Shown one piece after another: positions 1 to 64,000 of a DNA stretch of 64,000 nucleotides. The stretch's first letter is position 1. Each line of letters begins with the position of its first letter. The stretch spans positions 1 through 64,000 of IMG/VR virus record IMGVR_UViG_3300046543_000386; one strand, written 5' to 3'. This DNA is from a virus. The translations under genes and the position numbers were made by a program. The notes beneath the pieces are model-generated. The model was not told the origin of the DNA. It searched no databases and saw only the letters and a list, made by a program, of their open reading frames with translations.

Positions 1-79
1 CCCGGCCCCTTCTCGTGTGAGCGGGCAAGCTGCGACGGTTCCATGACAGCCGCAAGCCATCGTTACGTTTTACGGAATC

Positions 80-95
80 ACACCACCCCTGGTGT
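80..95 (-). terminator. weak stem-loop after leftward gene block
   Basis: ACACCA, a CCCC loop and TGGTGT form a 6-bp stem-loop just downstream of the stop codon of the leftward membrane-protein gene. No T-run follows in the leftward direction, so factor-independent termination is doubtful. The rest of 1-115 shows no gene I can support. Confidence 0.25.
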
Positions 96-115
96 CGTGT
101 TACGCAAGCTCGGCA

Positions 116-328
116 CTACAGGTGCCTTCCCGCCCACAGCAACTGCACCGCCACCCACACGATCACGGCGAGGATGGCGAACGGGATGCACGCATAGGCG
201 AAGCGAAACACCACGCCGACAGCGAGGAGCAGCGGCGGGATGACGGCGCACAGGAAGAGATACACCGCGTAGAAGCCAAGGGTGACGAAGAACACCACCC
301 CCAGGCCGAAACCGATGAGATGCAGCAT
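116..328 (-). CDS. small multi-pass membrane protein
   Basis: A 70-residue, strongly hydrophobic protein with two or three predicted membrane segments (about residues 5-30 and 34-65) and a short basic C-terminus (AGRHL). The ATG at 328 overlaps the stop of the upstream gene as TGATG, which implies translational coupling. I do not recognise the family. It is the last gene of a leftward string of small genes. Size and topology would also fit a holin-like or superinfection-exclusion membrane protein, but nothing in the sequence proves either. Confidence 0.6.
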   Translation of the reverse strand: MLHLIGFGLGVVFFVTLGFYAVYLFLCAVIPPLLLAVGVVFRFAYACIPFAILAVIVWVAVQLLWAGRHL

Positions 329-630
329 CACACAATGCCTTTGGCATGCAGCGCGGCTTCAGCCGCGCCACGGGTGGCGTAGGGGCCGTGCATGGGTCCG
401 ATGGGTTCGCCCATGACGTCGTAATCGTCCTTGCGGCAGCGCCATTGATGGTACCAGCCCTCGTGGCACGCCATGAACTCGCCGCTGGTGTCGGTCCAGC
501 ACAGCCACGCGCCCGCAATGTCGCTCCAGAACTCCTCGCCAGGAGGGATGCGTTGACCTGAAGACCAGATGTCGTCCTCGTGGACGCGCCCTGCGGTCAC
601 CCGGAAGATCATGTCGGTATGCGGCGCCAT
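328..630 (-). CDS. hypothetical small phage protein
   Basis: A 100-residue soluble protein rich in Trp and acidic residues. The start at 630 (MAPHTDM) is chosen because the upstream gene stops at 632, leaving one base between stop and start; a longer in-frame start at 672 would run deep into that gene. The C-terminal third (about residues 80-100, with YATRGAAEAALHA) resembles the short helix-turn repeats common at the ends of phage accessory proteins. No function can be assigned. Confidence 0.6.
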   Translation of the reverse strand: MAPHTDMIFRVTAGRVHEDDIWSSGQRIPPGEEFWSDIAGAWLCWTDTSGEFMACHEGWYHQWRCRKDDYDVMGEPIGPMHGPYATRGAAEAALHAKGIV

Positions 631-631
631 T

Positions 632-844
632 TCAATTCCCCTCCATGGCGTTGACGGCGTCGATGGCGGCACCCAGGCCGATCAGGTGCAGGCACAGCGT
701 GATGGCGGCCCAGGCGAGCAGGAACAGCAGGCACCCGGCAAGCCTGCCGACGCGCCAGGGTGGCGTGAGTGCCACCAGCACGTAGGCCAGCACGAAGCTG
801 GCCACGGCGACATTGATCAGCCCCTGGAACGGCAGGGGGGTCAT
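632..844 (-). CDS. small membrane protein
   Basis: A 70-residue hydrophobic protein with two probable membrane segments (about residues 8-28 and 36-60) separated by a short basic loop (PPWRVGRLAG). The ATG at 844 lies in a TGATG overlap with the preceding gene's stop; a GTG at 847 is the alternative. It is the second small membrane protein in this leftward block. No recognisable family. Confidence 0.55.
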   Translation of the reverse strand: MTPLPFQGLINVAVASFVLAYVLVALTPPWRVGRLAGCLLFLLAWAAITLCLHLIGLGAAIDAVNAMEGN

Positions 845-1089
845 CACGCCCCCCGCTCCACCGCCGCGATGCGCGCGCGGATCTGCGCAATGGCCGCCTT
901 GCGCTCGCCCAGGTCGCGCCAGCGGCGTTCCCAGGCGATGTCGTGGCCATACTGCGCGATGGCCTTGGGCGTGGGCGCACTGGCCTCAAGCTCCAGCAGC
1001 CGCGCCTCCTCCCACGCCAGCACCGCGCGGTATTGCGCGAGCACGCGCCCTGCCGCGCCGGGACGGGCGCTCCGGGGGGACGCGCTCAC
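844..1089 (-). CDS. hypothetical helical protein
   Basis: An 81-residue protein rich in Ala, Arg and Glu, predicted almost wholly helical (residues 18-80) and possibly coiled coil. The GTG start at 1089 overlaps the upstream stop as GTGA, and its own stop overlaps the next gene, so it belongs to a coupled operon. Family not recognised. Confidence 0.55.
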   Translation of the reverse strand: MSASPRSARPGAAGRVLAQYRAVLAWEEARLLELEASAPTPKAIAQYGHDIAWERRWRDLGERKAAIAQIRARIAAVERGA

Positions 1090-1358
1090 GCGCCCAGCCC
1101 CTTCAGGAACGCCGCGTCGGCGGCGAGGCTGGCGGCGTCACGCTTGGCCGCCAGCACGGCCTCGGCGGCGGCAACCAGGGCGCGCCCGATCAGCAGCGCC
1201 TCCTCGGGCGAGTAGGTGAGGATGGTGCGCGCGGTGGGGCGGTCCTCCTCTTCGACCACGTCGTGCAGCGCGATCTCGTTGAGGTCGGGGTAGGCATCCA
1301 CGTCCACGCGGTGGGGGCAGCCGATGGCGACAGGCTGAAGGTGCAGAACGATGTTCAT
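1086..1358 (-). CDS. hypothetical early protein
   Basis: A 90-residue protein. The ATG at 1358 is preceded by AAGGAC, close to the Shine-Dalgarno context shared by many early genes of this phage. The N-terminal half is mixed alpha/beta with an acidic stretch (DVVEEEDRPT); the C-terminal half is an Ala-rich helix. It heads the coupled group 1358-116. Family not recognised. Confidence 0.6.
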   Translation of the reverse strand: MNIVLHLQPVAIGCPHRVDVDAYPDLNEIALHDVVEEEDRPTARTILTYSPEEALLIGRALVAAAEAVLAAKRDAASLAADAAFLKGLGA

Positions 1359-1397
1359 GACAGTTAGTCCTTGCGCGGGGGAAAAAGGGGGTGAAGG

Positions 1398-1418
1398 GGG
1401 CGCCCCACCGGGGCGCCC
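1398..1418 (-). other. intercistronic GC hairpin
   Basis: GGGCGCCCC, ACC loop, GGGGCGCCC: a perfect 9-bp stem between the stop of the 1425-1697 gene and the Shine-Dalgarno of the 1358 gene. Similar hairpins sit between early genes at 61202, 61744 and 62178. No T-run follows, so a role in mRNA processing, stability or partial attenuation is more likely than full termination. Confidence 0.5.
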
Positions 1419-1424
1419 GTAGGC

Positions 1425-1697
1425 TTACGCCGCGACCTTCGCCTTGATGCGGAGCGTGGTGACTTCGCTCGCCTTGGTGGGGGTGGCGTCGCCCAGGAGC
1501 TTCTTGACGGCGGCGGTATCGACCGCGACGCGCTCGGTGAGGCTGACGATGATGTCGGCGTGGTCGCCCTGGAGGAGGTCGCAGCCGGTGGCGATGATGG
1601 CGTCGCGGGCGGCCTTCACGGCGGCGGCGGCGGCGTCCTCGGCGGCCTTGGCGGCGATGTAAGCGGCGACCAGGGGGGCGGTGTTGGAGAGGCTCAT
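1425..1697 (-). CDS. small Ala-rich early protein
   Basis: A 90-residue protein, first gene downstream of the promoter at 1748-1777. Residues 8-35 form an Ala/Lys/Glu-rich helix (EDAAAAAVKAARDAI). The second half has the strand plus 'VDTAAVKKLLGD' helix arrangement seen in small phage proteins of unknown role. ATG 1697 is preferred; an in-frame GTG at 1718 would add seven residues. Confidence 0.6.
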   Translation of the reverse strand: MSLSNTAPLVAAYIAAKAAEDAAAAAVKAARDAIIATGCDLLQGDHADIIVSLTERVAVDTAAVKKLLGDATPTKASEVTTLRIKAKVAA

Positions 1698-1747
1698 CGG
1701 AAGGTTTCCCTTTTGCACGCCGGGGCGGGATGCCCTCGGCAGAAATC

Positions 1748-1777
1748 GGTTTAAAGAAGCGTTGACACAGGGTCAAC
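1748..1777 (-). promoter_or_regulatory. leftward early promoter with 17-bp palindromic operator
   Basis: The palindrome GTTGACACAGGGTCAAC (1761-1777) contains, on the minus strand, a -35 hexamer TTGACC followed after exactly 17 bases by TAAACC as -10. It precedes the 1697 gene. The same palindrome and geometry recur at four other early promoters, which suggests control by a single dimeric repressor or activator. Another GTCAAC half-site lies at 1827-1832. Confidence 0.75.
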
Positions 1778-1937
1778 AGATATTTGCAGAAAGGTGAATT
1801 TTAATTCTGAGACGCTCGGACCCCCTGTCAACGGGTTTCCGCCAAGCCCCGTCAATCCCGAAACCTCCGCGAATATATGCGCAGTTAGAAAGGCGGTTTT
1901 GGCGCTTTTAAAACGGCGGAAATCTGCCGAAAGAAAC

Positions 1938-1960
1938 CCGCCGCCCTAATTCGGCGGCGG
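1938..1960 (-). terminator. probable terminator of the helicase transcript
   Basis: CCGCCGCC and GGCGGCGG make a perfect 8-bp stem around a 7-base loop. Leftward RNA leaving the stem continues GTTTCTTTC, a modest U-rich tail. It lies 60 bases past the helicase stop. The flanking stretch 1698-2019 has no gene: it holds the early promoter, this hairpin and a run of TTTCGCG-like repeats (1962-2012). Confidence 0.5.
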
Positions 1961-1961
1961 A

Positions 1962-2012
1962 TTTGCGCGTTTTCGCGGCGTATTTCGCGCTTTTCGCGGG
2001 TTTCCGCGAAAT
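1962..2012. repeat. TTTCGCG-type short repeat cluster
   Basis: About five imperfect copies of TTT(C/G)CGCG or its inverse within 50 bases, just left of the helicase stop codon. No coding potential. It could be a protein-binding or replication-associated cluster; this is inference only. Confidence 0.35.
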
Positions 2013-2019
2013 AGGGGCC

Positions 2020-3528
2020 TCATTCCCCTCCTTTCGGAGGGGCCACGAGGTCGATCAGGGTGCGCTTGGCGCGGGTGGCGGCGACATATTGCAAGTTCAC
2101 CTCCTGCTCCTGCTGCCACGCCTGACGGGCATATTTGCTGGGGCAGGTACCGGCGCGGTCCAACCAGAACACCGTGTTCCACTCGCGCCCCTTGCTCTTG
2201 TGGATGGTGCTGAGAACGAGGATGCCGGTCACGTCGTTGGCGAAGATCTCGTTGATGGCGTCCACCACGGCGGCGACGCTGTCGCGGCGCTCGGCGCGGC
2301 ACTGATCAATGATCACCTGCAAGGTCGCGCACTGGTCCTCGACGCTCTGCGCGCGGGTTTCGTTTTTCTTCGCCAGCGCCTTGGTGATCTCCCGGTTCGA
2401 CCAGTCGGCCAGCTTCACTTCCAGGCCGTGCAGGGTGACCGCGTTCTTCCATTTCGTGGCCAGCTTGATCAGGCCCAGGCCGATGTCGCGACCCTCGACC
2501 TTGCACGCGATCTTGGAGCGGATCAGCGCGAAGGCGAGTTCCACCAGCGGCTTGGTGTTGCGGCACAGGATGGCCGAGTTGCCGTCGAGGTCGTCACGGC
2601 CCAGCAGAGCCGACAGCGGCAGCGAGGAAACCTCGCCCTGCGGCGCGCTCTCGTGCGCCTCGATATGGCTCACCCACTGCTGCGCAAAGCGAACAATCGC
2701 TTTCGGGCAGCGGTAGGTGGTGGTCAGCGGCAGGCGGCAGCAGTCGAAATCCTGCGCGATCAGATCCAGGCTGTCGCTGTCGGCGCCAGTGAAACCGTAG
2801 ATGGCCTGATGGCGATCTCCCACCGCGACGACGCGGCCACCGGGGGCGAGGAGGGCACGGACGAGTGCCCGACGAGCCGGGTTGGTGTCCTGCGCCTCGT
2901 CCACGAAAACCCACCGGTTGCGCCAGAAGCGAACCTTCTTGATCAGCGGCAGGTACACCATGTCATCGAAGTCCACGATGTCGGTGACGCTGTTGCTCTC
3001 GCGCAGCAGCGCGATGCCGGAAGCCACGAATGCCTCGGTGGCGTCGTCATCGAGGTCTTCGCTGGCCAGCACGTCGAAATGGCTGATGATGTCGAACCAC
3101 AGGCTGCGGTCATCGATGCTGCCCAGCACGCCCAGAGCGCGCTGCTTGGCCAGCGATACCAGCTTCACCAGGGGAGCGATCAGCGGGTGCCGCTCGTCGT
3201 TGAGCAGCACGGCGGCGAGGTCCGACAGCTTGTTGCCGTCAACCTTCACGTTGGGGAACGCCTTGCGGTAGGCGCGGAAGCCGAAGCTGTGAATGGTACC
3301 GGCGTCGGCGGTCTTCCAGTCGATCCCGCGAAGTTGCAATTTCCCTTTGATCTCGTCAGCGATTTTCTTGTTGTAGGCGAGGAAGGCCACGCCGCCGCCG
3401 GTACGGGAGATCGCTTCGATCAGCGTGGTGGTCTTGCCCGCGCCCGCGACGGCCTCAAGCACGCAGGAGCCAGAGCCGTTGGAGATCCACTCTAGGAACA
3501 CGGCCTGTTGTGCCGAAGGTGTAAACAT
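2020..3528 (-). CDS. UvrD/Rep-type SF1A DNA helicase
   Basis: A 502-residue ATP-dependent DNA helicase. Visible motifs in order: Walker A AGAGKTT (28-34), motif II/Walker B VDEAQDT (209-215), motif III GDRHQAIYGFTGA (237-249), motif IV TTYRCP (270-275) and motif VI YVAATRAKR (about 481-489). It is shorter than cellular UvrD (about 720 residues), mainly through reduced 1B/2B domains, as in other phage superfamily 1 helicases. It probably unwinds DNA during replication or recombination, alongside the RecB-type nuclease and SSB-like protein at 8994-10510. ATG 3528 has AAGGAC upstream and its own operator-type promoter at 3574-3603. Confidence 0.92.
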   Translation of the reverse strand: MFTPSAQQAVFLEWISNGSGSCVLEAVAGAGKTTTLIEAISRTGGGVAFLAYNKKIADEIKGKLQLRGIDWKTADAGTIHSFGFRAYRKAFPNVKVDGNKLSDLAAVLLNDERHPLIAPLVKLVSLAKQRALGVLGSIDDRSLWFDIISHFDVLASEDLDDDATEAFVASGIALLRESNSVTDIVDFDDMVYLPLIKKVRFWRNRWVFVDEAQDTNPARRALVRALLAPGGRVVAVGDRHQAIYGFTGADSDSLDLIAQDFDCCRLPLTTTYRCPKAIVRFAQQWVSHIEAHESAPQGEVSSLPLSALLGRDDLDGNSAILCRNTKPLVELAFALIRSKIACKVEGRDIGLGLIKLATKWKNAVTLHGLEVKLADWSNREITKALAKKNETRAQSVEDQCATLQVIIDQCRAERRDSVAAVVDAINEIFANDVTGILVLSTIHKSKGREWNTVFWLDRAGTCPSKYARQAWQQEQEVNLQYVAATRAKRTLIDLVAPPKGGE

Positions 3529-3573
3529 CGTGAAGGTCCTTATCTCAGGGGTGGGCGCGATTGCCCTGCCCCC

Positions 3574-3603
3574 TAAGTAAGGCCACGTTGACGCTTCGTC
3601 AAC
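3574..3603 (-). promoter_or_regulatory. helicase promoter with 17-bp palindromic operator
   Basis: Palindrome GTTGACGCTTCGTCAAC at 3587-3603. On the minus strand it gives -35 TTGACG, a 17-base spacer and -10 TACTTA, about 45 bases before the helicase ATG. Second of five copies of the same element. Confidence 0.8.
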
Positions 3604-3610
3604 AGGAAGT

Positions 3611-3829
3611 TCAGGTTTTTTGCACTTTTCTTGGCTTGGCGAAGGCCACGAACGCGCTGTTCAGCATCACCTCGATGAAGTGCGCGATGGTCTGTCCCTG
3701 GAGGATTTCCGCGTCCACGGTCTCCGGGTCAAGGCCGGTGACCATCAGGTGCATCTCGCACGGCTCGTTCCCGATGCGCGGGCGCACCCGGATATACCGC
3801 GCCCTGAACCGCACCGGAGCGCGGCTCAT
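3611..3829 (-). CDS. hypothetical early protein
   Basis: A 72-residue protein beginning MSRAPVRF. The start is fixed by an ATGA overlap with the upstream stop at 3826. The N-terminal half is basic and beta-rich (RFRARYIRVRPRIG); the second half includes a helix with IAHFIEVMLNSAFVAF. Family not recognised. It is the distal gene of the leftward block headed at 4563. Confidence 0.55.
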   Translation of the reverse strand: MSRAPVRFRARYIRVRPRIGNEPCEMHLMVTGLDPETVDAEILQGQTIAHFIEVMLNSAFVAFAKPRKVQKT

Positions 3830-4104
3830 AGCTGCTCCTCCGGATACACCTTGGCGTCGTCCATCACCTGCACCCACGCGGCCCGCACCGCCCGGCGCCA
3901 GATCGCGCCGTGTGGCTTGATGGTGCGCAGCAGCCTCTCGTGCCCGGCGGCGTAGTTGTAGCCGTAGCGCAGGGGCCGCTTGCGGACCACCGCGAACACC
4001 CGGTGCTGGCCGTCTTCGCGCAACTGTACCTCGTAGTCTTGCAGTTCCAGGCTGCCCTTGACCTTGACCCGCACGGCCGCGACCGGGGGGATGACCGGGG
4101 GCAT
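3826..4104 (-). CDS. hypothetical basic protein
   Basis: A 92-residue protein with a Pro/Val N-terminus, two short beta strands and a basic C-terminal half (RLLRTIKPHGAIWRRAVRAAW). The start ATG 4104 overlaps the upstream stop as TGATG; GTG 4107 is an alternative. The basic helix could bind nucleic acid, but no named family is evident. Confidence 0.55.
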   Translation of the reverse strand: MPPVIPPVAAVRVKVKGSLELQDYEVQLREDGQHRVFAVVRKRPLRYGYNYAAGHERLLRTIKPHGAIWRRAVRAAWVQVMDDAKVYPEEQL

Positions 4105-4355
4105 CACTTCACCCCCTGCGCGCGCTGCCAGGGGTTGTAGCCCACGGCGCGCTTGATGATGGCGTGAAACTCCTTCGATTCCTCGGCACTTTCCGGCTCG
4201 TCGCAGAACTCCGGAAGGTTCTCATCGGCGGTCCATGCCCGCCACAGCTTGATCGCGTCCTCGGCGCTTTTCAGCCCGAAACTCAGGTCTTCGTGCTGGA
4301 ACGCCAGCCACCCGGCGGCGAGGAGAAGCTCCTCGCGGGCATTGTTCTCGCTCAT
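4104..4355 (-). CDS. hypothetical acidic protein
   Basis: An 83-residue acidic, helical protein (MSENNAREELLLAAGW). The start at 4355 lies one base beyond the upstream stop (TGACATG). Contains clusters EDAIKLWRAW and EPESAEESKEF. Small acidic early phage proteins often bind or mimic nucleic acid-binding partners, but nothing specific is visible here. Confidence 0.55.
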   Translation of the reverse strand: MSENNAREELLLAAGWLAFQHEDLSFGLKSAEDAIKLWRAWTADENLPEFCDEPESAEESKEFHAIIKRAVGYNPWQRAQGVK

Positions 4356-4356
4356 G

Positions 4357-4563
4357 TCAGGCATCCTTCCGGGTTTCGCGGTCGAGCAGATCGGCCTTGC
4401 GGTGCAGTTCCTTGGCGCGCACGGAGCGGCCGTCGAGGTAGGCGTAGTGCGCCTCGTAGCGCAGCCGGTCGGCGCCCACCCTGCGGTCATTATTGGTGAG
4501 CGCGACCGGCTTGCGGCGCGCGTTCCACCGGTCTTCAAGGTTGGTGACCCTAGCGAACGTCAT
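4357..4563 (-). CDS. hypothetical basic early protein
   Basis: A 68-residue basic, helical protein (residues 25-60 with RLRYEAHYAYLDGRSVRAKE). ATG 4563 is preceded by AAGGACCACTCCC, the early-gene Shine-Dalgarno context. First gene of the leftward block controlled by the promoter at 4628-4656. Family not recognised. Confidence 0.6.
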   Translation of the reverse strand: MTFARVTNLEDRWNARRKPVALTNNDRRVGADRLRYEAHYAYLDGRSVRAKELHRKADLLDRETRKDA

Positions 4564-4627
4564 GGGAGTGGTCCTTGTGCTCGGCGTGGCACTTGCCATC
4601 GCCTGGGGCGTGATTGCCCCGCCCGAC

Positions 4628-4657
4628 GCCTAGCACTCCCGTTGTCAGCAGGTCAAC
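4628..4657 (-). promoter_or_regulatory. leftward early promoter with palindromic operator
   Basis: GTTGTCAGCAGGTCAAC (4641-4657) is the operator palindrome with one mismatch. The minus strand reads TTGACC, 17 bases, CTAGGC; the -10 is weak. It faces the 4563-3611 block and sits 40 bases from the rightward copy, forming a divergent control region. Confidence 0.65.
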
Positions 4658-4697
4658 ACGATCCGCAGGAAAGCTGAAAATTATTTTTGCGATTGTG

Positions 4698-4727
4698 GTT
4701 GACGCCTCGACAACGCGTGCCTACCCT
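4698..4727 (+). promoter_or_regulatory. rightward promoter with palindromic operator
   Basis: GTTGACGCCTCGACAAC (4698-4714, one mismatch from a perfect palindrome) supplies -35 TTGACG, then 17 bases and -10 TACCCT at 4722-4727, about 30 bases before the first gene of the rightward DNA-metabolism operon. Paired back to back with the copy at 4641-4657. Confidence 0.75.
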
Positions 4728-4755
4728 TTGCGTGTCGAAACGCACGAGGACCGCC

Positions 4756-4977
4756 ATGGCTGGAACCCGACGCCGCACCAAGAACCTCCCCGAATATCTA
4801 ATGAACGGCTGGATCATCAAGAAACGGCCCAACACCTTCGCGGAGAAATACGCCTACGAGGCGACGGCCTGGAACAGCGAGGGATACCTGCTGGCGTTGC
4901 ACGGTTTCTTCTCGCTGAACACCGCCCGCGCCTTCTGCCGCAAGACCCCGGCCCCCACCGTGGAGGAGAAGCCATGA
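4756..4977 (+). CDS. hypothetical protein, first gene of rightward operon
   Basis: A 73-residue basic protein (MAGTRRRTKNLPEYL). ATG 4756 is preceded by GAGGACC. Sequence YAYEATAWNSEGYLLALHGFFSLNTARAFC suggests a compact alpha/beta domain. The stop overlaps the next ATG (ATGA). Family not recognised. Confidence 0.65.
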   Translation: MAGTRRRTKNLPEYLMNGWIIKKRPNTFAEKYAYEATAWNSEGYLLALHGFFSLNTARAFCRKTPAPTVEEKP

Positions 4978-5177
4978 TCTACCACGCGATGCGCTACCGC
5001 ACGACGCGGTTCCGCCTGCGCTGCCCCGACTGTGCCGGTGATGGCACCGCCGGGATCTGCGGCCCGGTCGATACCTACGGCGAGAACGATCACTTCATCT
5101 ACCGCGAGGGCGACATGATGACATGCCAACGCTGCCAGGGCACTGGCCGCATCTACATCGAAGTGGAGAACGAATGA
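4974..5177 (+). CDS. DnaJ-type zinc-knuckle protein
   Basis: A 67-residue protein with two CXXCXGXG elements, CPDCAGDG near residue 18 and CQRCQGTG near residue 50. This is the half-site pattern of the DnaJ cysteine-rich zinc domain. The J domain is absent, so it is a stand-alone zinc-binding protein, perhaps an RNA/DNA-binding or chaperone-adaptor factor. The start at 4974 is fixed by the ATGA overlap. Confidence 0.75.
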   Translation: MIYHAMRYRTTRFRLRCPDCAGDGTAGICGPVDTYGENDHFIYREGDMMTCQRCQGTGRIYIEVENE

Positions 5178-5380
5178 CCCCTATGGAGCTACGTGCCGCA
5201 CTGAACACCCTGCGCTGGACGCAGGCGTTCGTGGCCCGCGAATGCGGCTACACGCGGCAGGCCGCCGACCGGTGGCTGAACGGTACCGCCAGGATACCTG
5301 AGCCAGTTGAGGACTGGCTTGAGGCCCGCATGAACGGCGACCTGATCGATCCGCCAAAGCGCCTAGCCTATGAGTACTGA
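5174..5380 (+). CDS. Cro/C1-like helix-turn-helix protein
   Basis: A 68-residue protein whose residues 5-50 read as a small HTH domain: LNTLRWTQAFVARECGYTR, QAADRWLNGTARIPEPV. The pattern (helix, AxxxGYTRQAADRWLNG recognition helix, PVEDWL) is typical of Cro-type repressors. It could be the protein that binds the GTTGAC palindromes, but so could the HTH at 7139 or the wHTH at 63523. Starts in an ATGA overlap. Confidence 0.75.
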   Translation: MTPMELRAALNTLRWTQAFVARECGYTRQAADRWLNGTARIPEPVEDWLEARMNGDLIDPPKRLAYEY

Positions 5381-5450
5381 CCCCAGGAAGGCGCGCCCGA
5401 CGGGGCTGATCCCGTCGGACGCATGTCTCCCACAGCACAAGGACCAACCG

Positions 5451-6350
5451 ATGCCGAAAGACGATACCAACATAGGACCCGTGCCCGCCCCTCGCAAGCC
5501 AAAGGCACTTGAGGTGGCCACCCCTGAATGGGTTGATACCTGCCTGCAACTCGGCCTGACCGACCGCTTCTCGATGGTCGTCATGATCACCGTCGAGGTC
5601 GCGCTCTACATGCTCGGGTTCAACACCCATAACCGCCCGTTCCACGCCGCTACCATCGAGAAATACGTTGCCCTCATCAAGGACAGCGAATGGATGCTCA
5701 CCTTCGAAAGCATCGCATTCTCCTACAACGGCATTCTGATCAACGGCCAGCACCGCCTGATGGCCATCATCAGGGCCGGGGTCCCCGTGCCCCTGACGGT
5801 GTGGTTTGGCTGCGAGCCGGAAGAGTTTCAGGTGATCGACATCCCTGACGTACGGACCCCCGCCGACATGGGCGTCCTGAGCGGCCTGGATCACGCCACC
5901 AGCCGCTCCACCCTGGCCCGCTACGTGCTGCGCTTCGAACGCCGCGTCCGCTCCAGCCCGTCCGTGAAGGTGCATCACAAGATGCTGGAGATGGCCAAGG
6001 AAGACCTCTACCCGGCCCTGCGCGCCGGGCACCGCATCTACCACCACCGCATCATCACCCGCGCGGCCGGGGTGCTGGCCTATTACTGGATTGAGAAGAA
6101 TACCAAGCAGCCCGACAAGCTGCCGACCTACTGGGAAGAGATCACCACGGGCGCCCTTCTGCCTCAGGGTGCCATCGCCCTGCGGTTTCGCGAGTGGCTG
6201 CGCACCGGCTTCCCATCCGGCTACTCGCAGGACCGCGCCTTCAAGGAAGCCGCCTTTACCGTGCTGGTGTGGAACACGTGGCTCAAGGGCAACAAGAAGC
6301 TGCCCCGCCTGGATTGGCCACACGCGCTCGATCTGCCGGAAGTCGATTGA
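5451..6350 (+). CDS. ParB/DGQHR-like phage protein
   Basis: A 299-residue protein. About residues 80-130 contain FSYNGILINGQHRLMAIIRA, VPVPLTVWFG and FQVIDIPDVRTPADMG. The INGQHRL element resembles the signature of ParB/sulfiredoxin-like and DGQHR-domain proteins, which include nucleases, partition proteins and DNA-modification factors. ATG 5451 is chosen over ATG 5370 because it has a strong ACAAGGACCAACCG leader identical in style to other early genes. The remainder is helical with basic patches (HHKMLEMAKEDLY). Exact activity is unknown. Confidence 0.6.
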   Translation: MPKDDTNIGPVPAPRKPKALEVATPEWVDTCLQLGLTDRFSMVVMITVEVALYMLGFNTHNRPFHAATIEKYVALIKDSEWMLTFESIAFSYNGILINGQHRLMAIIRAGVPVPLTVWFGCEPEEFQVIDIPDVRTPADMGVLSGLDHATSRSTLARYVLRFERRVRSSPSVKVHHKMLEMAKEDLYPALRAGHRIYHHRIITRAAGVLAYYWIEKNTKQPDKLPTYWEEITTGALLPQGAIALRFREWLRTGFPSGYSQDRAFKEAAFTVLVWNTWLKGNKKLPRLDWPHALDLPEVD

Positions 6351-6424
6351 CATCCGGCATCTGTGACGTTACGAGACAGACAGGGGCGGGCATGGTGCCC
6401 GCCCCGTTTCGAGGGAAACCCGAT

Positions 6425-6688
6425 ATGCGTGAGATCCAGCTACCCCAGGTCAATTGGAACGGCACCAGCCGCGACAGCCTGTTCAACCAATACCTCGCCG
6501 CCATTCGCGGCCTTGAGGGCGCCATGGAGATCCTGGCCCGTACCGCCCCGCATGGCCGCGACTACCAGACCCTGGCCGACCCCAGCGAAGCCTTCGCCAT
6601 TGCCGTCGAGCAGCACCGCGACCGGCTGGTGGCGCTGCACAAGGTATCGGAAGAGCTTCACGCCCTGGCCGAGAGCGTGCAGCCGTGA
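6425..6688 (+). CDS. hypothetical helical protein
   Basis: An 87-residue mostly helical protein. Residues 17-85 form two or three helices (LFNQYLAAIRGLEGAMEILA; AIAVEQHRDRLVALHKVSEEL). The start MREIQL at 6425 follows GAGGGAAACCCGAT. Its stop overlaps the next gene as GTGA. Family not recognised. Confidence 0.65.
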   Translation: MREIQLPQVNWNGTSRDSLFNQYLAAIRGLEGAMEILARTAPHGRDYQTLADPSEAFAIAVEQHRDRLVALHKVSEELHALAESVQP

Positions 6689-6963
6689 CCCAGATCAGCA
6701 CCCGCCGGGTCACTTATTTCGCCATCCTGCTCTCCACCAGCTTCAAGGCGGGGGTGAGCGATGCCGCTACTGGCCGCCCCTTCAATGACAAGCTCGCCTC
6801 CAGCATCTGCTGGGGTTACGAGCGCGGCCGCATCTTCGCCACCGCGCTGAGGGCACAGGGCAAGCCGATCCCGACACTACCCCGGCGTGGCCAGCGCCGT
6901 GTCCTGTTCACCGGGGCGCTCGTGGCGCTCCGCAACATGTTCAAGGATGGAACCCTGATATGA
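6685..6963 (+). CDS. hypothetical basic protein
   Basis: A 92-residue protein with a GTG start overlapping the previous stop. The N-terminus has TRRVTYFAILLSTSF; the centre has DKLASSICWGYERGRIFATAL, the shape of a small phage protein that packs as a helical hairpin; the end is basic. No function assigned. Confidence 0.6.
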   Translation: MTQISTRRVTYFAILLSTSFKAGVSDAATGRPFNDKLASSICWGYERGRIFATALRAQGKPIPTLPRRGQRRVLFTGALVALRNMFKDGTLI

Positions 6964-7142
6964 GGATCATCGAAACCAAGACGCTGAAAGCGTGGCGTGC
7001 ATGCAATGAGTTGCTGCACGACATGAAGCGGGAACCCGCAACCATTGGCGAGTTCCTGGCGGTCTACAACCCGGAGCACGTCGATGGCGACATCATCGCT
7101 TTCGAGGTGCTCAATGCCCGCGATGCCGTCAAGGCGCCATGA
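6960..7142 (+). CDS. hypothetical small protein
   Basis: A 60-residue protein linked by ATGA overlaps to both neighbours. Helical N-terminus (LKAWRACNELLHDMKRE) and an acidic beta C-terminus (EHVDGDIIAFEVLNA). Family not recognised. Confidence 0.6.
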   Translation: MRIIETKTLKAWRACNELLHDMKREPATIGEFLAVYNPEHVDGDIIAFEVLNARDAVKAP

Positions 7143-7366
7143 GCGCGCCTCACGCCAGTGAGCCGCCGACCGCCAGCACCAGCGAGCTTCGCGACATGCT
7201 GGCGGCACTCGGCTGGACCTCGGGCCAGCTTGCCGCCCTGGCACACTGCAACCCGCGCACCGTGCGCCGCTGGATCAATGGCAGCCGGGAACCCCCGCTG
7301 CACATACTGAGCTTCCTGCATGCCTCCCTGCTGCTGCTGGGACCCGAAAAGGCAGAGGTAAGCTGA
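7139..7366 (+). CDS. helix-turn-helix DNA-binding protein
   Basis: A 75-residue protein. Residues 15-55 form an HTH: LRDMLAALGWTSGQLAALA, NPRTVRRWINGSREPP. Typical of Cro/C1 or XRE-type phage regulators and similar in layout to the 5174 gene, so the operon carries two such proteins. Starts in an ATGA overlap. Confidence 0.7.
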   Translation: MSAPHASEPPTASTSELRDMLAALGWTSGQLAALAHCNPRTVRRWINGSREPPLHILSFLHASLLLLGPEKAEVS

Positions 7367-7608
7367 TGGCCGGGCGCCTCAAAGGGGACCACCCGATGAC
7401 CTCGGCGGAACGCCAGCGGGAATATCGCAGGCGAACCAAGAGCCGCCGCGACGAGCAACTGAAGATCCTGCTGGTCGCCCTGCGCACCATCGAGCAGGGC
7501 TACTCCACCCTACCGTCGGCCCGCGTCATCGCGGCCAACGCGCTCACCGTTTATTACGACATCCAACGTGAATACGGCATGGACCGACTGCGAGGAGTAA
7601 AAACATGA
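7366..7608 (+). CDS. small basic phage protein
   Basis: An 80-residue protein with the widespread phage motif TSAERQREYRRR near residue 12, followed by a helical region (EQLKILLVALRTIEQ; ANALTVYYDIQREYG). Proteins with this arginine-rich opening occur beside HTH and replication genes; function unknown. The start overlaps the previous stop as TGATG. Confidence 0.65.
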   Translation: MAGRLKGDHPMTSAERQREYRRRTKSRRDEQLKILLVALRTIEQGYSTLPSARVIAANALTVYYDIQREYGMDRLRGVKT

Positions 7609-7925
7609 CGGACGATACCGGGGAGTTCGACCTCTACAAAGGCCGCGCCCGGCGCGACCGGGGGATGCTCCTCGTCGCTGGGAACAACAAGGATTTCGGC
7701 TACCAGTTTCTCCACACCGTCATCGCGCTGCCGAAAGGCTGGGTCGGGCAGTGCGAGGATATCCGCAAGGACTGGCCCGGCACGCGGCCGCGCCACCCCA
7801 ATGCCTGGGGCGCCTGCTGGAACGGTGCCGTGAAGCGCGGCCTGCTGAAGCGGTTGCCGCAGATGGTCGCCATGACCGGCGTGCGGTCGCACGGCCGCAA
7901 GACCCACCTTCACGAGCGCATATGA
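7605..7925 (+). CDS. phage protein with PNAWG/G-S-H motif
   Basis: A 106-residue basic protein. The C-terminal half (about residues 62-105) has HPNAWGACWNGAVKRGLL and TGVRSHGRKTHLHER, a pattern recurrent in small phage replication-region proteins, probably winged-helix-like. It ends two bases before a convergent minus-strand gene. The precise role is unknown. Confidence 0.6.
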   Translation: MTDDTGEFDLYKGRARRDRGMLLVAGNNKDFGYQFLHTVIALPKGWVGQCEDIRKDWPGTRPRHPNAWGACWNGAVKRGLLKRLPQMVAMTGVRSHGRKTHLHERI

Positions 7926-7927
7926 CG

Positions 7928-8431
7928 CTAGAACATCACCTGCTGGCGGATCGCCCGCGCCTTGCGGATCTTGGCTGCCGACGGGCGCTTGAAGGTACGC
8001 CATTTCCGGCCCGGCGTGGTGGCCAGGGAAATGTCGCGCTGCTCGGCGGTGGGGAACATCGGCTGCTGCCGCCACGGCACCCCATGACGCGTCAGCGCCT
8101 CCTCCAGGCTGGCCACGCTCCACACCACGTCGAACGCCTCGCCATAGGCCTCGATCACCGGGATCATGGCACGCTGCGTGTCGCTCAGTTTGCCCAGCGC
8201 CGACACCCGGCTCTTGGCCACCTTCAGTTCAAGGTGCAGGCGGCGCCTCGGGCCGACCATCCAGATCTCGATGTCGCTCAGGCCCGGCTTGCACCCCATC
8301 GCCTTCTTCTTCTCGCCCTCGCTCGCCCTGGACGTGGCGAGGTCGCGCGCGGTCCAGAAGATGTTGGGCGACAGGATATGCTTCAGATGAGTGGCGCAGG
8401 CGATCTGCAACCGATGCTCAGGCTGCTCCAT
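7928..8431 (-). CDS. VRR-NUC family nuclease
   Basis: A 167-residue protein of the PD-(D/E)XK superfamily. Visible: PGLSDIEIW (about 49-57, metal-binding Asp), LHLELKVAKSRVS (about 65-78, the E-x-K catalytic pair) and LSDTQRAMI (about 83-91), then FDVVWSVASLEEAL. This matches the VRR-NUC fold used by phage Holliday-junction resolvases and penicillinase-repressor-region nucleases. The N-terminus (EHRLQIACATHLKHI) is also typical. It lies on the minus strand inside a plus-strand operon and ends 2 bases from the convergent gene. Confidence 0.8.
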   Translation of the reverse strand: MEQPEHRLQIACATHLKHILSPNIFWTARDLATSRASEGEKKKAMGCKPGLSDIEIWMVGPRRRLHLELKVAKSRVSALGKLSDTQRAMIPVIEAYGEAFDVVWSVASLEEALTRHGVPWRQQPMFPTAEQRDISLATTPGRKWRTFKRPSAAKIRKARAIRQQVMF

Positions 8432-8484
8432 GGCTTGCCCCGTGAATCACATGGGGCAGAGGTTACCCCCTGCCCCACGCGGAG

Positions 8485-8506
8485 CCTAGCGGCTGGTAAC
8501 GCTAGG
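8485..8506. other. stem-loop at the end of the zinc-ribbon gene
   Basis: CCTAGCG, 8-base loop, CGCTAGG: a 7-bp stem overlapping the stop codon of the 8486-8692 gene. There is no T-run, so it may be an mRNA end structure or weak terminator. Confidence 0.35.
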
Positions 8507-8692
8507 TGGCGCATCCGATGTCGCGGCAAGCCATCCACGATCTGCCGCACACCGCAGGCAGAATGCGCGTATGGGCTGGCCCCTGTCGATCACGATCCCG
8601 CCCGGCCCGGTTTGCGCCTCGCGCCCCGGCGTGAAGGTGATCGCCACCGCGCCGCAGGCGCATTTGAGGTCTTGCGTTCTGTAAACATTCAT
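8486..8692 (-). CDS. small Cys-rich (zinc-ribbon-like) protein
   Basis: A 68-residue protein with CAC near residue 11 and FCLRCAADRGW near residue 44, compatible with a zinc ribbon (CxC...CxxC). ATG 8692 lies only 14 bases from the divergent ATG at 8707, so promoters for both must overlap coding sequence. Probably transcribed with the VRR-NUC nuclease. Function unknown. Confidence 0.55.
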   Translation of the reverse strand: MNVYRTQDLKCACGAVAITFTPGREAQTGPGGIVIDRGQPIRAFCLRCAADRGWLAATSDAPPSVTSR

Positions 8693-8706
8693 GCATATTT
8701 TTCTTT

Positions 8707-8997
8707 ATGAAAATTACACAAACCGGCGGTAAGGCGGCGTTGAACCCACCACCGGATTGGGCAAAGATCTTGGTGAACAATACCAACATCAAGCCCGCGA
8801 TGAAACGCATCCTGGCCGAATGTTACGGCGACAAGCTCACCTTGGGCGAGCTATCGATGCTGCCGTGGAGTGAGATTCTGTCACTGCCGGGGGCGGGAAG
8901 GGTGGCGGCGGATTCATGCGTGGCGGCGATCTCGCGCGCCATTCGTGGCGAGCGCAAGCCCATCGGTCCCACCCTGTTCGACATGGCCAGCAAATGA
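8707..8997 (+). CDS. helix-hairpin-helix DNA-binding protein
   Basis: A 96-residue protein. Residues 45-80 read LTLGELSMLPWSEILSLPG then AGRVAADSCVAAI, the LPGAG hairpin of helix-hairpin-helix domains as in RNA polymerase alpha-CTD or RuvA-like proteins. This supports non-specific DNA binding. Followed by an ATGA overlap with the nuclease gene, so it may assist it. Confidence 0.65.
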   Translation: MKITQTGGKAALNPPPDWAKILVNNTNIKPAMKRILAECYGDKLTLGELSMLPWSEILSLPGAGRVAADSCVAAISRAIRGERKPIGPTLFDMASK

Positions 8998-9746
8998 CCG
9001 GCGTGTTCGACCATTACGGCCTGGAGCATCTCAGCCCGTCATCGTGCAACCTGTTCGCCGCCGCCCCGGCGCTGTGGGTGATGGAGAAGGTACTGAAGAA
9101 AACCGGCCCGGTGGGGGCCGCCGCGCATCGCGGCAGCGCGGTCGAGGCGGGTATCCTCTACGGCCTGTCGCACCCTGGCGACCCCAAGGCGGCCGCCACG
9201 GAGGCGCTGACGCATTTCTCGGGCAAGACCGCCCTGTCAGGCGACCCTCGGCTGGACCGCGAAATGGCGGGCATCCCCGACATGGTCCGCCAGGGGCTGA
9301 TTGAGCTTGGCCCTTACGGCAAGCCCAGCGACACGCAGGGGCTGATCACCCTGCGCTTCGACGGATTGTCGGTACCGGTGATCGGCTACTACGACGCCGC
9401 CTGGAAACACCACAAGGTGCTGACCGACATAAAAACCACCCACGCCATGCCCAACAAGGTGAAAAACCCCCACGCAAGGCAGGTGGCGCTCTACTGGGCT
9501 GGCTTCAAAGGCGAACTTGATCCCAGGCTGACCTACGTGACCCCCAAGAAAGCGGCCACGTATCGGCTGGAAAACCCGCAGGAACACCTCGACGCGCTGG
9601 CCAATATCGCCAGGACCATTGAGCGCTTTCTCGGCGTCAGCAAAGACCCCCAGGAACTGATCGGCCTGCTGGTGCCTGACGTTGATTCGTTTTACTTCAA
9701 TGAACCCACCACCCGGCAAATGGCTTTCGAGGTGTGGGGACTCTAG
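8994..9746 (+). CDS. RecB/Cas4-type PD-(D/E)XK exonuclease
   Basis: A 250-residue protein. The N-terminus LSPSSCNLF is the RecB-family opener. RGSAVEAG (46-53) follows a conserved His (H45). The active-site set VIGYYDAA (D134) and LTDIKTT (D145, K147) is visible, then RQVALYWAG, the QxxxY motif. This is the layout of single-domain RecB-like nucleases used in phage recombination or DNA end processing. The start is fixed by an ATGA overlap. Together with the SSB-like protein downstream it makes an exonuclease/ssDNA-binding pair. Confidence 0.85.
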   Translation: MTGVFDHYGLEHLSPSSCNLFAAAPALWVMEKVLKKTGPVGAAAHRGSAVEAGILYGLSHPGDPKAAATEALTHFSGKTALSGDPRLDREMAGIPDMVRQGLIELGPYGKPSDTQGLITLRFDGLSVPVIGYYDAAWKHHKVLTDIKTTHAMPNKVKNPHARQVALYWAGFKGELDPRLTYVTPKKAATYRLENPQEHLDALANIARTIERFLGVSKDPQELIGLLVPDVDSFYFNEPTTRQMAFEVWGL

Positions 9747-9826
9747 TGACGCTAACCTAATACGGCATCCCGCGTTGGCGGGCAGGCAAGCGGCTGGCCA
9801 GATAGCCGCAATGATGGAGACTGAAA

Positions 9827-10510
9827 ATGGCTTTGTGGAAAGACGAGCCTCGTAGCAACGAAGCTTTCATGGATATCGTGAAGTTCGACAGCCGCAGCGG
9901 GCGCATGTCGCGCATCGACCGCGACGAGAGCGGCAACAACGTGCCGACCGAGATCACGCGCCACTTCAAGGCCGTGTTCGACATGGAGCATATCGATGTC
10001 GGATACGTTAAATTCGCCGCCGGGGTGGCGCCTGACGCGGTGTGGGCGCCGTGGAGCGAGAATATGGTGTTTCCGGAGCAGCCCAGCACCGACCACCGCC
10101 GTGGCTTCCGCATCAAGGTGAAGCTGCACAAGGATTGCGGCGGCGACGTGCGTGAGCTTTCCGGCAACGCCAAGGCGCTGGTGAACGGCCTGAACGTGCT
10201 GCACAACAAATGGCTGGAGGAGCGCCAGAACCACCCCGGCAAGGTGCCTGTCGTGGTCCTGGGCGAGCCTGCCGTGATGGTGACCCAAAACCGCCAGGGC
10301 ACCTCCACCAACTACTCCCCGACCTTCGACATCGTCGGCTGGGCCAATGTACCTGCGGAGTTCAAGGCATGGGTGCCCCAGGTCACACAGGCGCCCGTAG
10401 CGCGGCCCGCAGCGCCTCCGGTGACCGGCAGCACCCGCGTGGCGCCGCCGCCTGCACAGGCAGCCGTGCGCCAGCCTGTGATGGCTGACGACGATAACGA
10501 TTTCGGCTAA
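9827..10510 (+). CDS. SSB-like single-stranded DNA-binding protein
   Basis: A 227-residue protein. A beta-rich N-terminal domain (1-170) is followed by a flexible Pro/Ala linker (about 185-215) and an acidic tip ending DDDNDFG. The flexible linker with a terminal acidic/Phe tip is the signature of SSB proteins, which use it to recruit partners. Sequence similarity to bacterial SSB is not obvious, so it may be a phage-specific analogue. It follows the RecB-type nuclease by 80 bases, with GGAGA before the ATG. Confidence 0.6.
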   Translation: MALWKDEPRSNEAFMDIVKFDSRSGRMSRIDRDESGNNVPTEITRHFKAVFDMEHIDVGYVKFAAGVAPDAVWAPWSENMVFPEQPSTDHRRGFRIKVKLHKDCGGDVRELSGNAKALVNGLNVLHNKWLEERQNHPGKVPVVVLGEPAVMVTQNRQGTSTNYSPTFDIVGWANVPAEFKAWVPQVTQAPVARPAAPPVTGSTRVAPPPAQAAVRQPVMADDDNDFG

Positions 10511-10548
10511 GGTCGGGCCTCTCGCTTGGCCACCATGCTAACAAACTC

Positions 10549-10580
10549 GGCGGGGGAGCGATCCCCCGCCCTTTTCTTTA
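10549..10580. terminator. convergent intrinsic terminator
   Basis: GGCGGGGGA, GCGA loop, TCCCCCGCC: a perfect 9-bp stem followed on the plus strand by CTTTTCTTTA. It ends the rightward operon (last stop at 10510) and overlaps the 3' end of the leftward late region (stop at 10578). The leftward side has only a weak tail (GAGTTTGTT). Confidence 0.85.
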
Positions 10581-12437
10581 CAGCCCCGCCGCGTGCAGCC
10601 GCGCTTCCAGCGCCGCGATCTTGGCCGATTGCTCGGAGATCAGCGCCACCAGTTCCTTGGTCACCTGCGGGAACAGCGCGCTCACCAAGCCGCCCTGATC
10701 CACCCCGACACTGACCGGCTTGTCGATGTTGTTGCCGTCGAGCCTGCGTGTCGCCTGCGGCATGATCGCTTCGATCTCTTCAGCGACCACACCCATCTTG
10801 CGCTGGCCGGTGGCGATGTCGGTGTAGTCATAGCCGGTGATCGCCAGCGTCAGCGCCAGCGCGCCCGCGATTGGCACCAGATCCTTCTTGCTCTCCCTGG
10901 CCGAGTTGACGATCCACCCGCCATAGTTCCAGGCATAGGCTGCGTTGGTGAAAACATACGGCCACCCGGCAACGCCGATGACCACCCCGCCGCCGCCGGA
11001 ATACATGTGGGTGTCTTGTGCCTGCGGCATCAGAAATTCGTTGTAGCAGCGGAGATTGATTCCGACATTCACATCGGCATGGGTGCTGATTGATCCATTA
11101 TTCACGTAGATGTTGCCGCCGATGTCGAAGTTGCCATTGACCCCCAGGTGGCCGTTTATTTGCGCCCAGTCCCAGGTCTGCAAGGCCTGCGCGTACACGA
11201 CGTTAGTGACGTGGCAATCCCAACCGCAGTTGATGTTGTTGCTGGAGTTGACCGTGCCCGCCTGCAAGGTGCCATCGATGTTCATACTGCCGGTGGAATG
11301 CATGTATCCGGCGGTGACCGCGTTGGGGGTGGCGATGTTGCCCGCGATGTTGGCGCTGCCGCGAATGCCAAAGTTCGCGCCGCCGTCGAGCGACATGTTG
11401 ATACGGCCCGCGTAATCCACCCACCACCAAGATCCGGTCGATCTTTGATACTGCTGCCTCCAGCCATCAGAAGCATGGAATATGTAGTTGTAGTCGCCGC
11501 CCGTCGTTGCGTAGTAGGAAGAATTGTTGTTGTAGGAGAAAAACGCATTCTGGGTCGCCAGGGTGTTGGCGCCCTGCGCGTTGCCTGCGGCGTAGGTGTG
11601 GGTGGCGCTGAGGTTTCCCGAGACGTTCAGGTTCCCGGCGGTGTCGGCGGAAAACCGAATGCGCGGGTTGGTGGCATCGTAGACGCCCCAGGTGCCGCCC
11701 GACGTGCAATAAGGATAGACCGTTCCATAGCCGGTGCGGAAATACAGATCAACCTCGCCCAGCCCGGCGTTGCCGATGCCGATGCTGGTGTTGAACTGCA
11801 CGCCGCCCGAGATGTTCAGGCTGCCCGCACTCACGTTGCCCGCAATGGCGGCGTTGCCACCGCCAGGACCGGCCGTGAGCGACAGATAGCTGGCCGCCAG
11901 GGTGTAGGTGCAGGAGATACTGCCCAGAGATGTCAGTGACGTGCCGTCCGACGTCAGATTGCCGTTACCATAGAAAAACCCGGCGACGTTCTGCTGGATC
12001 GCGCCGTTAGGCCCAGACGGCGTCGAGGTGTTGACCGCGAGCACGATGTTGAACCCGTCCGACAGGATCTCGGTACGTGCATTGGTCGGAACGGTCACCG
12101 TGGCGCCGCCACCGGTTCCGGCATAACCGCTGGCAAAACGCAGGACGAAATTGCCGGTGGTGTAGTTGGCAACCACCCACTTGCCGCCCACCCCGGAGGG
12201 AATCACGTAGGTGATGTTGGCGGACATCGTTCCGGCAATCGCAATATAGGACGGCTGATACTGCGCCACCGACAATACGACATTGCCCGACACGCCCGTG
12301 GCGTTCAGGTTCGTGGTGCCGCCCATCACGGTGTCGAGGGTAACCCAGTTGCGGTTGACCGGTGAATCCCAGGTATCGACAAGATCGCCATGGCCGGGCG
12401 ATTCGAGGTTCTTATTGGCGCTGAATGTGCTGGCCAT
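10578..12437 (-). CDS. tail fibre with C-terminal S74 intramolecular chaperone
   Basis: A 619-residue fibre. Residues 1-500 are Gly/Asn/Thr-rich beta-structured repeats (NISGG, GNLNVSGNLSA, AGNIATPN). Residues about 512-619 match the endosialidase-type chaperone/peptidase S74 domain: SARESKKDLVPI, ITGYDYTD, RKMGVVAEEIEAIMP, then a terminal coiled coil (ELVALISEQSAKIAALEARL). Such domains drive trimerisation and cut themselves off at the conserved Ser (S512 region). The N-terminus (ANKNLESPGHGDLVDTWD) probably binds the virion. It is the last late gene. Likely receptor-binding. Confidence 0.85.
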   Translation of the reverse strand: MASTFSANKNLESPGHGDLVDTWDSPVNRNWVTLDTVMGGTTNLNATGVSGNVVLSVAQYQPSYIAIAGTMSANITYVIPSGVGGKWVVANYTTGNFVLRFASGYAGTGGGATVTVPTNARTEILSDGFNIVLAVNTSTPSGPNGAIQQNVAGFFYGNGNLTSDGTSLTSLGSISCTYTLAASYLSLTAGPGGGNAAIAGNVSAGSLNISGGVQFNTSIGIGNAGLGEVDLYFRTGYGTVYPYCTSGGTWGVYDATNPRIRFSADTAGNLNVSGNLSATHTYAAGNAQGANTLATQNAFFSYNNNSSYYATTGGDYNYIFHASDGWRQQYQRSTGSWWWVDYAGRINMSLDGGANFGIRGSANIAGNIATPNAVTAGYMHSTGSMNIDGTLQAGTVNSSNNINCGWDCHVTNVVYAQALQTWDWAQINGHLGVNGNFDIGGNIYVNNGSISTHADVNVGINLRCYNEFLMPQAQDTHMYSGGGGVVIGVAGWPYVFTNAAYAWNYGGWIVNSARESKKDLVPIAGALALTLAITGYDYTDIATGQRKMGVVAEEIEAIMPQATRRLDGNNIDKPVSVGVDQGGLVSALFPQVTKELVALISEQSAKIAALEARLHAAGL

Positions 12438-12448
12438 GTCCTGCTCCG

Positions 12449-15400
12449 TTATATCGCCCTGTTGGCCACCTCTAGCGCATGCGCCACCGCACTGTCGTGC
12501 ATCCCCAAGAGCGGCTTGGTGCTCTGGTTGACCTCGCGCCGCGCGGTGTCCGCCGCACTCATCAGGCGTTGCACGAGGTGCTCATGCGTCTTCCTGCCGA
12601 CCGCGCCACCCCCGGCGCGCTCGATCCGCCCGCCCGTGGCCGCCGCCCGCGTGGTGGGGAAGCGCCGCATATGCCCCGTCACCTTGTCGGCATACTGTTC
12701 CGCCGTTTGCCCCCCGTTCATCGCCAGGGCGTTCGCGTCCATCTGCCCGGCCGGGTTCCCCGAGTACCAGTAGCGGAAGAACGCCCGCAGATCATTGTTG
12801 TGGTGCGCCAGGAAGTCGGCCTTGTCGCGCTGGAAGATCTCGTCCTGCACCGCCGGGGGGGCGTGCCGTGCCAGCTTGTATTGCTGGCCGATGCCGTATT
12901 TCTGGGTCAGCCGCGCCCAGGTGCCGGGCATGATCTGATAGGCGCCGCTGGCGCCCCGGCCGGAATCATTGCCCGCTTTGTAAGGGTCGCGTCCATGGGC
13001 TGCCTCGCCGCCGGTTTCCTGCTGCTTGACCGCATATGCAACCGGGTCCTTGTCGGCGCTCACATGCTTTGTGCCCTGGTCCTTCTGCGCGTAGGCGCCC
13101 ACCGCGTTGCCCATCATGTTCATCTGCGCCAGACCGCGTCGGTAGGTGACCGGCGCGTTGAGCGTGCCCCTGGTGGCCAGCCCCACGGCGCGCCTGATCG
13201 CCCCAGGCGCCGCTTTTGGCTCGCGCATCGTGCGCATTATCTTGCTATGGGCATGCTTCGTCAGGCCGTATTCCACCAAGCCTTCCAACAGCGCCCCGGA
13301 AGCTGCGCCCACAAGGCCGGGCGCCACCATATGCCCCAGGATGCCGCCGATGATCTTGCGCTGCATCGGCCCGACCATGGACCCCAGGATCGTCGGCTTG
13401 GTCGCGCCCTTGATAGGCTTCTTGGCCAGCGCCTCCTGAAATCCCCGGGACGCGGTGATCAGGCGCAGCCGCGATATCTCCTCGGGCGTGAACACCTTCG
13501 ACGCCAGCCCGGTGGGTCCCATGTGCTGCTTCAGGGCCTGCTCTGGCAGCGCCGCGAGGCTGTGCTTGATGTTGGTGTTCAGGGCCTGCATACGCCCCGC
13601 CACGCCCGCTTGATCGCCCCCCTGCAATGCCGTCTTCAGCTTGTCGTAAAGCGCCGGTCCCTTGGTGGCGTCCAGCAACTGCTTATTCATCCCCTTGCCG
13701 GTCGCCTTGTAGATCGTGTCATCGGCTGATGGCGCGCGCAGCTTGGTGCCGGTGGGGGTCTGCGCCTTGAATAGCTGGCCGGTATGGGTGCCAACCTGAA
13801 CGCCCTGCGTGGTGGCGGTGGCGCTGGAGGGCAGGAAGGTGTTCATGTGCGCCTTGTTCGCGGCGCGGGCGTCCGCCATCGTCTGCACCAGACCGGCGGC
13901 TTCAGCGGGGTTCGCCACCGCGCCCGTGCGATCCAGCAGCATTCTTGGCTGGCTGGCGGCGTGCTCCACCGTCTCGTCAAACCCGTCGATTACCGCCCGC
14001 AGCCCGGCCCGGTCGGAGCCATCGGCCTTGTGGAACAGATCGTTCAGTTGCTGGCGCACCCGCTCGGTCACCCGCAGCGGCACGTTCCCGGCAGCCGTAG
14101 CCCCGGCACGCATTTCCCTGGCGATGGTGTCGATGCCCGCCATGGTTTGCGGATAGGCGCCGCTGCTAAGGGCCATGTAGGGGTCCCTCGCGCCTGCGGT
14201 CAGGAAGTTGCCCGCCACCAGCTTGTCTTCGATTTTCGGAAGGATGGTGGCGCCGGGGAAATGCACCTGCAACGCGTTGGCGTCCAGGCTGTGATCCATA
14301 GCCGACACCAGCCCGTATTTGGCCTGCACCGCATTGTGGCTTTGCGTCGCCGCCTCATCCAAGGCACGGCCCAGCACGGTATGATCGGGTGTCGCGCCCC
14401 CGGCGATGTCTTGCACCCCCTGGCTGAACAGCTTCTCGTTGTTATCGGTGACGCGCTGGAGTTCAGGATGCATGGTCGGATCGTCTAGCTTGCCCTTGAT
14501 GATGGGCACCGCAGGCGCCACGCCAGGGGCCGCCGACTGCATGATGACGGCGCGCGCGGCTTCCGGAGAGGCCTTGCCCTCGCGTGCGAAGATCGCCGCA
14601 GCGGCGGCATGGTCCGTGATGTCGGCGGCCGTCACCGTGCCATTGGACGCGGTGCGCAAGGCGCCATCGGCGGCCGCCGTCAATTGGCCGCCAGGGGTCA
14701 GGAACCGCCCTGGGTTGCCAGCGGTGACCATCTTGGCCCCGGCTCCCGCCGCGCCCAGCACCGCCTTGCCCGCCACCACCGCCGGGTTCAAGGGGTCTAC
14801 CGCACGCCCTACCGTGCCCACCACCTTGGCCGCACGGGCGAGGCCGGGGATCTTCCCGGCAATTGACTCGCCGCCCGTGAGCAGCACCGACGCGTCCATG
14901 GCGATCTCGCCAGGGTTGTTGGCGAACGCCGTGAAGAAATGGTTCAGATCGGTACCATACGTGTCCTTCTTTTGTTCCCAGTAAGCCTGCACCGGCTTCA
15001 TCGCTTCCTTCTGTTCCGGCGTAAGCTCCTTGCCTTGCGCCTGATCGATCATCGCGTTGATGCCGGTGCCGAAATTCCACACCCCCTTGGCCGTATCTAT
15101 GGGGTGTGCCACCGCGCCGACCACGCCCTTGGTTTGCGTCCAGATGCTCGGGATCAGGTTGACGGCGAACGCCTTCATCTTGTCGATGTTGCTGGAATCA
15201 TCCGTCACCGGCATCATCGGCTTGTATTCCGGCTCGGTCTGCGGTGACGGCTTCTCGGGCGTCGGTTTCTCTGCGGGCGGCGCGGTCGATACCGGGGTGG
15301 GCGCCGGGGCGGGCTTCCCCAGACCGGCCGGGGCGGCCGGGCGCGCGCTGGGGATCAGCCCGGCTTCCTCAAACGGATCCCGTTCAGCAGGCGCCCCCTG

Positions 15401-15529
15401 TGACGTGGGCGCGACAGGCGCCGCCTGTGCAGGTGCAGGCGCGGGCGCGGGGGCAGGTGCCGCCGACTGATCCGGCGCGGGCGGCCCCGGCGAAACCAGC
15501 CCGGCATCTTCGAAGGGATCACCTGCCAT
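12449..15529 (-). CDS. virion ejection protein with lytic transglycosylase domain
   Basis: A 1026-residue protein. The N-terminus has two DPFE(D/E)AGL boxes separated by Ala/Pro linkers (1-60), a form common in phage internal virion proteins. The centre is long and helical (100-800). Residues 833-955 form a lysozyme-like SLT domain: KQQETGG with catalytic Glu at about 838, SGRGASGAYQIMPGTWA, and YWYSGNP. The tail has RIERAGGGAVGRK. By analogy with T7 gp16, it is likely ejected with the DNA and cuts peptidoglycan locally. Packed next to the giant virion protein. Confidence 0.85.
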   Translation of the reverse strand: MAGDPFEDAGLVSPGPPAPDQSAAPAPAPAPAPAQAAPVAPTSQGAPAERDPFEEAGLIPSARPAAPAGLGKPAPAPTPVSTAPPAEKPTPEKPSPQTEPEYKPMMPVTDDSSNIDKMKAFAVNLIPSIWTQTKGVVGAVAHPIDTAKGVWNFGTGINAMIDQAQGKELTPEQKEAMKPVQAYWEQKKDTYGTDLNHFFTAFANNPGEIAMDASVLLTGGESIAGKIPGLARAAKVVGTVGRAVDPLNPAVVAGKAVLGAAGAGAKMVTAGNPGRFLTPGGQLTAAADGALRTASNGTVTAADITDHAAAAAIFAREGKASPEAARAVIMQSAAPGVAPAVPIIKGKLDDPTMHPELQRVTDNNEKLFSQGVQDIAGGATPDHTVLGRALDEAATQSHNAVQAKYGLVSAMDHSLDANALQVHFPGATILPKIEDKLVAGNFLTAGARDPYMALSSGAYPQTMAGIDTIAREMRAGATAAGNVPLRVTERVRQQLNDLFHKADGSDRAGLRAVIDGFDETVEHAASQPRMLLDRTGAVANPAEAAGLVQTMADARAANKAHMNTFLPSSATATTQGVQVGTHTGQLFKAQTPTGTKLRAPSADDTIYKATGKGMNKQLLDATKGPALYDKLKTALQGGDQAGVAGRMQALNTNIKHSLAALPEQALKQHMGPTGLASKVFTPEEISRLRLITASRGFQEALAKKPIKGATKPTILGSMVGPMQRKIIGGILGHMVAPGLVGAASGALLEGLVEYGLTKHAHSKIMRTMREPKAAPGAIRRAVGLATRGTLNAPVTYRRGLAQMNMMGNAVGAYAQKDQGTKHVSADKDPVAYAVKQQETGGEAAHGRDPYKAGNDSGRGASGAYQIMPGTWARLTQKYGIGQQYKLARHAPPAVQDEIFQRDKADFLAHHNNDLRAFFRYWYSGNPAGQMDANALAMNGGQTAEQYADKVTGHMRRFPTTRAAATGGRIERAGGGAVGRKTHEHLVQRLMSAADTARREVNQSTKPLLGMHDSAVAHALEVANRAI

Positions 15530-15532
15530 CGA

Positions 15533-18500
15533 TCATCCCCCCGGGTTGAAATAGCGGCCCATATTATCCACGCCATACCGATCTCGGAACAACCTATCAA
15601 TCTGTTTCTGCGTGCCCTTGCCGCTCTGGATCAGATCCCAGGCTTTCTTCATCTCGGGATCGAGCAGAGCGCGCTTGATGGCGGTCGCCTCTGCGTTGTA
15701 CTGCGACTGCGGATTGCGCTCTTCGAAGGCCCGTTCGAAGTTGTTGCCATAGATGCGGATTGGCCCAGGTCCGTAATGGGGCGCGTATTGCTGCTTATCC
15801 AATGCGCGCTGATTGCCAGAGGCAAACGTCCCAGCGATTTCCGCCGCCGCTTGCGGCGTCATCTGCCGGTTGGGGAATGCGGCCATAAGCTCGTTAAGCG
15901 CTCCTAATGATCTCTGATCGCCCAGCCGCGCCCGGTCGGAACCGTTGATCGCGTTCAGCTTGCGGCTGATATCTTGCAGCGTGTCAGCATCCCCGAACCC
16001 TTCGAAGTCAGGGAGTATTGCTTTTGCGTAAGTATTCACCGTCTTGAGTATGGCGGAGCGCGTTTCGCTTTGCGCTCCGGGGGCGTTCAGAACCCGCTGC
16101 GCCCAGTTCACGTCATTCGGCGGCGCGGTCAGAGACTGCAACAGCGGCACCAGGGTGGGACGCGCGGCACGTGACATATCTGCGGCGTCGCCAATGGCGT
16201 GTATCTTATTGACAGAGTCCGCCTGATATTTTTCGGTCATGCCGGGAGGGGCACTCATCGCCGTGCGCCTGTCTTCGTCCGCATAAGCGTCGGTATTGCC
16301 GCCAACATTCACCCCGGACAACGGCACGGGTGTGGCCGGGCGCGGGGTCGTGTCAATCGGCTGGCCGCTCCCAGGCTGCGCGGTGGCAGAGCCTGGAGCG
16401 CTCCCTACCGCCGCCCCGCCACCTTCTCCGCTCCTCGTGTAGCGCTCCTGATGCGCCAGGAAGTCGGATGTCGGAATGAGTTTGTTCCTGCGGTCTACGT
16501 TGTCGTAAACCTCGGTCATGTAGCCTTCCGAAGTTCCCGGCATGTAGAACGACGACGCCCGGCGGTTCGCCTGCTGCTGCGCCGTAGTCTTGGCCGCTTG
16601 TGCCGCACGCTCCTGCATCTGGCTCTGCACGTTCTCATAGGCGCCAGCGGCGCCGCCGATGCCTTGCAGGATGGCGCTACCCAGGTAGCGGCTGGGCGAG
16701 GACGCCATGGTGCCGATGCCGGTGAGCAGCGGCATCAGCCAGTCCTGATTGCGACTGATCCAGCCCGGCTTCTCGTCTCCCCCGCCCTGCTGCTGTTGCT
16801 GCTGTGGCTGCTGCTGCGGCGGTGGCACCAAGCCTGCGGGGGCGGCAGCAGGTGCCGCGCCAAGCCAGGGCTGATTGCCGGGAGGGGGCGCAGGAGGCGC
16901 CTGGGGGCCAGGGGCGGGCGCCTGGGGGGAGAACCCGTCAGCCGTGCCAAACCGCCCCACACGCTGATCCACGCCCGCCGCAGGGGGTGGTGCGCCACTG
17001 CCCGTGCTGCCCACCATGAACGCGGGCTGGCCATCGACCGTGGCACCCGGCGCTGACGGCTGCCCCCAGGTATTGGGCACGCCCCCGCCAAGCCCTGGCG
17101 CGGGGATGCTGGGGGCGTTGGCGGCGTAATCGAACCCGGCACCCACCGGGGTGTAGCCACGCCCGGCACGTGCCGCTTCCAGGCTGCGCGCGTTCAACTG
17201 GTCCGCGACGTTGTCATTGCCCGCCAACCCCGGCCGGGGCGCGGCAGGTGCCGCAGGCGCGCCAGCGGCTGTGGTTGCAGGCGCACCCGGCTTGGCCGCG
17301 ACGGCAGGCGCCGCAGGGACTGCCGGTGCAGCAGGGACTGCCGGTGCGGGGGTCGCGGGCTTGCCGGGCGCTCCCGCGTTCGTCGGCGGGGGAATCTCGT
17401 CTTTTTGCGGGAACAGGATATTCCGCAGCTTAAACCCGGCCTCCTCCACCGGATTTTGCGGTGAATAGGGTGCGTTTTTGGCCGCCGCCATCTGCGCTGG
17501 CGTGGGCGGCACGCCCGCCGGGCCGCTCTTTTCGTCAGGCTTCGCGGCGCCCAGGCCAAGTTCCAGCGCTCTCGCCCTGGTTGACGCCTGCTCGCCTTCA
17601 CGTTCATGCGGCGCCAGCCCTGGCTGGATGGCCGGGGTCCATTCCTGCGCCGCTGGCGGCTTGTCCTCGAAATGAGGTGCTGGCGGGCGCACGGCGGTGT
17701 TGCCAGGAACAATTGCACGCCCCCAGCGCGCCAGCTTGTCATCGAAATTCGGCCCCGCCATCCCTCGGCTGGCCATGATGGCTTCGACGGTGTCGCGATC
17801 CGTGCCGTAGCGCTGGGGATAGCGCCACGCCTCGCCAAATTGATCGCGGTTCCAATTTGCCGTCTGAAATTCAAACGGCTTGCTGGGGTCGAAATCCGCC
17901 TGCGGCCCCTGTCCGGGGGGCAGCGGTGGCGGCGGCTTGAGTGTCCGCTTTATTTCCCCCGTATCAGGGTCGCGATATTCCACCGTGTCATCCGGCCCCG
18001 GCGGGCGTTCGTCAGGGGTCGCCATCCTGACCTTGGGCACAAGGCCGGGCGTCGGCGTGACGGCCTCGCTCGGCGGATCTCTCCGCGCTTGCGCTTCCTT
18101 GGTACCTTCAACCACCGTGGGTTCGACCATCCGGCGCGACACCGCCGCCGGATCTTCTTTAAGGATCGCTGTATCTGGTTTGGCCTCGGGCAGCGGCTCG
18201 GCCTCACTGGGTACCGCCTGCGGCGGCAGCGAGCGCGGCACCAGACCCCGGTTTGACTCCAGATTGGGGTCAACGTCGGGGGTGCTAGGAAGCTCGCTGA
18301 TCCACTGCGCGTCGGTGTTGTCGTCCGCCGTGGGGCTGCCACCTTCACGGAATTTGCGCCGCCTGCGAGCCTTGATGTAGCCGCCGCTCTTCGCCAGCGC
18401 CACGAGCAGCAGGGGCGCCACTTCCGCAGCGGTGGCAGCACCTGCCGTTGCCGCCGCCGTGGTACCTGCCGCCGCAGCCGCAGCCGCTTCTGAGGCCGCC

Positions 18501-21500
18501 GCCGCTGCCGCCGCCGTGGCGGCTTCGCCCGCCCCCGCGCCCGCGCCCGCCGCAGCGGCGTCGCCAGCAGCCCCGGCGGCGGCGTTGGACGCCATCATCG
18601 TGGAAGGTGCCGCCGCCTCGGCCGTAGATCCCGCCAGACCCCCTGGAACCTCGCCCGCCTCGGCCACAGGCGGCGTGGGCGGCGTGGGCAGCGGCGCCGC
18701 GTTCATGGGGGGTGAAGCGCCGCCGGGCGGCCCCAGCGGCTCTGCCGTGACCGGTGTGGTGGGGCTAGGCGCCCCCAGCGGCTCCGATGTGACCGGCGTG
18801 GTGGGCGCGGCATTGCCGGGCGCCACTGACGGGTTCGTGCCGGGCGAGGTCTTGCCCAGGAAATTGCGGCCAAACCAATCCGATTCGTAAATATTCTTGC
18901 CGGTCTTTCCCATCTGCACGGCTTGATTGGCGGTGCTGATGGTCTGCCCCGCGCCACCGCTTGGCGGCGCGTGCGGCAATTGCGCCACCTGCAAGGCACG
19001 ATCCTTGTGCTTGTCGTCCGTCACGCCAGCTTGCCCCATATAGCCGCCTTCGTCCTGGCTGTAGGGCAAGCCGCCACCCGCCAGCCCGACGCGTCCGCCA
19101 TGGGCCTTGCCGAACAACATGCTCTGGAATGTCTGCGTGATCCCCGGCCCCTCGGGCGGCGGCGGCGGCGCCTTCATCAGTTCCTTCCGCTCGCCGTCGG
19201 TCAGATCGTCAATGCCGGGCTGATCCATGTAGCCGCCACCAGCCAGCCCGACCCGGCCGCCAGCGGCACTGCCAAACACGTCGTGGTATTTATCGCTCAC
19301 CCAATTGGTCGCCTGATCCCACAGGCTCGGATCGGGTGCCGTAGTAGCGGTCGCGGGCGCCGCCGTGGATGGGGTGGCAGGCGCGGGAGGTGCCAAGCCC
19401 GGCGCGGGCGTCGAGGGCGCTCCTGGCGTGGTCGTGCCGATGATTTTGTTCTTGTCCTTGTCGTCCCAGATATCCTTGCTGCTCTTGTAGAGCTTGGTGA
19501 GATCATTGGCGGTCGAGACGCCCTCTTTAGCCCCCGCACCAGGGTCCGATGCCTTGGGAAGGTCCGCCGTCAGCAGCTTGCGTGTGGGCGGCGCGCCATC
19601 GGTCGGCACGTAGCCGGGCTTCTTGCCGCTGTACAGGCCGGTCTGCCAGCCCTTCATGATGGGGGAAGCGTAAGGATCTACGGCTTCAGCTTGGCCGCCG
19701 CTGGCGCGCACCAGCCCGCCCCGGTAATTGCCGCCACCGCCGCCGCCCTCGCTGCCCGTCCAGTTATCGTGCGCGTCAAGGTTCACGGGCGCCGCTACCG
19801 GGGCAGGATCAGGCGCCTTGGCGGCAGGCGCCGCCGCCTCGGGGGCTTTCGCGACCGGCGCCAGGGCGGCCGGATCAGGCCCCTTCAAGGGCGCGACCGG
19901 CGTGCTCGCGGCGGGGGTGGGCTGGGCAGGCGCCGGGGTTCCGGCTTCAGGTACCGGCGGCAGGTTCCCGCCCGCCACCCCCGCCACCGGATCGGCTTTC
20001 AGCCGGGCGAAGGAATCCTTCGACGTGTCGGCGTAAGCGCTGACGGCCTTGTTCAGATCGGCCATGGAAAAACTCGGCAGGCTGGCATCATCCAAGGAGG
20101 CGCCAAGCTTGGGCAGGCTGCCACTGACCGGCCCCGGCGAGGGCGGCAAGCTCGCAAAGGCCTTGTCCACCGCACCGGTATAGTTTCCGGCGGCAAGCCC
20201 GAGATCCGGCCAATCGCCGGGCACGGCACCACCGCCAGCGGCAAAGCCCGGCCTGCAATTCGCCGCCTGCACATTGGCGGGGATCGGGGTGCTCGATGCC
20301 GACGTCGTGCCCTTGGGGGTGTTGCTGATGGCGGGTGGCATGGTTGCCTGGGCCGCCTGAGAATTTGCCGCCTGCTGCGCGGAACTGAAGCTGCTCATCA
20401 CGTCTTGCGGGACCGGAGTGCCCGGCGCCGATGTCGTGCCCTTGGGGGTGTTGCTGACGGGCGGGCTGGGCCTCCCGGTGAAGGAGTTCATCAGGTCGGG
20501 CGGGATCATGGTGCTGGTGGGGGATGCCGTGCCCTTGCCAAGGGCGCTGCCGCCCATGGCGAAATGCCCGCGCTCGGCGGCGCCCCGCGTCGCCTCGTCG
20601 TAATCCACCATCTTGTAGCCATGCGCGCCCAGGCCGACCGCGTCCGGGTGATGCCGCTCAGTATCCTGCGCCGACAGGCCGATCTGATGCCTCGGATCGC
20701 CCTTGTAACGGAACTTGATGATGTTCTGCCCGTCGAAGGTTTTGCCGATAGGCTCGATGTCTTCCTTCAGCCGCTCATCGGAGAAGAACGACGACGACTG
20801 CGACCCCGTGGTTGACGACCCCGACAGCGCGCCCGTGCCCTCCGCGATGTTGGCGAGGAACTGCGAGGTCTGGAACGGATAAGCCTGCTGCTGGAGGAAC
20901 TGGTTGTAGAGCGCCGACAGCCCGGCCTGATTGGTTTGCTGCTGTACCTGCCCGGCCGCCATCTGCGCCTGCGCGCCCTGCAATCCCGCCGTCTGCGACC
21001 CGGTGCCAAGATCCGCCAACTGCTTAGAGGTGTTGGCGCCCTCCGTGTATAGCTGGTTGCCTAGCGCCGCCTGCTGCTGCGCCGTGGTGGCGCCCTGGCC
21101 AAACGATTGCTGCGCCGTGGTGCCCAGCCCCTGCGCAAGCTGGTTGTAAAGCCCCGATTCCTGCCCGGCGAGTTGCCCGTAGCCTTGCGCCGTCTGCGCC
21201 CCCTGGCCGTAAGCCTGCTGGCCGATATTGGCAAGCTGCTGCCCGGTGCCGGTCATCTGCGAGTAAAGCTGCTGGCCGGTATTGGCCATCGCCTGCCGGT
21301 TGGCCTGCGAGGCGGCAAGCTGCTGCCCCTGCTGCTGGGCCGCCGTGTTCTGCGCCTGGGTATATCCCGATTGCAGAACATTCGCGAGTTGCTGCTGGTT
21401 GGCCATGTTCTGCTGGTAGCCAAGATTGGCCTGCGCTACCCCCGCGCGGTCGCCACCAAAGGCGCCTGCTTTGATGGCATCACCCTTCAGCCCCGATTGC

Positions 21501-22108
21501 TGCTGCGCGTTCTGCATCTGTTGCGCGTTCAGCAGCGAGTTCACCACGTTGCCCATGTAGGGCGACATGTATTGATTGGTGTTCAGCGCCCCGGGATCGA
21601 CCTGTTGGGCGCCCGCCATGGTGAACGGCGTGGCCGCCGCCAGCCCGCCCGTGACGGCCTGCGTGGCCGCCTGATTGTAAGCCGATCCGGTCTGCTGGGC
21701 GCCCTGGTAGCCCTGCCCTGACGCCGTGAGCCAGGGCTGCGCGCTGTTGGCGGCGTTGTAGTATTGCCCGACCGCCTGCCCCTCCAGACCCTGCGCCTGC
21801 CCATAGGCGTTGCCTATCGTGTTCTGCGACGCCGTGATGTAGGGCGTGGCCCCTTGCTGGGCCGCGTTCAATATATTCGTCGCCGCGCCGAAGAATGGCT
21901 GCGCCTGCCCGGCATACTGGTTGGTGTTGTTGATCGCCGCCTGCTGCGTCCCCGTCAGATTGGCGACGAACGCGTTGGGATCGTCGGAATACTTCTGGAA
22001 CGGCGTCTTGGCCGCGTTCTCGGCCGTGGCATTGACGGAATTATACCGCGCCATCACCTCCGGAGGGATCTGGATGGTCGATGATGAGTTGGTGTTCTTA
22101 CCGCCCAT
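15533..22108 (-). CDS. giant low-complexity virion protein with internal S74-like domain
   Basis: A 2191-residue protein. Residues 1-440 are Gln/Ala/Asn-rich with repeated GQQLY/AQGYGQLA units. Residues 443-510 read SDERLKEDIEPIG, IIKFRYKG, HQIGLSAQDTERHHPDAVG: an S74/intramolecular-chaperone-like domain, normally C-terminal. About 1,680 residues follow: Pro/Ala linkers, the repeated NTPKGTTSA box, GGRVGLAGG motifs, an Ala-rich hydrophobic stretch ending GGYIKARRRRKFREGG, a poly-Gln patch, and a folded C-terminal region (about 1940-2191). Probably an internal/ejection or tail protein; the mode of cleavage is inferred. One of the largest genes in the window. Confidence 0.7.
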   Translation of the reverse strand: MGGKNTNSSSTIQIPPEVMARYNSVNATAENAAKTPFQKYSDDPNAFVANLTGTQQAAINNTNQYAGQAQPFFGAATNILNAAQQGATPYITASQNTIGNAYGQAQGLEGQAVGQYYNAANSAQPWLTASGQGYQGAQQTGSAYNQAATQAVTGGLAAATPFTMAGAQQVDPGALNTNQYMSPYMGNVVNSLLNAQQMQNAQQQSGLKGDAIKAGAFGGDRAGVAQANLGYQQNMANQQQLANVLQSGYTQAQNTAAQQQGQQLAASQANRQAMANTGQQLYSQMTGTGQQLANIGQQAYGQGAQTAQGYGQLAGQESGLYNQLAQGLGTTAQQSFGQGATTAQQQAALGNQLYTEGANTSKQLADLGTGSQTAGLQGAQAQMAAGQVQQQTNQAGLSALYNQFLQQQAYPFQTSQFLANIAEGTGALSGSSTTGSQSSSFFSDERLKEDIEPIGKTFDGQNIIKFRYKGDPRHQIGLSAQDTERHHPDAVGLGAHGYKMVDYDEATRGAAERGHFAMGGSALGKGTASPTSTMIPPDLMNSFTGRPSPPVSNTPKGTTSAPGTPVPQDVMSSFSSAQQAANSQAAQATMPPAISNTPKGTTSASSTPIPANVQAANCRPGFAAGGGAVPGDWPDLGLAAGNYTGAVDKAFASLPPSPGPVSGSLPKLGASLDDASLPSFSMADLNKAVSAYADTSKDSFARLKADPVAGVAGGNLPPVPEAGTPAPAQPTPAASTPVAPLKGPDPAALAPVAKAPEAAAPAAKAPDPAPVAAPVNLDAHDNWTGSEGGGGGGNYRGGLVRASGGQAEAVDPYASPIMKGWQTGLYSGKKPGYVPTDGAPPTRKLLTADLPKASDPGAGAKEGVSTANDLTKLYKSSKDIWDDKDKNKIIGTTTPGAPSTPAPGLAPPAPATPSTAAPATATTAPDPSLWDQATNWVSDKYHDVFGSAAGGRVGLAGGGYMDQPGIDDLTDGERKELMKAPPPPPEGPGITQTFQSMLFGKAHGGRVGLAGGGLPYSQDEGGYMGQAGVTDDKHKDRALQVAQLPHAPPSGGAGQTISTANQAVQMGKTGKNIYESDWFGRNFLGKTSPGTNPSVAPGNAAPTTPVTSEPLGAPSPTTPVTAEPLGPPGGASPPMNAAPLPTPPTPPVAEAGEVPGGLAGSTAEAAAPSTMMASNAAAGAAGDAAAAGAGAGAGEAATAAAAAAASEAAAAAAAGTTAAATAGAATAAEVAPLLLVALAKSGGYIKARRRRKFREGGSPTADDNTDAQWISELPSTPDVDPNLESNRGLVPRSLPPQAVPSEAEPLPEAKPDTAILKEDPAAVSRRMVEPTVVEGTKEAQARRDPPSEAVTPTPGLVPKVRMATPDERPPGPDDTVEYRDPDTGEIKRTLKPPPPLPPGQGPQADFDPSKPFEFQTANWNRDQFGEAWRYPQRYGTDRDTVEAIMASRGMAGPNFDDKLARWGRAIVPGNTAVRPPAPHFEDKPPAAQEWTPAIQPGLAPHEREGEQASTRARALELGLGAAKPDEKSGPAGVPPTPAQMAAAKNAPYSPQNPVEEAGFKLRNILFPQKDEIPPPTNAGAPGKPATPAPAVPAAPAVPAAPAVAAKPGAPATTAAGAPAAPAAPRPGLAGNDNVADQLNARSLEAARAGRGYTPVGAGFDYAANAPSIPAPGLGGGVPNTWGQPSAPGATVDGQPAFMVGSTGSGAPPPAAGVDQRVGRFGTADGFSPQAPAPGPQAPPAPPPGNQPWLGAAPAAAPAGLVPPPQQQPQQQQQQGGGDEKPGWISRNQDWLMPLLTGIGTMASSPSRYLGSAILQGIGGAAGAYENVQSQMQERAAQAAKTTAQQQANRRASSFYMPGTSEGYMTEVYDNVDRRNKLIPTSDFLAHQERYTRSGEGGGAAVGSAPGSATAQPGSGQPIDTTPRPATPVPLSGVNVGGNTDAYADEDRRTAMSAPPGMTEKYQADSVNKIHAIGDAADMSRAARPTLVPLLQSLTAPPNDVNWAQRVLNAPGAQSETRSAILKTVNTYAKAILPDFEGFGDADTLQDISRKLNAINGSDRARLGDQRSLGALNELMAAFPNRQMTPQAAAEIAGTFASGNQRALDKQQYAPHYGPGPIRIYGNNFERAFEERNPQSQYNAEATAIKRALLDPEMKKAWDLIQSGKGTQKQIDRLFRDRYGVDNMGRYFNPGG
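20304..20457 (-). repeat. tandem in-gene repeat (NTPKGTTSA box)
   Basis: A 25-base sequence beginning GTCGTGCCCTTGGGGGTG occurs at 20304-20328 and 20433-20457, part of a roughly 129-base tandem unit encoding the NTPKGTTSA box with flanking P(V/I)P. A third, degraded unit lies near 20511-20550. In-frame repeat expansion within the giant virion gene. Confidence 0.75.
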
Positions 22109-22613
22109 TTTGTGCCGCCTTGGCCGACGCCGTCATGGCGTTCCAGAGGAAAAACGCCCCGGCGGGCTTGCCGAACTGGCGTTCATAAAGACGCACCTTC
22201 GCCTCGGTGCGGTCGTTGGACAGCACGCCGATCAGCAGCGGCAGGTTCATCTCCGTCGCCGCGCGCTTGGCGAACTCGCAAAACAGGCGCGCCCTGCCGC
22301 CCTTGGCGGCGCGATAGACGGGGTCCACGAACACCGCCTTCTCTTCCAGTACGTCCTCGTTGCTGTACCACATCTTGCCGATGCGCAGCACGATGGCCCC
22401 CTGGTAGGGGTCATCGATGCCGCCGATGATGCCGACAATGCCGCGATCCAGGCAGAGCGGCGGATAGATCTCCTCCAGCAGCCGCTCGGGCAATGGCTGC
22501 ACGAAGCTGTTCTCGGCCGACGCCTTCAGCGCCATGGCCATCACGCCATCGACGTCCTGGGGCACCCCGACCCTGACGCGCAGCACATGAGACGATGGGA
22601 ACGGTTCAATCAC
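22098..22613 (-). CDS. GNAT-family acetyltransferase-like protein
   Basis: A 171-residue protein with a GNAT-like layout: N-terminal VPQDVDGVMAMAL helix, strand GAIVLRIGKMWYS, VFVDPVYRAAKGGRARLFCEFAK matching the acetyl-CoA loop and following helix (about 90-115), then LPLLIGVLSNDRTEAKVRLYER with the typical N..A..LYE ending. Genes of this type occur in the tail clusters of many podoviruses. It may modify virion or host proteins. Overlaps the giant gene by 11 bases. Confidence 0.75.
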   Translation of the reverse strand: MIEPFPSSHVLRVRVGVPQDVDGVMAMALKASAENSFVQPLPERLLEEIYPPLCLDRGIVGIIGGIDDPYQGAIVLRIGKMWYSNEDVLEEKAVFVDPVYRAAKGGRARLFCEFAKRAATEMNLPLLIGVLSNDRTEAKVRLYERQFGKPAGAFFLWNAMTASAKAAQNGR

Positions 22614-23358
22614 GTTTGGGTCCTGGCAAGCCTTTCAGCGTCTTAACCGTTTTTGCCCGCAGGCGCTTAACAAACTCGTCCAGCACGCGATGGCCCATCT
22701 CGCGATCACCATCGCCCGCCGCCTCCACCTCGCGCGGGTGGAGCACGTATTCGCCCCCGGCCGCGATGATGGGCACGGGGGGATCGCCCGCATCGCCGCG
22801 CTTGCCGCCTGACGATTCGCCCGGCAAGGCGCCGCCATACGGCGCCGTGGACGCCTGCCCGTAGGGTGCCGCACCCTGGCCATAGGCTGCTGCCGCGCCC
22901 CCGTAGGGGACGGTCCCTTTGTTGTAGGGCAGGCCGCCGAAGATCCGCTTCACCTGCTTGAACCCGTTCACCGTGTTGCCCTCGCCCAGGCCGCTGACGA
23001 TGTCGGCGGGCAGCACGTAGGAGCCGGATTCGACATGCATCGGCAGGTGATCGGTACGTCCCGCCACACCGCTGTGGATCGGCCCGACATGGGTTTTGAC
23101 GAAGTTGTAGCCCTCGTGCTTGGGCGGCTTGGTGGGCGGCGGGATGCCCGGCGGCTTGCGCGGGTTTGGCCCCTGCGGGGGAATGCCGGGAATGCCAGGA
23201 ATGGCCGGGCCGGGCGCGAACCGCCCGCCGCGCGCCTTCACCTTGCGCGCCGTGTTCAGTGCCGCCGCGATGGCCTGATCGCGTGGATGCCCGGCATGGA
23301 TCATCTCGGAGATGTTGCTGGAGATGGTTTCCTGGCTCTTGCCCTTGGCGAGCGGCAT
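22606..23358 (-). CDS. virion protein with N-terminal SxxISxNI motif
   Basis: A 250-residue protein. Residues 1-40 contain KGKSQETISSNISEMIHAG then QAIAAALNTARK, a short motif found at the N-terminus of many phage structural proteins. A Pro-rich linker follows (45-75), then HVESGSYVLPADIVSGLGEG and AAGGEYVLHPREVE, Gly-Gly-x-Val type strands. Similar motifs recur in the giant protein and the 49510 protein. Probable minor virion component. Start ATG 23358 (TGATG overlap). Confidence 0.65.
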   Translation of the reverse strand: MPLAKGKSQETISSNISEMIHAGHPRDQAIAAALNTARKVKARGGRFAPGPAIPGIPGIPPQGPNPRKPPGIPPPTKPPKHEGYNFVKTHVGPIHSGVAGRTDHLPMHVESGSYVLPADIVSGLGEGNTVNGFKQVKRIFGGLPYNKGTVPYGGAAAAYGQGAAPYGQASTAPYGGALPGESSGGKRGDAGDPPVPIIAAGGEYVLHPREVEAAGDGDREMGHRVLDEFVKRLRAKTVKTLKGLPGPKRD

Positions 23359-23714
23359 CACAGCACCGTCGAGTAGGAGATGGCGACCGTCATGCCGGTA
23401 CCGGGACTGACCACGATCCCATACGCCACCGGCATGTCGAGCTTGTAGATCCCGACCGCCATCGGAATGGTCATGATCAGCCGCGCGGGCAGTGCCGACA
23501 CAATCGAATTGGCGTCCCAGATGCTGCCGGTGGTGGTGCCCAGCACGATCACACTGATGGTCACCACCCGCCCCGGTGCGGGCGACACCAGGGTCTGCAC
23601 CTTCAGGCCGGGCGCGACGCTGCTGCCCGCCAGATTGAGCGTCATGGTGATCTGGCCGTTCAGCGCGGTGACGACGTTTTTATGCGTCGTCAGGATGTCG
23701 GTCATGGAAGTCAT
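23358..23714 (-). CDS. small structural protein
   Basis: A 118-residue beta-rich protein (MTSMTDILTTHKNVVTAL). Strands such as VVTISVIVLGTTTGSIWDAN and IPMAVGIYKLDMPVAYGI suggest a compact beta-sandwich. The start overlaps the tail hub's stop (TGATG). Likely a minor tail or hub component. Confidence 0.6.
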   Translation of the reverse strand: MTSMTDILTTHKNVVTALNGQITMTLNLAGSSVAPGLKVQTLVSPAPGRVVTISVIVLGTTTGSIWDANSIVSALPARLIMTIPMAVGIYKLDMPVAYGIVVSPGTGMTVAISYSTVL

Positions 23715-26035
23715 CAGAACTTCCCATCCGGATGGTAACGGTAGCGCAGATTGCCGATGCGCCACCATGAGCCGACATCATTGCTGCCCAGGTAGATCGA
23801 CACCAAGCGCCCCCGGAACCGGGGCGAAACGAAGGTCGAGGTCTTGGTCAGCGGGTATGGCCCATACTGCACCGGAGTTTGCCCGGCATAGTCGCTGACA
23901 TAGAAAATCAGGTTCACCGTGGCCGCCTGCACGTGGTCGTAATAGCCCCACTTAGCGTCGGGCCAGACCTGATCCACGAAGGATTTCATGTCGGCCTCAT
24001 CGATCACGAAGAAGCCGGTTTGGAAATACGACGGCATCGGCTGGCCGTCGGCGTCGGTGGACGTCTCGTGCTGGTACAGCAGCCTTGTCGCCGGATCGGC
24101 GCCGATGGGCGAGCCGAATATGCTCTGGTTCGTCCACGCGGTGCGGCCCAGCGTGCCAAAATCCCACTGGTTGATTATCGTATTGAACTTGATGTAGCGG
24201 CTGACCTCGGTGCCGCTGTCAGGCACGAAATACCACGCCACCTCGTTGAACTGCGAATTGGCGGCGAAGCGGATCTTGTCGGCGTTCCTGATCGAAAAAT
24301 CCTGAAAGATCACGTCCCATGCCGGGCACGGGATCACCTGCACGCCCTCGCCCGAGAGCTTGTAGAACTGCGTCTGCGACATCCAATAGACGATACCGTT
24401 CAGGCTGCCCGCAGCGCGCCTGCCGATCAGGCCGCAGCCGGTGGCGATCTCGTTGAAGGAGTAGATGAAAGGCTGGCCGATATACTGCATCGCCCAGATC
24501 GACAGATCGGTCCACAGCAGCCCCTGCTGCGGCCCCTGGATGCCGCTGACAATCCGCGATCCTTTGGGGATGCGATACGATCCGGCCTGATTGGTGGTCT
24601 TGGCCACCCACTCGGTATAATCTTCCACGTCGCACCACCGCACCAGCATGGGGTCGGGATAGCCACTGAAGCTCGACCCCCAGGCGATGATCTGCCGCTG
24701 CGGCATGGCCACGAAGCACCCGTCATTGGCGGGCGGGCCTTCCCAGATCACCGTGGCGAACGGCTCACCGCCGGTCGGGTCCCACTGAAAAATCGGGCTG
24801 GCCGCTAGTCGGATGGTACTGCCCTGGCCGGTGCCGGTGAAAGGCGCGGTGATGGTGCTGGCGAACGACACCGACCCCGGCGAGGACGCGGTGACGTAAT
24901 AGGTCCCATTGTAGCTGCTGGGGGACATGTTGAAGAGTTGGATCACGTTGCCCACGGGCACGGTGTAGGTCGGCGTGAAATTGACTGTGACCACGCTGCC
25001 GGTGCCGCCGATGCCGGTGGGATGCAGGGCGACGAAGAACGGTACCACCGGGCAGGAAATGAGGATCTCGCCCCAGTTGTCGAGGCTCCAGTCTTCCGCG
25101 TAGATCGGCGTGCCGCTGACCGGCACGATGCGGGTGCCGGTGCCGTAGCCGCCGCTGCCGTAGCCGCCAAACCCGTAGCCCGATCCCGCCGGAACCGCGC
25201 CCGCGCCCATGTAGAAGGTGAGGTTGACCTTGCCGTTGTTCAGCGGCACGGAGCCGTTCGCGTTGGCCAGGGTGTTGGACATGATCGAGAAGTTATTGGC
25301 GTCCACCACGGCGAGAACGGAGTAGTTGCCGACCAGGGTGACGCCGTTCACGACCAGCGGGATGAGCACATAGAAATCGGAGCCGACCGTCTGGCCGTGA
25401 TTGGCCAGCAATACGTTCACGACGTTGGACGCGTTGGTGGTGGTGAACACCGGAACGGCGCCGCCATTCGCAACCGTGGCCGTGGCAAATACTGGGTTGT
25501 TCAGAATGTCCACGGCATAAATATTAAATGCCACAGCACTGAGAAGATTATGACATTGATAGAACCCAAAAAGAACAAGGCCGCCAATACTAACAGGAGT
25601 TGAAATGAAGACTGAGTCATAGTCCGTCACATTAGTTAATGCATCAACCACATTGACGATGTTGCTGCCTATCGTCGTGGTGAAATTGACCGCGACATTA
25701 TCGACAATGGCGCGCGGCGTGATGGTGTTCTGTGAGCTTGCGCCGGTTCGCGTGACGAAATCGATGGATTGCAGCGACCCCACCAGGGAGGTGTCCGCCG
25801 CGCAGCCGACGGCCATGTGCTGGTTGTTGTTGAGATCCTGCCATGGCCACAGCGCGCGCGGGATGGTGGGGAACGGGGTAGGCCAGAATTTCTGCCAGCC
25901 GCCCAGCTTCTGCACCAGCACGAACTTCCCATCCGGCACGTAGCGGATCAGGTTGCAGTCAGTGACGGCGGCTTCGCCCAGGGTCGGGGTGACATTGGTG
26001 TCGAGCGGCAGGATCTTCAGGGACGCATGGGGCAT
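23714..26035 (-). CDS. tail hub / nozzle protein, P22 gp10-like
   Basis: A 773-residue, almost entirely beta protein. Blocks such as SLDNWGEILISC, MPQRQIIAWGSSF, RWCDVEDYTEW, GSRIVSGIQGPQQGLLWTD, YQHETSTDADG and WRIGNLRYRYHPDGKF match the propeller-type hub proteins (packaged-DNA stabilisation protein, gp10 in P22) that seal the short tail and anchor spikes. The N-terminus DTNVTPTLGEAAVTDCNLIRYVPDGKF is also typical. Directly follows an adaptor-type gene. Confidence 0.8.
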   Translation of the reverse strand: MPHASLKILPLDTNVTPTLGEAAVTDCNLIRYVPDGKFVLVQKLGGWQKFWPTPFPTIPRALWPWQDLNNNQHMAVGCAADTSLVGSLQSIDFVTRTGASSQNTITPRAIVDNVAVNFTTTIGSNIVNVVDALTNVTDYDSVFISTPVSIGGLVLFGFYQCHNLLSAVAFNIYAVDILNNPVFATATVANGGAVPVFTTTNASNVVNVLLANHGQTVGSDFYVLIPLVVNGVTLVGNYSVLAVVDANNFSIMSNTLANANGSVPLNNGKVNLTFYMGAGAVPAGSGYGFGGYGSGGYGTGTRIVPVSGTPIYAEDWSLDNWGEILISCPVVPFFVALHPTGIGGTGSVVTVNFTPTYTVPVGNVIQLFNMSPSSYNGTYYVTASSPGSVSFASTITAPFTGTGQGSTIRLAASPIFQWDPTGGEPFATVIWEGPPANDGCFVAMPQRQIIAWGSSFSGYPDPMLVRWCDVEDYTEWVAKTTNQAGSYRIPKGSRIVSGIQGPQQGLLWTDLSIWAMQYIGQPFIYSFNEIATGCGLIGRRAAGSLNGIVYWMSQTQFYKLSGEGVQVIPCPAWDVIFQDFSIRNADKIRFAANSQFNEVAWYFVPDSGTEVSRYIKFNTIINQWDFGTLGRTAWTNQSIFGSPIGADPATRLLYQHETSTDADGQPMPSYFQTGFFVIDEADMKSFVDQVWPDAKWGYYDHVQAATVNLIFYVSDYAGQTPVQYGPYPLTKTSTFVSPRFRGRLVSIYLGSNDVGSWWRIGNLRYRYHPDGKF

Positions 26036-26038
26036 CGC

Positions 26039-26818
26039 CTAGCCCCGCGTCGGGCTGGCGGCCACCGCCGGGGACTGCGAGGTCCACGCCGCCGCCTGGA
26101 AGCGCCTGCGCGCCTCTTCCACCGAAGCCGCCCGCAGCAGCATCTGATATTGCATCTCGTAGCTCGGACCCATCTGCGGGTCGTTCGACGCCGGGCCGAA
26201 ATTGCGCTGGAACTGCGAGACGTAAATCATCGACGCCTGCACCAGCATGTCGGGCAATTGGCTGGAGATGTAGGTGGTGGCGGTGTCGGCCAGCACCGGC
26301 ACGGCATAGGCGTAGAGCGTCTGCATGCGCCGTGTGCCGCTGAGGATGACCGGATAATCCAGATCCGGTATCGGCCCGACGATGACGTTCTGGAAGGTGT
26401 TGCCCGATGTCGTCGCGTCCCCGCCACTCATGGCGAAATACCGGGGCGTGCCCAGGGTCGAGCCTATCGGGTGAATGTTCTGCAAGAACTCCTTGGTCAC
26501 CGGCAGCAGCGGCGTGTGCATCTGATCCACGACAAGGCTGAAGGTTTGCAGGATCTCGAAATCGTTCAGATCGATGGGAAGCTGACGGCTACCCGTCGTC
26601 AGCGAATACTCGATGTCCGTCACCTGCGACTGCGTCAGATCCATGTCGCGCTGGATGCGCAGTTCCGCGTAGTTCAGCATCTGCGGGATGAGATTATTGA
26701 ACGCGTCGTCCACGCCCACGACCACGCCGCCGGTCTTCTGCACGTTGACGACGGTCATCAACGCCACTTGGGTGATGTACGTGTTGTAGGTCAGGGCGGA
26801 TGTGGCTTGCAGCGGCAT
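26039..26818 (-). CDS. head-to-tail adaptor-type protein
   Basis: A 259-residue protein. Residues 35-75 have DDAFNNLIPQMLNYAELRIQRDMDL; residues 115-150 TPRYFAMSGGD then TFQNVIVGPIPDLDYP; the C-terminal helix has LVQASMIYVSQFQRNF, DDPQMGPSYEMQYQ style spacing and VEEARRRFQ. This matches the adaptor proteins set before the tail hub in short-tailed phages. A second, P22 gp4-like adaptor is encoded at 43640-44320. Confidence 0.75.
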   Translation of the reverse strand: MPLQATSALTYNTYITQVALMTVVNVQKTGGVVVGVDDAFNNLIPQMLNYAELRIQRDMDLTQSQVTDIEYSLTTGSRQLPIDLNDFEILQTFSLVVDQMHTPLLPVTKEFLQNIHPIGSTLGTPRYFAMSGGDATTSGNTFQNVIVGPIPDLDYPVILSGTRRMQTLYAYAVPVLADTATTYISSQLPDMLVQASMIYVSQFQRNFGPASNDPQMGPSYEMQYQMLLRAASVEEARRRFQAAAWTSQSPAVAASPTRG

Positions 26819-26838
26819 GGCCAGGGTCCGCCATAAAA

Positions 26839-26873
26839 TGTGGGACGGCAGCCCATTAGGCTACCATCCCACA
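26839..26873 (-). terminator. intrinsic terminator of the lysis/PEP-CTERM transcript
   Basis: On the minus strand TGTGGGA and TCCCACA pair, enclosing a second AGCC/GGCT stem, and the RNA continues TTTTATGG. It separates the fibre-lysis-PEP island from the adaptor-hub-ejection genes, so the latter probably rely on readthrough or a separate promoter. Confidence 0.75.
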
Positions 26874-26890
26874 CCGTAGTCACGCAAAGA

Positions 26891-26980
26891 TCAGTCCCAA
26901 TCTCCGCGCCAGACCCGGAACATGAACGTCAGCCCGGCGACGACGACGCCCAAGGCCAGGATCAGAAACAGGGTCCACAT
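26891..26980 (-). CDS. 29-residue single-TM peptide
   Basis: Reads MWTLFLILALGVVVAG then a basic, Trp-containing tail ending DWD: one membrane span with a short cytoplasmic end. Its ATG overlaps the stop of the preceding tiny frame (TGATG). Such peptides occur in phage lysis regions, but coding status cannot be proven by eye. Confidence 0.4.
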   Translation of the reverse strand: MWTLFLILALGVVVAGLTFMFRVWRGDWD

Positions 26981-27063
26981 CAGCGATAGTAGAGCGTCGC
27001 GGTGCAGATCGTGGCCACGACCCCCACCGCGAAGCCCACCAGCAAGCCTATGCTAAACCACAC
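26980..27063 (-). CDS. 27-residue single-TM peptide
   Basis: A GTG-initiated frame (WFSIGLLVGFAVGVVATIC...) with one hydrophobic span and a YYR end. It starts inside the last codons of the PEP-CTERM gene and is coupled to the next 29-residue frame. No clear Shine-Dalgarno; tentative. Confidence 0.3.
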   Translation of the reverse strand: MWFSIGLLVGFAVGVVATICTATLYYR

Positions 27064-27778
27064 GACGCCGACGCAGGATGGTCATGCCAACAAGGCCGAC
27101 CCCCAGCAACGCCATCGAGGCGGGTTCCGGCGTGTCCACAGCGCTGAGGATAGGCACGATGTAGAAGGACTCGCCGCCGTCCACGGCATGATCCCAGCTT
27201 GCCTGGAATATCAGCCGGTCGCCCGGCTGGATGATACCATTGCCGAGATTGAAACCGGTGATCAGATAGTCGGCTGAACCGTTGCCGTTACGGATGTCGG
27301 GCATTGCGAAATCCGTGCTCAGGTCGAAGATGATCCTGCTGCCAGGATCAGCATCGAGATCGATCAGCCTGAAGGCGGTCAACACTTCAGACTTGGCCCC
27401 CGTGGAGTTGACATCCACGGCCACGCCAAAGGTAAGGCCGAGATCGCCCAGTCCCTGAAGCAAGGAGATAAGCTGGCTACCCGTGTAGGGTGTGCCCTGG
27501 ACATCGTTCCCGAACGCGCCGGTCAAGTTGGACGAGAACAAGTTGAAGCTGCTGTCGTTGCCGGTGCTGACGAAGTTGTTGAAGCCAAAGCCTGCGGGCT
27601 GACCGCCGACGTTGGTAGCGCAGATGATGCACGGATCGGAGATCGACTGCGGTACCACCTGAGCATCACTCAACGCCGTGATGGTCAGGTTGTCGAACGC
27701 ATCCGCGTGGGCGGGGGCGACCTGGGCGAAGGCGGCAATCGCTACCGCCATCACCCCTGCGACGAGATAGTTCTTCAT
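27053..27778 (-). CDS. secreted PEP-CTERM protein (second of pair)
   Basis: A 241-residue protein. Residues 1-26 form a Sec signal peptide (KNYLVAGVMAVAIAAFAQVA ending AHADA). The body is Gly/Asn/Asp-rich and beta-structured with a CIIC pair near residue 50. The C-terminus is a canonical PEP-CTERM sorting signal: TPEPAS, hydrophobic span ALLGVGLVGMTIL, then RRRR. In bacteria an exosortase recognises this signal and links the protein to the envelope or exopolysaccharide. Such a protein is highly unusual in a phage. The start overlaps the upstream PEP gene's stop (ATGA). Confidence 0.85.
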   Translation of the reverse strand: MKNYLVAGVMAVAIAAFAQVAPAHADAFDNLTITALSDAQVVPQSISDPCIICATNVGGQPAGFGFNNFVSTGNDSSFNLFSSNLTGAFGNDVQGTPYTGSQLISLLQGLGDLGLTFGVAVDVNSTGAKSEVLTAFRLIDLDADPGSRIIFDLSTDFAMPDIRNGNGSADYLITGFNLGNGIIQPGDRLIFQASWDHAVDGGESFYIVPILSAVDTPEPASMALLGVGLVGMTILRRRRVV

Positions 27779-28494
27779 GCCTGCCGCCGACGATAAGCCG
27801 CACCCAGGCCGACAAGACCGGCGCCCAGGATCAGCATGGAGGCAGGCTCAGGTACCGCTGCCGCGAAGAGTTCAGTCTGGCCGCGATTGACCAACTGCCC
27901 GCCTGCCACCAGCGTGCCCGACACGCGCTCAGTCATCGAGAACGGCCCGGCGATGGCGAGGTTGCCAAAATCGGCGGCGCTATAGCCGTCAGCAGCCAGG
28001 GCCGCCGTCTTTTGGAAGGTCGAAAGCAGCACGCCAGGGGTATCGTTGGCGTTGTCGGCGCCCTGAGCGTTGGCGGCGTCGGCATACCATTGCATCAGCA
28101 CGTCGGAGCCAACCGCTTGCTGCCACGTGCCGGAACCGGCGACGTTCCACGCCGAAACCGGACCAAGGAAGCCGGTGTCGGAGACGGTGAAGGTCACCGG
28201 AACGGAGATGCCCAGCGTGTTGATCAGCGACGTGCTGCTGGTGTTCAGGATGTCCGTGCCGGGGTTGGCCGCAGTGCCCGTCGAGGTTTGAATCGACGTG
28301 TTGACCAGAATGCCCCCGATGGTCTGGTTGGCAATCTGGATCGTGCCGGTCGAGAGGTCGGTGTCGCAGAGCGCGTTATCGACGCAGGAAAAGTTTGTGT
28401 TGCCGAACGTGGCCGAGATCTGCAACACGGCATGGGCTGGACCGGCGAGAGCCAGCCCTCCCAACGCCGTGGCCGCAAAGAGTAGATTTCGCAT
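27775..28494 (-). CDS. secreted PEP-CTERM protein (first of pair)
   Basis: A 239-residue protein. Signal peptide at 1-22 (LLFAATALGGLALAG then PAHA). The body contains CVDNALC and many Thr/Gly/Asn residues in beta strands, a layout typical of bacterial PEP-CTERM extracellular proteins. The C-terminus reads VPEPASM, hydrophobic LILGAGLVGLGAA, then YRRRQA. AAGGGAA precedes the ATG, and a 129-base upstream gap could carry a dedicated promoter. The body is not obviously homologous to its partner's, so this is not a simple duplication. Confidence 0.87.
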   Translation of the reverse strand: MRNLLFAATALGGLALAGPAHAVLQISATFGNTNFSCVDNALCDTDLSTGTIQIANQTIGGILVNTSIQTSTGTAANPGTDILNTSSTSLINTLGISVPVTFTVSDTGFLGPVSAWNVAGSGTWQQAVGSDVLMQWYADAANAQGADNANDTPGVLLSTFQKTAALAADGYSAADFGNLAIAGPFSMTERVSGTLVAGGQLVNRGQTELFAAAVPEPASMLILGAGLVGLGAAYRRRQA

Positions 28495-28623
28495 TGTGGT
28501 TCCCTTCTTTACACCGCCACATGGCGGCAGGGGATTTGATGCTCGTATCGTGCCACTGACAGATGTCAGCCAAAAACCCGTTTGTCGTGTGGTGTAAGGA
28601 TACCACAGTGTAAAGTTTTCCGA
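28495..28623 (-). promoter_or_regulatory. control region upstream of the PEP-CTERM genes
   Basis: A 129-base gap between the endolysin stop and the PEP gene. It holds CCGCCACATGGCGG (28514-28527), the 14-bp palindrome CTGACAGATGTCAG (28556-28569), and three GTGTAA(A/G)G-type boxes (28592-28599, 28608-28615 and, inverted, 28507-28514). A weak minus-strand promoter TTGGCT-18-GATACG overlaps the palindrome. None of the GTTGAC operators is present, so control looks independent of the early regulon. Confidence 0.4.
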
Positions 28624-29331
28624 CTAGGAGACTACCTGATTGACCTCGACGCGGACCCCTGGCGGGGCGGCGATGGTGACCACCACGACGTGCTGGGGAC
28701 CCGGCATCGGGATGGCGGGTTTCTCGGGTGGCGCCGTGCCTGCCCACTGCGCCTTCAGAAGGTGATCATCCACCCCGGAGCGGTTGCAATCCACATCCCC
28801 CGACACGCCGGGGGCTGCGCCCTTGTCGGTGTACTGCCAGAGGAAATACCGGGGCCAGATCTGCTTTGGCCAATCCGGCTGCGGCGCGCTGGTGTATTGC
28901 GCCACCCATAGCTGGTGCTCCTTCAGCCAGTGGATCACGGTGTCGCCCACCTGCTCCTTCAGCACGTGCCCCGAATAGATCACCGCCCGACGCTTGGTGA
29001 GCGTCCAGATCGCGGCCAGGAACTCGCGGAGGTCATCGAGGCTGACGCCGGTATCCTCGTGATCGGCACATATCAGATCGTCATTGCCGGGCATGGCGAC
29101 CTTCAGGAAACGCTGTGCCTGCGCGTGCATGTCACCGGGGCGCAGGAAATGGTACGCCCCCCACAGCAACCCGGCATGCCGGGCATCGACCCGGCGCTGG
29201 CTATAGGTCGGATCGGTGTAATCGTCCGACTCGGTCGCCTTGTGGATAACCCCCAGAATCCCAGCCTTGCGAATCGCGGCAAACGACTCGACCCCGTTGT
29301 GGTGGCTGAGGTCTAAGACATCAGTGCTCAT
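28624..29331 (-). CDS. GH25 muramidase endolysin
   Basis: A 235-residue glycosyl hydrolase family 25 lysozyme that cuts the MurNAc-GlcNAc bond. Visible: VLDLSHHNG (5-13, catalytic Asp region), GVIHKATES (about 27-35), GLLWGAYHFLRPGD, LICADHEDTG with the acidic pair, and FLWQYTDKG (about 165-173). There is no signal peptide or membrane anchor, so it needs a holin. The start overlaps the upstream gene (ATGA). The C-terminal Pro-rich extension (195-235) lacks a recognisable wall-binding repeat. Confidence 0.9.
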   Translation of the reverse strand: MSTDVLDLSHHNGVESFAAIRKAGILGVIHKATESDDYTDPTYSQRRVDARHAGLLWGAYHFLRPGDMHAQAQRFLKVAMPGNDDLICADHEDTGVSLDDLREFLAAIWTLTKRRAVIYSGHVLKEQVGDTVIHWLKEHQLWVAQYTSAPQPDWPKQIWPRYFLWQYTDKGAAPGVSGDVDCNRSGVDDHLLKAQWAGTAPPEKPAIPMPGPQHVVVVTIAAPPGVRVEVNQVVS

Positions 29332-29672
29332 GGGTTCTTTTCCCTGTTGAGGTCTTGTTGCAGCCGGGTCAGCAGAACCCCTTGGGTCTGCTGGGTTGCC
29401 GATAGGTCGGCCATCTTCTGCTGCATCTGAAGCAGGCCTTCAAGGATGCGGTCGGCCCGCGCGATCACCGCGTCCACCTTGGCATTGGCGGTCTGCACCG
29501 GTCCCGACCCATGGGTTTCCAGGGCCGCGATACGAAGCTCATGGCTGACCGCTTGCTGGCGCATCGTGCCGATCTCAGCGCCAATGATGAACACGTAGAG
29601 GCCGACAGATACGGCAGCCCCCAGCACGCCGATGGTCAGCCAGCTTGGCCGTTTTGGCGGGTCCTCTGCCAC
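29328..29672 (-). CDS. membrane-anchored coiled-coil lysis protein
   Basis: A 114-residue protein with a cytoplasmic Pro/basic start (AEDPPKRPSW), one membrane span (about 12-33) and a periplasmic coiled coil (35-112) rich in Gln. This is the topology of inner-membrane spanins (Rz-like) and of some second holins. Coupled to the endolysin by an ATGA overlap. No lipoprotein o-spanin was found nested within it, so the exact role is not settled. Confidence 0.6.
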   Translation of the reverse strand: MAEDPPKRPSWLTIGVLGAAVSVGLYVFIIGAEIGTMRQQAVSHELRIAALETHGSGPVQTANAKVDAVIARADRILEGLLQMQQKMADLSATQQTQGVLLTRLQQDLNREKNP

Positions 29673-29729
29673 ATCATGGCCAGGAAGGTGCTATTGATGG
29701 CGCCGACATATCCACAAGAGATCGGTGCC

Positions 29730-29930
29730 ATGAACATATTTGTGACGATGCCCATACGGATAACAACCGATCTTGCAGGACGAATAGACGAGTTTTGGCA
29801 CGAGCGTCGGCTGGTGAGCCGCGCTGCTGCCATTCGCGAATTGCTGGAACTCGGGCTGTCACGGGACCCTCAAGGGCGCCAGACCCACGAACCTCCCGCC
29901 CAAGAGCATATCCAAGAGGATCAGAACTAA
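29730..29930 (+). CDS. ribbon-helix-helix regulator, antisense to the lysis genes
   Basis: A 66-residue plus-strand protein. Residues 4-40 match the Arc/MetJ-type ribbon-helix-helix fold: strand IFVTMPIRIT, helix DLAGRIDEFWHER, turn and second helix SRAAAIRELLELGL. The C-terminus is polar (QEHIQEDQN). The start ATG 29730 follows AAGAGAT. It is the only plus-strand gene in the late region and overlaps the holin's 3' end by 72 bases on the opposite strand. It could regulate lysis or the PEP genes. Confidence 0.65.
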   Translation: MNIFVTMPIRITTDLAGRIDEFWHERRLVSRAAAIRELLELGLSRDPQGRQTHEPPAQEHIQEDQN

Positions 29931-30056
29931 TATAAGCGCCATTATCACTTGCACAATAACCGCAAACGGAGGCGGCAATGGCAGTAGTGTAATAATGTAA
30001 TACACCACCCCAAATATCAGGCATAAAATCAATATGTATATGAGCAACGAAATCAT
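29859..30056 (-). CDS. two-TM holin
   Basis: A 65-residue, very hydrophobic protein with spans at about 3-25 and 31-52 separated by LLPLPPPF, and a short tail (GGRFVGLAPLRVP). Size, two spans and position before the endolysin fit a class II-like holin. The ATG overlaps the tailspike stop (ATGA). Its 3' end lies antisense to the plus-strand RHH gene. Confidence 0.65.
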   Translation of the reverse strand: MISLLIYILILCLIFGVVYYIITLLPLPPPFAVIVQVIMALILVLILLDMLLGGRFVGLAPLRVP

Positions 30057-32209
30057 ACGACCATCCCCCACCGGATGACATGCGGCTTCATCGGAGTCGG
30101 CCCTGGCGAGGTGTATTCCCAGGCGCCAATGTCCCACGATGCGCCCTGCGGCCGGGCGGTGCCAACGATATCGGCGGCAGAAGGTATATTGGTCGTATCC
30201 GTCACGCCCGCGTTGATGGCGTTTGAGCCAATCTTCAGGCGGCAATCGAGCGTCGCATAAACCGTATTGAGGAACTGGTTCGCGAAGACCGCATTCGTGA
30301 TGTTCCCGACAGTGCCAGGGCACGCCGTTGTATCGACGCAGTTGTGTCCATCCGCAGTGGTGCCAGACCCGGCGGGATTATCGGCAAACCCAAAAGAGCA
30401 GCTATTGCGGACGGTGTTTCCGCTGCCACTCAGAAGGTAGCCGTATAGACCGGCGCCGTATTCGGGGGGCCGCACCAGCGTGCAGTTAATCACCTTGGTG
30501 CCATTATACACCTCAAGGCCTATTTGATTGGTTCCCGTGGACACTATAAGGGTATTCCTTATCGTCCCCGCGCTATCAAAATACAAAATGCCGGTGTTGT
30601 TGTTTTTCGTTGTGCTCTCAACAATACAATTGTCCACCGTGCAATTGCTGGTGAGGAAGAAGAAGAAACGCGGTATGCCACCTCCCGTTCCTTTAGCCTG
30701 TATCCTTGATATCGTTATGTATGGGCTGCCAGCCTGAATGACGAAGACATGGTCACCGGGCTGCACGATTGACACACCATTCGCCGAGTTGAACCTCAAG
30801 GCATTGGTGAGCCGGTTTGGATTGTCGATGAAACTCTGCCCGGCCGCCGCCGTCAGCGTGATCGTATGCGTGGCGTCGGTCGTGAAGCCGCTGAACGTCA
30901 TGCCGTTATCGGCGGGATTGTTGAACACGCTGTCATTGTAGCATTGGCCGACATAGCTGTTGCCGTCAGTGACAAGGTTCATCGGCAACGCCGCGATCCA
31001 AGAGGTGATGGTCGAATAGTTCCGGCCAGCCGCCGCCCCCGCGCTACCGATGCTCGCCAGTATGGGCGCCTGCGTCCATTCATGCGGCCCGACATCCCAG
31101 GCGCTACCCTGCGGCCGTGACGTGCCGTAGGTATCCACGGCGGTGGGTAGGTGCGTGATGTCGGCGTAGCCCGCGTTGATGGCGTCGGCGCCACCCCTCA
31201 GGCGGAAATTGTTATCCACACGGACGAACTGATTGGCCGCCGTCTTGCCGAACAAGGTGCCGGTATCGGTCCAGCCGCTCGGGTAGCTGGCGAAATCCAC
31301 GACGTTGTTGCGCGCCACACCCGACGTCATGTTGGTGTTGCCGATGCCCGCCCAGCCGAAAATGTTGCAATTGGTGACCGTCGTGACACCGCTGTAGTTG
31401 CGGTGAATGGCGTCGCCGGTCTGCGCGTTCAGCGTGATCATGTTGCAGTTGGTGAAGGTCGGGCTGTTGTTCTGCCCGTTCCATATCGGGCTGTTGTTTC
31501 CGGAAGGCTGGTAGTCGATCAGCGTGCAGTTGGTGTAGGAGCAGGGATCGGCTACGCCTGATCCGGTGATGCCGTTACCGGGCTGCTGGTTGTTGTAAGA
31601 GCGTATGATGGTGCGCGTGACGGCAATCTGACCCCCCAGCGCCAGCGCCGAGTTGAGCGATGCCGTGTCGGAGCGACGCCGCATCTGGATGCCGTCAAAG
31701 GTGCCGAAATTCTCCTGAAACAGCATGAAGTAATCGTGGTTTGGCCCGCGCGTCATGCACACGCCGTAGGCCGGGTCGGGGTAGAGCGGATTGCTCAGGT
31801 GGCTGGGACTGTCGGCAAAGCTCTCGCCCGGCGCGCAGCGGAAGTTGATGCTGAAGGCCGACGTGGTGTTGTGGCCGGTACACGACACCACGCCAGGGTT
31901 CGACCAGAAGCACAGGATCTCATTGTCGTTCCAGATCACCATGTCGTAGCGATCCGTCACCGGTCCGATGATCAGCGGGATGAACGCGTAAATGTCACTG
32001 GCATCGAAGGTGCTCGTCCATTTCCACACGCACGAGCCGTCAGTGATGCTGCTGCCGGTGCCTGTCGGGCCGCCGGATGACGCGCTCGTGCCTGGAGTGA
32101 CGATGTGATAGGCGTTGCCGCCGTTGCTGCGGCGCATGTCCACGGTGTTGTAGGCCGTGCTCGGCGCCCACGCCGTCAGCCCCGGCCGCAGGTTCTTGGT
32201 GATTGTCAT
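30053..32209 (-). CDS. tailspike-like parallel beta-helix protein with duplicated domain
   Basis: A 718-residue protein. Two homologous halves each end in the same beta-helix cap: ADAINAGYADITHLP...RPQGSAWDVGPHEW (about 340-380) and SNAINAGVTDTTNIP...RPQGASWDIGAWEY (about 665-705). Between them are Asn/Cys/Thr-rich strands (SYTNCTLIDY, TVDNCIVEST) typical of right-handed beta-helix spikes and pectate-lyase-like folds. Probably degrades or binds surface polysaccharide. The N-terminus (LTAWAPSTAYNTVDMRRS) resembles phage carbohydrate-binding caps. Confidence 0.75.
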   Translation of the reverse strand: MTITKNLRPGLTAWAPSTAYNTVDMRRSNGGNAYHIVTPGTSASSGGPTGTGSSITDGSCVWKWTSTFDASDIYAFIPLIIGPVTDRYDMVIWNDNEILCFWSNPGVVSCTGHNTTSAFSINFRCAPGESFADSPSHLSNPLYPDPAYGVCMTRGPNHDYFMLFQENFGTFDGIQMRRRSDTASLNSALALGGQIAVTRTIIRSYNNQQPGNGITGSGVADPCSYTNCTLIDYQPSGNNSPIWNGQNNSPTFTNCNMITLNAQTGDAIHRNYSGVTTVTNCNIFGWAGIGNTNMTSGVARNNVVDFASYPSGWTDTGTLFGKTAANQFVRVDNNFRLRGGADAINAGYADITHLPTAVDTYGTSRPQGSAWDVGPHEWTQAPILASIGSAGAAAGRNYSTITSWIAALPMNLVTDGNSYVGQCYNDSVFNNPADNGMTFSGFTTDATHTITLTAAAGQSFIDNPNRLTNALRFNSANGVSIVQPGDHVFVIQAGSPYITISRIQAKGTGGGIPRFFFFLTSNCTVDNCIVESTTKNNNTGILYFDSAGTIRNTLIVSTGTNQIGLEVYNGTKVINCTLVRPPEYGAGLYGYLLSGSGNTVRNSCSFGFADNPAGSGTTADGHNCVDTTACPGTVGNITNAVFANQFLNTVYATLDCRLKIGSNAINAGVTDTTNIPSAADIVGTARPQGASWDIGAWEYTSPGPTPMKPHVIRWGMVV

Positions 32210-32619
32210 CCGATGACGTTGTCGCTGCCGCCGACCCGTTTGGGATCGGGCAGCGGGTCCTTCTTCACCTTCAGCGCCATGACCTCGTCAAACGGCACGG
32301 TCGCGCCCTCGCCCGCACGCAGCACGCCACCCGTGTAGGAATCCACATCCACCTTGAAGCCCCTGAACTGCAAGGTGTTGCTCAAGCTCCACCATTCCAT
32401 GCCGATCTCCAGCGGCGCCTCAGGGAAGATGAACACCGCCAGATCCTCGGGCGCGGCATCGGGCACCACGACGATGGTGAACGGCGCGGCGCGCTCGGCC
32501 GCACCCCAGTTCCACCCGTCAGCCATCACCCGGATCACGTCGCCACGCTGCGGCTGCTTGGACGTGCTTTCGATGTCGGGGCTGATCCGATCCTCCATGC
32601 AGACCATCATCTCGGCCAT
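32206..32619 (-). CDS. small fibre-region protein, paralogue 2
   Basis: A 137-residue protein (MAEMMVCMEDRISPDI) clearly paralogous to the gene at 32963-33385: both have KxPQRGD, a W-W-GD/A centre, NTLQ(F/Y)RGF(K/F)VDVDSYTGGVLRA, TVP(F/K)DEV(M/L)ALK and PLPDPK(R/I)VG. Probably a tail-fibre-associated or assembly protein. Start at 32619 (TGATG overlap). Confidence 0.65.
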   Translation of the reverse strand: MAEMMVCMEDRISPDIESTSKQPQRGDVIRVMADGWNWGAAERAAPFTIVVVPDAAPEDLAVFIFPEAPLEIGMEWWSLSNTLQFRGFKVDVDSYTGGVLRAGEGATVPFDEVMALKVKKDPLPDPKRVGGSDNVIG

Positions 32620-32951
32620 CAGTCGTATGCGGCCGTGGTGGCGGTGTGCCACCCGTCCCACTCCTGCACCACGTCGCCTTGCGCATTGCGATGCGAGTAG
32701 ATGCACCAGAACTCCGCGTCATCGGTCAGCGCGGTGATCTCGTGAATGACGTCCTTCTTCACCAGAAAATGCGCGGGCGCGGTGAAGTCCCGTTCGATCA
32801 CCGTGCCATTGGGCAGCGTGGCGTGAACGTGAATCCCCCCTTTGAACACGATAGTCGTGTGATCAAAATGGTGCTTGTGCCCTTCTACAACCTCGCCAAC
32901 CCGACTGAACTTTGTAGGCCTGATGAAGACATTTCCAGAAACCCACTCCAT
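32619..32951 (-). CDS. cupin-fold small protein
   Basis: A 110-residue protein with the cupin double-box pattern: GHKHHFDHTTIVFKGGIHVHA (His cluster at about 25-45) and a second box near VKKDVIHEITALTDDAEFWCIYSHR (about 66-90). Probably binds a metal or sugar. Its position between two paralogous fibre-region genes suggests a role in the adsorption apparatus. Confidence 0.65.
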   Translation of the reverse strand: MEWVSGNVFIRPTKFSRVGEVVEGHKHHFDHTTIVFKGGIHVHATLPNGTVIERDFTAPAHFLVKKDVIHEITALTDDAEFWCIYSHRNAQGDVVQEWDGWHTATTAAYD

Positions 32952-32962
32952 GCCCCACTCCT

Positions 32963-33385
32963 TTATCCAATGATCCGCTCCGACTGCCCGACGATCTTGG
33001 GATCAGGCAGCGGAGGCCGTTGTGTCTTTAGCGCCAGCACCTCGTCTTTCGGCACCGTGGCGGTGCCTGCCGCACGCAGGACCCCGCCCGTGTAGCTGTC
33101 CACATCCACGAAGAACCCACGATATTGCAGCGTATTATCCATGCCGCCAAAAAACGCCGTTTCATTTCCGACGACCGGCGCTTCATGGGACAGCAGCGAC
33201 GCATAATCCGCAGGAACAGAGCCGGGCGCCATGACAACGAGAAAAAACGGGTGGCCAAGCTCCATATCGCCCCACGCCCATCCATCTTCCTGCGCGCAGA
33301 TCATATCGCCGCGCTGGGGAAATTTCGACGTGCGCTCATGCGATCCCGCGTCGCGGTTCTCCATGAAGATCAGTAACTCGGCCAT
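32963..33385 (-). CDS. small fibre-region protein, paralogue 1
   Basis: A 140-residue protein (MAELLIFMENRDAGSHERTS). Paralogous across its length to the 32206-32619 protein, with the cupin gene between them. The start at 33385 lies in a TGATG overlap. Function unknown; likely virion or fibre assembly. Confidence 0.65.
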   Translation of the reverse strand: MAELLIFMENRDAGSHERTSKFPQRGDMICAQEDGWAWGDMELGHPFFLVVMAPGSVPADYASLLSHEAPVVGNETAFFGGMDNTLQYRGFFVDVDSYTGGVLRAAGTATVPKDEVLALKTQRPPLPDPKIVGQSERIIG

Positions 33386-33837
33386 CACGGCGCCTTCACG
33401 GTGAAGAACACCGTCCCACCCGTCGGCGCGGTGCCGCTGATGATGCACCACAGATGCTGGCCCGCCGCGATGATGTTCGCCCCCGTGGCGGTGGCCACCG
33501 TGTCGCTGGTGGTGCTGCTGCTGGAGACGCTGCTGATGCCGGTGACCGGCGTGTAGGTGCCTGGGGGACCGATGGCCGCCGAGTAGGTCAGGGTGCCCGA
33601 GACGACATGCGCATACCCCGCCAGCACCGTGCCGCCATTTGTCACCGGACCCAGATCGTACGTGCCAACCGGAACCACGTCGGTGGTGTTGTTCGACAAC
33701 CCGACGATCAGCGACGAGGTCGCCGTCAGCGCGCCGTTCACCCATTTGGCGCCGTCCCATTTCCACACCACCCCGCCGGGGCCGGTGAAGGTGGTGGGAG
33801 GAGATGTGGTGGGGCTGTCCGGAAAGTTGAGCGCCAT
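33385..33837 (-). CDS. tail-fibre segment protein
   Basis: A 150-residue protein. The opening MALNFPDSPT, TFTGPGGVVWKWDGAKWV is a common start in phage fibre and baseplate-wedge proteins. The remainder is Thr/Ser/Gly-rich beta structure (SSSTTSDTVATATG). Probably a short fibre or adaptor between hub and long fibres. Confidence 0.65.
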   Translation of the reverse strand: MALNFPDSPTTSPPTTFTGPGGVVWKWDGAKWVNGALTATSSLIVGLSNNTTDVVPVGTYDLGPVTNGGTVLAGYAHVVSGTLTYSAAIGPPGTYTPVTGISSVSSSSTTSDTVATATGANIIAAGQHLWCIISGTAPTGGTVFFTVKAP

Positions 33838-34631
33838 TATGCCATCACTATAACGGTTGAACCGGCGATGGGGATGATCGGCGTATAGGTGATGATGATC
33901 AGCCCGTTGCTGCCATTGCCCCCCAGCTTGGCGGGCGAGCTATTGGTGCTGTAGCCACCGCCCCCGCCGCCGCCGTATTGCCCTGCGGGACCGCCCTGAA
34001 TGGCGGTATTGCCGGATGCGCCGCCGCTGCCGCTGCCGTGCGTGCTGTCAAACTGCGCGCCCGAACTGCCTGACGTTCCCGATGTCGTTGCCCCCAGCGT
34101 GGTGCCGCCATCCGCGTTGCCGCCCACTCCGAATGTCGAGGTCGTGCCGGTACCGCCCACACTGCCCGCGCCATGTGGCCCGGCGCCCCCTCCACCGCCG
34201 CCACCACGCCCGCTGGCGCCGCTGGTGGCCGCACCTCCCGCCGCCCCGGCAAAGCCCCCGGTGGCGGGGAAGAACGACGAACCAGCCGCACCCGCGCCGA
34301 TGCCGGTCGGCCCGCTGGTGCCGCCCATGGCCGACACACAGCCTGCGGCGGTGGAGTTGGTGGTGCTGTTGACATTGAAATTCGTCGCCTTGTTGGCGAG
34401 CACGAGCGATGCGTAGGACACCCAATAGCTCACCGTGGCGCCCAGCGACAGGTTGCTGGCCGTCGCGTAAGCGCCGCCGCCCCCACCGCCCGCCGCGACG
34501 TTATTGGCTCCGGTGCCCCCGGTTCCGCCATTGCCGACGCATTCGACCTTGTTCACCGGGTTCCAGTCACTCGGAAGGGTCCATGACTGAACAGTGGTGT
34601 TGCCTGACGAGGTGAGGAATACCGTGGTCAT
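33837..34631 (-). CDS. glycine-rich receptor-binding-like fibre protein
   Basis: A 264-residue protein. The central part (about 40-235) has poly-Gly tracts (AAGGGGGGAY, GRGGGGGGGAGPHG, YGGGGGGGYS) typical of polyglycine-II helix bundles in phage adhesins such as the S16 gp38 class. The ends are beta-structured (NTTVQSWTLPSDWNPV; NGLIIITYTPI). Likely a host-recognition tip. Confidence 0.7.
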   Translation of the reverse strand: MTTVFLTSSGNTTVQSWTLPSDWNPVNKVECVGNGGTGGTGANNVAAGGGGGGAYATASNLSLGATVSYWVSYASLVLANKATNFNVNSTTNSTAAGCVSAMGGTSGPTGIGAGAAGSSFFPATGGFAGAAGGAATSGASGRGGGGGGGAGPHGAGSVGGTGTTSTFGVGGNADGGTTLGATTSGTSGSSGAQFDSTHGSGSGGASGNTAIQGGPAGQYGGGGGGGYSTNSSPAKLGGNGSNGLIIITYTPIIPIAGSTVIVMA

Positions 34632-34846
34632 GCCCAGACGATCCGTTCGACAATCCGTTCGATCTCAGCCATCGAGCGCGCGTTCATGTACTCTTCGCGC
34701 GGCACCAGCACCAAGGAGATCGGCTCTTTCAGGCCGCGAATGAGCAGCCAGCGCGGATCGTCCAGTTCGTCGTCGCTGTCGGGATTGATCACCGCCAGGA
34801 TGGTGCCCGATTGCATGCTGCGCACCACGCCGATGAACTCGCTCAT
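34628..34846 (-). CDS. small fibre-cluster protein
   Basis: A 72-residue protein with an acidic centre (NPDSDDELDDPRW) and a helical end (ARSMAEIERIVERIVWA), coupled by ATGA overlaps to genes on both sides. Possibly a fibre-assembly chaperone; not recognised. Confidence 0.55.
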   Translation of the reverse strand: MSEFIGVVRSMQSGTILAVINPDSDDELDDPRWLLIRGLKEPISLVLVPREEYMNARSMAEIERIVERIVWA

Positions 34847-37800
34847 ACGCGCTGCCCCAGGATGGTGATGCTCAAATCCGCCAAGGTGCCATCTTGCGTG
34901 ACCGGAGCCTGGATCTGCAACACGTCACCGATGCCGATGGAACCACCGGAGCCGGTCAGGATGCACCCCGTGTTCGAATTGGCTGATACCGATATCGTGC
35001 CGACGGCGCTGATCGTCGTGCCGCCCGTGATCTTGTTCAGGATGAAGGATGGCGTGCCTCCGGTCGGGGTGCTGGTGTAGATCACCGACCCCGCCAGCCC
35101 CGCCGGGACCGTCAGCGCCCAGGGCATGGCCACGTTGTATTTCGCGCTCGACGCAGGCTTGCCCGCGAGGAAGAACGACACCGGCACCGACTGCAACGCC
35201 TGCGGCAGATTGGCGTAGGCGATGGCGGGCTGCACCAGGGAATTAGCTATGACCCACTGGGTGCTCGTTCCGTCATTGTAACCAACATATAGCTGCCCTT
35301 CCGCGCTCGACCACCACGTCCCGCCGTTGGTTGGGGTAGGTGCCGTATCTTGAATGACGAGGCTGCTGCCAGGACCGCCCGACGCGCTGATGACGCCGCT
35401 GGGGTCGATGGCAATGCCCGATCCGGCGATGACCCCGCCAAGCGTCGAAGAGGTGGCCTTGGCCAGCGACAGCGTGCCCGTGCTGGTGATCGAGGTCCCG
35501 GTGTCCGCCGTCAGGCCGACACCCACATAGATGGGACCGGCCATCCCGCTGCCGGTGGTGCCCGATGTGCTGATCACGCCACTGCCGTCAATCGTAATGC
35601 CGCCGCCCGCGATGACACCGCCCAAAGCGAGCGAGGTGGCGGGCTTGACATAGATCTGCTGCAAGTTGCGCGTCAGGCCCGCACCCAGCGTGAGCGCCCC
35701 GACGGCGGTATCGACACTGAGCACACCGCTGTTGCTGAGGGTGCCGCTGTTGTTCGTGATGCCGCTGGTGACGTTGAGCGAGATCGTGCCGGTGTCAGTG
35801 ATCACGCCACCCGCGAGCACGCCCCCTGCGGTGACACTGCGCACCGTGCCCTGCGGCACGTCGGCCCAAGTCATCGCAGCCGCGCCAGCTTGCGATGTGA
35901 GCGCCTGCCCGGCGGTGCCAGGAGTAATAGGCAGCGTGAAATTGTAAGTACCTGCTGCGGAAGCAGGCTGCACGGTAACCGTGCCCGATGTGACGCCCTT
36001 GAGGTTCAATGCGCCCGTTGCAGTGGTCGTGCCGCCCAATGTCACGGTGCTGATAGCGTCAGTGACAATTCCAGTAGTGGTCTTTGGTGCTGCACCAGGG
36101 CCGCCGCCGAGAACGATTGCGTTGCTGCCTAGCGCGAGTGAACTCTGCCACTGCGTTGTTGAGTTGAAGAACGGCACGCCGCCACTGTTGCCCGCGACCG
36201 TCAGCGCGGGGGTCGAGGTCGGCGTTGCAACTGTGACAATGCCGCCCGTGAAGCTGACGCTGCTGACCGTGCCCGTGCCCGTCGCGGTGATCGTGCCGCC
36301 CGCATTGACGGCAAGGCCGGTGCTCACGATCACCCCGCCAAGAACGGAGGATGTGGCGGCGGCGAGCGCGAGGGTGCCGTTCGCGGGCGAGGTCAGGCCG
36401 GTGCCCGCCAGCAGCCCCACCGTGCCGGTGTTGGTGATGACACCGCCACTGAGCACGCCGCCTGCGGTGATGGTGGTGACGGCGTTGGTCGGCACGTCGC
36501 TCCACGTCATCGCCGTGGTGCCGCCACCCTGCGAGGTGAGCACCTGCCCGACATTGCCCGCCGCGATTGGCAGGTTGAAATTGTACGAACCCGGCGCCGA
36601 CGCCTGCGGCTTCACGATCACAGAACCGCTGACGCCGCCCGCCAGCGCCAGGGTGCCGGTGGCCGATGTCGATCCGCCAATGGTCAAAGAAGACGCGCCG
36701 TCAGTGGCGAACCCTGCCGTCGTCTTTGGCCCGGCGGCACCCCCCAGCATCAGCGCGTTCGTGGTCAGGGCGGTGGACGACGCCCAGGCCGACGCGCTGG
36801 AGAAATAGGGCACGCCGCCTGAGGTGCCCGCCACCGTTAGCGCCAGGACGCCCGCGCCAGTAATCGGAGAGCCGCCAACGGTTATCAGGCCGCCCGTGAA
36901 GGTCTGCGCGACGCTGGTGACCGTGCCGGTGCCGCTGGCGGTGATCGTGCCGCCCGCGTTGATGCCGATGCCGTTGCCCGCGATCACCCCGCCCAGGACG
37001 AGCGAGGTGGCGGGCGCGATAGAGATCGTGCCGTTGACTGCCGATGTCAGGCCGGTGCCGACGGCAAGCCCTATGGTGCCCGCCGTCGAGATCGATCCGC
37101 CACTGAGCACGCCGCCTGCGGTGATGGTGGTGACGGTGCCAACCCCGGTCGCGGTGACCGACAGCGTGCCGTTCGCATCGATGGTGGTGCCAGAGCCGCC
37201 AATGATGCCGCCCAGCGCGAGGCTGCTGGCGGGCTTGACATAGATCTGCTGCAAATTGCGCGACAGTCCAGCGCCCAGCGTGAGCGCCCCGGTGGCGGTA
37301 TCGAGCGACAGCACGCCCGCGTTGTTGATGGTGTTGCCACCCGTGATGAGGATGCCGGTGCCCTGCACGGGCGCGGTCCCCGTTGCCGTCAGCGTGCCGT
37401 TGGTGGCCAGCGCCAATCCCGTGCCGACGGTGATCGCTGACGGCGGCGCCGTGCTGATGGCGGGGTTGCCAAACAGCGAGCTTGCGGCAATCGGCGTCAG
37501 CCCCACCGTGCCGGTGGCGGTGATCGGGCCGCCCGTGATGCCGTTATTGGTGGTGATCGATTGCACCGTTCCGGTGCTCGACGTGAGGTTTCCGCTGACA
37601 TCGACGGTGACGCCGTTGCCCGCGATGATGCCGCCCAAGGCGACGGCGGTGGCGGGCTTGACGGCGATGGTGTTGCCGTTGGTGATCGTGATGCCCGTGC
37701 TCTGCACCAGCGTGGGCGTCTTGCCATCGACGTATTGCTTGGTGGCGGCTTCCAGGGTTCCACCAGGGTCGCCATTCAGCACCACCGGGCCGTAGAAGGT

Positions 37801-39159
37801 GGAGGTCTTGGTGGCGCCTACGAAGCCCGCGACATCGCTGCCCACGCCCGAGATGCGGATCGAGCCAGAGGCTGGGCGATAGATCCCCGTCGTCGTGTCG
37901 CCACTGAAGGTATAACCCGGCGAGGCGAGAGTTCCGGCAACCCCGATAAGCTGGCCGAACAGCGCCACCGATTGCCCGGTGCCGTTCCACCCCATGACCG
38001 GAGAGCCGGTGACCGACATCTGAATGACGCCAGCACTGGAACGATACAGGCCCGAGTTTGATTCGGCCTGGAACCCGTAGGCAGGCGTCCCTGCGGTGCC
38101 CGCGCCGGTCTGGATCGTGGTGTTGGTCGAGTAGACGGTATTGGAAAAGGTGTGAACGAGAGAGCCGCTGATCGATATGTTGACCTGTGTCGCGGCGTTG
38201 CCATAGAGGCCGGTGTTCGCGGTGCCGAATACGAGCGAGGGCGCAGCGGCCGTGCCAGCGGCGACCGACAGCAGGCCCGGCGCGGTGAGCGTGCCGCCGG
38301 AAATCGGCAGGTATGATCCGCTGGCGGATACCGACAGCACGCCGCCGACATCGACGCTCAGACCGCCACCCGCGATGATGCCGCCAAGAGCCGCCGCCGT
38401 TGCGGGCTTGACATAGATCTGCTGCAAGTTGCGCGACAGCCCAGAACCCAACGTGAGCGCGCCAACCGCCGTATCAATCGTCAGCACGCCCGTGTTGGAG
38501 ATGGTGTTGTTGTTATTGACCGTGATGCCGGTATTGCCCTGCACCACCGACGTGAGATAGGGCGCAAGCAGCGCGGAGAACCCGGCGCCGCTGACGGTGT
38601 TGTTCGCCGTCAGCGTGGTAAAGGCGCCCTGGTTGGGCGTTACCATCCCGACCGGACCCTGCATGCCAGAGGCGTTGAACGACACCGATACCGCGTTGTT
38701 CGCGATCATCTGCACGTTGGCGGTGGCGAGGACGTTGAAGCCGAATGACGTGCCGTAAAGCGCGATATGCTTCGACAGATCGATGCCGGTTACGGTAACG
38801 GCGCCAAGCGAGAGGCCGCTATTCGCCGTCAGCGGCGCGTTCACCGCCACTGGGCCGCTGATGGTGCCGCCCGTCGCCAGCGCCAGTCGTGACGTGTCGC
38901 TAGGGTGCTGGTGATCGCCGCGCGAATAAAGCGCGGAATTGCCCGCCACGCCGACCGCACCGCTATCCATAGTCGGATTGGTGTTGCTGGGGCTGCTGCC
39001 GACGGCACCCGCAACTGCCGCCGTGACAAATTGCGTGGTGGCGACTTGCGTGTTGTTGGTACCGGGGTTCGCCGTGTTGGCGAGCGGGATGCCCGCAAGC
39101 TGCAACACCCCTGAGGACGGGCTGAGTGTGTCGGTGGCGTTGTTGACGTTGATGGCCAC
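34843..39159 (-). CDS. giant repetitive tail fibre
   Basis: A 1438-residue protein built from repeated modules. The unit (S/T)xDTAxGALTLGxGL(S/T)RNLQQIYVKPA, then ALGGIIAG and (I/V)D..G.L occurs at least three times. Modules TITAGGVLSGG and SYNFNLPI also repeat. The N-terminus has TQVATTQFV and GDHQHPSDTS, common phage fibre openings. The C-terminus is a globular beta domain ending GTLADLSITILGQRV. GTG 39159 is preferred (TAGTG overlap with the upstream stop). A long adhesion fibre is the likeliest role. Confidence 0.8.
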   Translation of the reverse strand: MAINVNNATDTLSPSSGVLQLAGIPLANTANPGTNNTQVATTQFVTAAVAGAVGSSPSNTNPTMDSGAVGVAGNSALYSRGDHQHPSDTSRLALATGGTISGPVAVNAPLTANSGLSLGAVTVTGIDLSKHIALYGTSFGFNVLATANVQMIANNAVSVSFNASGMQGPVGMVTPNQGAFTTLTANNTVSGAGFSALLAPYLTSVVQGNTGITVNNNNTISNTGVLTIDTAVGALTLGSGLSRNLQQIYVKPATAAALGGIIAGGGLSVDVGGVLSVSASGSYLPISGGTLTAPGLLSVAAGTAAAPSLVFGTANTGLYGNAATQVNISISGSLVHTFSNTVYSTNTTIQTGAGTAGTPAYGFQAESNSGLYRSSAGVIQMSVTGSPVMGWNGTGQSVALFGQLIGVAGTLASPGYTFSGDTTTGIYRPASGSIRISGVGSDVAGFVGATKTSTFYGPVVLNGDPGGTLEAATKQYVDGKTPTLVQSTGITITNGNTIAVKPATAVALGGIIAGNGVTVDVSGNLTSSTGTVQSITTNNGITGGPITATGTVGLTPIAASSLFGNPAISTAPPSAITVGTGLALATNGTLTATGTAPVQGTGILITGGNTINNAGVLSLDTATGALTLGAGLSRNLQQIYVKPASSLALGGIIGGSGTTIDANGTLSVTATGVGTVTTITAGGVLSGGSISTAGTIGLAVGTGLTSAVNGTISIAPATSLVLGGVIAGNGIGINAGGTITASGTGTVTSVAQTFTGGLITVGGSPITGAGVLALTVAGTSGGVPYFSSASAWASSTALTTNALMLGGAAGPKTTAGFATDGASSLTIGGSTSATGTLALAGGVSGSVIVKPQASAPGSYNFNLPIAAGNVGQVLTSQGGGTTAMTWSDVPTNAVTTITAGGVLSGGVITNTGTVGLLAGTGLTSPANGTLALAAATSSVLGGVIVSTGLAVNAGGTITATGTGTVSSVSFTGGIVTVATPTSTPALTVAGNSGGVPFFNSTTQWQSSLALGSNAIVLGGGPGAAPKTTTGIVTDAISTVTLGGTTTATGALNLKGVTSGTVTVQPASAAGTYNFTLPITPGTAGQALTSQAGAAAMTWADVPQGTVRSVTAGGVLAGGVITDTGTISLNVTSGITNNSGTLSNSGVLSVDTAVGALTLGAGLTRNLQQIYVKPATSLALGGVIAGGGITIDGSGVISTSGTTGSGMAGPIYVGVGLTADTGTSITSTGTLSLAKATSSTLGGVIAGSGIAIDPSGVISASGGPGSSLVIQDTAPTPTNGGTWWSSAEGQLYVGYNDGTSTQWVIANSLVQPAIAYANLPQALQSVPVSFFLAGKPASSAKYNVAMPWALTVPAGLAGSVIYTSTPTGGTPSFILNKITGGTTISAVGTISVSANSNTGCILTGSGGSIGIGDVLQIQAPVTQDGTLADLSITILGQRV
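35600..35735 (-). repeat. in-gene fibre repeat, copy 1
   Basis: Carries the identical core GGGCTTGACATAGATCTG at 35641, with flanking similarity of about 130 bases to copies at 37190 and 38363. It encodes the NLQQIYVKPA module. Confidence 0.8.
36443..36480 (-). repeat. 38-base identical repeat, copy A
   Basis: The sequence from CCGCCACTGAGCACGCCG onward is the same at 36443-36480 and 37097-37134. It encodes the TITAGGVLSGG module. Confidence 0.75.
37097..37134 (-). repeat. 38-base identical repeat, copy B
   Basis: Second copy of the 36443-36480 repeat within the same fibre gene, 654 bases away and in the same orientation. A diverged third copy lies near 35808. Confidence 0.75.
37190..37325 (-). 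repeat. in-gene fibre repeat, copy 2
   Basis: Core GGGCTTGACATAGATCTG at 37231. Same orientation and reading frame as the copies at 35600 and 38363. Confidence 0.8.
38363..38498 (-). repeat. in-gene fibre repeat, copy 3
   Basis: Core GGGCTTGACATAGATCTG at 38404. A partial, diverged relative is at about 37600-37690 (GCGGGCTTGACGGCG). Confidence 0.8.
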
Positions 39160-41162
39160 TAGAGCACCTCCACCGCTGTCACCCGCGCCACCCAATGGCA
39201 CGCGTTTGCCGTGACCGGTACCACCGAGAGGTTCAAGCCGCCATTGGCAGTGTCAGCCGTCAGGAACGGCCCGGCCTGTGCCGACCAGTTGGTGTCCAGC
39301 GCCACCACGGTCGTCGCAGGCGTCCCCACCACGGTCGTCGTCGCCGCACCCGCGCCACGCTTGATCGCCCCGTCAAGCCGCCACACCCCCATATCGCCGG
39401 TCGAGGTGTTCCGTCCAATCACGTCGATCCGCAGCGCCAGCGCGCTGTTGTCGATGAGGTTCAGGATATTCGTCACCGACGCGGCGGTGTTGTCCGCCGT
39501 GAGCCGTGCGGAGCTTGTCGATGCCGTGCTGGCGCGCAGCAATAAGCTGATCTGCTGCGCGTCGCCATTGAGCGAGAATGCGCCAGAAGAATGTGTCAAG
39601 CTGCCGTAACGCGCTCGCGCGTCACTGTTCCGCCCCATGACCGTGCTGTAGGCGCCATTGGCGCCATTGCTGGTGCCCCCTAGTGCCGCGCCATTTAGCC
39701 CGCTCGCGGTGTTGCTAGATCCGCCAATAATGGTGGAAAACTGCCCCGACGCGACCTGTGTCGCCGCCCCTCGGATAATCTGCAAATCGACCGACTGCGT
39801 GCCGCGCACATTGCCGCCTGTGGCCGTGCTATCCGGCAGCGGCCCAGTGATCAGCGCCCCGTTTCCTTTCGGCGTCAGGATCACGCTGATATGGCTATCG
39901 AACCCGCTCGCCTGGAACCCCACGGACGCCTGCGGGGCAACGGCGCCGGTCACCGCCACGTAATCGCTGCTGCCCGCAATCGGGGGCGCGTAGAGCGACA
40001 GATTGGTGCTCGGCCCGCCGCCCGGCCCGCCACCGGTCATCACCGCGTTCAATGCCAGTTGCGTCGAAGACGCCCAGCCATTGGTGGCGCTGAAATACGG
40101 CACCCCGCCCGACGTGCCCGTCACCTGCAAGGTGGGCGTCGTGGTCGGAGTGGCTACCGACACAATGCCGCCGACGAAGCTGACATTGGTGACGCTGCCC
40201 ATGCCCACGGTGGCGATGGTGTTGTTGGGCCACGTGCCGGTGATGGAAATGCCCGCGCCCTGCGTCATGCCGGGCGTGGCGGTGCCGGTGCCCCCGCTGG
40301 CGGTGGCCACGATGCCGCCCAGGGTCATCGTGCCCCCGGCGCCCGAAACCGGGCTTCCCGCCACCGTCAGCCCCGTGGTGCCCCCTGACAGGCCGACGTT
40401 CAGCAGCGTGCCAGTGCCCGTAGCCGCCGCCCAGGTGACGCTGGTGCCCGTCGATTGCAGCACCCGGCCGCTGGGGCCGATAGGCACCACCGTGGCGGCA
40501 TTTACCCCGGAGCCAACAATCATGTCACCCGCAGCGGTGATCGGGGACAGCGCGTTGAACGCGGCGGCCTTGGTGGTCTGCCCGGTGCCGCCGCTGGCGA
40601 TGGCCAGCGTGCCACCCATGGTGATGACGCCCGTCGTGGTGACCGGGCCGCCCGTCGTGGTCAGACCCGTGGTACCGCCCGACACATCGACGCTGTTTGT
40701 CGTGCCGTGCGGGTAGCTGGAGACGAACGCCGTGGTCGCTAGCCGGGTCGAACTGTCCCCTGGCGGCGGGGTCGGCGCGGTCGGCAGGTTCTGGAAATTG
40801 GGCGAATCGATGGGCGCCGCCCCCAGCATCGTCATCACGTCCGACCGGATCAGATCCTGCGGCGGCAAGGTCAGGACGCTGTTGTTGCCCTTGAGCGTCA
40901 TGCCCGTCATGGGCGCCAGCAGGGAGTTATCCACCCCGCCGGTCGCGATGGTGATGGTGCCGGTGTTGGTGATCGGGTTTGGCGATGACGCCAGTGGTGG
41001 CGCCAGCGCGATGCTGGTGAGCGTGCCCGCGTAAGGCAGCGCCAGATTGCCAAGCTGCTGCGCACTCACGCGCATGCTGGTGCCGCTCTGCACCAGTTCC
41101 AGTTGCTCGGAACCGGTAAGGGCGATGGCTACCGGCAGCAGGGGAATAGTGACATCGGCCAC
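39159..41162 (-). CDS. tail fibre with YadA-head-like repeats
   Basis: A 667-residue protein. The N-terminal 40 residues (LLPVAIALTGSEQLELVQSG) are a common virion-attachment segment. The middle is Gly/Thr-rich beta repeat. Residues about 465-530 contain SGQFSTIIGGSSNTASG, ALGGTSNGANGAYSTVMGRNS: left-handed parallel beta-roll repeats as in trimeric autotransporter (YadA) heads. The C-terminus is a beta domain ending ACHWVARVTAVEVL. Likely part of the fibre network with the 34843 and 41943 proteins. Confidence 0.75.
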   Translation of the reverse strand: MADVTIPLLPVAIALTGSEQLELVQSGTSMRVSAQQLGNLALPYAGTLTSIALAPPLASSPNPITNTGTITIATGGVDNSLLAPMTGMTLKGNNSVLTLPPQDLIRSDVMTMLGAAPIDSPNFQNLPTAPTPPPGDSSTRLATTAFVSSYPHGTTNSVDVSGGTTGLTTTGGPVTTTGVITMGGTLAIASGGTGQTTKAAAFNALSPITAAGDMIVGSGVNAATVVPIGPSGRVLQSTGTSVTWAAATGTGTLLNVGLSGGTTGLTVAGSPVSGAGGTMTLGGIVATASGGTGTATPGMTQGAGISITGTWPNNTIATVGMGSVTNVSFVGGIVSVATPTTTPTLQVTGTSGGVPYFSATNGWASSTQLALNAVMTGGGPGGGPSTNLSLYAPPIAGSSDYVAVTGAVAPQASVGFQASGFDSHISVILTPKGNGALITGPLPDSTATGGNVRGTQSVDLQIIRGAATQVASGQFSTIIGGSSNTASGLNGAALGGTSNGANGAYSTVMGRNSDARARYGSLTHSSGAFSLNGDAQQISLLLRASTASTSSARLTADNTAASVTNILNLIDNSALALRIDVIGRNTSTGDMGVWRLDGAIKRGAGAATTTVVGTPATTVVALDTNWSAQAGPFLTADTANGGLNLSVVPVTANACHWVARVTAVEVL

Positions 41163-41180
41163 CGCGTGGTGCTCCCTTTC

Positions 41181-41933
41181 CTACCGCACACGCCGTGCGC
41201 TGATATAACCCTTCACCGTCGCATTGGCCGACCCCACCGCCGCCACCAGATACAACGTGACCGCAGCGGTGGAATTGCTGCGGCATTGGCCGGTGATCAG
41301 CACCTGCCGCTGCCCGGCGGCAAGCGGCGAGAAGATCAGGTTCATCACCCCCGTGCCGATGATCAGGTCGTTCTGCGTCGGCAAGGCATCAGGGGTGACG
41401 GAAAGGCTCGATGCCAACTGGTTTGGCATCACCGGCACCACCAGGGGGTCAGCGCCTATGGCGGCGATGGTGAAATCGCACGCGCCCCAGATCTCCCAGC
41501 ACCCCACCGGCAAAACTATCGAACAAACCGTTTTTGGGATGTTCGCGGTCGGCACGACGCCAGCAATGTTATTGACGGAATGATATTCGCCAACGGCACC
41601 CGGCTTGGCGTCGCTGCCGTCCGTGATCCCTGGGCCACTCTCCAGAACCCCGACCCTGGTGATAAGATCGTGGACGCTCTGCTCGATCATGAAGCCATCC
41701 CAGGACAGATCCAGCAGCGCCCCGGCCGCCCATGGGTTCGCCCCGGTGTTTTGCACGATGACTTTATGAAAGGAGAAATCAATGCTGTATTTGGCTTCAG
41801 TCTGAATAAACCCGCCGATCTTCAGAATCTTCGTCTCAGGTACAACGTCTCCCGGCCGCAGCATCGGCACAATAATATCCACGGACCCCTCTGTCGGAAC
41901 GGCCTGAGCCAAAATCGTTTGAAATGACGGCAT
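41181..41933 (-). CDS. fibre-associated virion protein
   Basis: A 250-residue beta-rich protein. The C-terminal domain (about 140-250) has PVGCWEIWGACDFTI, RQVLITGQCRSNST, LVAAVGSANATVKGYISARRVR, a layout seen at the tips of many phage fibres. Likely trimeric structural component. Confidence 0.65.
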   Translation of the reverse strand: MPSFQTILAQAVPTEGSVDIIVPMLRPGDVVPETKILKIGGFIQTEAKYSIDFSFHKVIVQNTGANPWAAGALLDLSWDGFMIEQSVHDLITRVGVLESGPGITDGSDAKPGAVGEYHSVNNIAGVVPTANIPKTVCSIVLPVGCWEIWGACDFTIAAIGADPLVVPVMPNQLASSLSVTPDALPTQNDLIIGTGVMNLIFSPLAAGQRQVLITGQCRSNSTAAVTLYLVAAVGSANATVKGYISARRVR

Positions 41934-41942
41934 ATAAGGGTC

Positions 41943-42971
41943 CTACGCGGTTGTGCTGTCGGTGATCAGGCCGAACGTCACCAGTGCTGCGAGCAGCGAA
42001 GCCAGCGCCGCATTGCCGCCGCGCGATCCGGACACCGCGATCTTGGCGCTCGCCGTCGCCCCGTTAAACCCGACCTTGCCGCCGACAGTCAGCGTACTTG
42101 CAGCGCCAGCCACAACGGCATTGCCGTTCATCGTCAGCAGCCCCACCGTGTTGGTGGTGCCGTTTACGGTCAAGGCCCCCAGGGTGGTGGTGCCCAGGGT
42201 GGTGGTGCCCGTGAACCCTGCGTTGCCCGTCACGGACAGTGGCCCCGCCACGTTCAGGGTTCCGCCCGAAGTGATGGTGGTCACGCCCGACAGCGTCACC
42301 GGCCCGGCGGCGGTCAAGGTGCCGCCCGCAGATACCGCCAGGGTGCTGCCTGAGGGATGGGTGGTAGTGCCAAACAGCGTCACCGCTCCCGTGGCACTTA
42401 CCGATCCCGTCGTGGCCACGGGACCCGCGAAGGTCGATACCGTCGTGGACGACGTGTTGAGCGTGCCGGTGAAGGTCGATGGCCCAGAGAGGGTGGTGAC
42501 GCCCGTGATCGACGTCGATCCGGTCGAGGTGACGGGACCCGACAACACCGTCGTGCCCGAATTGGTGATGGTGTTGGAGGCGTTCATCACCCCCGTCACC
42601 GTGGTATTGCCCGACAGCGTCAGCGCCCCGGTGAAATTGGTCGCGCCCGACACGATGCCGCCGGTCAATGGCAGGAACGGCCCGCCCAGCACGGTGACCG
42701 TCTGCGGGATGGTCAGATCCTGCGGCTGGCCGGTGGCGGCGCTGAGGTTGCCCTTCAGCGTCAGCCCCGGCATCGGCGCGAGATAGGTGTTGTCGATGCT
42801 GGCGGGCGCCAGACTGATGATACCGCCGCTATAGATCGGGTTGGGGTCGCCAACCAGCGGCGGCATCAGAACAATCTGAATGCCCAGGCTGTAGGTTCCG
42901 ATCCCCGTTTTGGGCACTTGCTGCATGCCGCGCGGCAATCCAACCGATGTGGTGGTGACCTCTGAACTCAT
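41943..42971 (-). CDS. repetitive tail fibre
   Basis: A 342-residue protein. Residues 95-300 are a regular repeat of about 12-14 residues, (T)xTG-x-(V/T)T(L)(S/F)G-x-(T/S)T, e.g. STSITGVTTLSGPSTFTGT, forming a long beta-fibre. The N-terminus (SLGIQIVLMPPLVGDPNPIY) resembles the opening of the 41162 gene product, and the block PMPGLTLKGN is shared with its PMTGMTLKGN. Probably an assembly partner or diverged duplicate. Confidence 0.7.
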   Translation of the reverse strand: MSSEVTTTSVGLPRGMQQVPKTGIGTYSLGIQIVLMPPLVGDPNPIYSGGIISLAPASIDNTYLAPMPGLTLKGNLSAATGQPQDLTIPQTVTVLGGPFLPLTGGIVSGATNFTGALTLSGNTTVTGVMNASNTITNSGTTVLSGPVTSTGSTSITGVTTLSGPSTFTGTLNTSSTTVSTFAGPVATTGSVSATGAVTLFGTTTHPSGSTLAVSAGGTLTAAGPVTLSGVTTITSGGTLNVAGPLSVTGNAGFTGTTTLGTTTLGALTVNGTTNTVGLLTMNGNAVVAGAASTLTVGGKVGFNGATASAKIAVSGSRGGNAALASLLAALVTFGLITDSTTA

Positions 42972-43630
42972 AGCAGGGACCCCGCCGGTCGCGTGGTGTT
43001 GGTCATGTAGGTGAAGGCCGTCGCTGTCGTCACGAGGATGGAATAGAACCCGCAGGCTTCGTTGTCGGCCAGCCCCTCAAGCGAAACCTGATCGTTGTCG
43101 TTCAAGCCGTGCGGTTCATAACAGGTCACGGTGATGGTCGCGGTGCCAATCGACGTGATCGACAGCACCGGCAGCTTCCGGCCGCGCACCGTGACGCCCG
43201 GCGGCCCGCCGGGCATGATCGCCCACGGCTCCAAGCCATCGCTGGAAATGCGCCCGGCGGCCGGGTTAATCGGCACCCCGGCCGGGCCGGTGGGCTGGGT
43301 GATGCGAATCTGGCCGTCCAATGTCGCGCGGCGGCCCTTGTCCTCGGTGGCGCGAACGCCGCGCTCGGCCTCGTCCCACTGGTTCACGCGGGCATTCATG
43401 ATCGGCACCGGATCGGCGGGCAGGATGATGGTGCGAAGCTGGTTCTGCGGCACGTCCTCGCAGCGGCGGCACACCAGAATGCGCACATCCATCAGCGAGG
43501 CGCCGCGCCATTCGTGCTGGAATTTCAGCGTGTGATGGGTCCAAATGAAGCCGCAACGGTCACAAACGCCCGCCGCCTGGGGGTGCTTGGCCGAAATCCG
43601 CGCCCGTCCAAGACGACTTGCCCAGGCCAT
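42968..43630 (-). CDS. conserved podovirus protein with zinc-finger N-terminus
   Basis: A 220-residue protein. ARISAKHPQAAGVCDRCGF (about 10-28) and LVCRRCED (about 52-59) give a CxxC...CxxC zinc site; LRTIILPADPVP follows. The C-terminus (about 155-220) is a beta domain (TITVTCYEPHGLNDNDQVSL) like phage tail-hub modules. Families of this type sit between adaptor and fibre genes in many short-tailed phages; role unproven, probably virion. Confidence 0.7.
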   Translation of the reverse strand: MAWASRLGRARISAKHPQAAGVCDRCGFIWTHHTLKFQHEWRGASLMDVRILVCRRCEDVPQNQLRTIILPADPVPIMNARVNQWDEAERGVRATEDKGRRATLDGQIRITQPTGPAGVPINPAAGRISSDGLEPWAIMPGGPPGVTVRGRKLPVLSITSIGTATITVTCYEPHGLNDNDQVSLEGLADNEACGFYSILVTTATAFTYMTNTTRPAGSLL

Positions 43631-43639
43631 TGAACCCCC

Positions 43640-44320
43640 TCAGTTGCGGAAATACCCGGCAATCATAGGGGATATGTATTGCTGCGCGAGTTCCACATTG
43701 GTCGCGGCGGCCTTGTTGTAGGCTTCCGTCGCCAGGGGCGCCAGCAACTGCACCTTCTCGGGCGCCCAGATCACCGCCAATTGGCCCGCCAGCCCGGTGA
43801 CGAAGGCCGGATACCAGATCTGCGGGATTTGCGGCGACGCGCCGTCGGTCATGGTGGCGGTTTCGTTCTGCACCAGCCGGTAGAAGCTGAAGGTGCCCTC
43901 GATGCCATCGGGCACCGGCCACAGCGTCACCGTCGGCACAAGCTGCCGGTTGTGCCAGAACACCGTCGGCGCGCCCTGCTGCTCCTTGTTGGCATAGGCG
44001 GAATATTCGGAACGGCTGATCGGCAGCATCACCCGGTCGATGGCGTGCGCATCCGATCCGATGGTGTAGTAGGCATCGAGGATGGTGACGGTATCGGGGT
44101 CCACGTCGTAGGTGCTCTGCCCCTGCGTCAGCGGGATGGTGGCGAGATCCACCCGCCACAAATTCACCCCGTCATTGGCCCAGTGCAGCAGCATCAGGTT
44201 TGCCGCCATCCTGGCGCTCTCGAAATGCTCCTGCACGAGCGATGTCGGGCGCAGCCCGACAAGCTGGAACGCGTGCAGGATCAGGCTGCCAAATGATGCC
44301 TGGAACGAGGTGCCTGACAT
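43640..44320 (-). CDS. head-tail adaptor / head-completion protein, P22 gp4-like
   Basis: A 226-residue protein. LILHAFQLVGLRPTSL (about 11-26), ESARMAANLMLLHWANDGVNLW (about 34-55), YDVDPDTVTILDAYY (about 71-85) and PAFVTGLAGQLAVIWAP (about 171-190) are characteristic of the P22 gp4 adaptor family that binds the portal and starts the tail. A second adaptor-type protein lies at 26039. Confidence 0.78.
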   Translation of the reverse strand: MSGTSFQASFGSLILHAFQLVGLRPTSLVQEHFESARMAANLMLLHWANDGVNLWRVDLATIPLTQGQSTYDVDPDTVTILDAYYTIGSDAHAIDRVMLPISRSEYSAYANKEQQGAPTVFWHNRQLVPTVTLWPVPDGIEGTFSFYRLVQNETATMTDGASPQIPQIWYPAFVTGLAGQLAVIWAPEKVQLLAPLATEAYNKAAATNVELAQQYISPMIAGYFRN

Positions 44321-44329
44321 TTCACGTGG

Positions 44330-44632
44330 TTACACGCTGCGCCCGGTGGCGGGGGTGCCACTTTGCGCCGACGTGAACGGGTTGGCGTCGCACCCCCCGC
44401 CTTTGGCGCGCGGGGTTTTCCCGGCGTGGCGCATGGCGGCGGCACCCCGGATCGGGCCGACGCGCTTGGTGTCGGGGATGGCGCCGCCGGTCCTGCCGCC
44501 GTATTTGCGCCCGGCCCGGCCGCCGCTCTTCTTCTCGTCCGCCGCGTCCATCACCTTGCTTTCGGCCGTGTAGCGCATGTTCTTGCGCTCCACGTCCTGC
44601 TTGGCCTCATCGACGCCTTTTGTCGGGGGCAT
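44330..44632 (-). CDS. small basic virion protein with GGR motifs
   Basis: A 100-residue protein beginning MPPTKGVDEAKQDVERKN. Motifs KKSGGRAGRKYGGRTGG and AKGGG resemble the Gly-Gly-Arg boxes in the giant protein and the 49510 protein. The end has NPFTSAQSG. Minor virion component or capsid-interacting peptide; role inferred from place between structural genes. Confidence 0.6.
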   Translation of the reverse strand: MPPTKGVDEAKQDVERKNMRYTAESKVMDAADEKKSGGRAGRKYGGRTGGAIPDTKRVGPIRGAAAMRHAGKTPRAKGGGCDANPFTSAQSGTPATGRSV

Positions 44633-44646
44633 GGCAGGGTTCCTTT

Positions 44647-45561
44647 TCAGGCTTGGGGGACGCCGAACAGGCCGGAACCCGGCAGCAGCGCGTTGGTCAC
44701 CAGCGGGCTTTGCCAGAGGATCAGCCGCTTGACGCCATCCGACGTTGCCAGCGGCCATGTGCCGCGCACATCGCCAGAGATGCCGGTGGCCGGGTTGGTG
44801 ATATCCCCGGCGAAATAGCCGGTGGTCGAGGTGATCTGCGTCCCGGCCCAGGCGATGGCGATGTCGGCGGGCATGGTGGTGCCGTAGAAGGTGCTGGAAT
44901 AGAGCGGGAAGCCGACCACGTCGCCGGTGCCCACGTTGACGGTGGCGCCGAAGACGGTGCCTGACACCGGGGTGACAGAGGCGATGTATTTGAACGCTTT
45001 CTTGCCGCTGACCGTGGTGGCGCCTGACGCCTGGAACAGTTCCGACATCGGGTAGCCGTAGAGGTCGAAGCCCTGCACCCGGTAGATATAGTTGTCGCCC
45101 GCCGCCGTGGTGAGCCGCACGTTGCGCGCGATGGATTTCACCGGGTCCCAAAGCTGCACCGTGCCCGACGTGCCGTAGGAGATGCGGCCCGCCACGCCAT
45201 CGATGGCCAGCACCGGCCTGACGGCGCGGCCGTTGGCGGCGTTGGTGACGGTGACGTTGCCGGTGACCCCGGCGCCTGCGGTCAGCGTGATCGGCGTGCC
45301 AACTATCATGCCGGTAGCGGCGATGACGATGTTGTTGGTGGCCATGACCGCAGGCACGGCGTTGAGCGTCATGATGTTGTTGACGCCCGCGAAGCCGACG
45401 GTGGCCTGTCCGGCCCCCTGGCCCGGCATGTAGCCGTAGGCGGGGCGGGTATCGGCAATGCCGACGCCGCCCGCGAACAGCGATGGCGCCACGTCAGGGT
45501 TCGACCCCGTGGGGTCCTGCCCGAAGACGATCATCGGGCCTGATAGGGCAGTGATGGCCAT
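44647..45561 (-). CDS. virion structural protein
   Basis: A 304-residue beta-rich protein (MAITALSGPMIVFGQDP). Contains VTGNVTVTNAANGRAVRPVLAI, RVQGFDLYGYPMSELFQAS, TGYFAGDITNPATGISGDVRG. It sits directly after the major capsid gene in transcription order and is followed by the adaptor, so it is probably a head decoration or head-tail component. Confidence 0.65.
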   Translation of the reverse strand: MAITALSGPMIVFGQDPTGSNPDVAPSLFAGGVGIADTRPAYGYMPGQGAGQATVGFAGVNNIMTLNAVPAVMATNNIVIAATGMIVGTPITLTAGAGVTGNVTVTNAANGRAVRPVLAIDGVAGRISYGTSGTVQLWDPVKSIARNVRLTTAAGDNYIYRVQGFDLYGYPMSELFQASGATTVSGKKAFKYIASVTPVSGTVFGATVNVGTGDVVGFPLYSSTFYGTTMPADIAIAWAGTQITSTTGYFAGDITNPATGISGDVRGTWPLATSDGVKRLILWQSPLVTNALLPGSGLFGVPQA

Positions 45562-45574
45562 GGTTCAGACCCTC

Positions 45575-46489
45575 TTAGGACGTGGGGAAGTTTCCGTAGA
45601 TCGAGCGCCAATTGTAGTAGCTGAAGCTGTAGCGCTCATAGCCCTTAACTAGGAGGTTATCTGTAACGAAATCGACCTGCATATCTGTTTCGAACTTGAC
45701 ACGTTCCATATACGAAAGGCCATCGATATTCGTCAAAAGGAACCATGCGAACTGCGAGGTCAGGAAATCGTTGACCATGTAACCTTCCGGAAGGCCACCG
45801 GCCGTGGACATAATCGCATTTATGTCGTTGTCTGCCGTGCCGGGTCGCAATTCGGTCTGCGTCAGGCGAATTGCCACCGCTTCAAGCTGCGGAGGGACCA
45901 CCAGCTTGCGGGCGCGGGCAAATACCTTCAGGCCCGCCTGATCGCGGAAATTGGTGCGCACCTCGACCATCGAGGTGAGCAGCGAGGCTTCGTTGAGGTC
46001 GCTCTGCACTGAGGGCGTGTTGCCCACCGTATTGCCATCGATGGGATGCAGCAGGCTGCATAGCGCCACACCGTCGCCGCCGACCGATGAGTTGTAGGTC
46101 TGCGCCGAGTTCAGCACGTTCGCCCCATAGATCTCCTTGGTCTGCTGGAAGCTTTCGATCATCCCAAGGTTCGATGGGTGGAACTGCGTCTTGTAGAGGT
46201 TGTCGTCCACCGCCTTGCGGGTGATCGCATAGCCCAGGCCGATCTCGGTGTGCTCTTGGTTATAGACGTAGCGCTCACCAGCACCATTGTCGAACTGGGT
46301 CTGACCACCCTCGGTCTTCAATTGCGCGAGGCCCAGGAAACGCAACTCGGCAGTACGTTCCAGCGCCATTTTCGAATCGTGCTTGGTGAAGATCTTGTCG
46401 TATTGCGAGGGGATCATCTCATACTTACCCTCGATGCCCCGCAAGCCCGGCAGCAGAAGGTCCTTGATCGCAGAAAGATTGACGGCCAT
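45575..46489 (-). CDS. major capsid protein
   Basis: A 304-residue protein. Its identity is inferred from length, composition and position (scaffold, decoration, capsid order). Diagnostic stretches include QYDKIFTKHDSKMALERTAE (about 29-48), TKEIYGANVLNSAQTYNSS, LVVPPQLEAVAIRLTQTE, and the C-terminal WFLLTNIDGLSYMERVKFE followed by YNWRSIYGN, which match the capsid proteins of HK97-fold podoviruses. It has no extended delta domain, in line with a separate scaffold. Confidence 0.8.
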   Translation of the reverse strand: MAVNLSAIKDLLLPGLRGIEGKYEMIPSQYDKIFTKHDSKMALERTAELRFLGLAQLKTEGGQTQFDNGAGERYVYNQEHTEIGLGYAITRKAVDDNLYKTQFHPSNLGMIESFQQTKEIYGANVLNSAQTYNSSVGGDGVALCSLLHPIDGNTVGNTPSVQSDLNEASLLTSMVEVRTNFRDQAGLKVFARARKLVVPPQLEAVAIRLTQTELRPGTADNDINAIMSTAGGLPEGYMVNDFLTSQFAWFLLTNIDGLSYMERVKFETDMQVDFVTDNLLVKGYERYSFSYYNWRSIYGNFPTS

Positions 46490-46511
46490 TTGCCTAGCTC
46501 CTTATGCGGGA

Positions 46512-47216
46512 TCAGATGCCCGTCACGCCCTGTTTGGTGATCGTGTTGTTCGTGGTGACGATGATCCGGTTATACGGAGAGGTGGCGTCGTAGCCGTTCA
46601 CCGATGTCCAGAGATTCGGACCCTCCACGCTGTTATTGGCGATGGCCACGATGCGCAGCGGCAGCCCCGGCGTGACCGCGATGGTGTTCTGATCCGCGAA
46701 CGCCGTCGAAATGCCGCTGTAGATGTTGCCGTTGTTATTGCCCAGCGTGTTGGTATTGCCGCCCGACCCGGTCAGATAGCCGATGCCGACATTCATCCCC
46801 ACGCTCACCTGCGCCACCGGGGTGGTGGTGGTGCCCAGCCCGTTCACCGTCTGCACCTGATACTGCGCCAGCGGGTCGGTGACCACGTAAGCGACCACGC
46901 CGCTATTCTGGTTCACGTCGCCCGTGCCGGGGAAATAGTTCGACCACACCGTGCGCTTCTGCGACACCGAGAGGAATTTGCAGCCCGCGAACATGCCGAC
47001 GAAATTGCCCGATCCGGCGGCGGGCGCGCCTGCGGTGCCCTGGGTGCCAAGCTGGCAGATATAGCCGGTCGCAAGCTGCGCCACCGGATCGCCCGCGAAG
47101 ATCTGCGCATTGGTGCCAGTGGCCGGGTTGATCGCCAGTTGCACCTGCTCAAAGGTCGGAGACGCGCCGGTCCCCGTCACCTGGGCGAACCCGAAAGGTG
47201 CGTTGATATTCGGCAT
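46512..47216 (-). CDS. capsid-associated decoration protein
   Basis: A 234-residue beta-rich protein starting MPNINAPFGFAQVTGTG, the opening of a well-spread family of phage coat/decoration proteins. GDPVAQLATGYICQLG, VGMFAGCKFLSVSQKRTVWSN and SVEGPNLWTSVNGYDATSPYN are visible. GAGGAG precedes the ATG. Next to the major capsid gene. Confidence 0.72.
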   Translation of the reverse strand: MPNINAPFGFAQVTGTGASPTFEQVQLAINPATGTNAQIFAGDPVAQLATGYICQLGTQGTAGAPAAGSGNFVGMFAGCKFLSVSQKRTVWSNYFPGTGDVNQNSGVVAYVVTDPLAQYQVQTVNGLGTTTTPVAQVSVGMNVGIGYLTGSGGNTNTLGNNNGNIYSGISTAFADQNTIAVTPGLPLRIVAIANNSVEGPNLWTSVNGYDATSPYNRIIVTTNNTITKQGVTGI

Positions 47217-47358
47217 GGAATGCCACTCCTCGAAAGAGGAAGCCGCACATCACACACCGGGGTGACGCTTGAGCCGGGAAGGGTGAAACCGCCAACCGGA
47301 GGCGGCCTTGAACCGGAAGCCTAAGGCGCTACCACGAAAGCCACAGTTTTGTAAACGT

Positions 47359-47994
47359 TCACTCGCTATTTGGCGGGATCTGTACCGGCGAATAGGTCTT
47401 CCGAATATTGGGACGCACCCTGGAATCGCCGCCGCGATCAAAGGTGCCGGGCGGCGTGGCGCCGAGTTGCTCCTCTTTCGCGCGCACCTGATTGCGCGCT
47501 TTCTGCTGATCCCGCCTGCGCACTTCCTCGGTGATCTCCATCGGCCGTTCCATCAGGATCATGCCCTTGCGGGTGATGGTCTGGTGCGCGCCCGCCATCG
47601 GCATCTGCTCGGGGTGCCTGCTGGCAGGTACCGCCTCCCACCCGCCGCGCGCCAGGGCGACCTGATAGGCCGGGTCCTCCTTGCCAAACAGCGTGTGCCG
47701 CTTCCACTCATAGCTCCAGCCATCGGGGATGATCTCGGCGGGCAGGTAAAACTCGTTGACGGTTTCCTGCTCGACGCCGCCATGGCCGCGCAACTCGGCG
47801 GCGCGCTTGGCCGCCCGCTCGCGTGGACTCTCCTCGCGCACAGGCTTCCGCAAGGGCGGGCGGCTCGCGATATCCCCCTGCGAATGCGCGGCATCGTCAG
47901 GCGCTGTTTCACGTGAAACAGCGCCCGCGTCGGTCGCATCCAGACGAAGGGAGTTCTCCGGACGCGGGAGCACGCGACGGATAGGGTCGGGCAT
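47359..47994 (-). CDS. conserved late protein near scaffold
   Basis: A 211-residue charged protein (PDPIRRVLPRPENS). The central block NEFYLPAEIIPDGWSYEWKR, TLFGKEDPAYQVALARGGWE, RKGMILMERPMEITEE is strongly conserved in my memory among podoviruses, function unknown. ATG 47994 has GAGGAAG just upstream; a TTG at 48006 is the alternative. Confidence 0.65.
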   Translation of the reverse strand: MPDPIRRVLPRPENSLRLDATDAGAVSRETAPDDAAHSQGDIASRPPLRKPVREESPRERAAKRAAELRGHGGVEQETVNEFYLPAEIIPDGWSYEWKRHTLFGKEDPAYQVALARGGWEAVPASRHPEQMPMAGAHQTITRKGMILMERPMEITEEVRRRDQQKARNQVRAKEEQLGATPPGTFDRGGDSRVRPNIRKTYSPVQIPPNSE

Positions 47995-48002
47995 CTTCTT
48001 CC

Positions 48003-48896
48003 TCAATTCAGCTTTCCAGCGCGTTTCAGTTCCAGCTTGTTCTTGGCATACTCTTCGTCGGTCATCTTCATCATCTGCGCCATCTCACGCTCCTCGGCGC
48101 TCAAGCGCATGACGTTGCGATCCCCCGGCGACGAGCGCGACACCGGAGCGGCCGCAGGCGAGGCGCGCCGTTGCGTCACCTGCGACTGCTGGTAGCTCGA
48201 TGCGTCGCCCTCGTCCTCGGCGGGTTGCACCCGCAGGATGCTCTCCACCTCGCGGAAATACTCGTCGGTGTCGGCCGCGATGCCGTCGGCGGTGACGAGG
48301 TTGTGGGCCGCCACCATCTTGTTGAACAGGCGCTGATCGGTCGCGTATTGCGGGTGCCGCCTTACCCAATCGCCGGAACGTGGCGACAGGCGGCGGGCAA
48401 AATCCTCCACCGGATCGCCGGAACCCTGCGATTGCGGCGCGGGCGGCGCGCGCTTGGGCTGCTGCTCGGCGGCCGCTTTGCCTTCCTCAAGCTGCAACAT
48501 CTTGGCCGCGTTGTCGGCCATGCCCTGCTGAATATCGGCGGCGCGGGAAAATTCACCGTTTTCCATCGCCTGGGCATACTCGGCCTTGAGCGCCTCGGTG
48601 TTGCCCTTGACCATGTGAATGGCGTTGTTGATCAACTGCAAATTGGTGGTGTCCACCTCGTTGCGGGCATACACCTCGCGCGACGCGGCCTCGTTGGCGC
48701 GGGTTTCGGCCGCGATCCGGTGATTGCGCTCGCGCTCAAGCTGCGCCTTCAAGGTTTCGATGCTGGCGGCGAGGTCGTCCTGCTGCGGCGCCTGCGGCGC
48801 TTCCACGACCACATCACGCTCCCCCGCCGGGGGCGCTTCGACGGCGGGCGGCTCCAGGGGTAATTCGGCTTCAGCGGATTTCGGTTTGCGTGCCAT
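48003..48896 (-). CDS. scaffolding protein
   Basis: A 297-residue protein with an acidic Pro-rich N-terminus, a long coiled coil (about 42-150; ASIETLKAQLERERNHRIAA), low-complexity Ser/Ala/Gln, and a basic helical C-terminus (DEEYAKNKLELKRAGKLN) that typically binds the capsid protein. Position before the capsid genes fits an internal scaffold. ATG 48896 lies just past the GroES-like gene's stop. Confidence 0.75.
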   Translation of the reverse strand: MARKPKSAEAELPLEPPAVEAPPAGERDVVVEAPQAPQQDDLAASIETLKAQLERERNHRIAAETRANEAASREVYARNEVDTTNLQLINNAIHMVKGNTEALKAEYAQAMENGEFSRAADIQQGMADNAAKMLQLEEGKAAAEQQPKRAPPAPQSQGSGDPVEDFARRLSPRSGDWVRRHPQYATDQRLFNKMVAAHNLVTADGIAADTDEYFREVESILRVQPAEDEGDASSYQQSQVTQRRASPAAAPVSRSSPGDRNVMRLSAEEREMAQMMKMTDEEYAKNKLELKRAGKLN

Positions 48897-48898
48897 GG

Positions 48899-49291
48899 TT
48901 ACCACACGAAATCTGGATGTTGCACACGTCCCTTGACGTTCACGTCCTCCAAGATCCGGCAGGGGTGACCATTGATGGTCAGCGCCCAGCCGTCGGAAAC
49001 GCGGAAGAAAACCCAATCGTTGACGCGGATATCGATGCCAGTGAACCAGTTCGCGGTGGGGTCCACGAACGCGGTGGCGCCCTTTTTCATGATCAGCCCG
49101 ACCTTGCCCTGCACCCGGTCCTCGCTGCGGGTCGTGTCGGCCAGCAGGATGCCGCCCTTGGTTGTCGGGGGACGGATGTAGATCGCCACCAGAAGCTGAT
49201 TGTTGAAGATCTCGATATTATCAAGGGCACCGACCGCCTTGGCCAATTCCAGCTTGGGGTCGATGTCGTGCTTCATAACGGCAAACGCCAT
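48899..49291 (-). CDS. GroES-like co-chaperonin
   Basis: A 130-residue protein. The block NNQLLVAIYIRPPTTKGGIL then LADTTRSEDRVQGKVG parallels the GroES mobile-loop region (VLVRP...TKGGIVLPD...G.V..VG), followed by WFTGIDIRVNDWVFFRVSDG and INGHPCRILEDVNVKGR, matching the GroES barrel (VKVGD.V.F ... YLI..E.DILG). It would cap host GroEL to fold the capsid protein, as T4 gp31 does. AAAGGATCAGCCT precedes the ATG at 49291. Confidence 0.75.
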   Translation of the reverse strand: MAFAVMKHDIDPKLELAKAVGALDNIEIFNNQLLVAIYIRPPTTKGGILLADTTRSEDRVQGKVGLIMKKGATAFVDPTANWFTGIDIRVNDWVFFRVSDGWALTINGHPCRILEDVNVKGRVQHPDFVW

Positions 49292-49302
49292 AGGCTGATC
49301 CT

Positions 49303-49503
49303 TTAACGGGTAAGCATTACCTTCTTGGCGATCTCGTCGCAGATATCCTCGGCGGCACGGAGGCCCTGAATCACCCCAGTCGCCCGCTGGTAATCCACTC
49401 CAGCCCCGCCCCACGAAAGCTCTTCCTTCCGCGCCTCGATCTCGTCACGCAGCGCCTTGCGCAGTTCCTGCTCAAACAGAATGCCGGTGGTGAACACCGT
49501 CAT
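49303..49503 (-). CDS. small helical late protein
   Basis: A 66-residue helical, charged protein (LFEQELRKALRDEIEARKEEL; YQRATGVIQGLRAAEDICDEI). Resembles small helper proteins found beside portal/scaffold genes. Ends just before the GroES-like gene's Shine-Dalgarno. Function unknown. Confidence 0.6.
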   Translation of the reverse strand: MTVFTTGILFEQELRKALRDEIEARKEELSWGGAGVDYQRATGVIQGLRAAEDICDEIAKKVMLTR

Positions 49504-49509
49504 CCACCG

Positions 49510-50607
49510 TCAGCCCTTGCCGTACTCATCGATCTTCTCCAGCCGCCCCTCGCCGCTTCCGGCGCCCGCGTTCATCTTGGGGAATTTATGGGTGGTCCGA
49601 CCGCCGCGCGCGCGAGGCATCATGCCGGGTGGCGGCATGGGCGGCCCGCCCGCGCCAGGAGGTGGCCCCATCGGAGGTCCCCCGGCACCTGGGGGCGGGC
49701 CACCCATCGGAGGCGGCCCACCAGGGGGCATTCCAGGGCCACCGCCGCCCGGCATCATGCCCGGGGGCGGCCCGCCACGCGGCGCCCCTGGCGGGGGCAT
49801 GGGCGGCCCTGGCGGGCCTCCCGGCGGCGACAGCCCGGCATCCTGCGGCTTGCCCTGGGTTATAATGATGTTGACGTTGGTCTTGCCCGATTTGCTGGAT
49901 TTCTTCTCGCCGCCGCCAAGCTGGCCGCCATAGGCGCGCCTGACGCGCCCGCCGCCGCATTTCTCCATCGCGTCGTCTTTGTCGTTGTCGGGTACCTTCA
50001 GGGCGAATTTCGGCTTCTTGTCGTCTTTCTTGTCCTCTTTGCGTTCCTCTTTCTTGTCGCCCTTCTTGGATTCGAACTTGGCGAACCCGCCCTTCTTCAT
50101 CATCGACAGCTTGCCCGCCGATACCGGCGAGAAGCTCATGCGGCTCGCGGGCACCCCGGAACGCCCCGTGGATGCCGCCAATCCCTCGTTCTGCGACGCC
50201 TCCGGTCCCAGCCCGGCCCCGCCGCCATCCTGCTTGTTCACCGCGCCGCCGCGCTTCATGCCCCCGATATGCTTGGTGCCGACGCGCTCTTCGTTGGCGT
50301 CCTTGGTGTTACGGTTGATGAAATTGGTCGGCGTCAGCGCCGATCCGCCATTCTTGCGCGCCAAGCGCCCGGCATGCGACGGCGTGGCCGGTCCCGGTAC
50401 CTTCAGCCCCGCCTTGACGGAGGTGACATGCCCGCCACGGCGATACTGGCGCATGGAAAGGGGCCGCATGCCGGTTTTCGCGTTGGCGTTCAGCGCCTCG
50501 GGCGGCGTCCAGCTACTCGCGTCCACTTTCTGGTGCGGATCGGCACTGCCCATGCGCTTGGCCTTGGCTTTCATGGCTTCGCGGGCGTCCTGGCTCATCG
50601 TGGACAT
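49510..50607 (-). CDS. Pro/Gly-rich virion protein
   Basis: A 365-residue protein. Residues 1-180 are basic with GG boxes (YRRGGHV, KRGGAVNKQDGGG, KKGGFAK); 180-220 are a Lys/Glu/Asp run (KKGDKKEERKEDKKDDKK); 260-350 are collagen-like Pro/Gly/Met (GGPPGPPMPPPGAP). The start ATG 50607 follows AAAGGAG. Likely internal capsid or portal-associated protein; the GG boxes match those of the giant and 22606 proteins. Confidence 0.6.
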   Translation of the reverse strand: MSTMSQDAREAMKAKAKRMGSADPHQKVDASSWTPPEALNANAKTGMRPLSMRQYRRGGHVTSVKAGLKVPGPATPSHAGRLARKNGGSALTPTNFINRNTKDANEERVGTKHIGGMKRGGAVNKQDGGGAGLGPEASQNEGLAASTGRSGVPASRMSFSPVSAGKLSMMKKGGFAKFESKKGDKKEERKEDKKDDKKPKFALKVPDNDKDDAMEKCGGGRVRRAYGGQLGGGEKKSSKSGKTNVNIIITQGKPQDAGLSPPGGPPGPPMPPPGAPRGGPPPGMMPGGGGPGMPPGGPPPMGGPPPGAGGPPMGPPPGAGGPPMPPPGMMPRARGGRTTHKFPKMNAGAGSGEGRLEKIDEYGKG

Positions 50608-50716
50608 GTAATTTGGCTCCTTTGCGGAGTGAGTGGGCGACAAACAGCGCGTTTTGGGCCGTTTTTGCAAGATTTTGACCCTGATCGGCTCACTATTGAT
50701 GGTTTGAGGGCGATTT

Positions 50717-53413
50717 TCATGCGCGGGCCTCGCGAAAATGCCGCGCGGCGGCCAAAGCCCGGTCGATGACGGGTCCGGAGACGCCAACCGGGCCGCCATA
50801 GGCCTTTTTCGCCGGTTTTCTGCCCCCTGACGCGTGTTTGGCGATGCGTTTGGCGTAGGTTTTCACCGCCTGCGTCTGCTTTTTCACCGCCGCGTCGTAA
50901 TCGGCGACCTTGTCACCCTCGCGGGTGTTGTAAAAATCATGCTTGTTGGGGTCGTAGGCCATGTGAACAACGTCGGGACGCCCGCCATTGAAGTGATGGA
51001 AGGTGTCGTAATCCCATCCCGGGGGCGCGAACTCGTCGTTGAAGGGCAATCGGCTGACGGCGTGGAAGCGATTGCGCGAATAGAGGTGCGGTAGCGTGGT
51101 GTCGAACGCATCCAGCTTCCGACCGCCCTGCTGCACCGCCAGATCGAGTAGCGAATTAACCACATTGCGATGATTGCCGCGCGCCTTGTTGTTGAATACC
51201 GAAACGATGTCGTCGCCCTTGAGCGCGAAGCCGGTCGCCTTGTCAGGCGACAGGAACAGCTTCATGCCCGCATACTCTTTGGGGTCGTAGGCATGCACCG
51301 CCGCCGCGTGCGGGCCGACCCCCTTGGCGTGGAGCATCGCCTCGTGGAACACGGCGCCGCTGCGGGCGCCCGGCATAAGCTCGTGCATGGACGGGGCGGA
51401 TATCCCCGCCTCGTCCCATACACGCTTGGCCTCGGGATGAGGGTCGTGGGTGCTGCGAACAGCCGCGCCGAAATCGGGCGCTAGTTGTTGCGCTCCACTT
51501 CCTCCTGCTCTTCGGGCGTAAGTTGCGGGTAACCCGTCCCTACCCCGTCCTGCGACCCCGTGGGCTGTCCGCGTGGCGCGGCCGAGTTGCCGGGCGCGGG
51601 CGAAGCGGTCCACTTCCTGAGGTTCCAGTCCTGAAGGTGCTCCGGAAGGTCCGCCTCCAGTTCCGGGTGCCACGGCGGCGGGCTGCCCATGTGCGCCACC
51701 TTCAGGTACTCCTCTCTCGTAACTGGAATCCCATTCTCTTTCAGAATCTGGATCACCGGATCGTCGTGCCCATGACGGCTCATTCATGCCTCCTGCCAAC
51801 GTCAATATCTGCTGCCGCGCCTCCGGGGCCGACAGCAATCCATTCGTGACGTTATCCCATATTCCATGCACCTGCGCAATCAGATTGCGGTCGCGCTTCT
51901 GCTTGGGCGAGAACAGGCCGCGAATACCTTCCCAGGTGATGGACTGCATCTCACGCGGCAACAGCCCTTCCTGCAACGCCGCCGCGCGCTTGGCGTCGGC
52001 ATGCAGCGGGTAGGTGCCCGACACCCCGGTGAGATCGGAACTCTTGGCCGCTGGCGGCTTGGCCATGGTGCGAACAGGTTCCGGCAGCCCCTTGGCCTTG
52101 GCCGCCGCCACAAGGCGCTTATGCGGGTCCAGCGTATCGGTGCCAAAGTTGTGCGACACCTCGGTCGAACTGCCGCCCAGCGGGCGCAGCAGGTTTGCCG
52201 CCACCGCATGGGTGTCGATGGTCACGTCACCATGCGGCGCATCCGGCGCCAGCAGATTGTTGTAGAAATTGCGCACCTTGTGCTTGTCGCCCATCAGCCG
52301 CGACAGCGCCGATTTGCTGCCGTTGGACTGCGCCGCCTGCACCGCCTTGGAAATCTCCGACAGCGACCCCCAACTGGTCTGCGAGGGATCGCCCTCCGTC
52401 GGCTCGGCACCTTCCTCCTCATCGTCGGACGTGCTGGCGTCTTCCTTGGTCCTGACCCGGCCAAACGCGCCCTCGGGCGTCACCAGTCGGTGCCAGCGCG
52501 GGTTGTGCGCCTCGTCATGCAGGCGGATGAACATCGCCTTGTGCTTGGGGTCCTCGATATCGGCCAGCTTCTTGCCGCGTATCGCGTCCAGCGACACGTC
52601 GTGCCGCCCTTCGAAAAAGACCCGGTTGGCGTGGTCCTCCATCTCCTTGGTGTAATGCGTCTCGTGCTGACGATGCAGCGCATCGAGCACCCGCTCGGCC
52701 AGGGAGACGTTCTGATACCAGTCCTTCTGCGGCGACAGCGCCGCCAGCGTGCCCGCCACCGCGCTGTCAGGCATGTTGTAGCGCTTGGCGAAGCTGTCCA
52801 CGATCCGACGGCCGCCCTTGTACCAAAGCTTGGCGCGGTCGCGGATATGCTCGGGCATGGTGTCGTGCAGGAATTTCAGATTGCCCTGCGCGAGGTTGTT
52901 GAAATGGTGCAGGATCTCGTCGTGGTTGGCACCCTCCTGGCGCAGATGCGCGGGCATCCCCGGATACTGCGCCAGCAACTCGACGTTGTGCTTGTGCGCC
53001 TTGTCGCCCTGCGCCGACGACGCCGTGTCCACCATCAGATTGCCGGTGATCGGATTATCGCCCTTGGCGCTTTTCGGCGTGCGCTGCGAGATCCGATCCG
53101 GGTGATCGCCATCCGCCTGCAAGCGATTGCGGTAGCCCGCGAAGGCACTGCGTGGCGCCATGGGGGCACTGCGTGGCGCCCGCACCTGTTCAGGGCTGGC
53201 AGGCGCAGGCGCCACGACAGGCTGCGCAGTCAAGGTCTGCGCAGAATCTTCAGGTACAGGGTTCACCGGCACCTCGCCACCCGCAGCATATCGCCCTGGC
53301 AAGGGGCCAATCTCGCGGCCAATGCCCTTGGCCACCTGGGCTGCACGGCGGATCGCCGCCGTGTTGTCCTGGCCATAGGACAGCGCCCTGGCCATCGACG
53401 GGGGATACGCCAT
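50717..53413 (-). CDS. large virion-region protein with GNAT-like C-terminus (possible fusion)
   Basis: An 898-residue frame. Residues about 115-500 are a helical domain with LWYKGGRRIVDSFAKRYN, VAGTLAALSPQKDWYQNVSL and NNLLAPDAPHGDVTIDTHAV, which resembles a phage family of unknown function (perhaps DUF7178; from memory). Residues about 544-644 read like non-native Arg/Gly/Ala translation and coincide with an out-of-frame gene (51481-51783). Residues 650-830 look like a GNAT domain: AGMKLFLSPDKATGFALKG, DDIVSVFNN, RNVVNSLLDLAVQQGG, LPHLYSRNRFHAVSR. It may be two genes fused in frame across the nested gene, or still two proteins. Confidence 0.65.
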   Translation of the reverse strand: MAYPPSMARALSYGQDNTAAIRRAAQVAKGIGREIGPLPGRYAAGGEVPVNPVPEDSAQTLTAQPVVAPAPASPEQVRAPRSAPMAPRSAFAGYRNRLQADGDHPDRISQRTPKSAKGDNPITGNLMVDTASSAQGDKAHKHNVELLAQYPGMPAHLRQEGANHDEILHHFNNLAQGNLKFLHDTMPEHIRDRAKLWYKGGRRIVDSFAKRYNMPDSAVAGTLAALSPQKDWYQNVSLAERVLDALHRQHETHYTKEMEDHANRVFFEGRHDVSLDAIRGKKLADIEDPKHKAMFIRLHDEAHNPRWHRLVTPEGAFGRVRTKEDASTSDDEEEGAEPTEGDPSQTSWGSLSEISKAVQAAQSNGSKSALSRLMGDKHKVRNFYNNLLAPDAPHGDVTIDTHAVAANLLRPLGGSSTEVSHNFGTDTLDPHKRLVAAAKAKGLPEPVRTMAKPPAAKSSDLTGVSGTYPLHADAKRAAALQEGLLPREMQSITWEGIRGLFSPKQKRDRNLIAQVHGIWDNVTNGLLSAPEARQQILTLAGGMNEPSWARRSGDPDSEREWDSSYERGVPEGGAHGQPAAVAPGTGGGPSGAPSGLEPQEVDRFARARQLGRATRTAHGVAGRGRDGLPATYARRAGGSGAQQLAPDFGAAVRSTHDPHPEAKRVWDEAGISAPSMHELMPGARSGAVFHEAMLHAKGVGPHAAAVHAYDPKEYAGMKLFLSPDKATGFALKGDDIVSVFNNKARGNHRNVVNSLLDLAVQQGGRKLDAFDTTLPHLYSRNRFHAVSRLPFNDEFAPPGWDYDTFHHFNGGRPDVVHMAYDPNKHDFYNTREGDKVADYDAAVKKQTQAVKTYAKRIAKHASGGRKPAKKAYGGPVGVSGPVIDRALAAARHFREARA
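51481..51783 (-). CDS. nested out-of-frame small protein
   Basis: A 100-residue protein (MSRHGHDDPVIQILKENGIP, VTREEYLKVAHMGSPP, LEADLPEHLQDW) whose composition looks like a genuine phage protein, unlike the enclosing frame here. AGGAGG lies 5 bases before its ATG. It lies wholly inside the 50717-53413 frame, shifted in phase. Proteins with PVTRExYLxxAxMG are familiar small phage proteins near portal genes; role unknown. Confidence 0.65.
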   Translation of the reverse strand: MSRHGHDDPVIQILKENGIPVTREEYLKVAHMGSPPPWHPELEADLPEHLQDWNLRKWTASPAPGNSAAPRGQPTGSQDGVGTGYPQLTPEEQEEVERNN

Positions 53414-54303
53414 CAGGTTCTCCCTCCGCGCTCGTAGCGGCGCTTGATCTCGGGCGTCCGGTCATCGAACACCACGAAGTTGTGGGCGTCCCTCTTGCCG
53501 CTGCGACTGTTGGCATCGAGGTAGCGAATGCCGGGGATGCCTGCGGCTTTCAGCCGCTCCATCGCATGCGCCTGGGCCTTGGCGTTCTGCGTGCGCGGCT
53601 TGTCGGTGTGAACCTGGGGCGCCATCGCGGCAATGAATTTGTGCAGATCCTGCCCGGTCATCGCCTCGGCACGGTCATGCCAGTCGGGGTTGAACAGCGT
53701 CTTCACCGCTGCCTGCACGTGCGGGTGCTGCGCCTTCACCGGCCGGTCCCAATGCAGGAAATGCTCGGGATCGGCATTAAGCCGCACCTGATACATCGCC
53801 CCCGGCGTGTGCAGCTTGGCCTGCGGATACTTGGCGCGCATCTCGGCGGCGTGCTGCTTAAACTTGGGCACGTGCTTGGGATAGAAATCGTTTTCGATCT
53901 TCTTGTGCAACGCGTCCCAATCGCCGCCCGCGTCGATGAAATCCATCAGGGTGAACATATGATCTTGGTGCAGGTTGTCGGCGTGGGTGATGTCGTCCAC
54001 CGTCTGCGGCCCGCGCCCGGTGCCCAGGTCGATACGCGGGTCCTTGTCGCGTGACAGGCGGTCGCGATAGCCCTTGGCGATGCCCTCGTCCTGAGCGAAA
54101 TACAGCCCGCGCCCATAGGCCTGATTGCCCTCGCCAGTGCCGATCTTGGACATGTCGAAGCGGTCGAAATAATGCGGGCTGCCGTGGTACACATCCACGC
54201 CGGGGGCGTCCTCGGGCTGCGCTTCGACCTGTCCGCCCGCGTCGCGCCGCACCAGCCGGGCCGCCAAGAGCGCACGCCGCACGGGTTTGCCGCTGTCGCT
54301 CAC
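53413..54303 (-). CDS. ADP-ribosyltransferase-like protein (ART-PolyVal type)
   Basis: A 296-residue protein. DVYHGSPHYFDRFDMSKIGT (37-56) with H40, then QAYGRGLYFAQDEGIAKGYR (61-80), and at the C-terminus AGIPGIRYLDANSRSG and NFVVFDDRTPEIKRRYE. This is the layout of the ART families found in phage polyvalent proteins, which transfer ADP-ribose from NAD to target proteins or nucleic acid. The catalytic Glu cannot be fixed by eye. Beside the portal, it may be packaged and delivered with the DNA; that is inference. Confidence 0.75.
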   Translation of the reverse strand: MSDSGKPVRRALLAARLVRRDAGGQVEAQPEDAPGVDVYHGSPHYFDRFDMSKIGTGEGNQAYGRGLYFAQDEGIAKGYRDRLSRDKDPRIDLGTGRGPQTVDDITHADNLHQDHMFTLMDFIDAGGDWDALHKKIENDFYPKHVPKFKQHAAEMRAKYPQAKLHTPGAMYQVRLNADPEHFLHWDRPVKAQHPHVQAAVKTLFNPDWHDRAEAMTGQDLHKFIAAMAPQVHTDKPRTQNAKAQAHAMERLKAAGIPGIRYLDANSRSGKRDAHNFVVFDDRTPEIKRRYERGGRT

Positions 54304-56660
54304 GGCGCAAGGCCTGCCTCGGGCGCCTCGCCGCCCTCGGCAGGTTCACCCGTGGCCTTGTCGGCCTTGCTCACCAGCCCCTCGGCAATGGGTGCGGTGT
54401 CAGGATGCAGGATCACCTCGCGCGCGATGTTCAACATCTCCAGCTTCTCCTTGCTGGCGCGGTCGGCCTTCTTCTCATGCGCGGTGCTCAACGTCGCACC
54501 GCGCTGCGTGTCGGCCTGCTGCTGACGGGTCTGCGCGTCCATCAGCTTGGCCTGCGCGTTCATCTGATCGATCTGCGGATTGCCCGGCGCACCGCCCTTG
54601 CCCGCCAGCCCGCCAGGATTGGCCTGCGTGTCCACCTGTATCTTCTGCGCCGTTGCCTGCGCGACCTGCGCCTTGCTCGTCGCTTCCAGCTTCTTGGTGT
54701 CGGCGTTCTGCTGATCGACCTTCATCTTGGCCTGCGCCTGCTCAAGCTCAGGCGGCGGCTTGGCCTGCGCCTCGGGCGGTGCCAGGAACTGATCGGGGTT
54801 GCTGTAACCAATCGCCAAAATGGCCGCGCGGTCTATCGCCAGCGGATCATAAAGCATCGGGCTGGCCTGCTGTAGCTGCTTCAGCGCCATGATCTTCATC
54901 ATCCGCTGCGTGTGGTTCGCCGTGTTGGGATCGGCCTGCGGCGTCAACTCGCAGCGATCCAACGCCGCCAGAAAACTCTGATCATCCCAGTTGCAAGACG
55001 GCTTCTTGTTGCGCTGCCAGAAACTCTCGGGGTGCTCGCGGAAGGTTCTGACCAGCAGGCGAAATTCTTCGGCTTGCGAAGCGTGCATGCGCTTATGCAC
55101 CGCCGACATCACCTTGCTGGCCTGCTCGATCATGGCCAGCGTGGTGCCGACGGGAGCGTCGGCTCTACCCTCACCCACCTGCTGCTCGCTGGTGCCGCCA
55201 ATCCGCATGCCGGTCTGGCTGATATCGTTCACCAGGGTCATCAGCGCGGGCGCGCCCTGCTGGTTATACGGCAGCGGCATCACCGCCTGTGAGATCGGCA
55301 TGCCGCCGGTCTTCACCAGCGCGCCGCCCCCAGGTGGAATGCGAAAAATGTTGGTGTTCTGTCGCGCCCCCGTGTCAGCCATAAGAAATCCTGGGAAACA
55401 CGCGAACATGCCGCCATCCAGCAACTCCCGCCACGCGGCGGTGATGGCGTTGGTGGTGTTGCCAAGTATGTGCAGTAGCCCGATATCGTAGAATCCCATG
55501 CCGGGGACGAAAACATATTTGACAAAGTTATCGCGAGCTTCAGGTAATTCTTGGTCGTCTTCATCGAAGTTGCGGACAATAGATAGGATCTTCTTTGACG
55601 AGACATCGATAGTAACTCGGTAGGGAAGCTCCAAGCCGGTTTCTTTTCCATTTATCTTGTGCTCGTAGCCCAGCAGATCCTGCTCGCAATAAATCTCATA
55701 TACTTCACGATCACGATCCTCCATCCGGCTGGTGCTCTGCGTGATGCCCTGCTGGCTGTCCTTCTCCTCCTTGGCCGCATCCAGCCTCGGCAAATCCGGC
55801 TGCGACAGATCCACGTCGCGATACACCCCCATGATCTGCAACCGCTTCACCGTCGAGGGTTTCATCATGCTGCGATGCGTGATGCGCCGCGCGTTCCTGA
55901 GATCCGTCGCGCTGTAATTCACAATCAGATCGTCGGCATCCACACTCTCGCTGACAGGGCGATTGCGCAACGGGCAGTAATAAACCTTCTTGAACGCAGA
56001 TCCGCCAAACCCAAGCATAAACAACATTCTGTCAGTGTCAGGATAATACTCCGACGCCGTCACCGTCAGATAGTGGTTGAGGTCCTTCTCCAGATCATTG
56101 GCCTGCCGATCCTGCTCGATGAGCGACGCGTTGCCATCGTCCCTGACCTTGACAGGTCCATCCGTCGGCAGCATCTCACCCCGGGCGTTCGCTTGGAAGC
56201 GAAGCACGGCTTCCAACAACAGCGGATGCCGCACCCGGCTCATCCCCTCCACAGGCGCGCCATCACTGGCGCCCTGCACATTCGGCACCTCAACCTTCAA
56301 CCCAAGGAGCTTAATTCCTTGGGCGCGATCCTCAATCCAATCCTGACGGCTCTGCAAATCATCCTCAATCAGCCGGATCAGATCGTCGCTGATCCGCCCT
56401 AACTCCACATCCGGTAGATCTTCCGACAGATTATCAAACCAATTCTGCGGCTTGCGCTTGGCCTCGTCCTCCTCGTCAATCGGCCGCCCATCCAGGCTGA
56501 TGCTGATGCTGCCATCGTCATGCTCCACCCGCAGGCCACTGACATCACCACCAGACCCGCCCGGTATCTGCTGCGGCGCGACATCGGTCTTGTAGCTGAC
56601 CGCTACATCCGGCGTGCTAACCAGCCGCAGCGTCGGTGACAGCCCTGGAACGAGCGGCAA
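54300..56660 (-). CDS. portal protein
   Basis: A 786-residue protein, the dodecameric DNA gate. Signature blocks: NWFDNLSEDLPDVELGRISD then LIRLIEDDLQSRQDW (near the N-terminus), RVRHPLLLEAVLRFQANARGE, DRMLFMLGFGGSAFKKVYY, DIGLLHILGNTTNAITAAWREL, RADAPVGTTLAMIEQASKVMSAVHKR. A long Gln/Ala/Lys coiled coil (about 650-760) follows, the barrel. TTG 56660 is the likeliest start: GAGGAG lies 8 bases upstream, and it begins MPLVPGLSP. An ATG further upstream would overlap the preceding gene. Confidence 0.88.
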   Translation of the reverse strand: MPLVPGLSPTLRLVSTPDVAVSYKTDVAPQQIPGGSGGDVSGLRVEHDDGSISISLDGRPIDEEDEAKRKPQNWFDNLSEDLPDVELGRISDDLIRLIEDDLQSRQDWIEDRAQGIKLLGLKVEVPNVQGASDGAPVEGMSRVRHPLLLEAVLRFQANARGEMLPTDGPVKVRDDGNASLIEQDRQANDLEKDLNHYLTVTASEYYPDTDRMLFMLGFGGSAFKKVYYCPLRNRPVSESVDADDLIVNYSATDLRNARRITHRSMMKPSTVKRLQIMGVYRDVDLSQPDLPRLDAAKEEKDSQQGITQSTSRMEDRDREVYEIYCEQDLLGYEHKINGKETGLELPYRVTIDVSSKKILSIVRNFDEDDQELPEARDNFVKYVFVPGMGFYDIGLLHILGNTTNAITAAWRELLDGGMFACFPGFLMADTGARQNTNIFRIPPGGGALVKTGGMPISQAVMPLPYNQQGAPALMTLVNDISQTGMRIGGTSEQQVGEGRADAPVGTTLAMIEQASKVMSAVHKRMHASQAEEFRLLVRTFREHPESFWQRNKKPSCNWDDQSFLAALDRCELTPQADPNTANHTQRMMKIMALKQLQQASPMLYDPLAIDRAAILAIGYSNPDQFLAPPEAQAKPPPELEQAQAKMKVDQQNADTKKLEATSKAQVAQATAQKIQVDTQANPGGLAGKGGAPGNPQIDQMNAQAKLMDAQTRQQQADTQRGATLSTAHEKKADRASKEKLEMLNIAREVILHPDTAPIAEGLVSKADKATGEPAEGGEAPEAGLAP

Positions 56661-56865
56661 GTGCGTATCTCCTCTGGTAGATCGCCATAGCCTCCTGCAC
56701 CGCACGATAATCCGCCGCAGCCTTCAGGAAAAACGTCTCGACGCAGTTGATCAGATCCGGCGACCATATAGTAATAAGGTACGTCTCCAACCCCACCTGA
56801 TCCGCCTGCGCCATCAGGCGCAACTGCACCGTCGGCTCAAACTGCAATTGCGGGGTGATGATCAC
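56617..56865 (-). CDS. small protein before portal
   Basis: An 82-residue protein (GTG start in a GTGA overlap). Mixed hydrophobic/charged, helical second half (NCVETFFLKAAADYRAVQEAMAIYQRRYAL). Its 3' end overlaps the portal gene's start by 44 bases. Family not recognised. Confidence 0.55.
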   Translation of the reverse strand: MIITPQLQFEPTVQLRLMAQADQVGLETYLITIWSPDLINCVETFFLKAAADYRAVQEAMAIYQRRYALAARSRAVTDAAAG

Positions 56866-57119
56866 GGCGGCGCCTTCGACTGCGACAACGTCGCCACACC
56901 ACGCAAAATCTCATTCGGCGTCAGGCTCGGCCGCACCAGCGGCGCCAAGTCAACCCCCATGTTGCTCGCACTATGCGGCCACCGCTGCGATAACGGCGGA
57001 TAGTCCGATCCCGTCACAAACTCAACCCGCTTCACCTCACCCGTCGGGTGAAACTCAATCGCCTTCACCGACGGACATAACCGGCCATGGCGCCCGCCAC
57101 ACCACCCGCACTCCGTCAC
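56862..57119 (-). CDS. conserved small Cys protein
   Basis: An 85-residue protein. The N-terminus CGWCGGRHGRLCPSVKAIEF (C..C...C) followed by VKRVEFVTGSDYPP is a familiar phage family with a possible small zinc knuckle. GTG start in a GTGA overlap. Function unknown. Confidence 0.62.
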   Translation of the reverse strand: MTECGWCGGRHGRLCPSVKAIEFHPTGEVKRVEFVTGSDYPPLSQRWPHSASNMGVDLAPLVRPSLTPNEILRGVATLSQSKAPP

Positions 57120-57520
57120 GCCGCCTCCTCCGACCCCGGCACGTGCTCAACCCTCGGCGCCTCAGGCGGAATGGGCGGCACCGGAGGATCAGGCACTATC
57201 CCACTCGGCGGATCATGCGGCTCAGGCGGCGGCACCGCCTGCACATCAGGATGCGGCGGCGGCGGCGGCGCCATCGTCGGCGGAACCACCGGAGCACCCG
57301 TCGCCCCCACCAACACCCCATACGGCAACGGCGGCGCCAACGTCACCTCGGTGATCGGCACCAAACTGCGGTCCAACCCCTGCAACGCAGTGTCAAATTG
57401 CGACCTCGCAATGTGCAGCCACGTCTGGTTCTGCCCAACCGTGGCCGCCTCCACCCGCGCCACCTCAGCGGCAATCGTCACCGCCAGCGCCGCAACCCCC
57501 GCATCCTTGTAGCCCTCCAT
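57116..57520 (-). CDS. Pro-rich late protein
   Basis: A 134-residue protein: a helical N-terminal half (AALAVTIAAEVARVEAATVG) then a Pro-rich tail (about 75-130). Start ATG 57520 (TGATG overlap). Likely structural or packaging-region accessory; not recognised. Confidence 0.55.
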   Translation of the reverse strand: MEGYKDAGVAALAVTIAAEVARVEAATVGQNQTWLHIARSQFDTALQGLDRSLVPITEVTLAPPLPYGVLVGATGAPVVPPTMAPPPPPHPDVQAVPPPEPHDPPSGIVPDPPVPPIPPEAPRVEHVPGSEEAA

Positions 57521-57816
57521 CACTTCTTGTCCTTCTTGCCGCCCTTCTTGCCGTTGTCGTCGTCGTCACGATCACCCTGCTGATCGTCATGCTTGCCCGC
57601 CACCTTGGGCGCCGCATGCGGCGGCTCCATCGGCGCCTCCTTGGCCGTAGGCTCCTCCACAGGCGGCGCCACCGGAAAATTCGCCGCCACCACCTCAGGC
57701 GCCATCACCTCAGGCGCCTCAGGCTTGTGCTCCACCCCATGCTCGACCGGCGCACCCGGCACCGGATCAGCCATCGGCTTGTCATGGTGCGCAACCGGCT
57801 TGTCATGTTCCGCCAT
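57520..57816 (-). CDS. Ala/Pro-rich protein with acidic-basic tail
   Basis: A 98-residue low-complexity protein (MAEHDKPVAHHDKP) ending KHDDQQGDRDDDDNGKKGGKKDKK. Probably disordered. Start 57816 follows GTAGGAACG. Function unknown. Confidence 0.5.
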   Translation of the reverse strand: MAEHDKPVAHHDKPMADPVPGAPVEHGVEHKPEAPEVMAPEVVAANFPVAPPVEEPTAKEAPMEPPHAAPKVAGKHDDQQGDRDDDDNGKKGGKKDKK

Positions 57817-58018
57817 CGTTCCTACTCCCCACGCTTGTAATTGCCGCATCCGTCAGATACCGCGCCAGCCCCGCCACCGCATCGCCGGGCAACACGATCT
57901 CATCACACTCTACGCCCTTCCCGCCCGGCGCCGCACTCCATACCTCCACGTGCAGCCGACCCTCGCGATCCCGCCCCACCCGCACACGCTCAGTGATCTC
58001 CACCATCCTGAACGCCAT
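57803..58018 (-). CDS. small late protein
   Basis: A 71-residue protein with a beta-rich N-terminus (MVEITERVRVGRDREGRLHV) and C-terminal helix (GDAVAGLARYLTDAAI). The start at 58018 (MAFRMVEI) is preferred; the overlap with the previous gene is about 29 bases. Not recognised. Confidence 0.5.
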   Translation of the reverse strand: MAFRMVEITERVRVGRDREGRLHVEVWSAAPGGKGVECDEIVLPGDAVAGLARYLTDAAITSVGSRNDGGT

Positions 58019-58241
58019 CACCACCCCCCAACCCATCCTCGATCAATTCAAGGGCGTGCTTGCGGATACCGTTGGCAATGATCAGCGCCCGCTCCCTGTC
58101 CACCCCAACCTCCAAAGCAGTACGCCCCACCAACTGCTCGATAATCCTGATCCGCGTCATGCCGTTGTGCCGTTCCAATATCGCACAGATGTTCTGGAAC
58201 GCCTCCAACGATGCGGCCGTGAACGCGCGCTTGCCCGCCAT
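57990..58241 (-). CDS. small helical late protein
   Basis: An 83-residue helical protein (MAGKRAFTAASLEAFQNICA; GMTRIRIIEQLVGRTALEVG). ATG 58241 in a TGATG overlap. Layout weakly reminiscent of a small HTH protein; not recognised. Confidence 0.5.
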   Translation of the reverse strand: MAGKRAFTAASLEAFQNICAILERHNGMTRIRIIEQLVGRTALEVGVDRERALIIANGIRKHALELIEDGLGGGDGVQDGGDH

Positions 58242-58456
58242 CACTCCTCGCCCTCCCGCCACATGGCGATGATCTCAAGGACGTGCCGGTGCATATTCCC
58301 GGCAATCCGTTCCGCGTCCGCATGCGTGTCGCCCGCCAGCAACGCAAACCGCGCCACCACAACCGATATCATCTGCCACTGCATCTCCAAGGTCTTGCCG
58401 TCCAGTATGGCGTTGATCTCCGTCAACTCGGGCGGATACGTCGCTGATATCGTCAC
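58241..58456 (-). CDS. small late protein after terminase
   Basis: A 71-residue protein (GTG start overlapping the TerL stop). A helical stretch ERIAGNMHRHVLEIIAMWRE is visible. Not recognised. Confidence 0.5.
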   Translation of the reverse strand: MTISATYPPELTEINAILDGKTLEMQWQMISVVVARFALLAGDTHADAERIAGNMHRHVLEIIAMWREGEE

Positions 58457-60126
58457 GCCGGATACAACGGCTGCAACGGCTTGGTGAACTTCATCGCCTC
58501 CTCCAACTCGGCCTCACGCTCAGGCGAACGCACCAGCAACCCCAGATCCCTGAGATGCCGCACACCCTGGCTCATCGCGTCCACCAGATCATCGTTGCGC
58601 CCCTTGGGGAAGCTCGCGCACTGCTGGATCACCGTGTCCGCCCAATTGCGATCCGGCGCGAACACCGTGCCCTCCGCGAACAGCGGCGCCACACTGTGCA
58701 GCCGCGCCACCTTGTCGAGGTTCTTGGGGTCGTACAACTGCATCGCGAAATCCTCCGTCGCCCCGTAAATCCGCCGCAACTCCTGGCCGACGCTGATGCC
58801 TGCGGCCTTGTTCTCCACCAGCACCTTGTCCACCTTCAGGTCCCGGCACGTCTTCGCCACCTTCTTTACGAGGTCGTGCAGTTCAAGCTTCTCCTGCCAC
58901 GCCGTCATCAGCATCACCCTCGGCAGCCCGTTGATCTCGTCGTGCTCCACCACCTCGCTGTCACGCACGCGACCGTATCGATCCACGTGCCGAGTGACCA
59001 TGGTCTCGCTGCTGCCATACCAGATGCCCAGCACCACCAGCGCGCTGTAGTCGTTCTCGGTCTTCGCCGTGTAGGCGCAGTCCAGGCTGGCCAGGATGTA
59101 GCTGAACGGCGGGAACTCGTTGGGCACCCAGGTCTGCCACCATTCCGCCTTCAGAATGCCGCCGCCCGCAGGCGCCGGGCGCTGCTGCAACTGCCCGGCC
59201 GTGCCGTAAGGACCCAGGGTCTTCTCCAGCAGCAGCACCTGCTCCTCATCGAACCGCTCGGGCCACAGCAGTTCGCCCTCCACCCGGCGCGGGTCGCGCC
59301 ACGTGACCGCACGGCCGTCCTCGGTGTGCTCCGGGGGCACCAGCACGGTGTAGAAGCTGCGGTCGGCCTCGTAGCGCATCGGCAGGCACAGATGCACGAA
59401 CTCGGGGTGCGCCTCCAGTATGTGCCCGCTGATGTCCAACTCGTTCAGCCGCTGCGCGATGACGATGCGCGCGCCATAGCCCGGCCTGCTGTTGTTCAGC
59501 CGGTTGTAGAACGCGCTCTGCCACCAATCGATGGTCGAGCGCAGCACCGCCTCGCTGTTGCTCTCCGTGGCGTTGTTCAGGTCGTCGCCAATCAGATAGG
59601 TCGCGCCCAGGCCGGTGGTAGCGCTACCCACGGAGATGGCGATCCTGGCGCCGTTGTGGTCCGTGGCGAAGCGGGTCTTCGTGTTCTGGTCCTCGGTCAG
59701 GCTGAAGCGGTCGCCCCACCTGCGGCGGTACCAGTCACTAAGTAATAAGGTACGGCATCGGACACTGTCCTGCACGCTCAGGCTCATGCCGTAGCTGGCA
59801 CACAGGAAGCTGGCGCCCGGCCCGGCCAGCGGCGTGCGCCCTGGCTGGGCATACACCCAGGCGGGCAGCATGGTGCCCACGATGGTCGATTTGCTGAACC
59901 TGGGCGGCACGTTGATCAGCAGCCCCTGGATGTGGCCGTCCACGACGGCCTCTAGGTGCTCGCTGATGGCGTCGATTACATAGCCGCCATGGGCGAACGG
60001 CGCGCTGTCGATGGCGGGCCACGCGGCGGCCGTGAAGGCCGCCAGCGACTGCTCTAGCTCGGCGCGCTCGATCTCCAGCAGCACCTCGCTGGTGTCGATC
60101 AGCGTGCCCTTGTGGCGGATCAGCAT
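58453..60126 (-). CDS. terL: terminase large subunit
   Basis: A 557-residue DNA-packaging motor. The ATPase has a Walker A-like PPRFSKS (74-80), Walker B TYLIGDD (176-182) and an Arg-rich following region. The nuclease domain shows SLDCAYTAKTENDYSAL with D349, LVENKAAG with E438, and KGRNDDLVDAMSQ with D512-D516. Architecture fits the phage TerL class. Start 60126 (MLIRHKGT) overlaps the upstream stop; a longer start at 60219 lies inside the preceding gene. A 14-base inverted-repeat arm lies within its N-terminal coding region (59740-59753). Confidence 0.93.
   Translation of the reverse strand: MLIRHKGTLIDTSEVLLEIERAELEQSLAAFTAAAWPAIDSAPFAHGGYVIDAISEHLEAVVDGHIQGLLINVPPRFSKSTIVGTMLPAWVYAQPGRTPLAGPGASFLCASYGMSLSVQDSVRCRTLLLSDWYRRRWGDRFSLTEDQNTKTRFATDHNGARIAISVGSATTGLGATYLIGDDLNNATESNSEAVLRSTIDWWQSAFYNRLNNSRPGYGARIVIAQRLNELDISGHILEAHPEFVHLCLPMRYEADRSFYTVLVPPEHTEDGRAVTWRDPRRVEGELLWPERFDEEQVLLLEKTLGPYGTAGQLQQRPAPAGGGILKAEWWQTWVPNEFPPFSYILASLDCAYTAKTENDYSALVVLGIWYGSSETMVTRHVDRYGRVRDSEVVEHDEINGLPRVMLMTAWQEKLELHDLVKKVAKTCRDLKVDKVLVENKAAGISVGQELRRIYGATEDFAMQLYDPKNLDKVARLHSVAPLFAEGTVFAPDRNWADTVIQQCASFPKGRNDDLVDAMSQGVRHLRDLGLLVRSPEREAELEEAMKFTKPLQPLYPA
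59740..59753. repeat. 14-base inverted-repeat arm 1
   Basis: AAGTAATAAGGTAC inside the terL N-terminal coding region; its exact inverse is at 60296-60309. Confidence 0.7.
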
Positions 60127-60317
60127 GAAGGTGGCGGCTCGCGTTGCAGCCGCCAGTAATCTTCGAACTGCTCGATCTCGGTGAGATAGCGCACCATCTG
60201 CTCGGGCGTGAACCCGCAAATGCCCGCCACCTGCCCGTCGGTCAGTTCCGGGTGATCCGTCATTAGGTCCGCCAGCATGCGCGCCTCGTTGGTCAGTACC
60301 TTATTACTTGTCGCCAT
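60120..60317 (-). CDS. small HTH-like protein between TerS and TerL
   Basis: A 65-residue protein. NEARMLADLMTDHPELTDG, QVAGICGFTPEQMVRYL, TEIEQFEDYWRL suggests a small HTH or dimerisation unit. It overlaps both terminase genes and may be a DNA-recognition accessory. Start ATG 60317. Confidence 0.6.
   Translation of the reverse strand: MATSNKVLTNEARMLADLMTDHPELTDGQVAGICGFTPEQMVRYLTEIEQFEDYWRLQREPPPSC
60296..60309. repeat. 14-base inverted-repeat arm 2
   Basis: GTACCTTATTACTT, exact inverse of 59740-59753, spanning the TerS stop codon and the start of the small intervening gene. The arms are 542 bases apart. Confidence 0.7.
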
Positions 60318-60891
60318 TGCGTTCCGCCTCCTCGATGGCCAGCAGCGTCGCCTTCAGCGCGCGGCGAGTGGCCGGGTCGAGGCTACGCACGTCGATGATG
60401 GTTCGTTGCTCATCGGCATCGTCAGGCGGCGGCAGGGCGGGCTTGTCGCGGTCGCCCCAGAACGCCGGGTTGAGCTTGCCCATCACCCACCGCCTCGCAT
60501 CGATCCGTAAACGATCTCGTTGCGGATTAGGCGGTTCGTCGGTGTCGGTCAGCGGCAGTTCGCCATCTGCGATCATTACGATCTCATCAGCATATCGTTC
60601 CACAAGCATGTGTCTTGCCTGCGCGTATCTTTGACGCAACTCGGGCGAGCCGACCAACCATCTGAACCAGCTTCGATACGAAGGATAAGGCGGCGTTCCA
60701 TCGCAAATGACTGATATCTTTCCTCCTTTAGACACTTGTTCCAATATTGAATTGAATACCTTCTCGTTGTATTGCATCGGCGGACCAAGCCGTTTTTGTT
60801 CCAGCTTCAGCACGTCTGTGTTCGCATAGACCGCGCTACGCTCGGCACCATTGTTGTAGCGCTCGCGCTTGACGGGGGCGTCTTTTGCCAC
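60304..60891 (-). CDS. terminase small subunit
   Basis: A 195-residue protein. VSKGGKISVICDGTPPYPSY, RSWFRWLVGSPELRQRYAQAR, YADEIVMIADGE, RLRIDARRWVMGKLNPAFWGD match the TerS family that binds the packaging start site and recruits TerL. The C-terminus has a helical tail (RRALKATLLAIEEAERNGDK). Confidence 0.82.
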   Translation of the reverse strand: MAKDAPVKRERYNNGAERSAVYANTDVLKLEQKRLGPPMQYNEKVFNSILEQVSKGGKISVICDGTPPYPSYRSWFRWLVGSPELRQRYAQARHMLVERYADEIVMIADGELPLTDTDEPPNPQRDRLRIDARRWVMGKLNPAFWGDRDKPALPPPDDADEQRTIIDVRSLDPATRRALKATLLAIEEAERNGDK

Positions 60892-60900
60892 GGCTTGCGC

Positions 60901-61179
60901 TCAATGAGCCGCAGCAGGATCGCCTGCCTTTTGAAGCTCAAATTTGGCCTCGATGGTTTCGCGGAAGCGGACGAAATCATGGGGGTCATCGAAGCGTCGT
61001 GCGAGTTCGACCTCGCAGACATCGGCCACGAGGGCGGCTTTCTTGGAACCTTCTTGCATGGCGCGCACCATGAGTTCAGCGAGTTCCTCGTTGGATCTGT
61101 CCTTGAGCGAGTGCAGGTAGGTATCGAGCACGTGCGATGCGAGGGCGACCTTGTAGCGAATTTTCTTGGGGATGCGCAT
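60901..61179 (-). CDS. hypothetical early helical protein
   Basis: A 92-residue helical basic protein (RIPKKIRYKVALASHVLDTY). ATG 61179 follows TCAAGGACCATCCC, the early-gene leader. Family not recognised. Confidence 0.6.
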   Translation of the reverse strand: MRIPKKIRYKVALASHVLDTYLHSLKDRSNEELAELMVRAMQEGSKKAALVADVCEVELARRFDDPHDFVRFRETIEAKFELQKAGDPAAAH

Positions 61180-61201
61180 GGGATGGTCCTTGAACGCGTG
61201 A

Positions 61202-61221
61202 GGGGCGCCCTGGGGCGCCCC
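61202..61221 (-). other. intercistronic GC hairpin
   Basis: GGGGCGCC/GGCGCCCC stem (8 bp) with a 4-base loop between the 61259 stop and the 61179 leader. Same type as at 1398 and 61744. Confidence 0.5.
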
Positions 61222-61258
61222 TGTGATGTTACGCGGCTTGTGGTGTGGGTTTCCAGTG

Positions 61259-61597
61259 CTAGCCGATGCGCTCCTCGATGCGGCTGGCGGTGGCGTTGGC
61301 GCCGACCAGCAGGGCGTCCATCGCTGGATTGTCGCTGTGATCGGAGATCACTTCGTAGGGCATGTTGCCGTAGACCAGCCACACCTTGCCGACCGGCCTG
61401 CCATCCGCGTTACGGAACTGAAGGACGTCTTCGTCGGTGGTCCTGAGGGCGGCGATGATCTCGCGCAGTTTGCTGGACCGTTTCACGGTCCACTCTTCGC
61501 CGTCGTAAACCGACACGGTGCAATTGAGGACCAGGGCATCGGCCACCAGTTTACGGACGATGGAGAGTTCCAGGGCGAGGCGTTTTTCGTTGGTCAT
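61259..61597 (-). CDS. hypothetical early protein
   Basis: A 112-residue protein (MTNEKRLALELSIVRKLVAD). Beta strands CTVSVYDGEEWTVKR and GKVWLVYGNMPYEVIS plus C-terminal helix. Start near the previous stop; no strong leader. Not recognised. Confidence 0.55.
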   Translation of the reverse strand: MTNEKRLALELSIVRKLVADALVLNCTVSVYDGEEWTVKRSSKLREIIAALRTTDEDVLQFRNADGRPVGKVWLVYGNMPYEVISDHSDNPAMDALLVGANATASRIEERIG

Positions 61598-61600
61598 GGC

Positions 61601-61726
61601 TCAGAACCCTCCGGTGAGTTCGATGAGCCAGCGGCTGCCTTTCTGCTGGGCTTCGAAGGTCAGGCCTTCGCGCACCAGGGCGGCGATGATCTTGGCGAGG
61701 TCGTCAATGTCGGTCCAGATGAACAT
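61601..61726 (-). CDS. 41-residue early protein
   Basis: Sequence MFIWTDIDDLAKIIAALVRE, GLTFEAQQKGSRWLIELTGGF: one helix and a beta hairpin. ACAAGGACCAAGCATC precedes the ATG, the strongest early leader, so it is likely translated despite its length. Confidence 0.6.
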   Translation of the reverse strand: MFIWTDIDDLAKIIAALVREGLTFEAQQKGSRWLIELTGGF

Positions 61727-61743
61727 GATGCTTGGTCCTTGTG

Positions 61744-61767
61744 CGGGGGCGCCTGGGGGGGCGCCCC
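61744..61767 (-). other. intercistronic GC hairpin
   Basis: GGGGGCGCC and GGCGCCCCC pair (9 bp) between the 61776 stop and the 61726 leader. Confidence 0.5.
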
Positions 61768-61775
61768 CTGGGGTT

Positions 61776-62138
61776 TCAGAAGATCGGCTCTTCGTGGGCG
61801 TGCAGGCTGGCCCAGGCGTCGGCGCGGTTTTCGGCGGCGCGCATGGCGGCGATTTCGCCGTCCTCGTCCTCGATGTATTCGTCTGGCTCGTCCTGCTCGG
61901 CGTGGTGGTCGATGGCATCGACGGCGCAGCGCAGCGCGAGCAGCACGGCTTCGCGGGTGGCGGCGCGGTAATCCAGCAGGCGGCCGCAGTAGTTGGCGGT
62001 CAGGCACCATGCGCGTTCGCGGGGCAGGTTGGTGAGGGTGCCGACATTGCAGGTACGGCGCAGGGCGCCAGAGGCGAGGATGTTCCAGATCGGGACCGAC
62101 TGAGCGACGCGGCGGGCGGTGAGGATGGTCTGTGCCAT
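61776..62138 (-). CDS. hypothetical early protein
   Basis: A 120-residue protein: basic N-terminus with two Cys (RRTCNV, WCLTANYCG), acidic centre (HHAEQDEPDEYIEDEDGE) and helical end. Leader CAAGGACCAAATTCCT. Not recognised. Confidence 0.6.
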   Translation of the reverse strand: MAQTILTARRVAQSVPIWNILASGALRRTCNVGTLTNLPRERAWCLTANYCGRLLDYRAATREAVLLALRCAVDAIDHHAEQDEPDEYIEDEDGEIAAMRAAENRADAWASLHAHEEPIF

Positions 62139-62177
62139 AGGAATTTGGTCCTTGCTTTTATCAGGTTGGAGGCGGGT

Positions 62178-62197
62178 GGCGGGCCTTCCGGCCCGCC
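62178..62197 (-). other. intercistronic hairpin with GGAA loop
   Basis: Minus-strand GGCGGGCC-GGAA-GGCCCGCC: an 8-bp stem closed by a GNRA-type tetraloop, between the 62211 stop and the 62138 leader. Confidence 0.55.
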
Positions 62198-62210
62198 GGT
62201 TGTTAGTGGA

Positions 62211-62381
62211 TCAGTCTTCCTGAAAGACGGCGGCGGCGGTCTCGTGGGCTTCGACGGCGTCCTCGTAGGCGTTGCGGAGCACCGCCTCGTAGCGGCGGTC
62301 CACGTTCACCGTGAGCCTCATCAGCGAGCGGTAGGCCGCCTCCACCGCGTCTTCCAGGGCCTTAAATTCAGCGTAGGTCAT
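62211..62381 (-). CDS. small early helical protein
   Basis: A 56-residue helical protein (MTYAEFKALEDAVEAAYRSL). ATG 62381 follows AAAGGACCAGACC. First gene after the strongest early promoter in the window (62420-62448). Confidence 0.6.
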   Translation of the reverse strand: MTYAEFKALEDAVEAAYRSLMRLTVNVDRRYEAVLRNAYEDAVEAHETAAAVFQED

Positions 62382-62419
62382 GGTCTGGTCCTTTCGCGGC
62401 ATACCGTGCCGGTGCCCCG

Positions 62420-62449
62420 TAGATACGATCCTGTTGACACACTGTCAAC
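62420..62449 (-). promoter_or_regulatory. strong leftward early promoter with palindromic operator
   Basis: GTTGACACACTGTCAAC (62433-62449). The minus strand has TTGACA, exactly 17 bases, TATCTA: a near-consensus sigma-70 promoter, about 40 bases before the 62381 ATG. Fifth copy of the operator element. Confidence 0.85.
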
Positions 62450-62465
62450 ATCCCCTCGTGCCTCG

Positions 62466-62545
62466 CGCGCATCACGTGCGCGTGTGCGCGCCCTGCGCGT
62501 GCGCGCGCGTGCGTGCCCTGGGGGCGCGCGCGTGCGAGGATGCCT
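62466..62545. repeat. alternating purine-pyrimidine (Z-DNA-prone) tract
   Basis: About 80 bases dominated by CG/TG alternation (GCGCGTGTGCGCG, GTGCGCGCGCGTGCGTG) just upstream of the strongest early promoter. Part of the 62450-62658 stretch, in which I see no gene. Confidence 0.55.
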
Positions 62546-62658
62546 GTGGATGCCCGCAGGGGCGCCTGTGGTGCTGGGACATATGTGCGGTCACCCCCTG
62601 CCCTCAGGCGCGGCCTGCGGCCATCTACGGGCATCACTGCCCTACGCTGCCCTGCGGG

Positions 62659-62970
62659 CTACGCGTCGTCCTCGGGGTGTTCGCGGCCAGGAAACGCTTT
62701 CCACCTCGCCAGCCGTGGCCCGGTCTGCCCTGTCTCCTCGATGGTCAGGCCCGCGAGACGGTGCAGGGAAGGCCCGTGGAGGCGTTCTACGCCCGTCTGG
62801 GGGTCTACCCCCACCCAAGGCCCGTCAGGCGCTCCAGCGCCGCACAGCCGACGCGCAAGGGCCATGCAGGCGCCGTGGCGCGTGGTGGTGCTGTAGGCGG
62901 TGCCCTGCCAGTCGCAGGTAGCGGTATCGCGGCCGATTGTGTCGGTGGCCAGCAGCGTGAACACATACAT
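62659..62970 (-). CDS. hypothetical early protein
   Basis: A 103-residue protein (MYVFTLLATDTIGRDTATCD). Middle: HGACMALARRLCGAGAPDGPW. ATG 62970 follows CAAGGACCAACGCC. Not recognised. Confidence 0.6.
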   Translation of the reverse strand: MYVFTLLATDTIGRDTATCDWQGTAYSTTTRHGACMALARRLCGAGAPDGPWVGVDPQTGVERLHGPSLHRLAGLTIEETGQTGPRLARWKAFPGREHPEDDA

Positions 62971-62986
62971 GGCGTTGGTCCTTGTT

Positions 62987-63526
62987 TTAAAATGGGATCT
63001 CGTCGTCTTTGCCCAGCTTTGCCGACAGGTTGGCATACGACACGGCGGTCACGGTGGCGCCCGGGAAGGTGCTTTTGATCAGCCCCACCTTTTCCGCGTA
63101 ATGCCCCAGCAATCTGCCGATTTCCTCCAGGCTGTACACCGCCATGGTGCGGTTCTGGCGGGCCACCAGGGCCGCCTCCGTGGTGGTGCGGGTGATGGCG
63201 ATCACCTCGCCATCGGGGGAGATCACCTCCCACACGTCCGGTGACAGGTGCTTGTGCCCGGCTTCCAGGGCGGCTTTGTCGAGCGCGTTCCAGCCTGTCA
63301 GCGTGCGCTTCGCCTCGTGGCGCAGTTCATCCAGGCTGCCGTCGCGTATGGCGTGGTTGAGCCGCTCGCACTGGCGGTCGAAGCGCAGGCGAAGCTCCTC
63401 GGCCACCAGCAGGCGCAGGCGCCCGATGCCCCAGGCCATCTCAAGCTCATGGGCGCGGTGATCCAGGCCGTCGAGGATAGCGCTGCCAGCGACGTGATCG
63501 TGCAGCCAGGAGGGGTTGTTGGTCAT
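62987..63526 (-). CDS. hypothetical helical protein
   Basis: A 179-residue protein. Helical N-terminal half (LLVAEELRLRFDRQCERLNH), central beta region (PDVWEVISPDGEVIAITRTT) and helical end. Start 63526 in an ATGA overlap with the wHTH gene. It could be the regulator's partner. Not recognised. Confidence 0.6.
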   Translation of the reverse strand: MTNNPSWLHDHVAGSAILDGLDHRAHELEMAWGIGRLRLLVAEELRLRFDRQCERLNHAIRDGSLDELRHEAKRTLTGWNALDKAALEAGHKHLSPDVWEVISPDGEVIAITRTTTEAALVARQNRTMAVYSLEEIGRLLGHYAEKVGLIKSTFPGATVTAVSYANLSAKLGKDDEIPF

Positions 63527-63747
63527 CGGATACGCTCCAGCCCTTTTGCGGTGGGCAGCAGGATATCGGCCTGCTGCGCCAGCCCGGCCTGAGCCAGAGC
63601 CTGGAGCGCGCGCTGCACCTTGGCGATGTTGGGCGATCCCGCGTCGCTCACCCACCCGGCTTGGCGGGCGATGCCCCGGATGCTGATGCCGGGATATCGG
63701 TGCAGGCATTTCAACACGAGGCGTTGGTCATCGGTAATGGTGGCCAT
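63523..63747 (-). CDS. winged helix-turn-helix regulator
   Basis: A 74-residue protein: DQRLVLKCLHRYPGISIRGI, ARQAGWVSD, NIAKVQRALQALAQAGLAQQ, LLPTAKGLERIR. This is a minimal winged-helix DNA-binding domain. Leader AACAAGGACCAAAACCT. A pair of GTCACCC-type repeats lies upstream (63774-63893) and may be its own operator. Confidence 0.7.
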   Translation of the reverse strand: MATITDDQRLVLKCLHRYPGISIRGIARQAGWVSDAGSPNIAKVQRALQALAQAGLAQQADILLPTAKGLERIR

Positions 63748-63773
63748 AGGTTTTGGTCCTTGTTTTTGGGGAT

Positions 63774-63787
63774 GTCACCCGCGTCAC
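63774..63787. promoter_or_regulatory. GTCACCC-type repeat, copy 1
   Basis: GTCACCCGCGTCAC: two GTCAC half-sites spaced by four bases. Its inverse-oriented relative is at 63880-63893. Probable operator upstream of the wHTH gene. Confidence 0.5.
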
Positions 63788-63879
63788 TTAGCGCGCGTGC
63801 GCGCGGCAAATGCGTCGGGAACCGGGAACAAACATAGAAAAGAGAGAGAGAAAAATGCCTTGATGCTCTACGTGCAGAA

Positions 63880-63893
63880 GTGACATGGGTGAC
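63880..63893. promoter_or_regulatory. GTCACCC-type repeat, copy 2 (inverted)
   Basis: On the minus strand GTCACCCATGTCAC, 12 of 14 bases identical to copy 1. A (GA)n tract at about 63838-63853 and a CG-alternating run lie between the two copies. The 63748-63929 stretch has no gene I can support. Confidence 0.5.
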
Positions 63894-63929
63894 ATTTGCC
63901 TTATCCAATTGGTCAGAAAAAAGATCCGT

Positions 63930-64000
63930 CTATTTTCCAGATCTAATCTTGGCAGCGTTTTTAGCGATTGCAGCCACTGCCGCTTCCCGGCGTTTGCGCT
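63930..64000 (-). CDS. partial CDS at the window edge
   Basis: The last codons of a minus-strand gene entering from beyond 64000: RKRREAAVAAIAKNAAKIRSGK then TAG. Basic/Ala-rich helix, plausible early phage protein. Only the C-terminus is visible. Confidence 0.4.
   Translation of the reverse strand, partial: RKRREAAVAAIAKNAAKIRSGK

Follow-up and report, generated by a model that had tools for sequence, protein, structure and literature searches.

Why would a phage carry two adjacent genes for apparently secreted proteins that end in the sorting tails of the bacterial PEP-CTERM/exosortase pathway? The question arises in a window of 64,000 nt, the whole stretch of DNA analysed here, which belongs to the 66,753-base IMG/VR virus record IMGVR_UViG_3300046543_000386. 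The record has a podovirus-like gene set, comprising terminase, portal, major head protein, two tail/connector-type proteins and an ejection-type protein. A 2191-aa protein encoded at 15533-22108 gave virion-structural and weak ejection-protein matches and contains long Pro/Ala-rich and Gly-rich stretches. Roseobacter, Caulobacter and Pelagibacter phages are among the best public matches of its portal and terminase, a hint that the host may be an alphaproteobacterium; the tRNA genes of the record yielded nothing usable as a host signal. No integrase match was found in the record, and 9 of the 42 records examined have one. We favour a surface-modifying role for the two genes, which probably form a phage cargo operon, expressed and displayed by way of the PEP-CTERM/exosortase pathway of the host and modifying the envelope or the matrix.

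The locus lies on the minus strand and runs from a 114-aa protein gene (29328-29672) through a GH25 endolysin gene (28624-29331; PF01183, 105 bits; PHROG endolysins), the two PEP genes, two micro-ORFs and a hairpin to the tail genes. By eye, the 114-aa protein has a single N-terminal hydrophobic stretch, and its homologues were found close to PEP2 genes across many unrelated phages. A 65-aa hydrophobic protein with two spans (29859-30056) looks holin-like by eye; several other phages with PEP2 also encode relatives of it (cluster C6). Directly downstream of the endolysin gene, PEP2 (27775-28494) encodes a predicted secreted PEP-CTERM protein of 239 aa, with its tail at about 27778-27858, and PEP1 (27053-27778) encodes one of 241 aa, with its tail at about 27056-27136. 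The start codon of PEP1 and the stop codon of PEP2 share a 4-base overlap, which suggests coupled translation and a joint function. Micro-ORF 1 (26980-27045, minus strand), for a small hydrophobic peptide, and micro-ORF 2 (26891-26980, minus strand), for a 29-aa hydrophobic peptide, overlap each other between PEP1 and the hairpin, and similar peptides, by amino-acid comparison, are present in the related contigs L010 and L011. The hairpin itself (26837-26875, minus strand), followed by ATTTTAT, is a probable terminator: its folding energy is -32.4 kcal/mol (z -5.0), shuffled sequences never did as well, and it is kept in two relatives, although it was absent from the output of a simple terminator scan.

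Both proteins carry a complete PEP-CTERM tail, as the original prediction held. PEP1 and PEP2 scored 29.9 and 28.7 bits with PF07589 (cut-off 20.7) and 25 and 20.5 bits with TIGR02595 (cut-off 16), and it was on failure in such profiles that the prediction was to fall. The N-termini are signal-peptide-like, and a hydrophobic stretch with an AxA-like site was seen by eye in all relatives. Among the 34 viral records compared (the window's own and 33 related ones), 29 have a PEP-CTERM tail above the cut-off. No match to exosortase (PF09721) was found in the whole 66,753-base record, in agreement with the earlier claim that the gene is absent, or in the 33 related viral records. Since the record encodes no exosortase, host machinery would be needed. 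In the bacterial genome G310 (L041, L047, L049, L051 and L052), at least seven PEP-CTERM genes are clustered and related to one another; by eye they look PepA-like.

The 129-base gap between the endolysin gene and PEP2 (28495-28623) had been taken for a control region, and it does contain a recognisable regulatory element; what had been overlooked is that its sequence matches the host PEP-CTERM regulon box. Upstream of most proteobacterial PEP-CTERM genes, a 17-nt motif that ends in TTTACA is separated by 32-92 nt from a sigma-54 motif, and PrsR is the presumed activator (Haft and colleagues, 2006; PMC1569441); dependence on RpoN has been shown by experiment for one such gene, pepA (PMC9850573). 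In the window, motif 1, AGTCGGAAAACTTTACA (28609-28625, minus strand), the presumed PrsR site, overlaps the endolysin stop codon. Motif 2, TGGCACGATACGAGCAT (28539-28555, minus strand), is a sequence match to a sigma-54 type promoter with its -24 (GG) and -12 (GC) elements. When the box is defined as a TTTACA-ended motif, a 32-92 nt spacer and a GG/GC motif 23-221 nt from the start codon, the window falls within these limits, with a 53-nt spacer between the motifs and 45 nt from motif 2 to the PEP2 start. A sigma-70 promoter scan of the locus returned none. When the upstream regions of nine PEP2 genes are aligned, GG and GC ten bases apart are among the few invariant columns, and this spacing is the signature of sigma-54. 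A sigma-54-like site 30-75 nt before the start was present in 15 of 24 PEP2 genes and 18 of 347 control genes from the same loci, and the full box (TTTACA, spacer, GG-N10-GC) in 9 of the 24 and 2 of 1206 controls, figures that overstate independence because the pattern was first noticed on the very sequences used to test it and several upstream regions are related. The full box is missing from 15 of the 24 PEP2 genes and was found before none of 50 PEP1-only genes, before which the sigma-54 site was not enriched either. Two sampled bacterial PEP-CTERM genes have the same box layout. Because the operon carries a copy of the proteobacterial box, host sigma-54 and PrsR would transcribe it.

The pair looks like inserted cargo with its own control region and terminator-like hairpin. 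The phage collection's best match, MW202675, has a head protein 86% and a portal 64% identical; its syntenic junction from endolysin to tail gene spans 77 bases, and the PEP genes are absent. The endolysin of MW202675 is of a different type from the GH25 endolysin of the window, so the exchange may have covered the entire lysis segment. Morons, and surface proteins of superinfection exclusion or lysogenic conversion such as T5 Llp and phage lipoproteins, are familiar phage cargo. Like these, the PEP pair looks like a small autonomous unit at a module boundary and is predicted to act at the cell surface; it has a promoter-like box and a terminator-like hairpin. It differs from them in bearing a predicted exosortase tag rather than a lipoprotein or membrane anchor, and in having a putative host regulon box rather than a phage promoter.

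Within IMG/VR, 275 stretches contain the PEP1 body, 80 loci of which were fetched, and 26 loci contain the PEP2 body. Judged by sequence, the PEP genes form a family that has moved among many unrelated phages, a point that the original prediction missed. The carriers have terminases that are 23-30% identical or of different families, and their PEP genes adjoin endolysin, terminase, portal, head, Erf-type recombination, exonuclease or DNA polymerase genes. PEP2 stands next to PEP1, or to the variant PEP1b, in 13 loci, some of them near-duplicates, and the overlap is exactly 4 bases in 11 of these (the window and ten others). A right-handed beta-helix protein (PF13229; L089:9024-10172) is a repeated neighbour of PEP1, in about nine viral loci. 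At the thresholds used, neither body matched any of 50,697 phage records or 72,556 plasmids, and two further PEP1 variants were likewise without a match among the isolate phages of the collection. No paper on phage PEP-CTERM proteins was found in the open-access literature. The view that no described phage group carries such genes thus holds for the isolate phages of the collection, which have neither PEP1 nor PEP2. The search for both bodies that had been proposed brought many viral relatives, but on the bacterial side distant relatives of PEP1 only: full-length homologues occur in 3 of 385 alphaproteobacterial genomes, and the two compared are 29-40% identical to phage members and chromosomal, with no obvious phage genes around them. 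For PEP2, a pattern scan of 84,980 bacterial species returned only a tail match and none to the body, and 398 Pseudomonadota gave C-terminal matches only; since these searches were pattern-based or sampled, such absence is not proof.

Within this family, tails and bodies have been exchanged. Five tail types occur on 33 non-redundant PEP1 bodies (PEP 15, GPxxGAG 8, PIPAA 6, PxPGAxWLF 3 and PExxTW 1), and the tree of these bodies calls for no fewer than 11 switches of tail type. The PEP1 of the window and that of L003 are sisters on the tree (support 100/99), yet their tails differ. Conversely, the DNA of PEP1b (L010, L011 and L018) is 88-95% identical to that of the window's PEP1 in the signal peptide and 81-88% in the tail, whereas the middle aligns at only 19-24% identity and yields no similarity that profiles detect; in these relatives the body has been replaced between a conserved signal peptide and a conserved tail. 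Such tail changes and middle replacement would follow from a tag that is important and has to suit the host, and we infer that tail types track the host exosortase. The eight GPxxGAG bodies (L003:8001-8720, L053:1694-2449, L067:8001-8753, L075:7929-8690, L091:8001-8744, L092:7959-8672, L096:7950-8699 and L123:3632-4375) end in PGPIVGAGxPG, a hydrophobic span and an Arg cluster. No NCBIfam sorting model matched the seven of the eight that were scanned, and a scan without a positive control found no such tail in 289 alphaproteobacterial genomes or in plasmids; GPxxGAG is possibly an uncatalogued sorting tail. Pairwise dN/dS values of 0.09-0.46 indicate purifying selection.

Taken as a cargo operon, the pair may work as follows. 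Host sigma-54 RNA polymerase and PrsR would transcribe the operon while the host makes its own PEP-CTERM proteins, and PEP2 and PEP1 would be translated in a coupled manner and act jointly. The products would leave by Sec and be retained in the inner membrane by their tails until the host exosortase cleaves them and passes them on, a step proposed from what is known of the pathway. At the surface, the predicted beta-sandwich bodies would settle on the envelope or the exopolysaccharide and alter either. The likeliest benefit, speculatively, is superinfection exclusion, which would protect an infected or lysogenic cell against competing phages; the main alternative, equally speculative in kind, is that matrix is held to the cell, as by host PepA, and the data accommodate both. 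Lysogenic conversion is a further candidate benefit.

This second benefit, in which displayed proteins bind exopolysaccharide to the cell and keep infected or lysogenic cells in dense aggregates, shares the display mechanism with our favoured reading and is a possibility that we regard as tentative. PepA ties exopolysaccharide to the cell in floc-forming bacteria, and when it is overexpressed, soluble polymer falls and bound polymer rises (PMC9850573; PMC9012009); the box would place the phage genes in the PepA regulon. Structure prediction points the same way for PEP2: its AlphaFold2 model (mean pLDDT 75.9) has a jelly-roll beta-sandwich body whose best VIA-align match is the surface glycan-binding protein 7kwc (Z 10.0, rmsd 3.2, 133 aligned), followed by a match to CBM61 (Z 8.5), and it thus resembles surface glycan-binding proteins and carbohydrate-binding modules, CBM4/16 included. 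However, identity to 7kwc is 5%, no Pfam CBM family matched PEP1 or PEP2, the likeness is one of fold only, and the PEP1 model (beta-rich body, mean pLDDT 81.3) has weak structural matches, with Z 7.5 at most and no clear fold match. Glycan binding by the two bodies is therefore a suggestion from a moderate match for PEP2 and a weak one for PEP1. Against matrix binding, PepA-like proteins have no homology to either body, and PEP1-only phages are without the box. PEP2 was also considered as a PepA homologue, for which HHalign gave no support.

Alternatively, the proteins could be membrane-tethered lysis accessories that act late with the endolysin on the envelope or matrix, independently of exosortase. 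The lysis-region setting originally described does hold in the window, where the PEP genes come after the endolysin and 114-aa protein genes, and a related order occurs in L010 and L011, reversed in L038; but many PEP1 copies elsewhere belong to early, recombination or packaging modules, the operon comes with a sigma-54-type box of its own, and lysis needs no exchange among tail types, which makes this role unlikely. About as improbable is a decoy that saturates the host exosortase with overproduced substrate and lessens display of host surface proteins such as receptors or defences: the conserved tails and variable bodies would suit it, but the bodies are under purifying selection and kept across distant phages, which a decoy does not need. 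Neutral pick-up of a host gene or an assembly chimera, with no phage role, is very improbable and already contradicted, for although distant chromosomal PEP1 homologues exist in the three alphaproteobacterial genomes, the genes are present in many phages with dN/dS well below 1, and the order endolysin-PEP2-PEP1-tail gene repeats independently in L010 and L011, IMG/VR contigs that come from other samples, which also removes the chimera at about 26.9-28.6 kb that had been named as a possible refutation.

The favoured cargo operon has counterparts in bacteria. With bacterial exosortase (EpsH/XrtA) substrates and their PrsK/PrsR/RpoN control (PMC1569441; PepA, PMC9850573), the pair has in common a signal-peptide-like N-terminus, the tripartite tail and the bipartite upstream box of TTTACA and sigma-54 motif (PMC1569441). 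It differs in being phage-encoded, in an overlapping pair with bodies unlike PepA and in a genome without exosortase, and some phage relatives bear other tails. With relatives in hundreds of sequences from uncultivated viruses, alteration of the host surface may be a widespread, undescribed phage strategy. We lean, with slightly less assurance than for the cargo operon, towards the view that diverse phages swap cassettes for exosortase-displayed surface proteins, fitted to the host by their tails, with the PEP2-PEP1 form placed under the host PrsR/sigma-54 regulon. If true, this would connect phages with a major surface-sorting pathway of Gram-negative bacteria, most of whose substrates have unknown roles. 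That the host PrsK/PrsR/RpoN system controls phage genes is a claim open to direct test through the predicted promoter, and phages that keep and re-tag such proteins would be natural test cases for the function of exosortase substrates, for the pairing of tail and exosortase, and for how phages shape flocs and biofilms.
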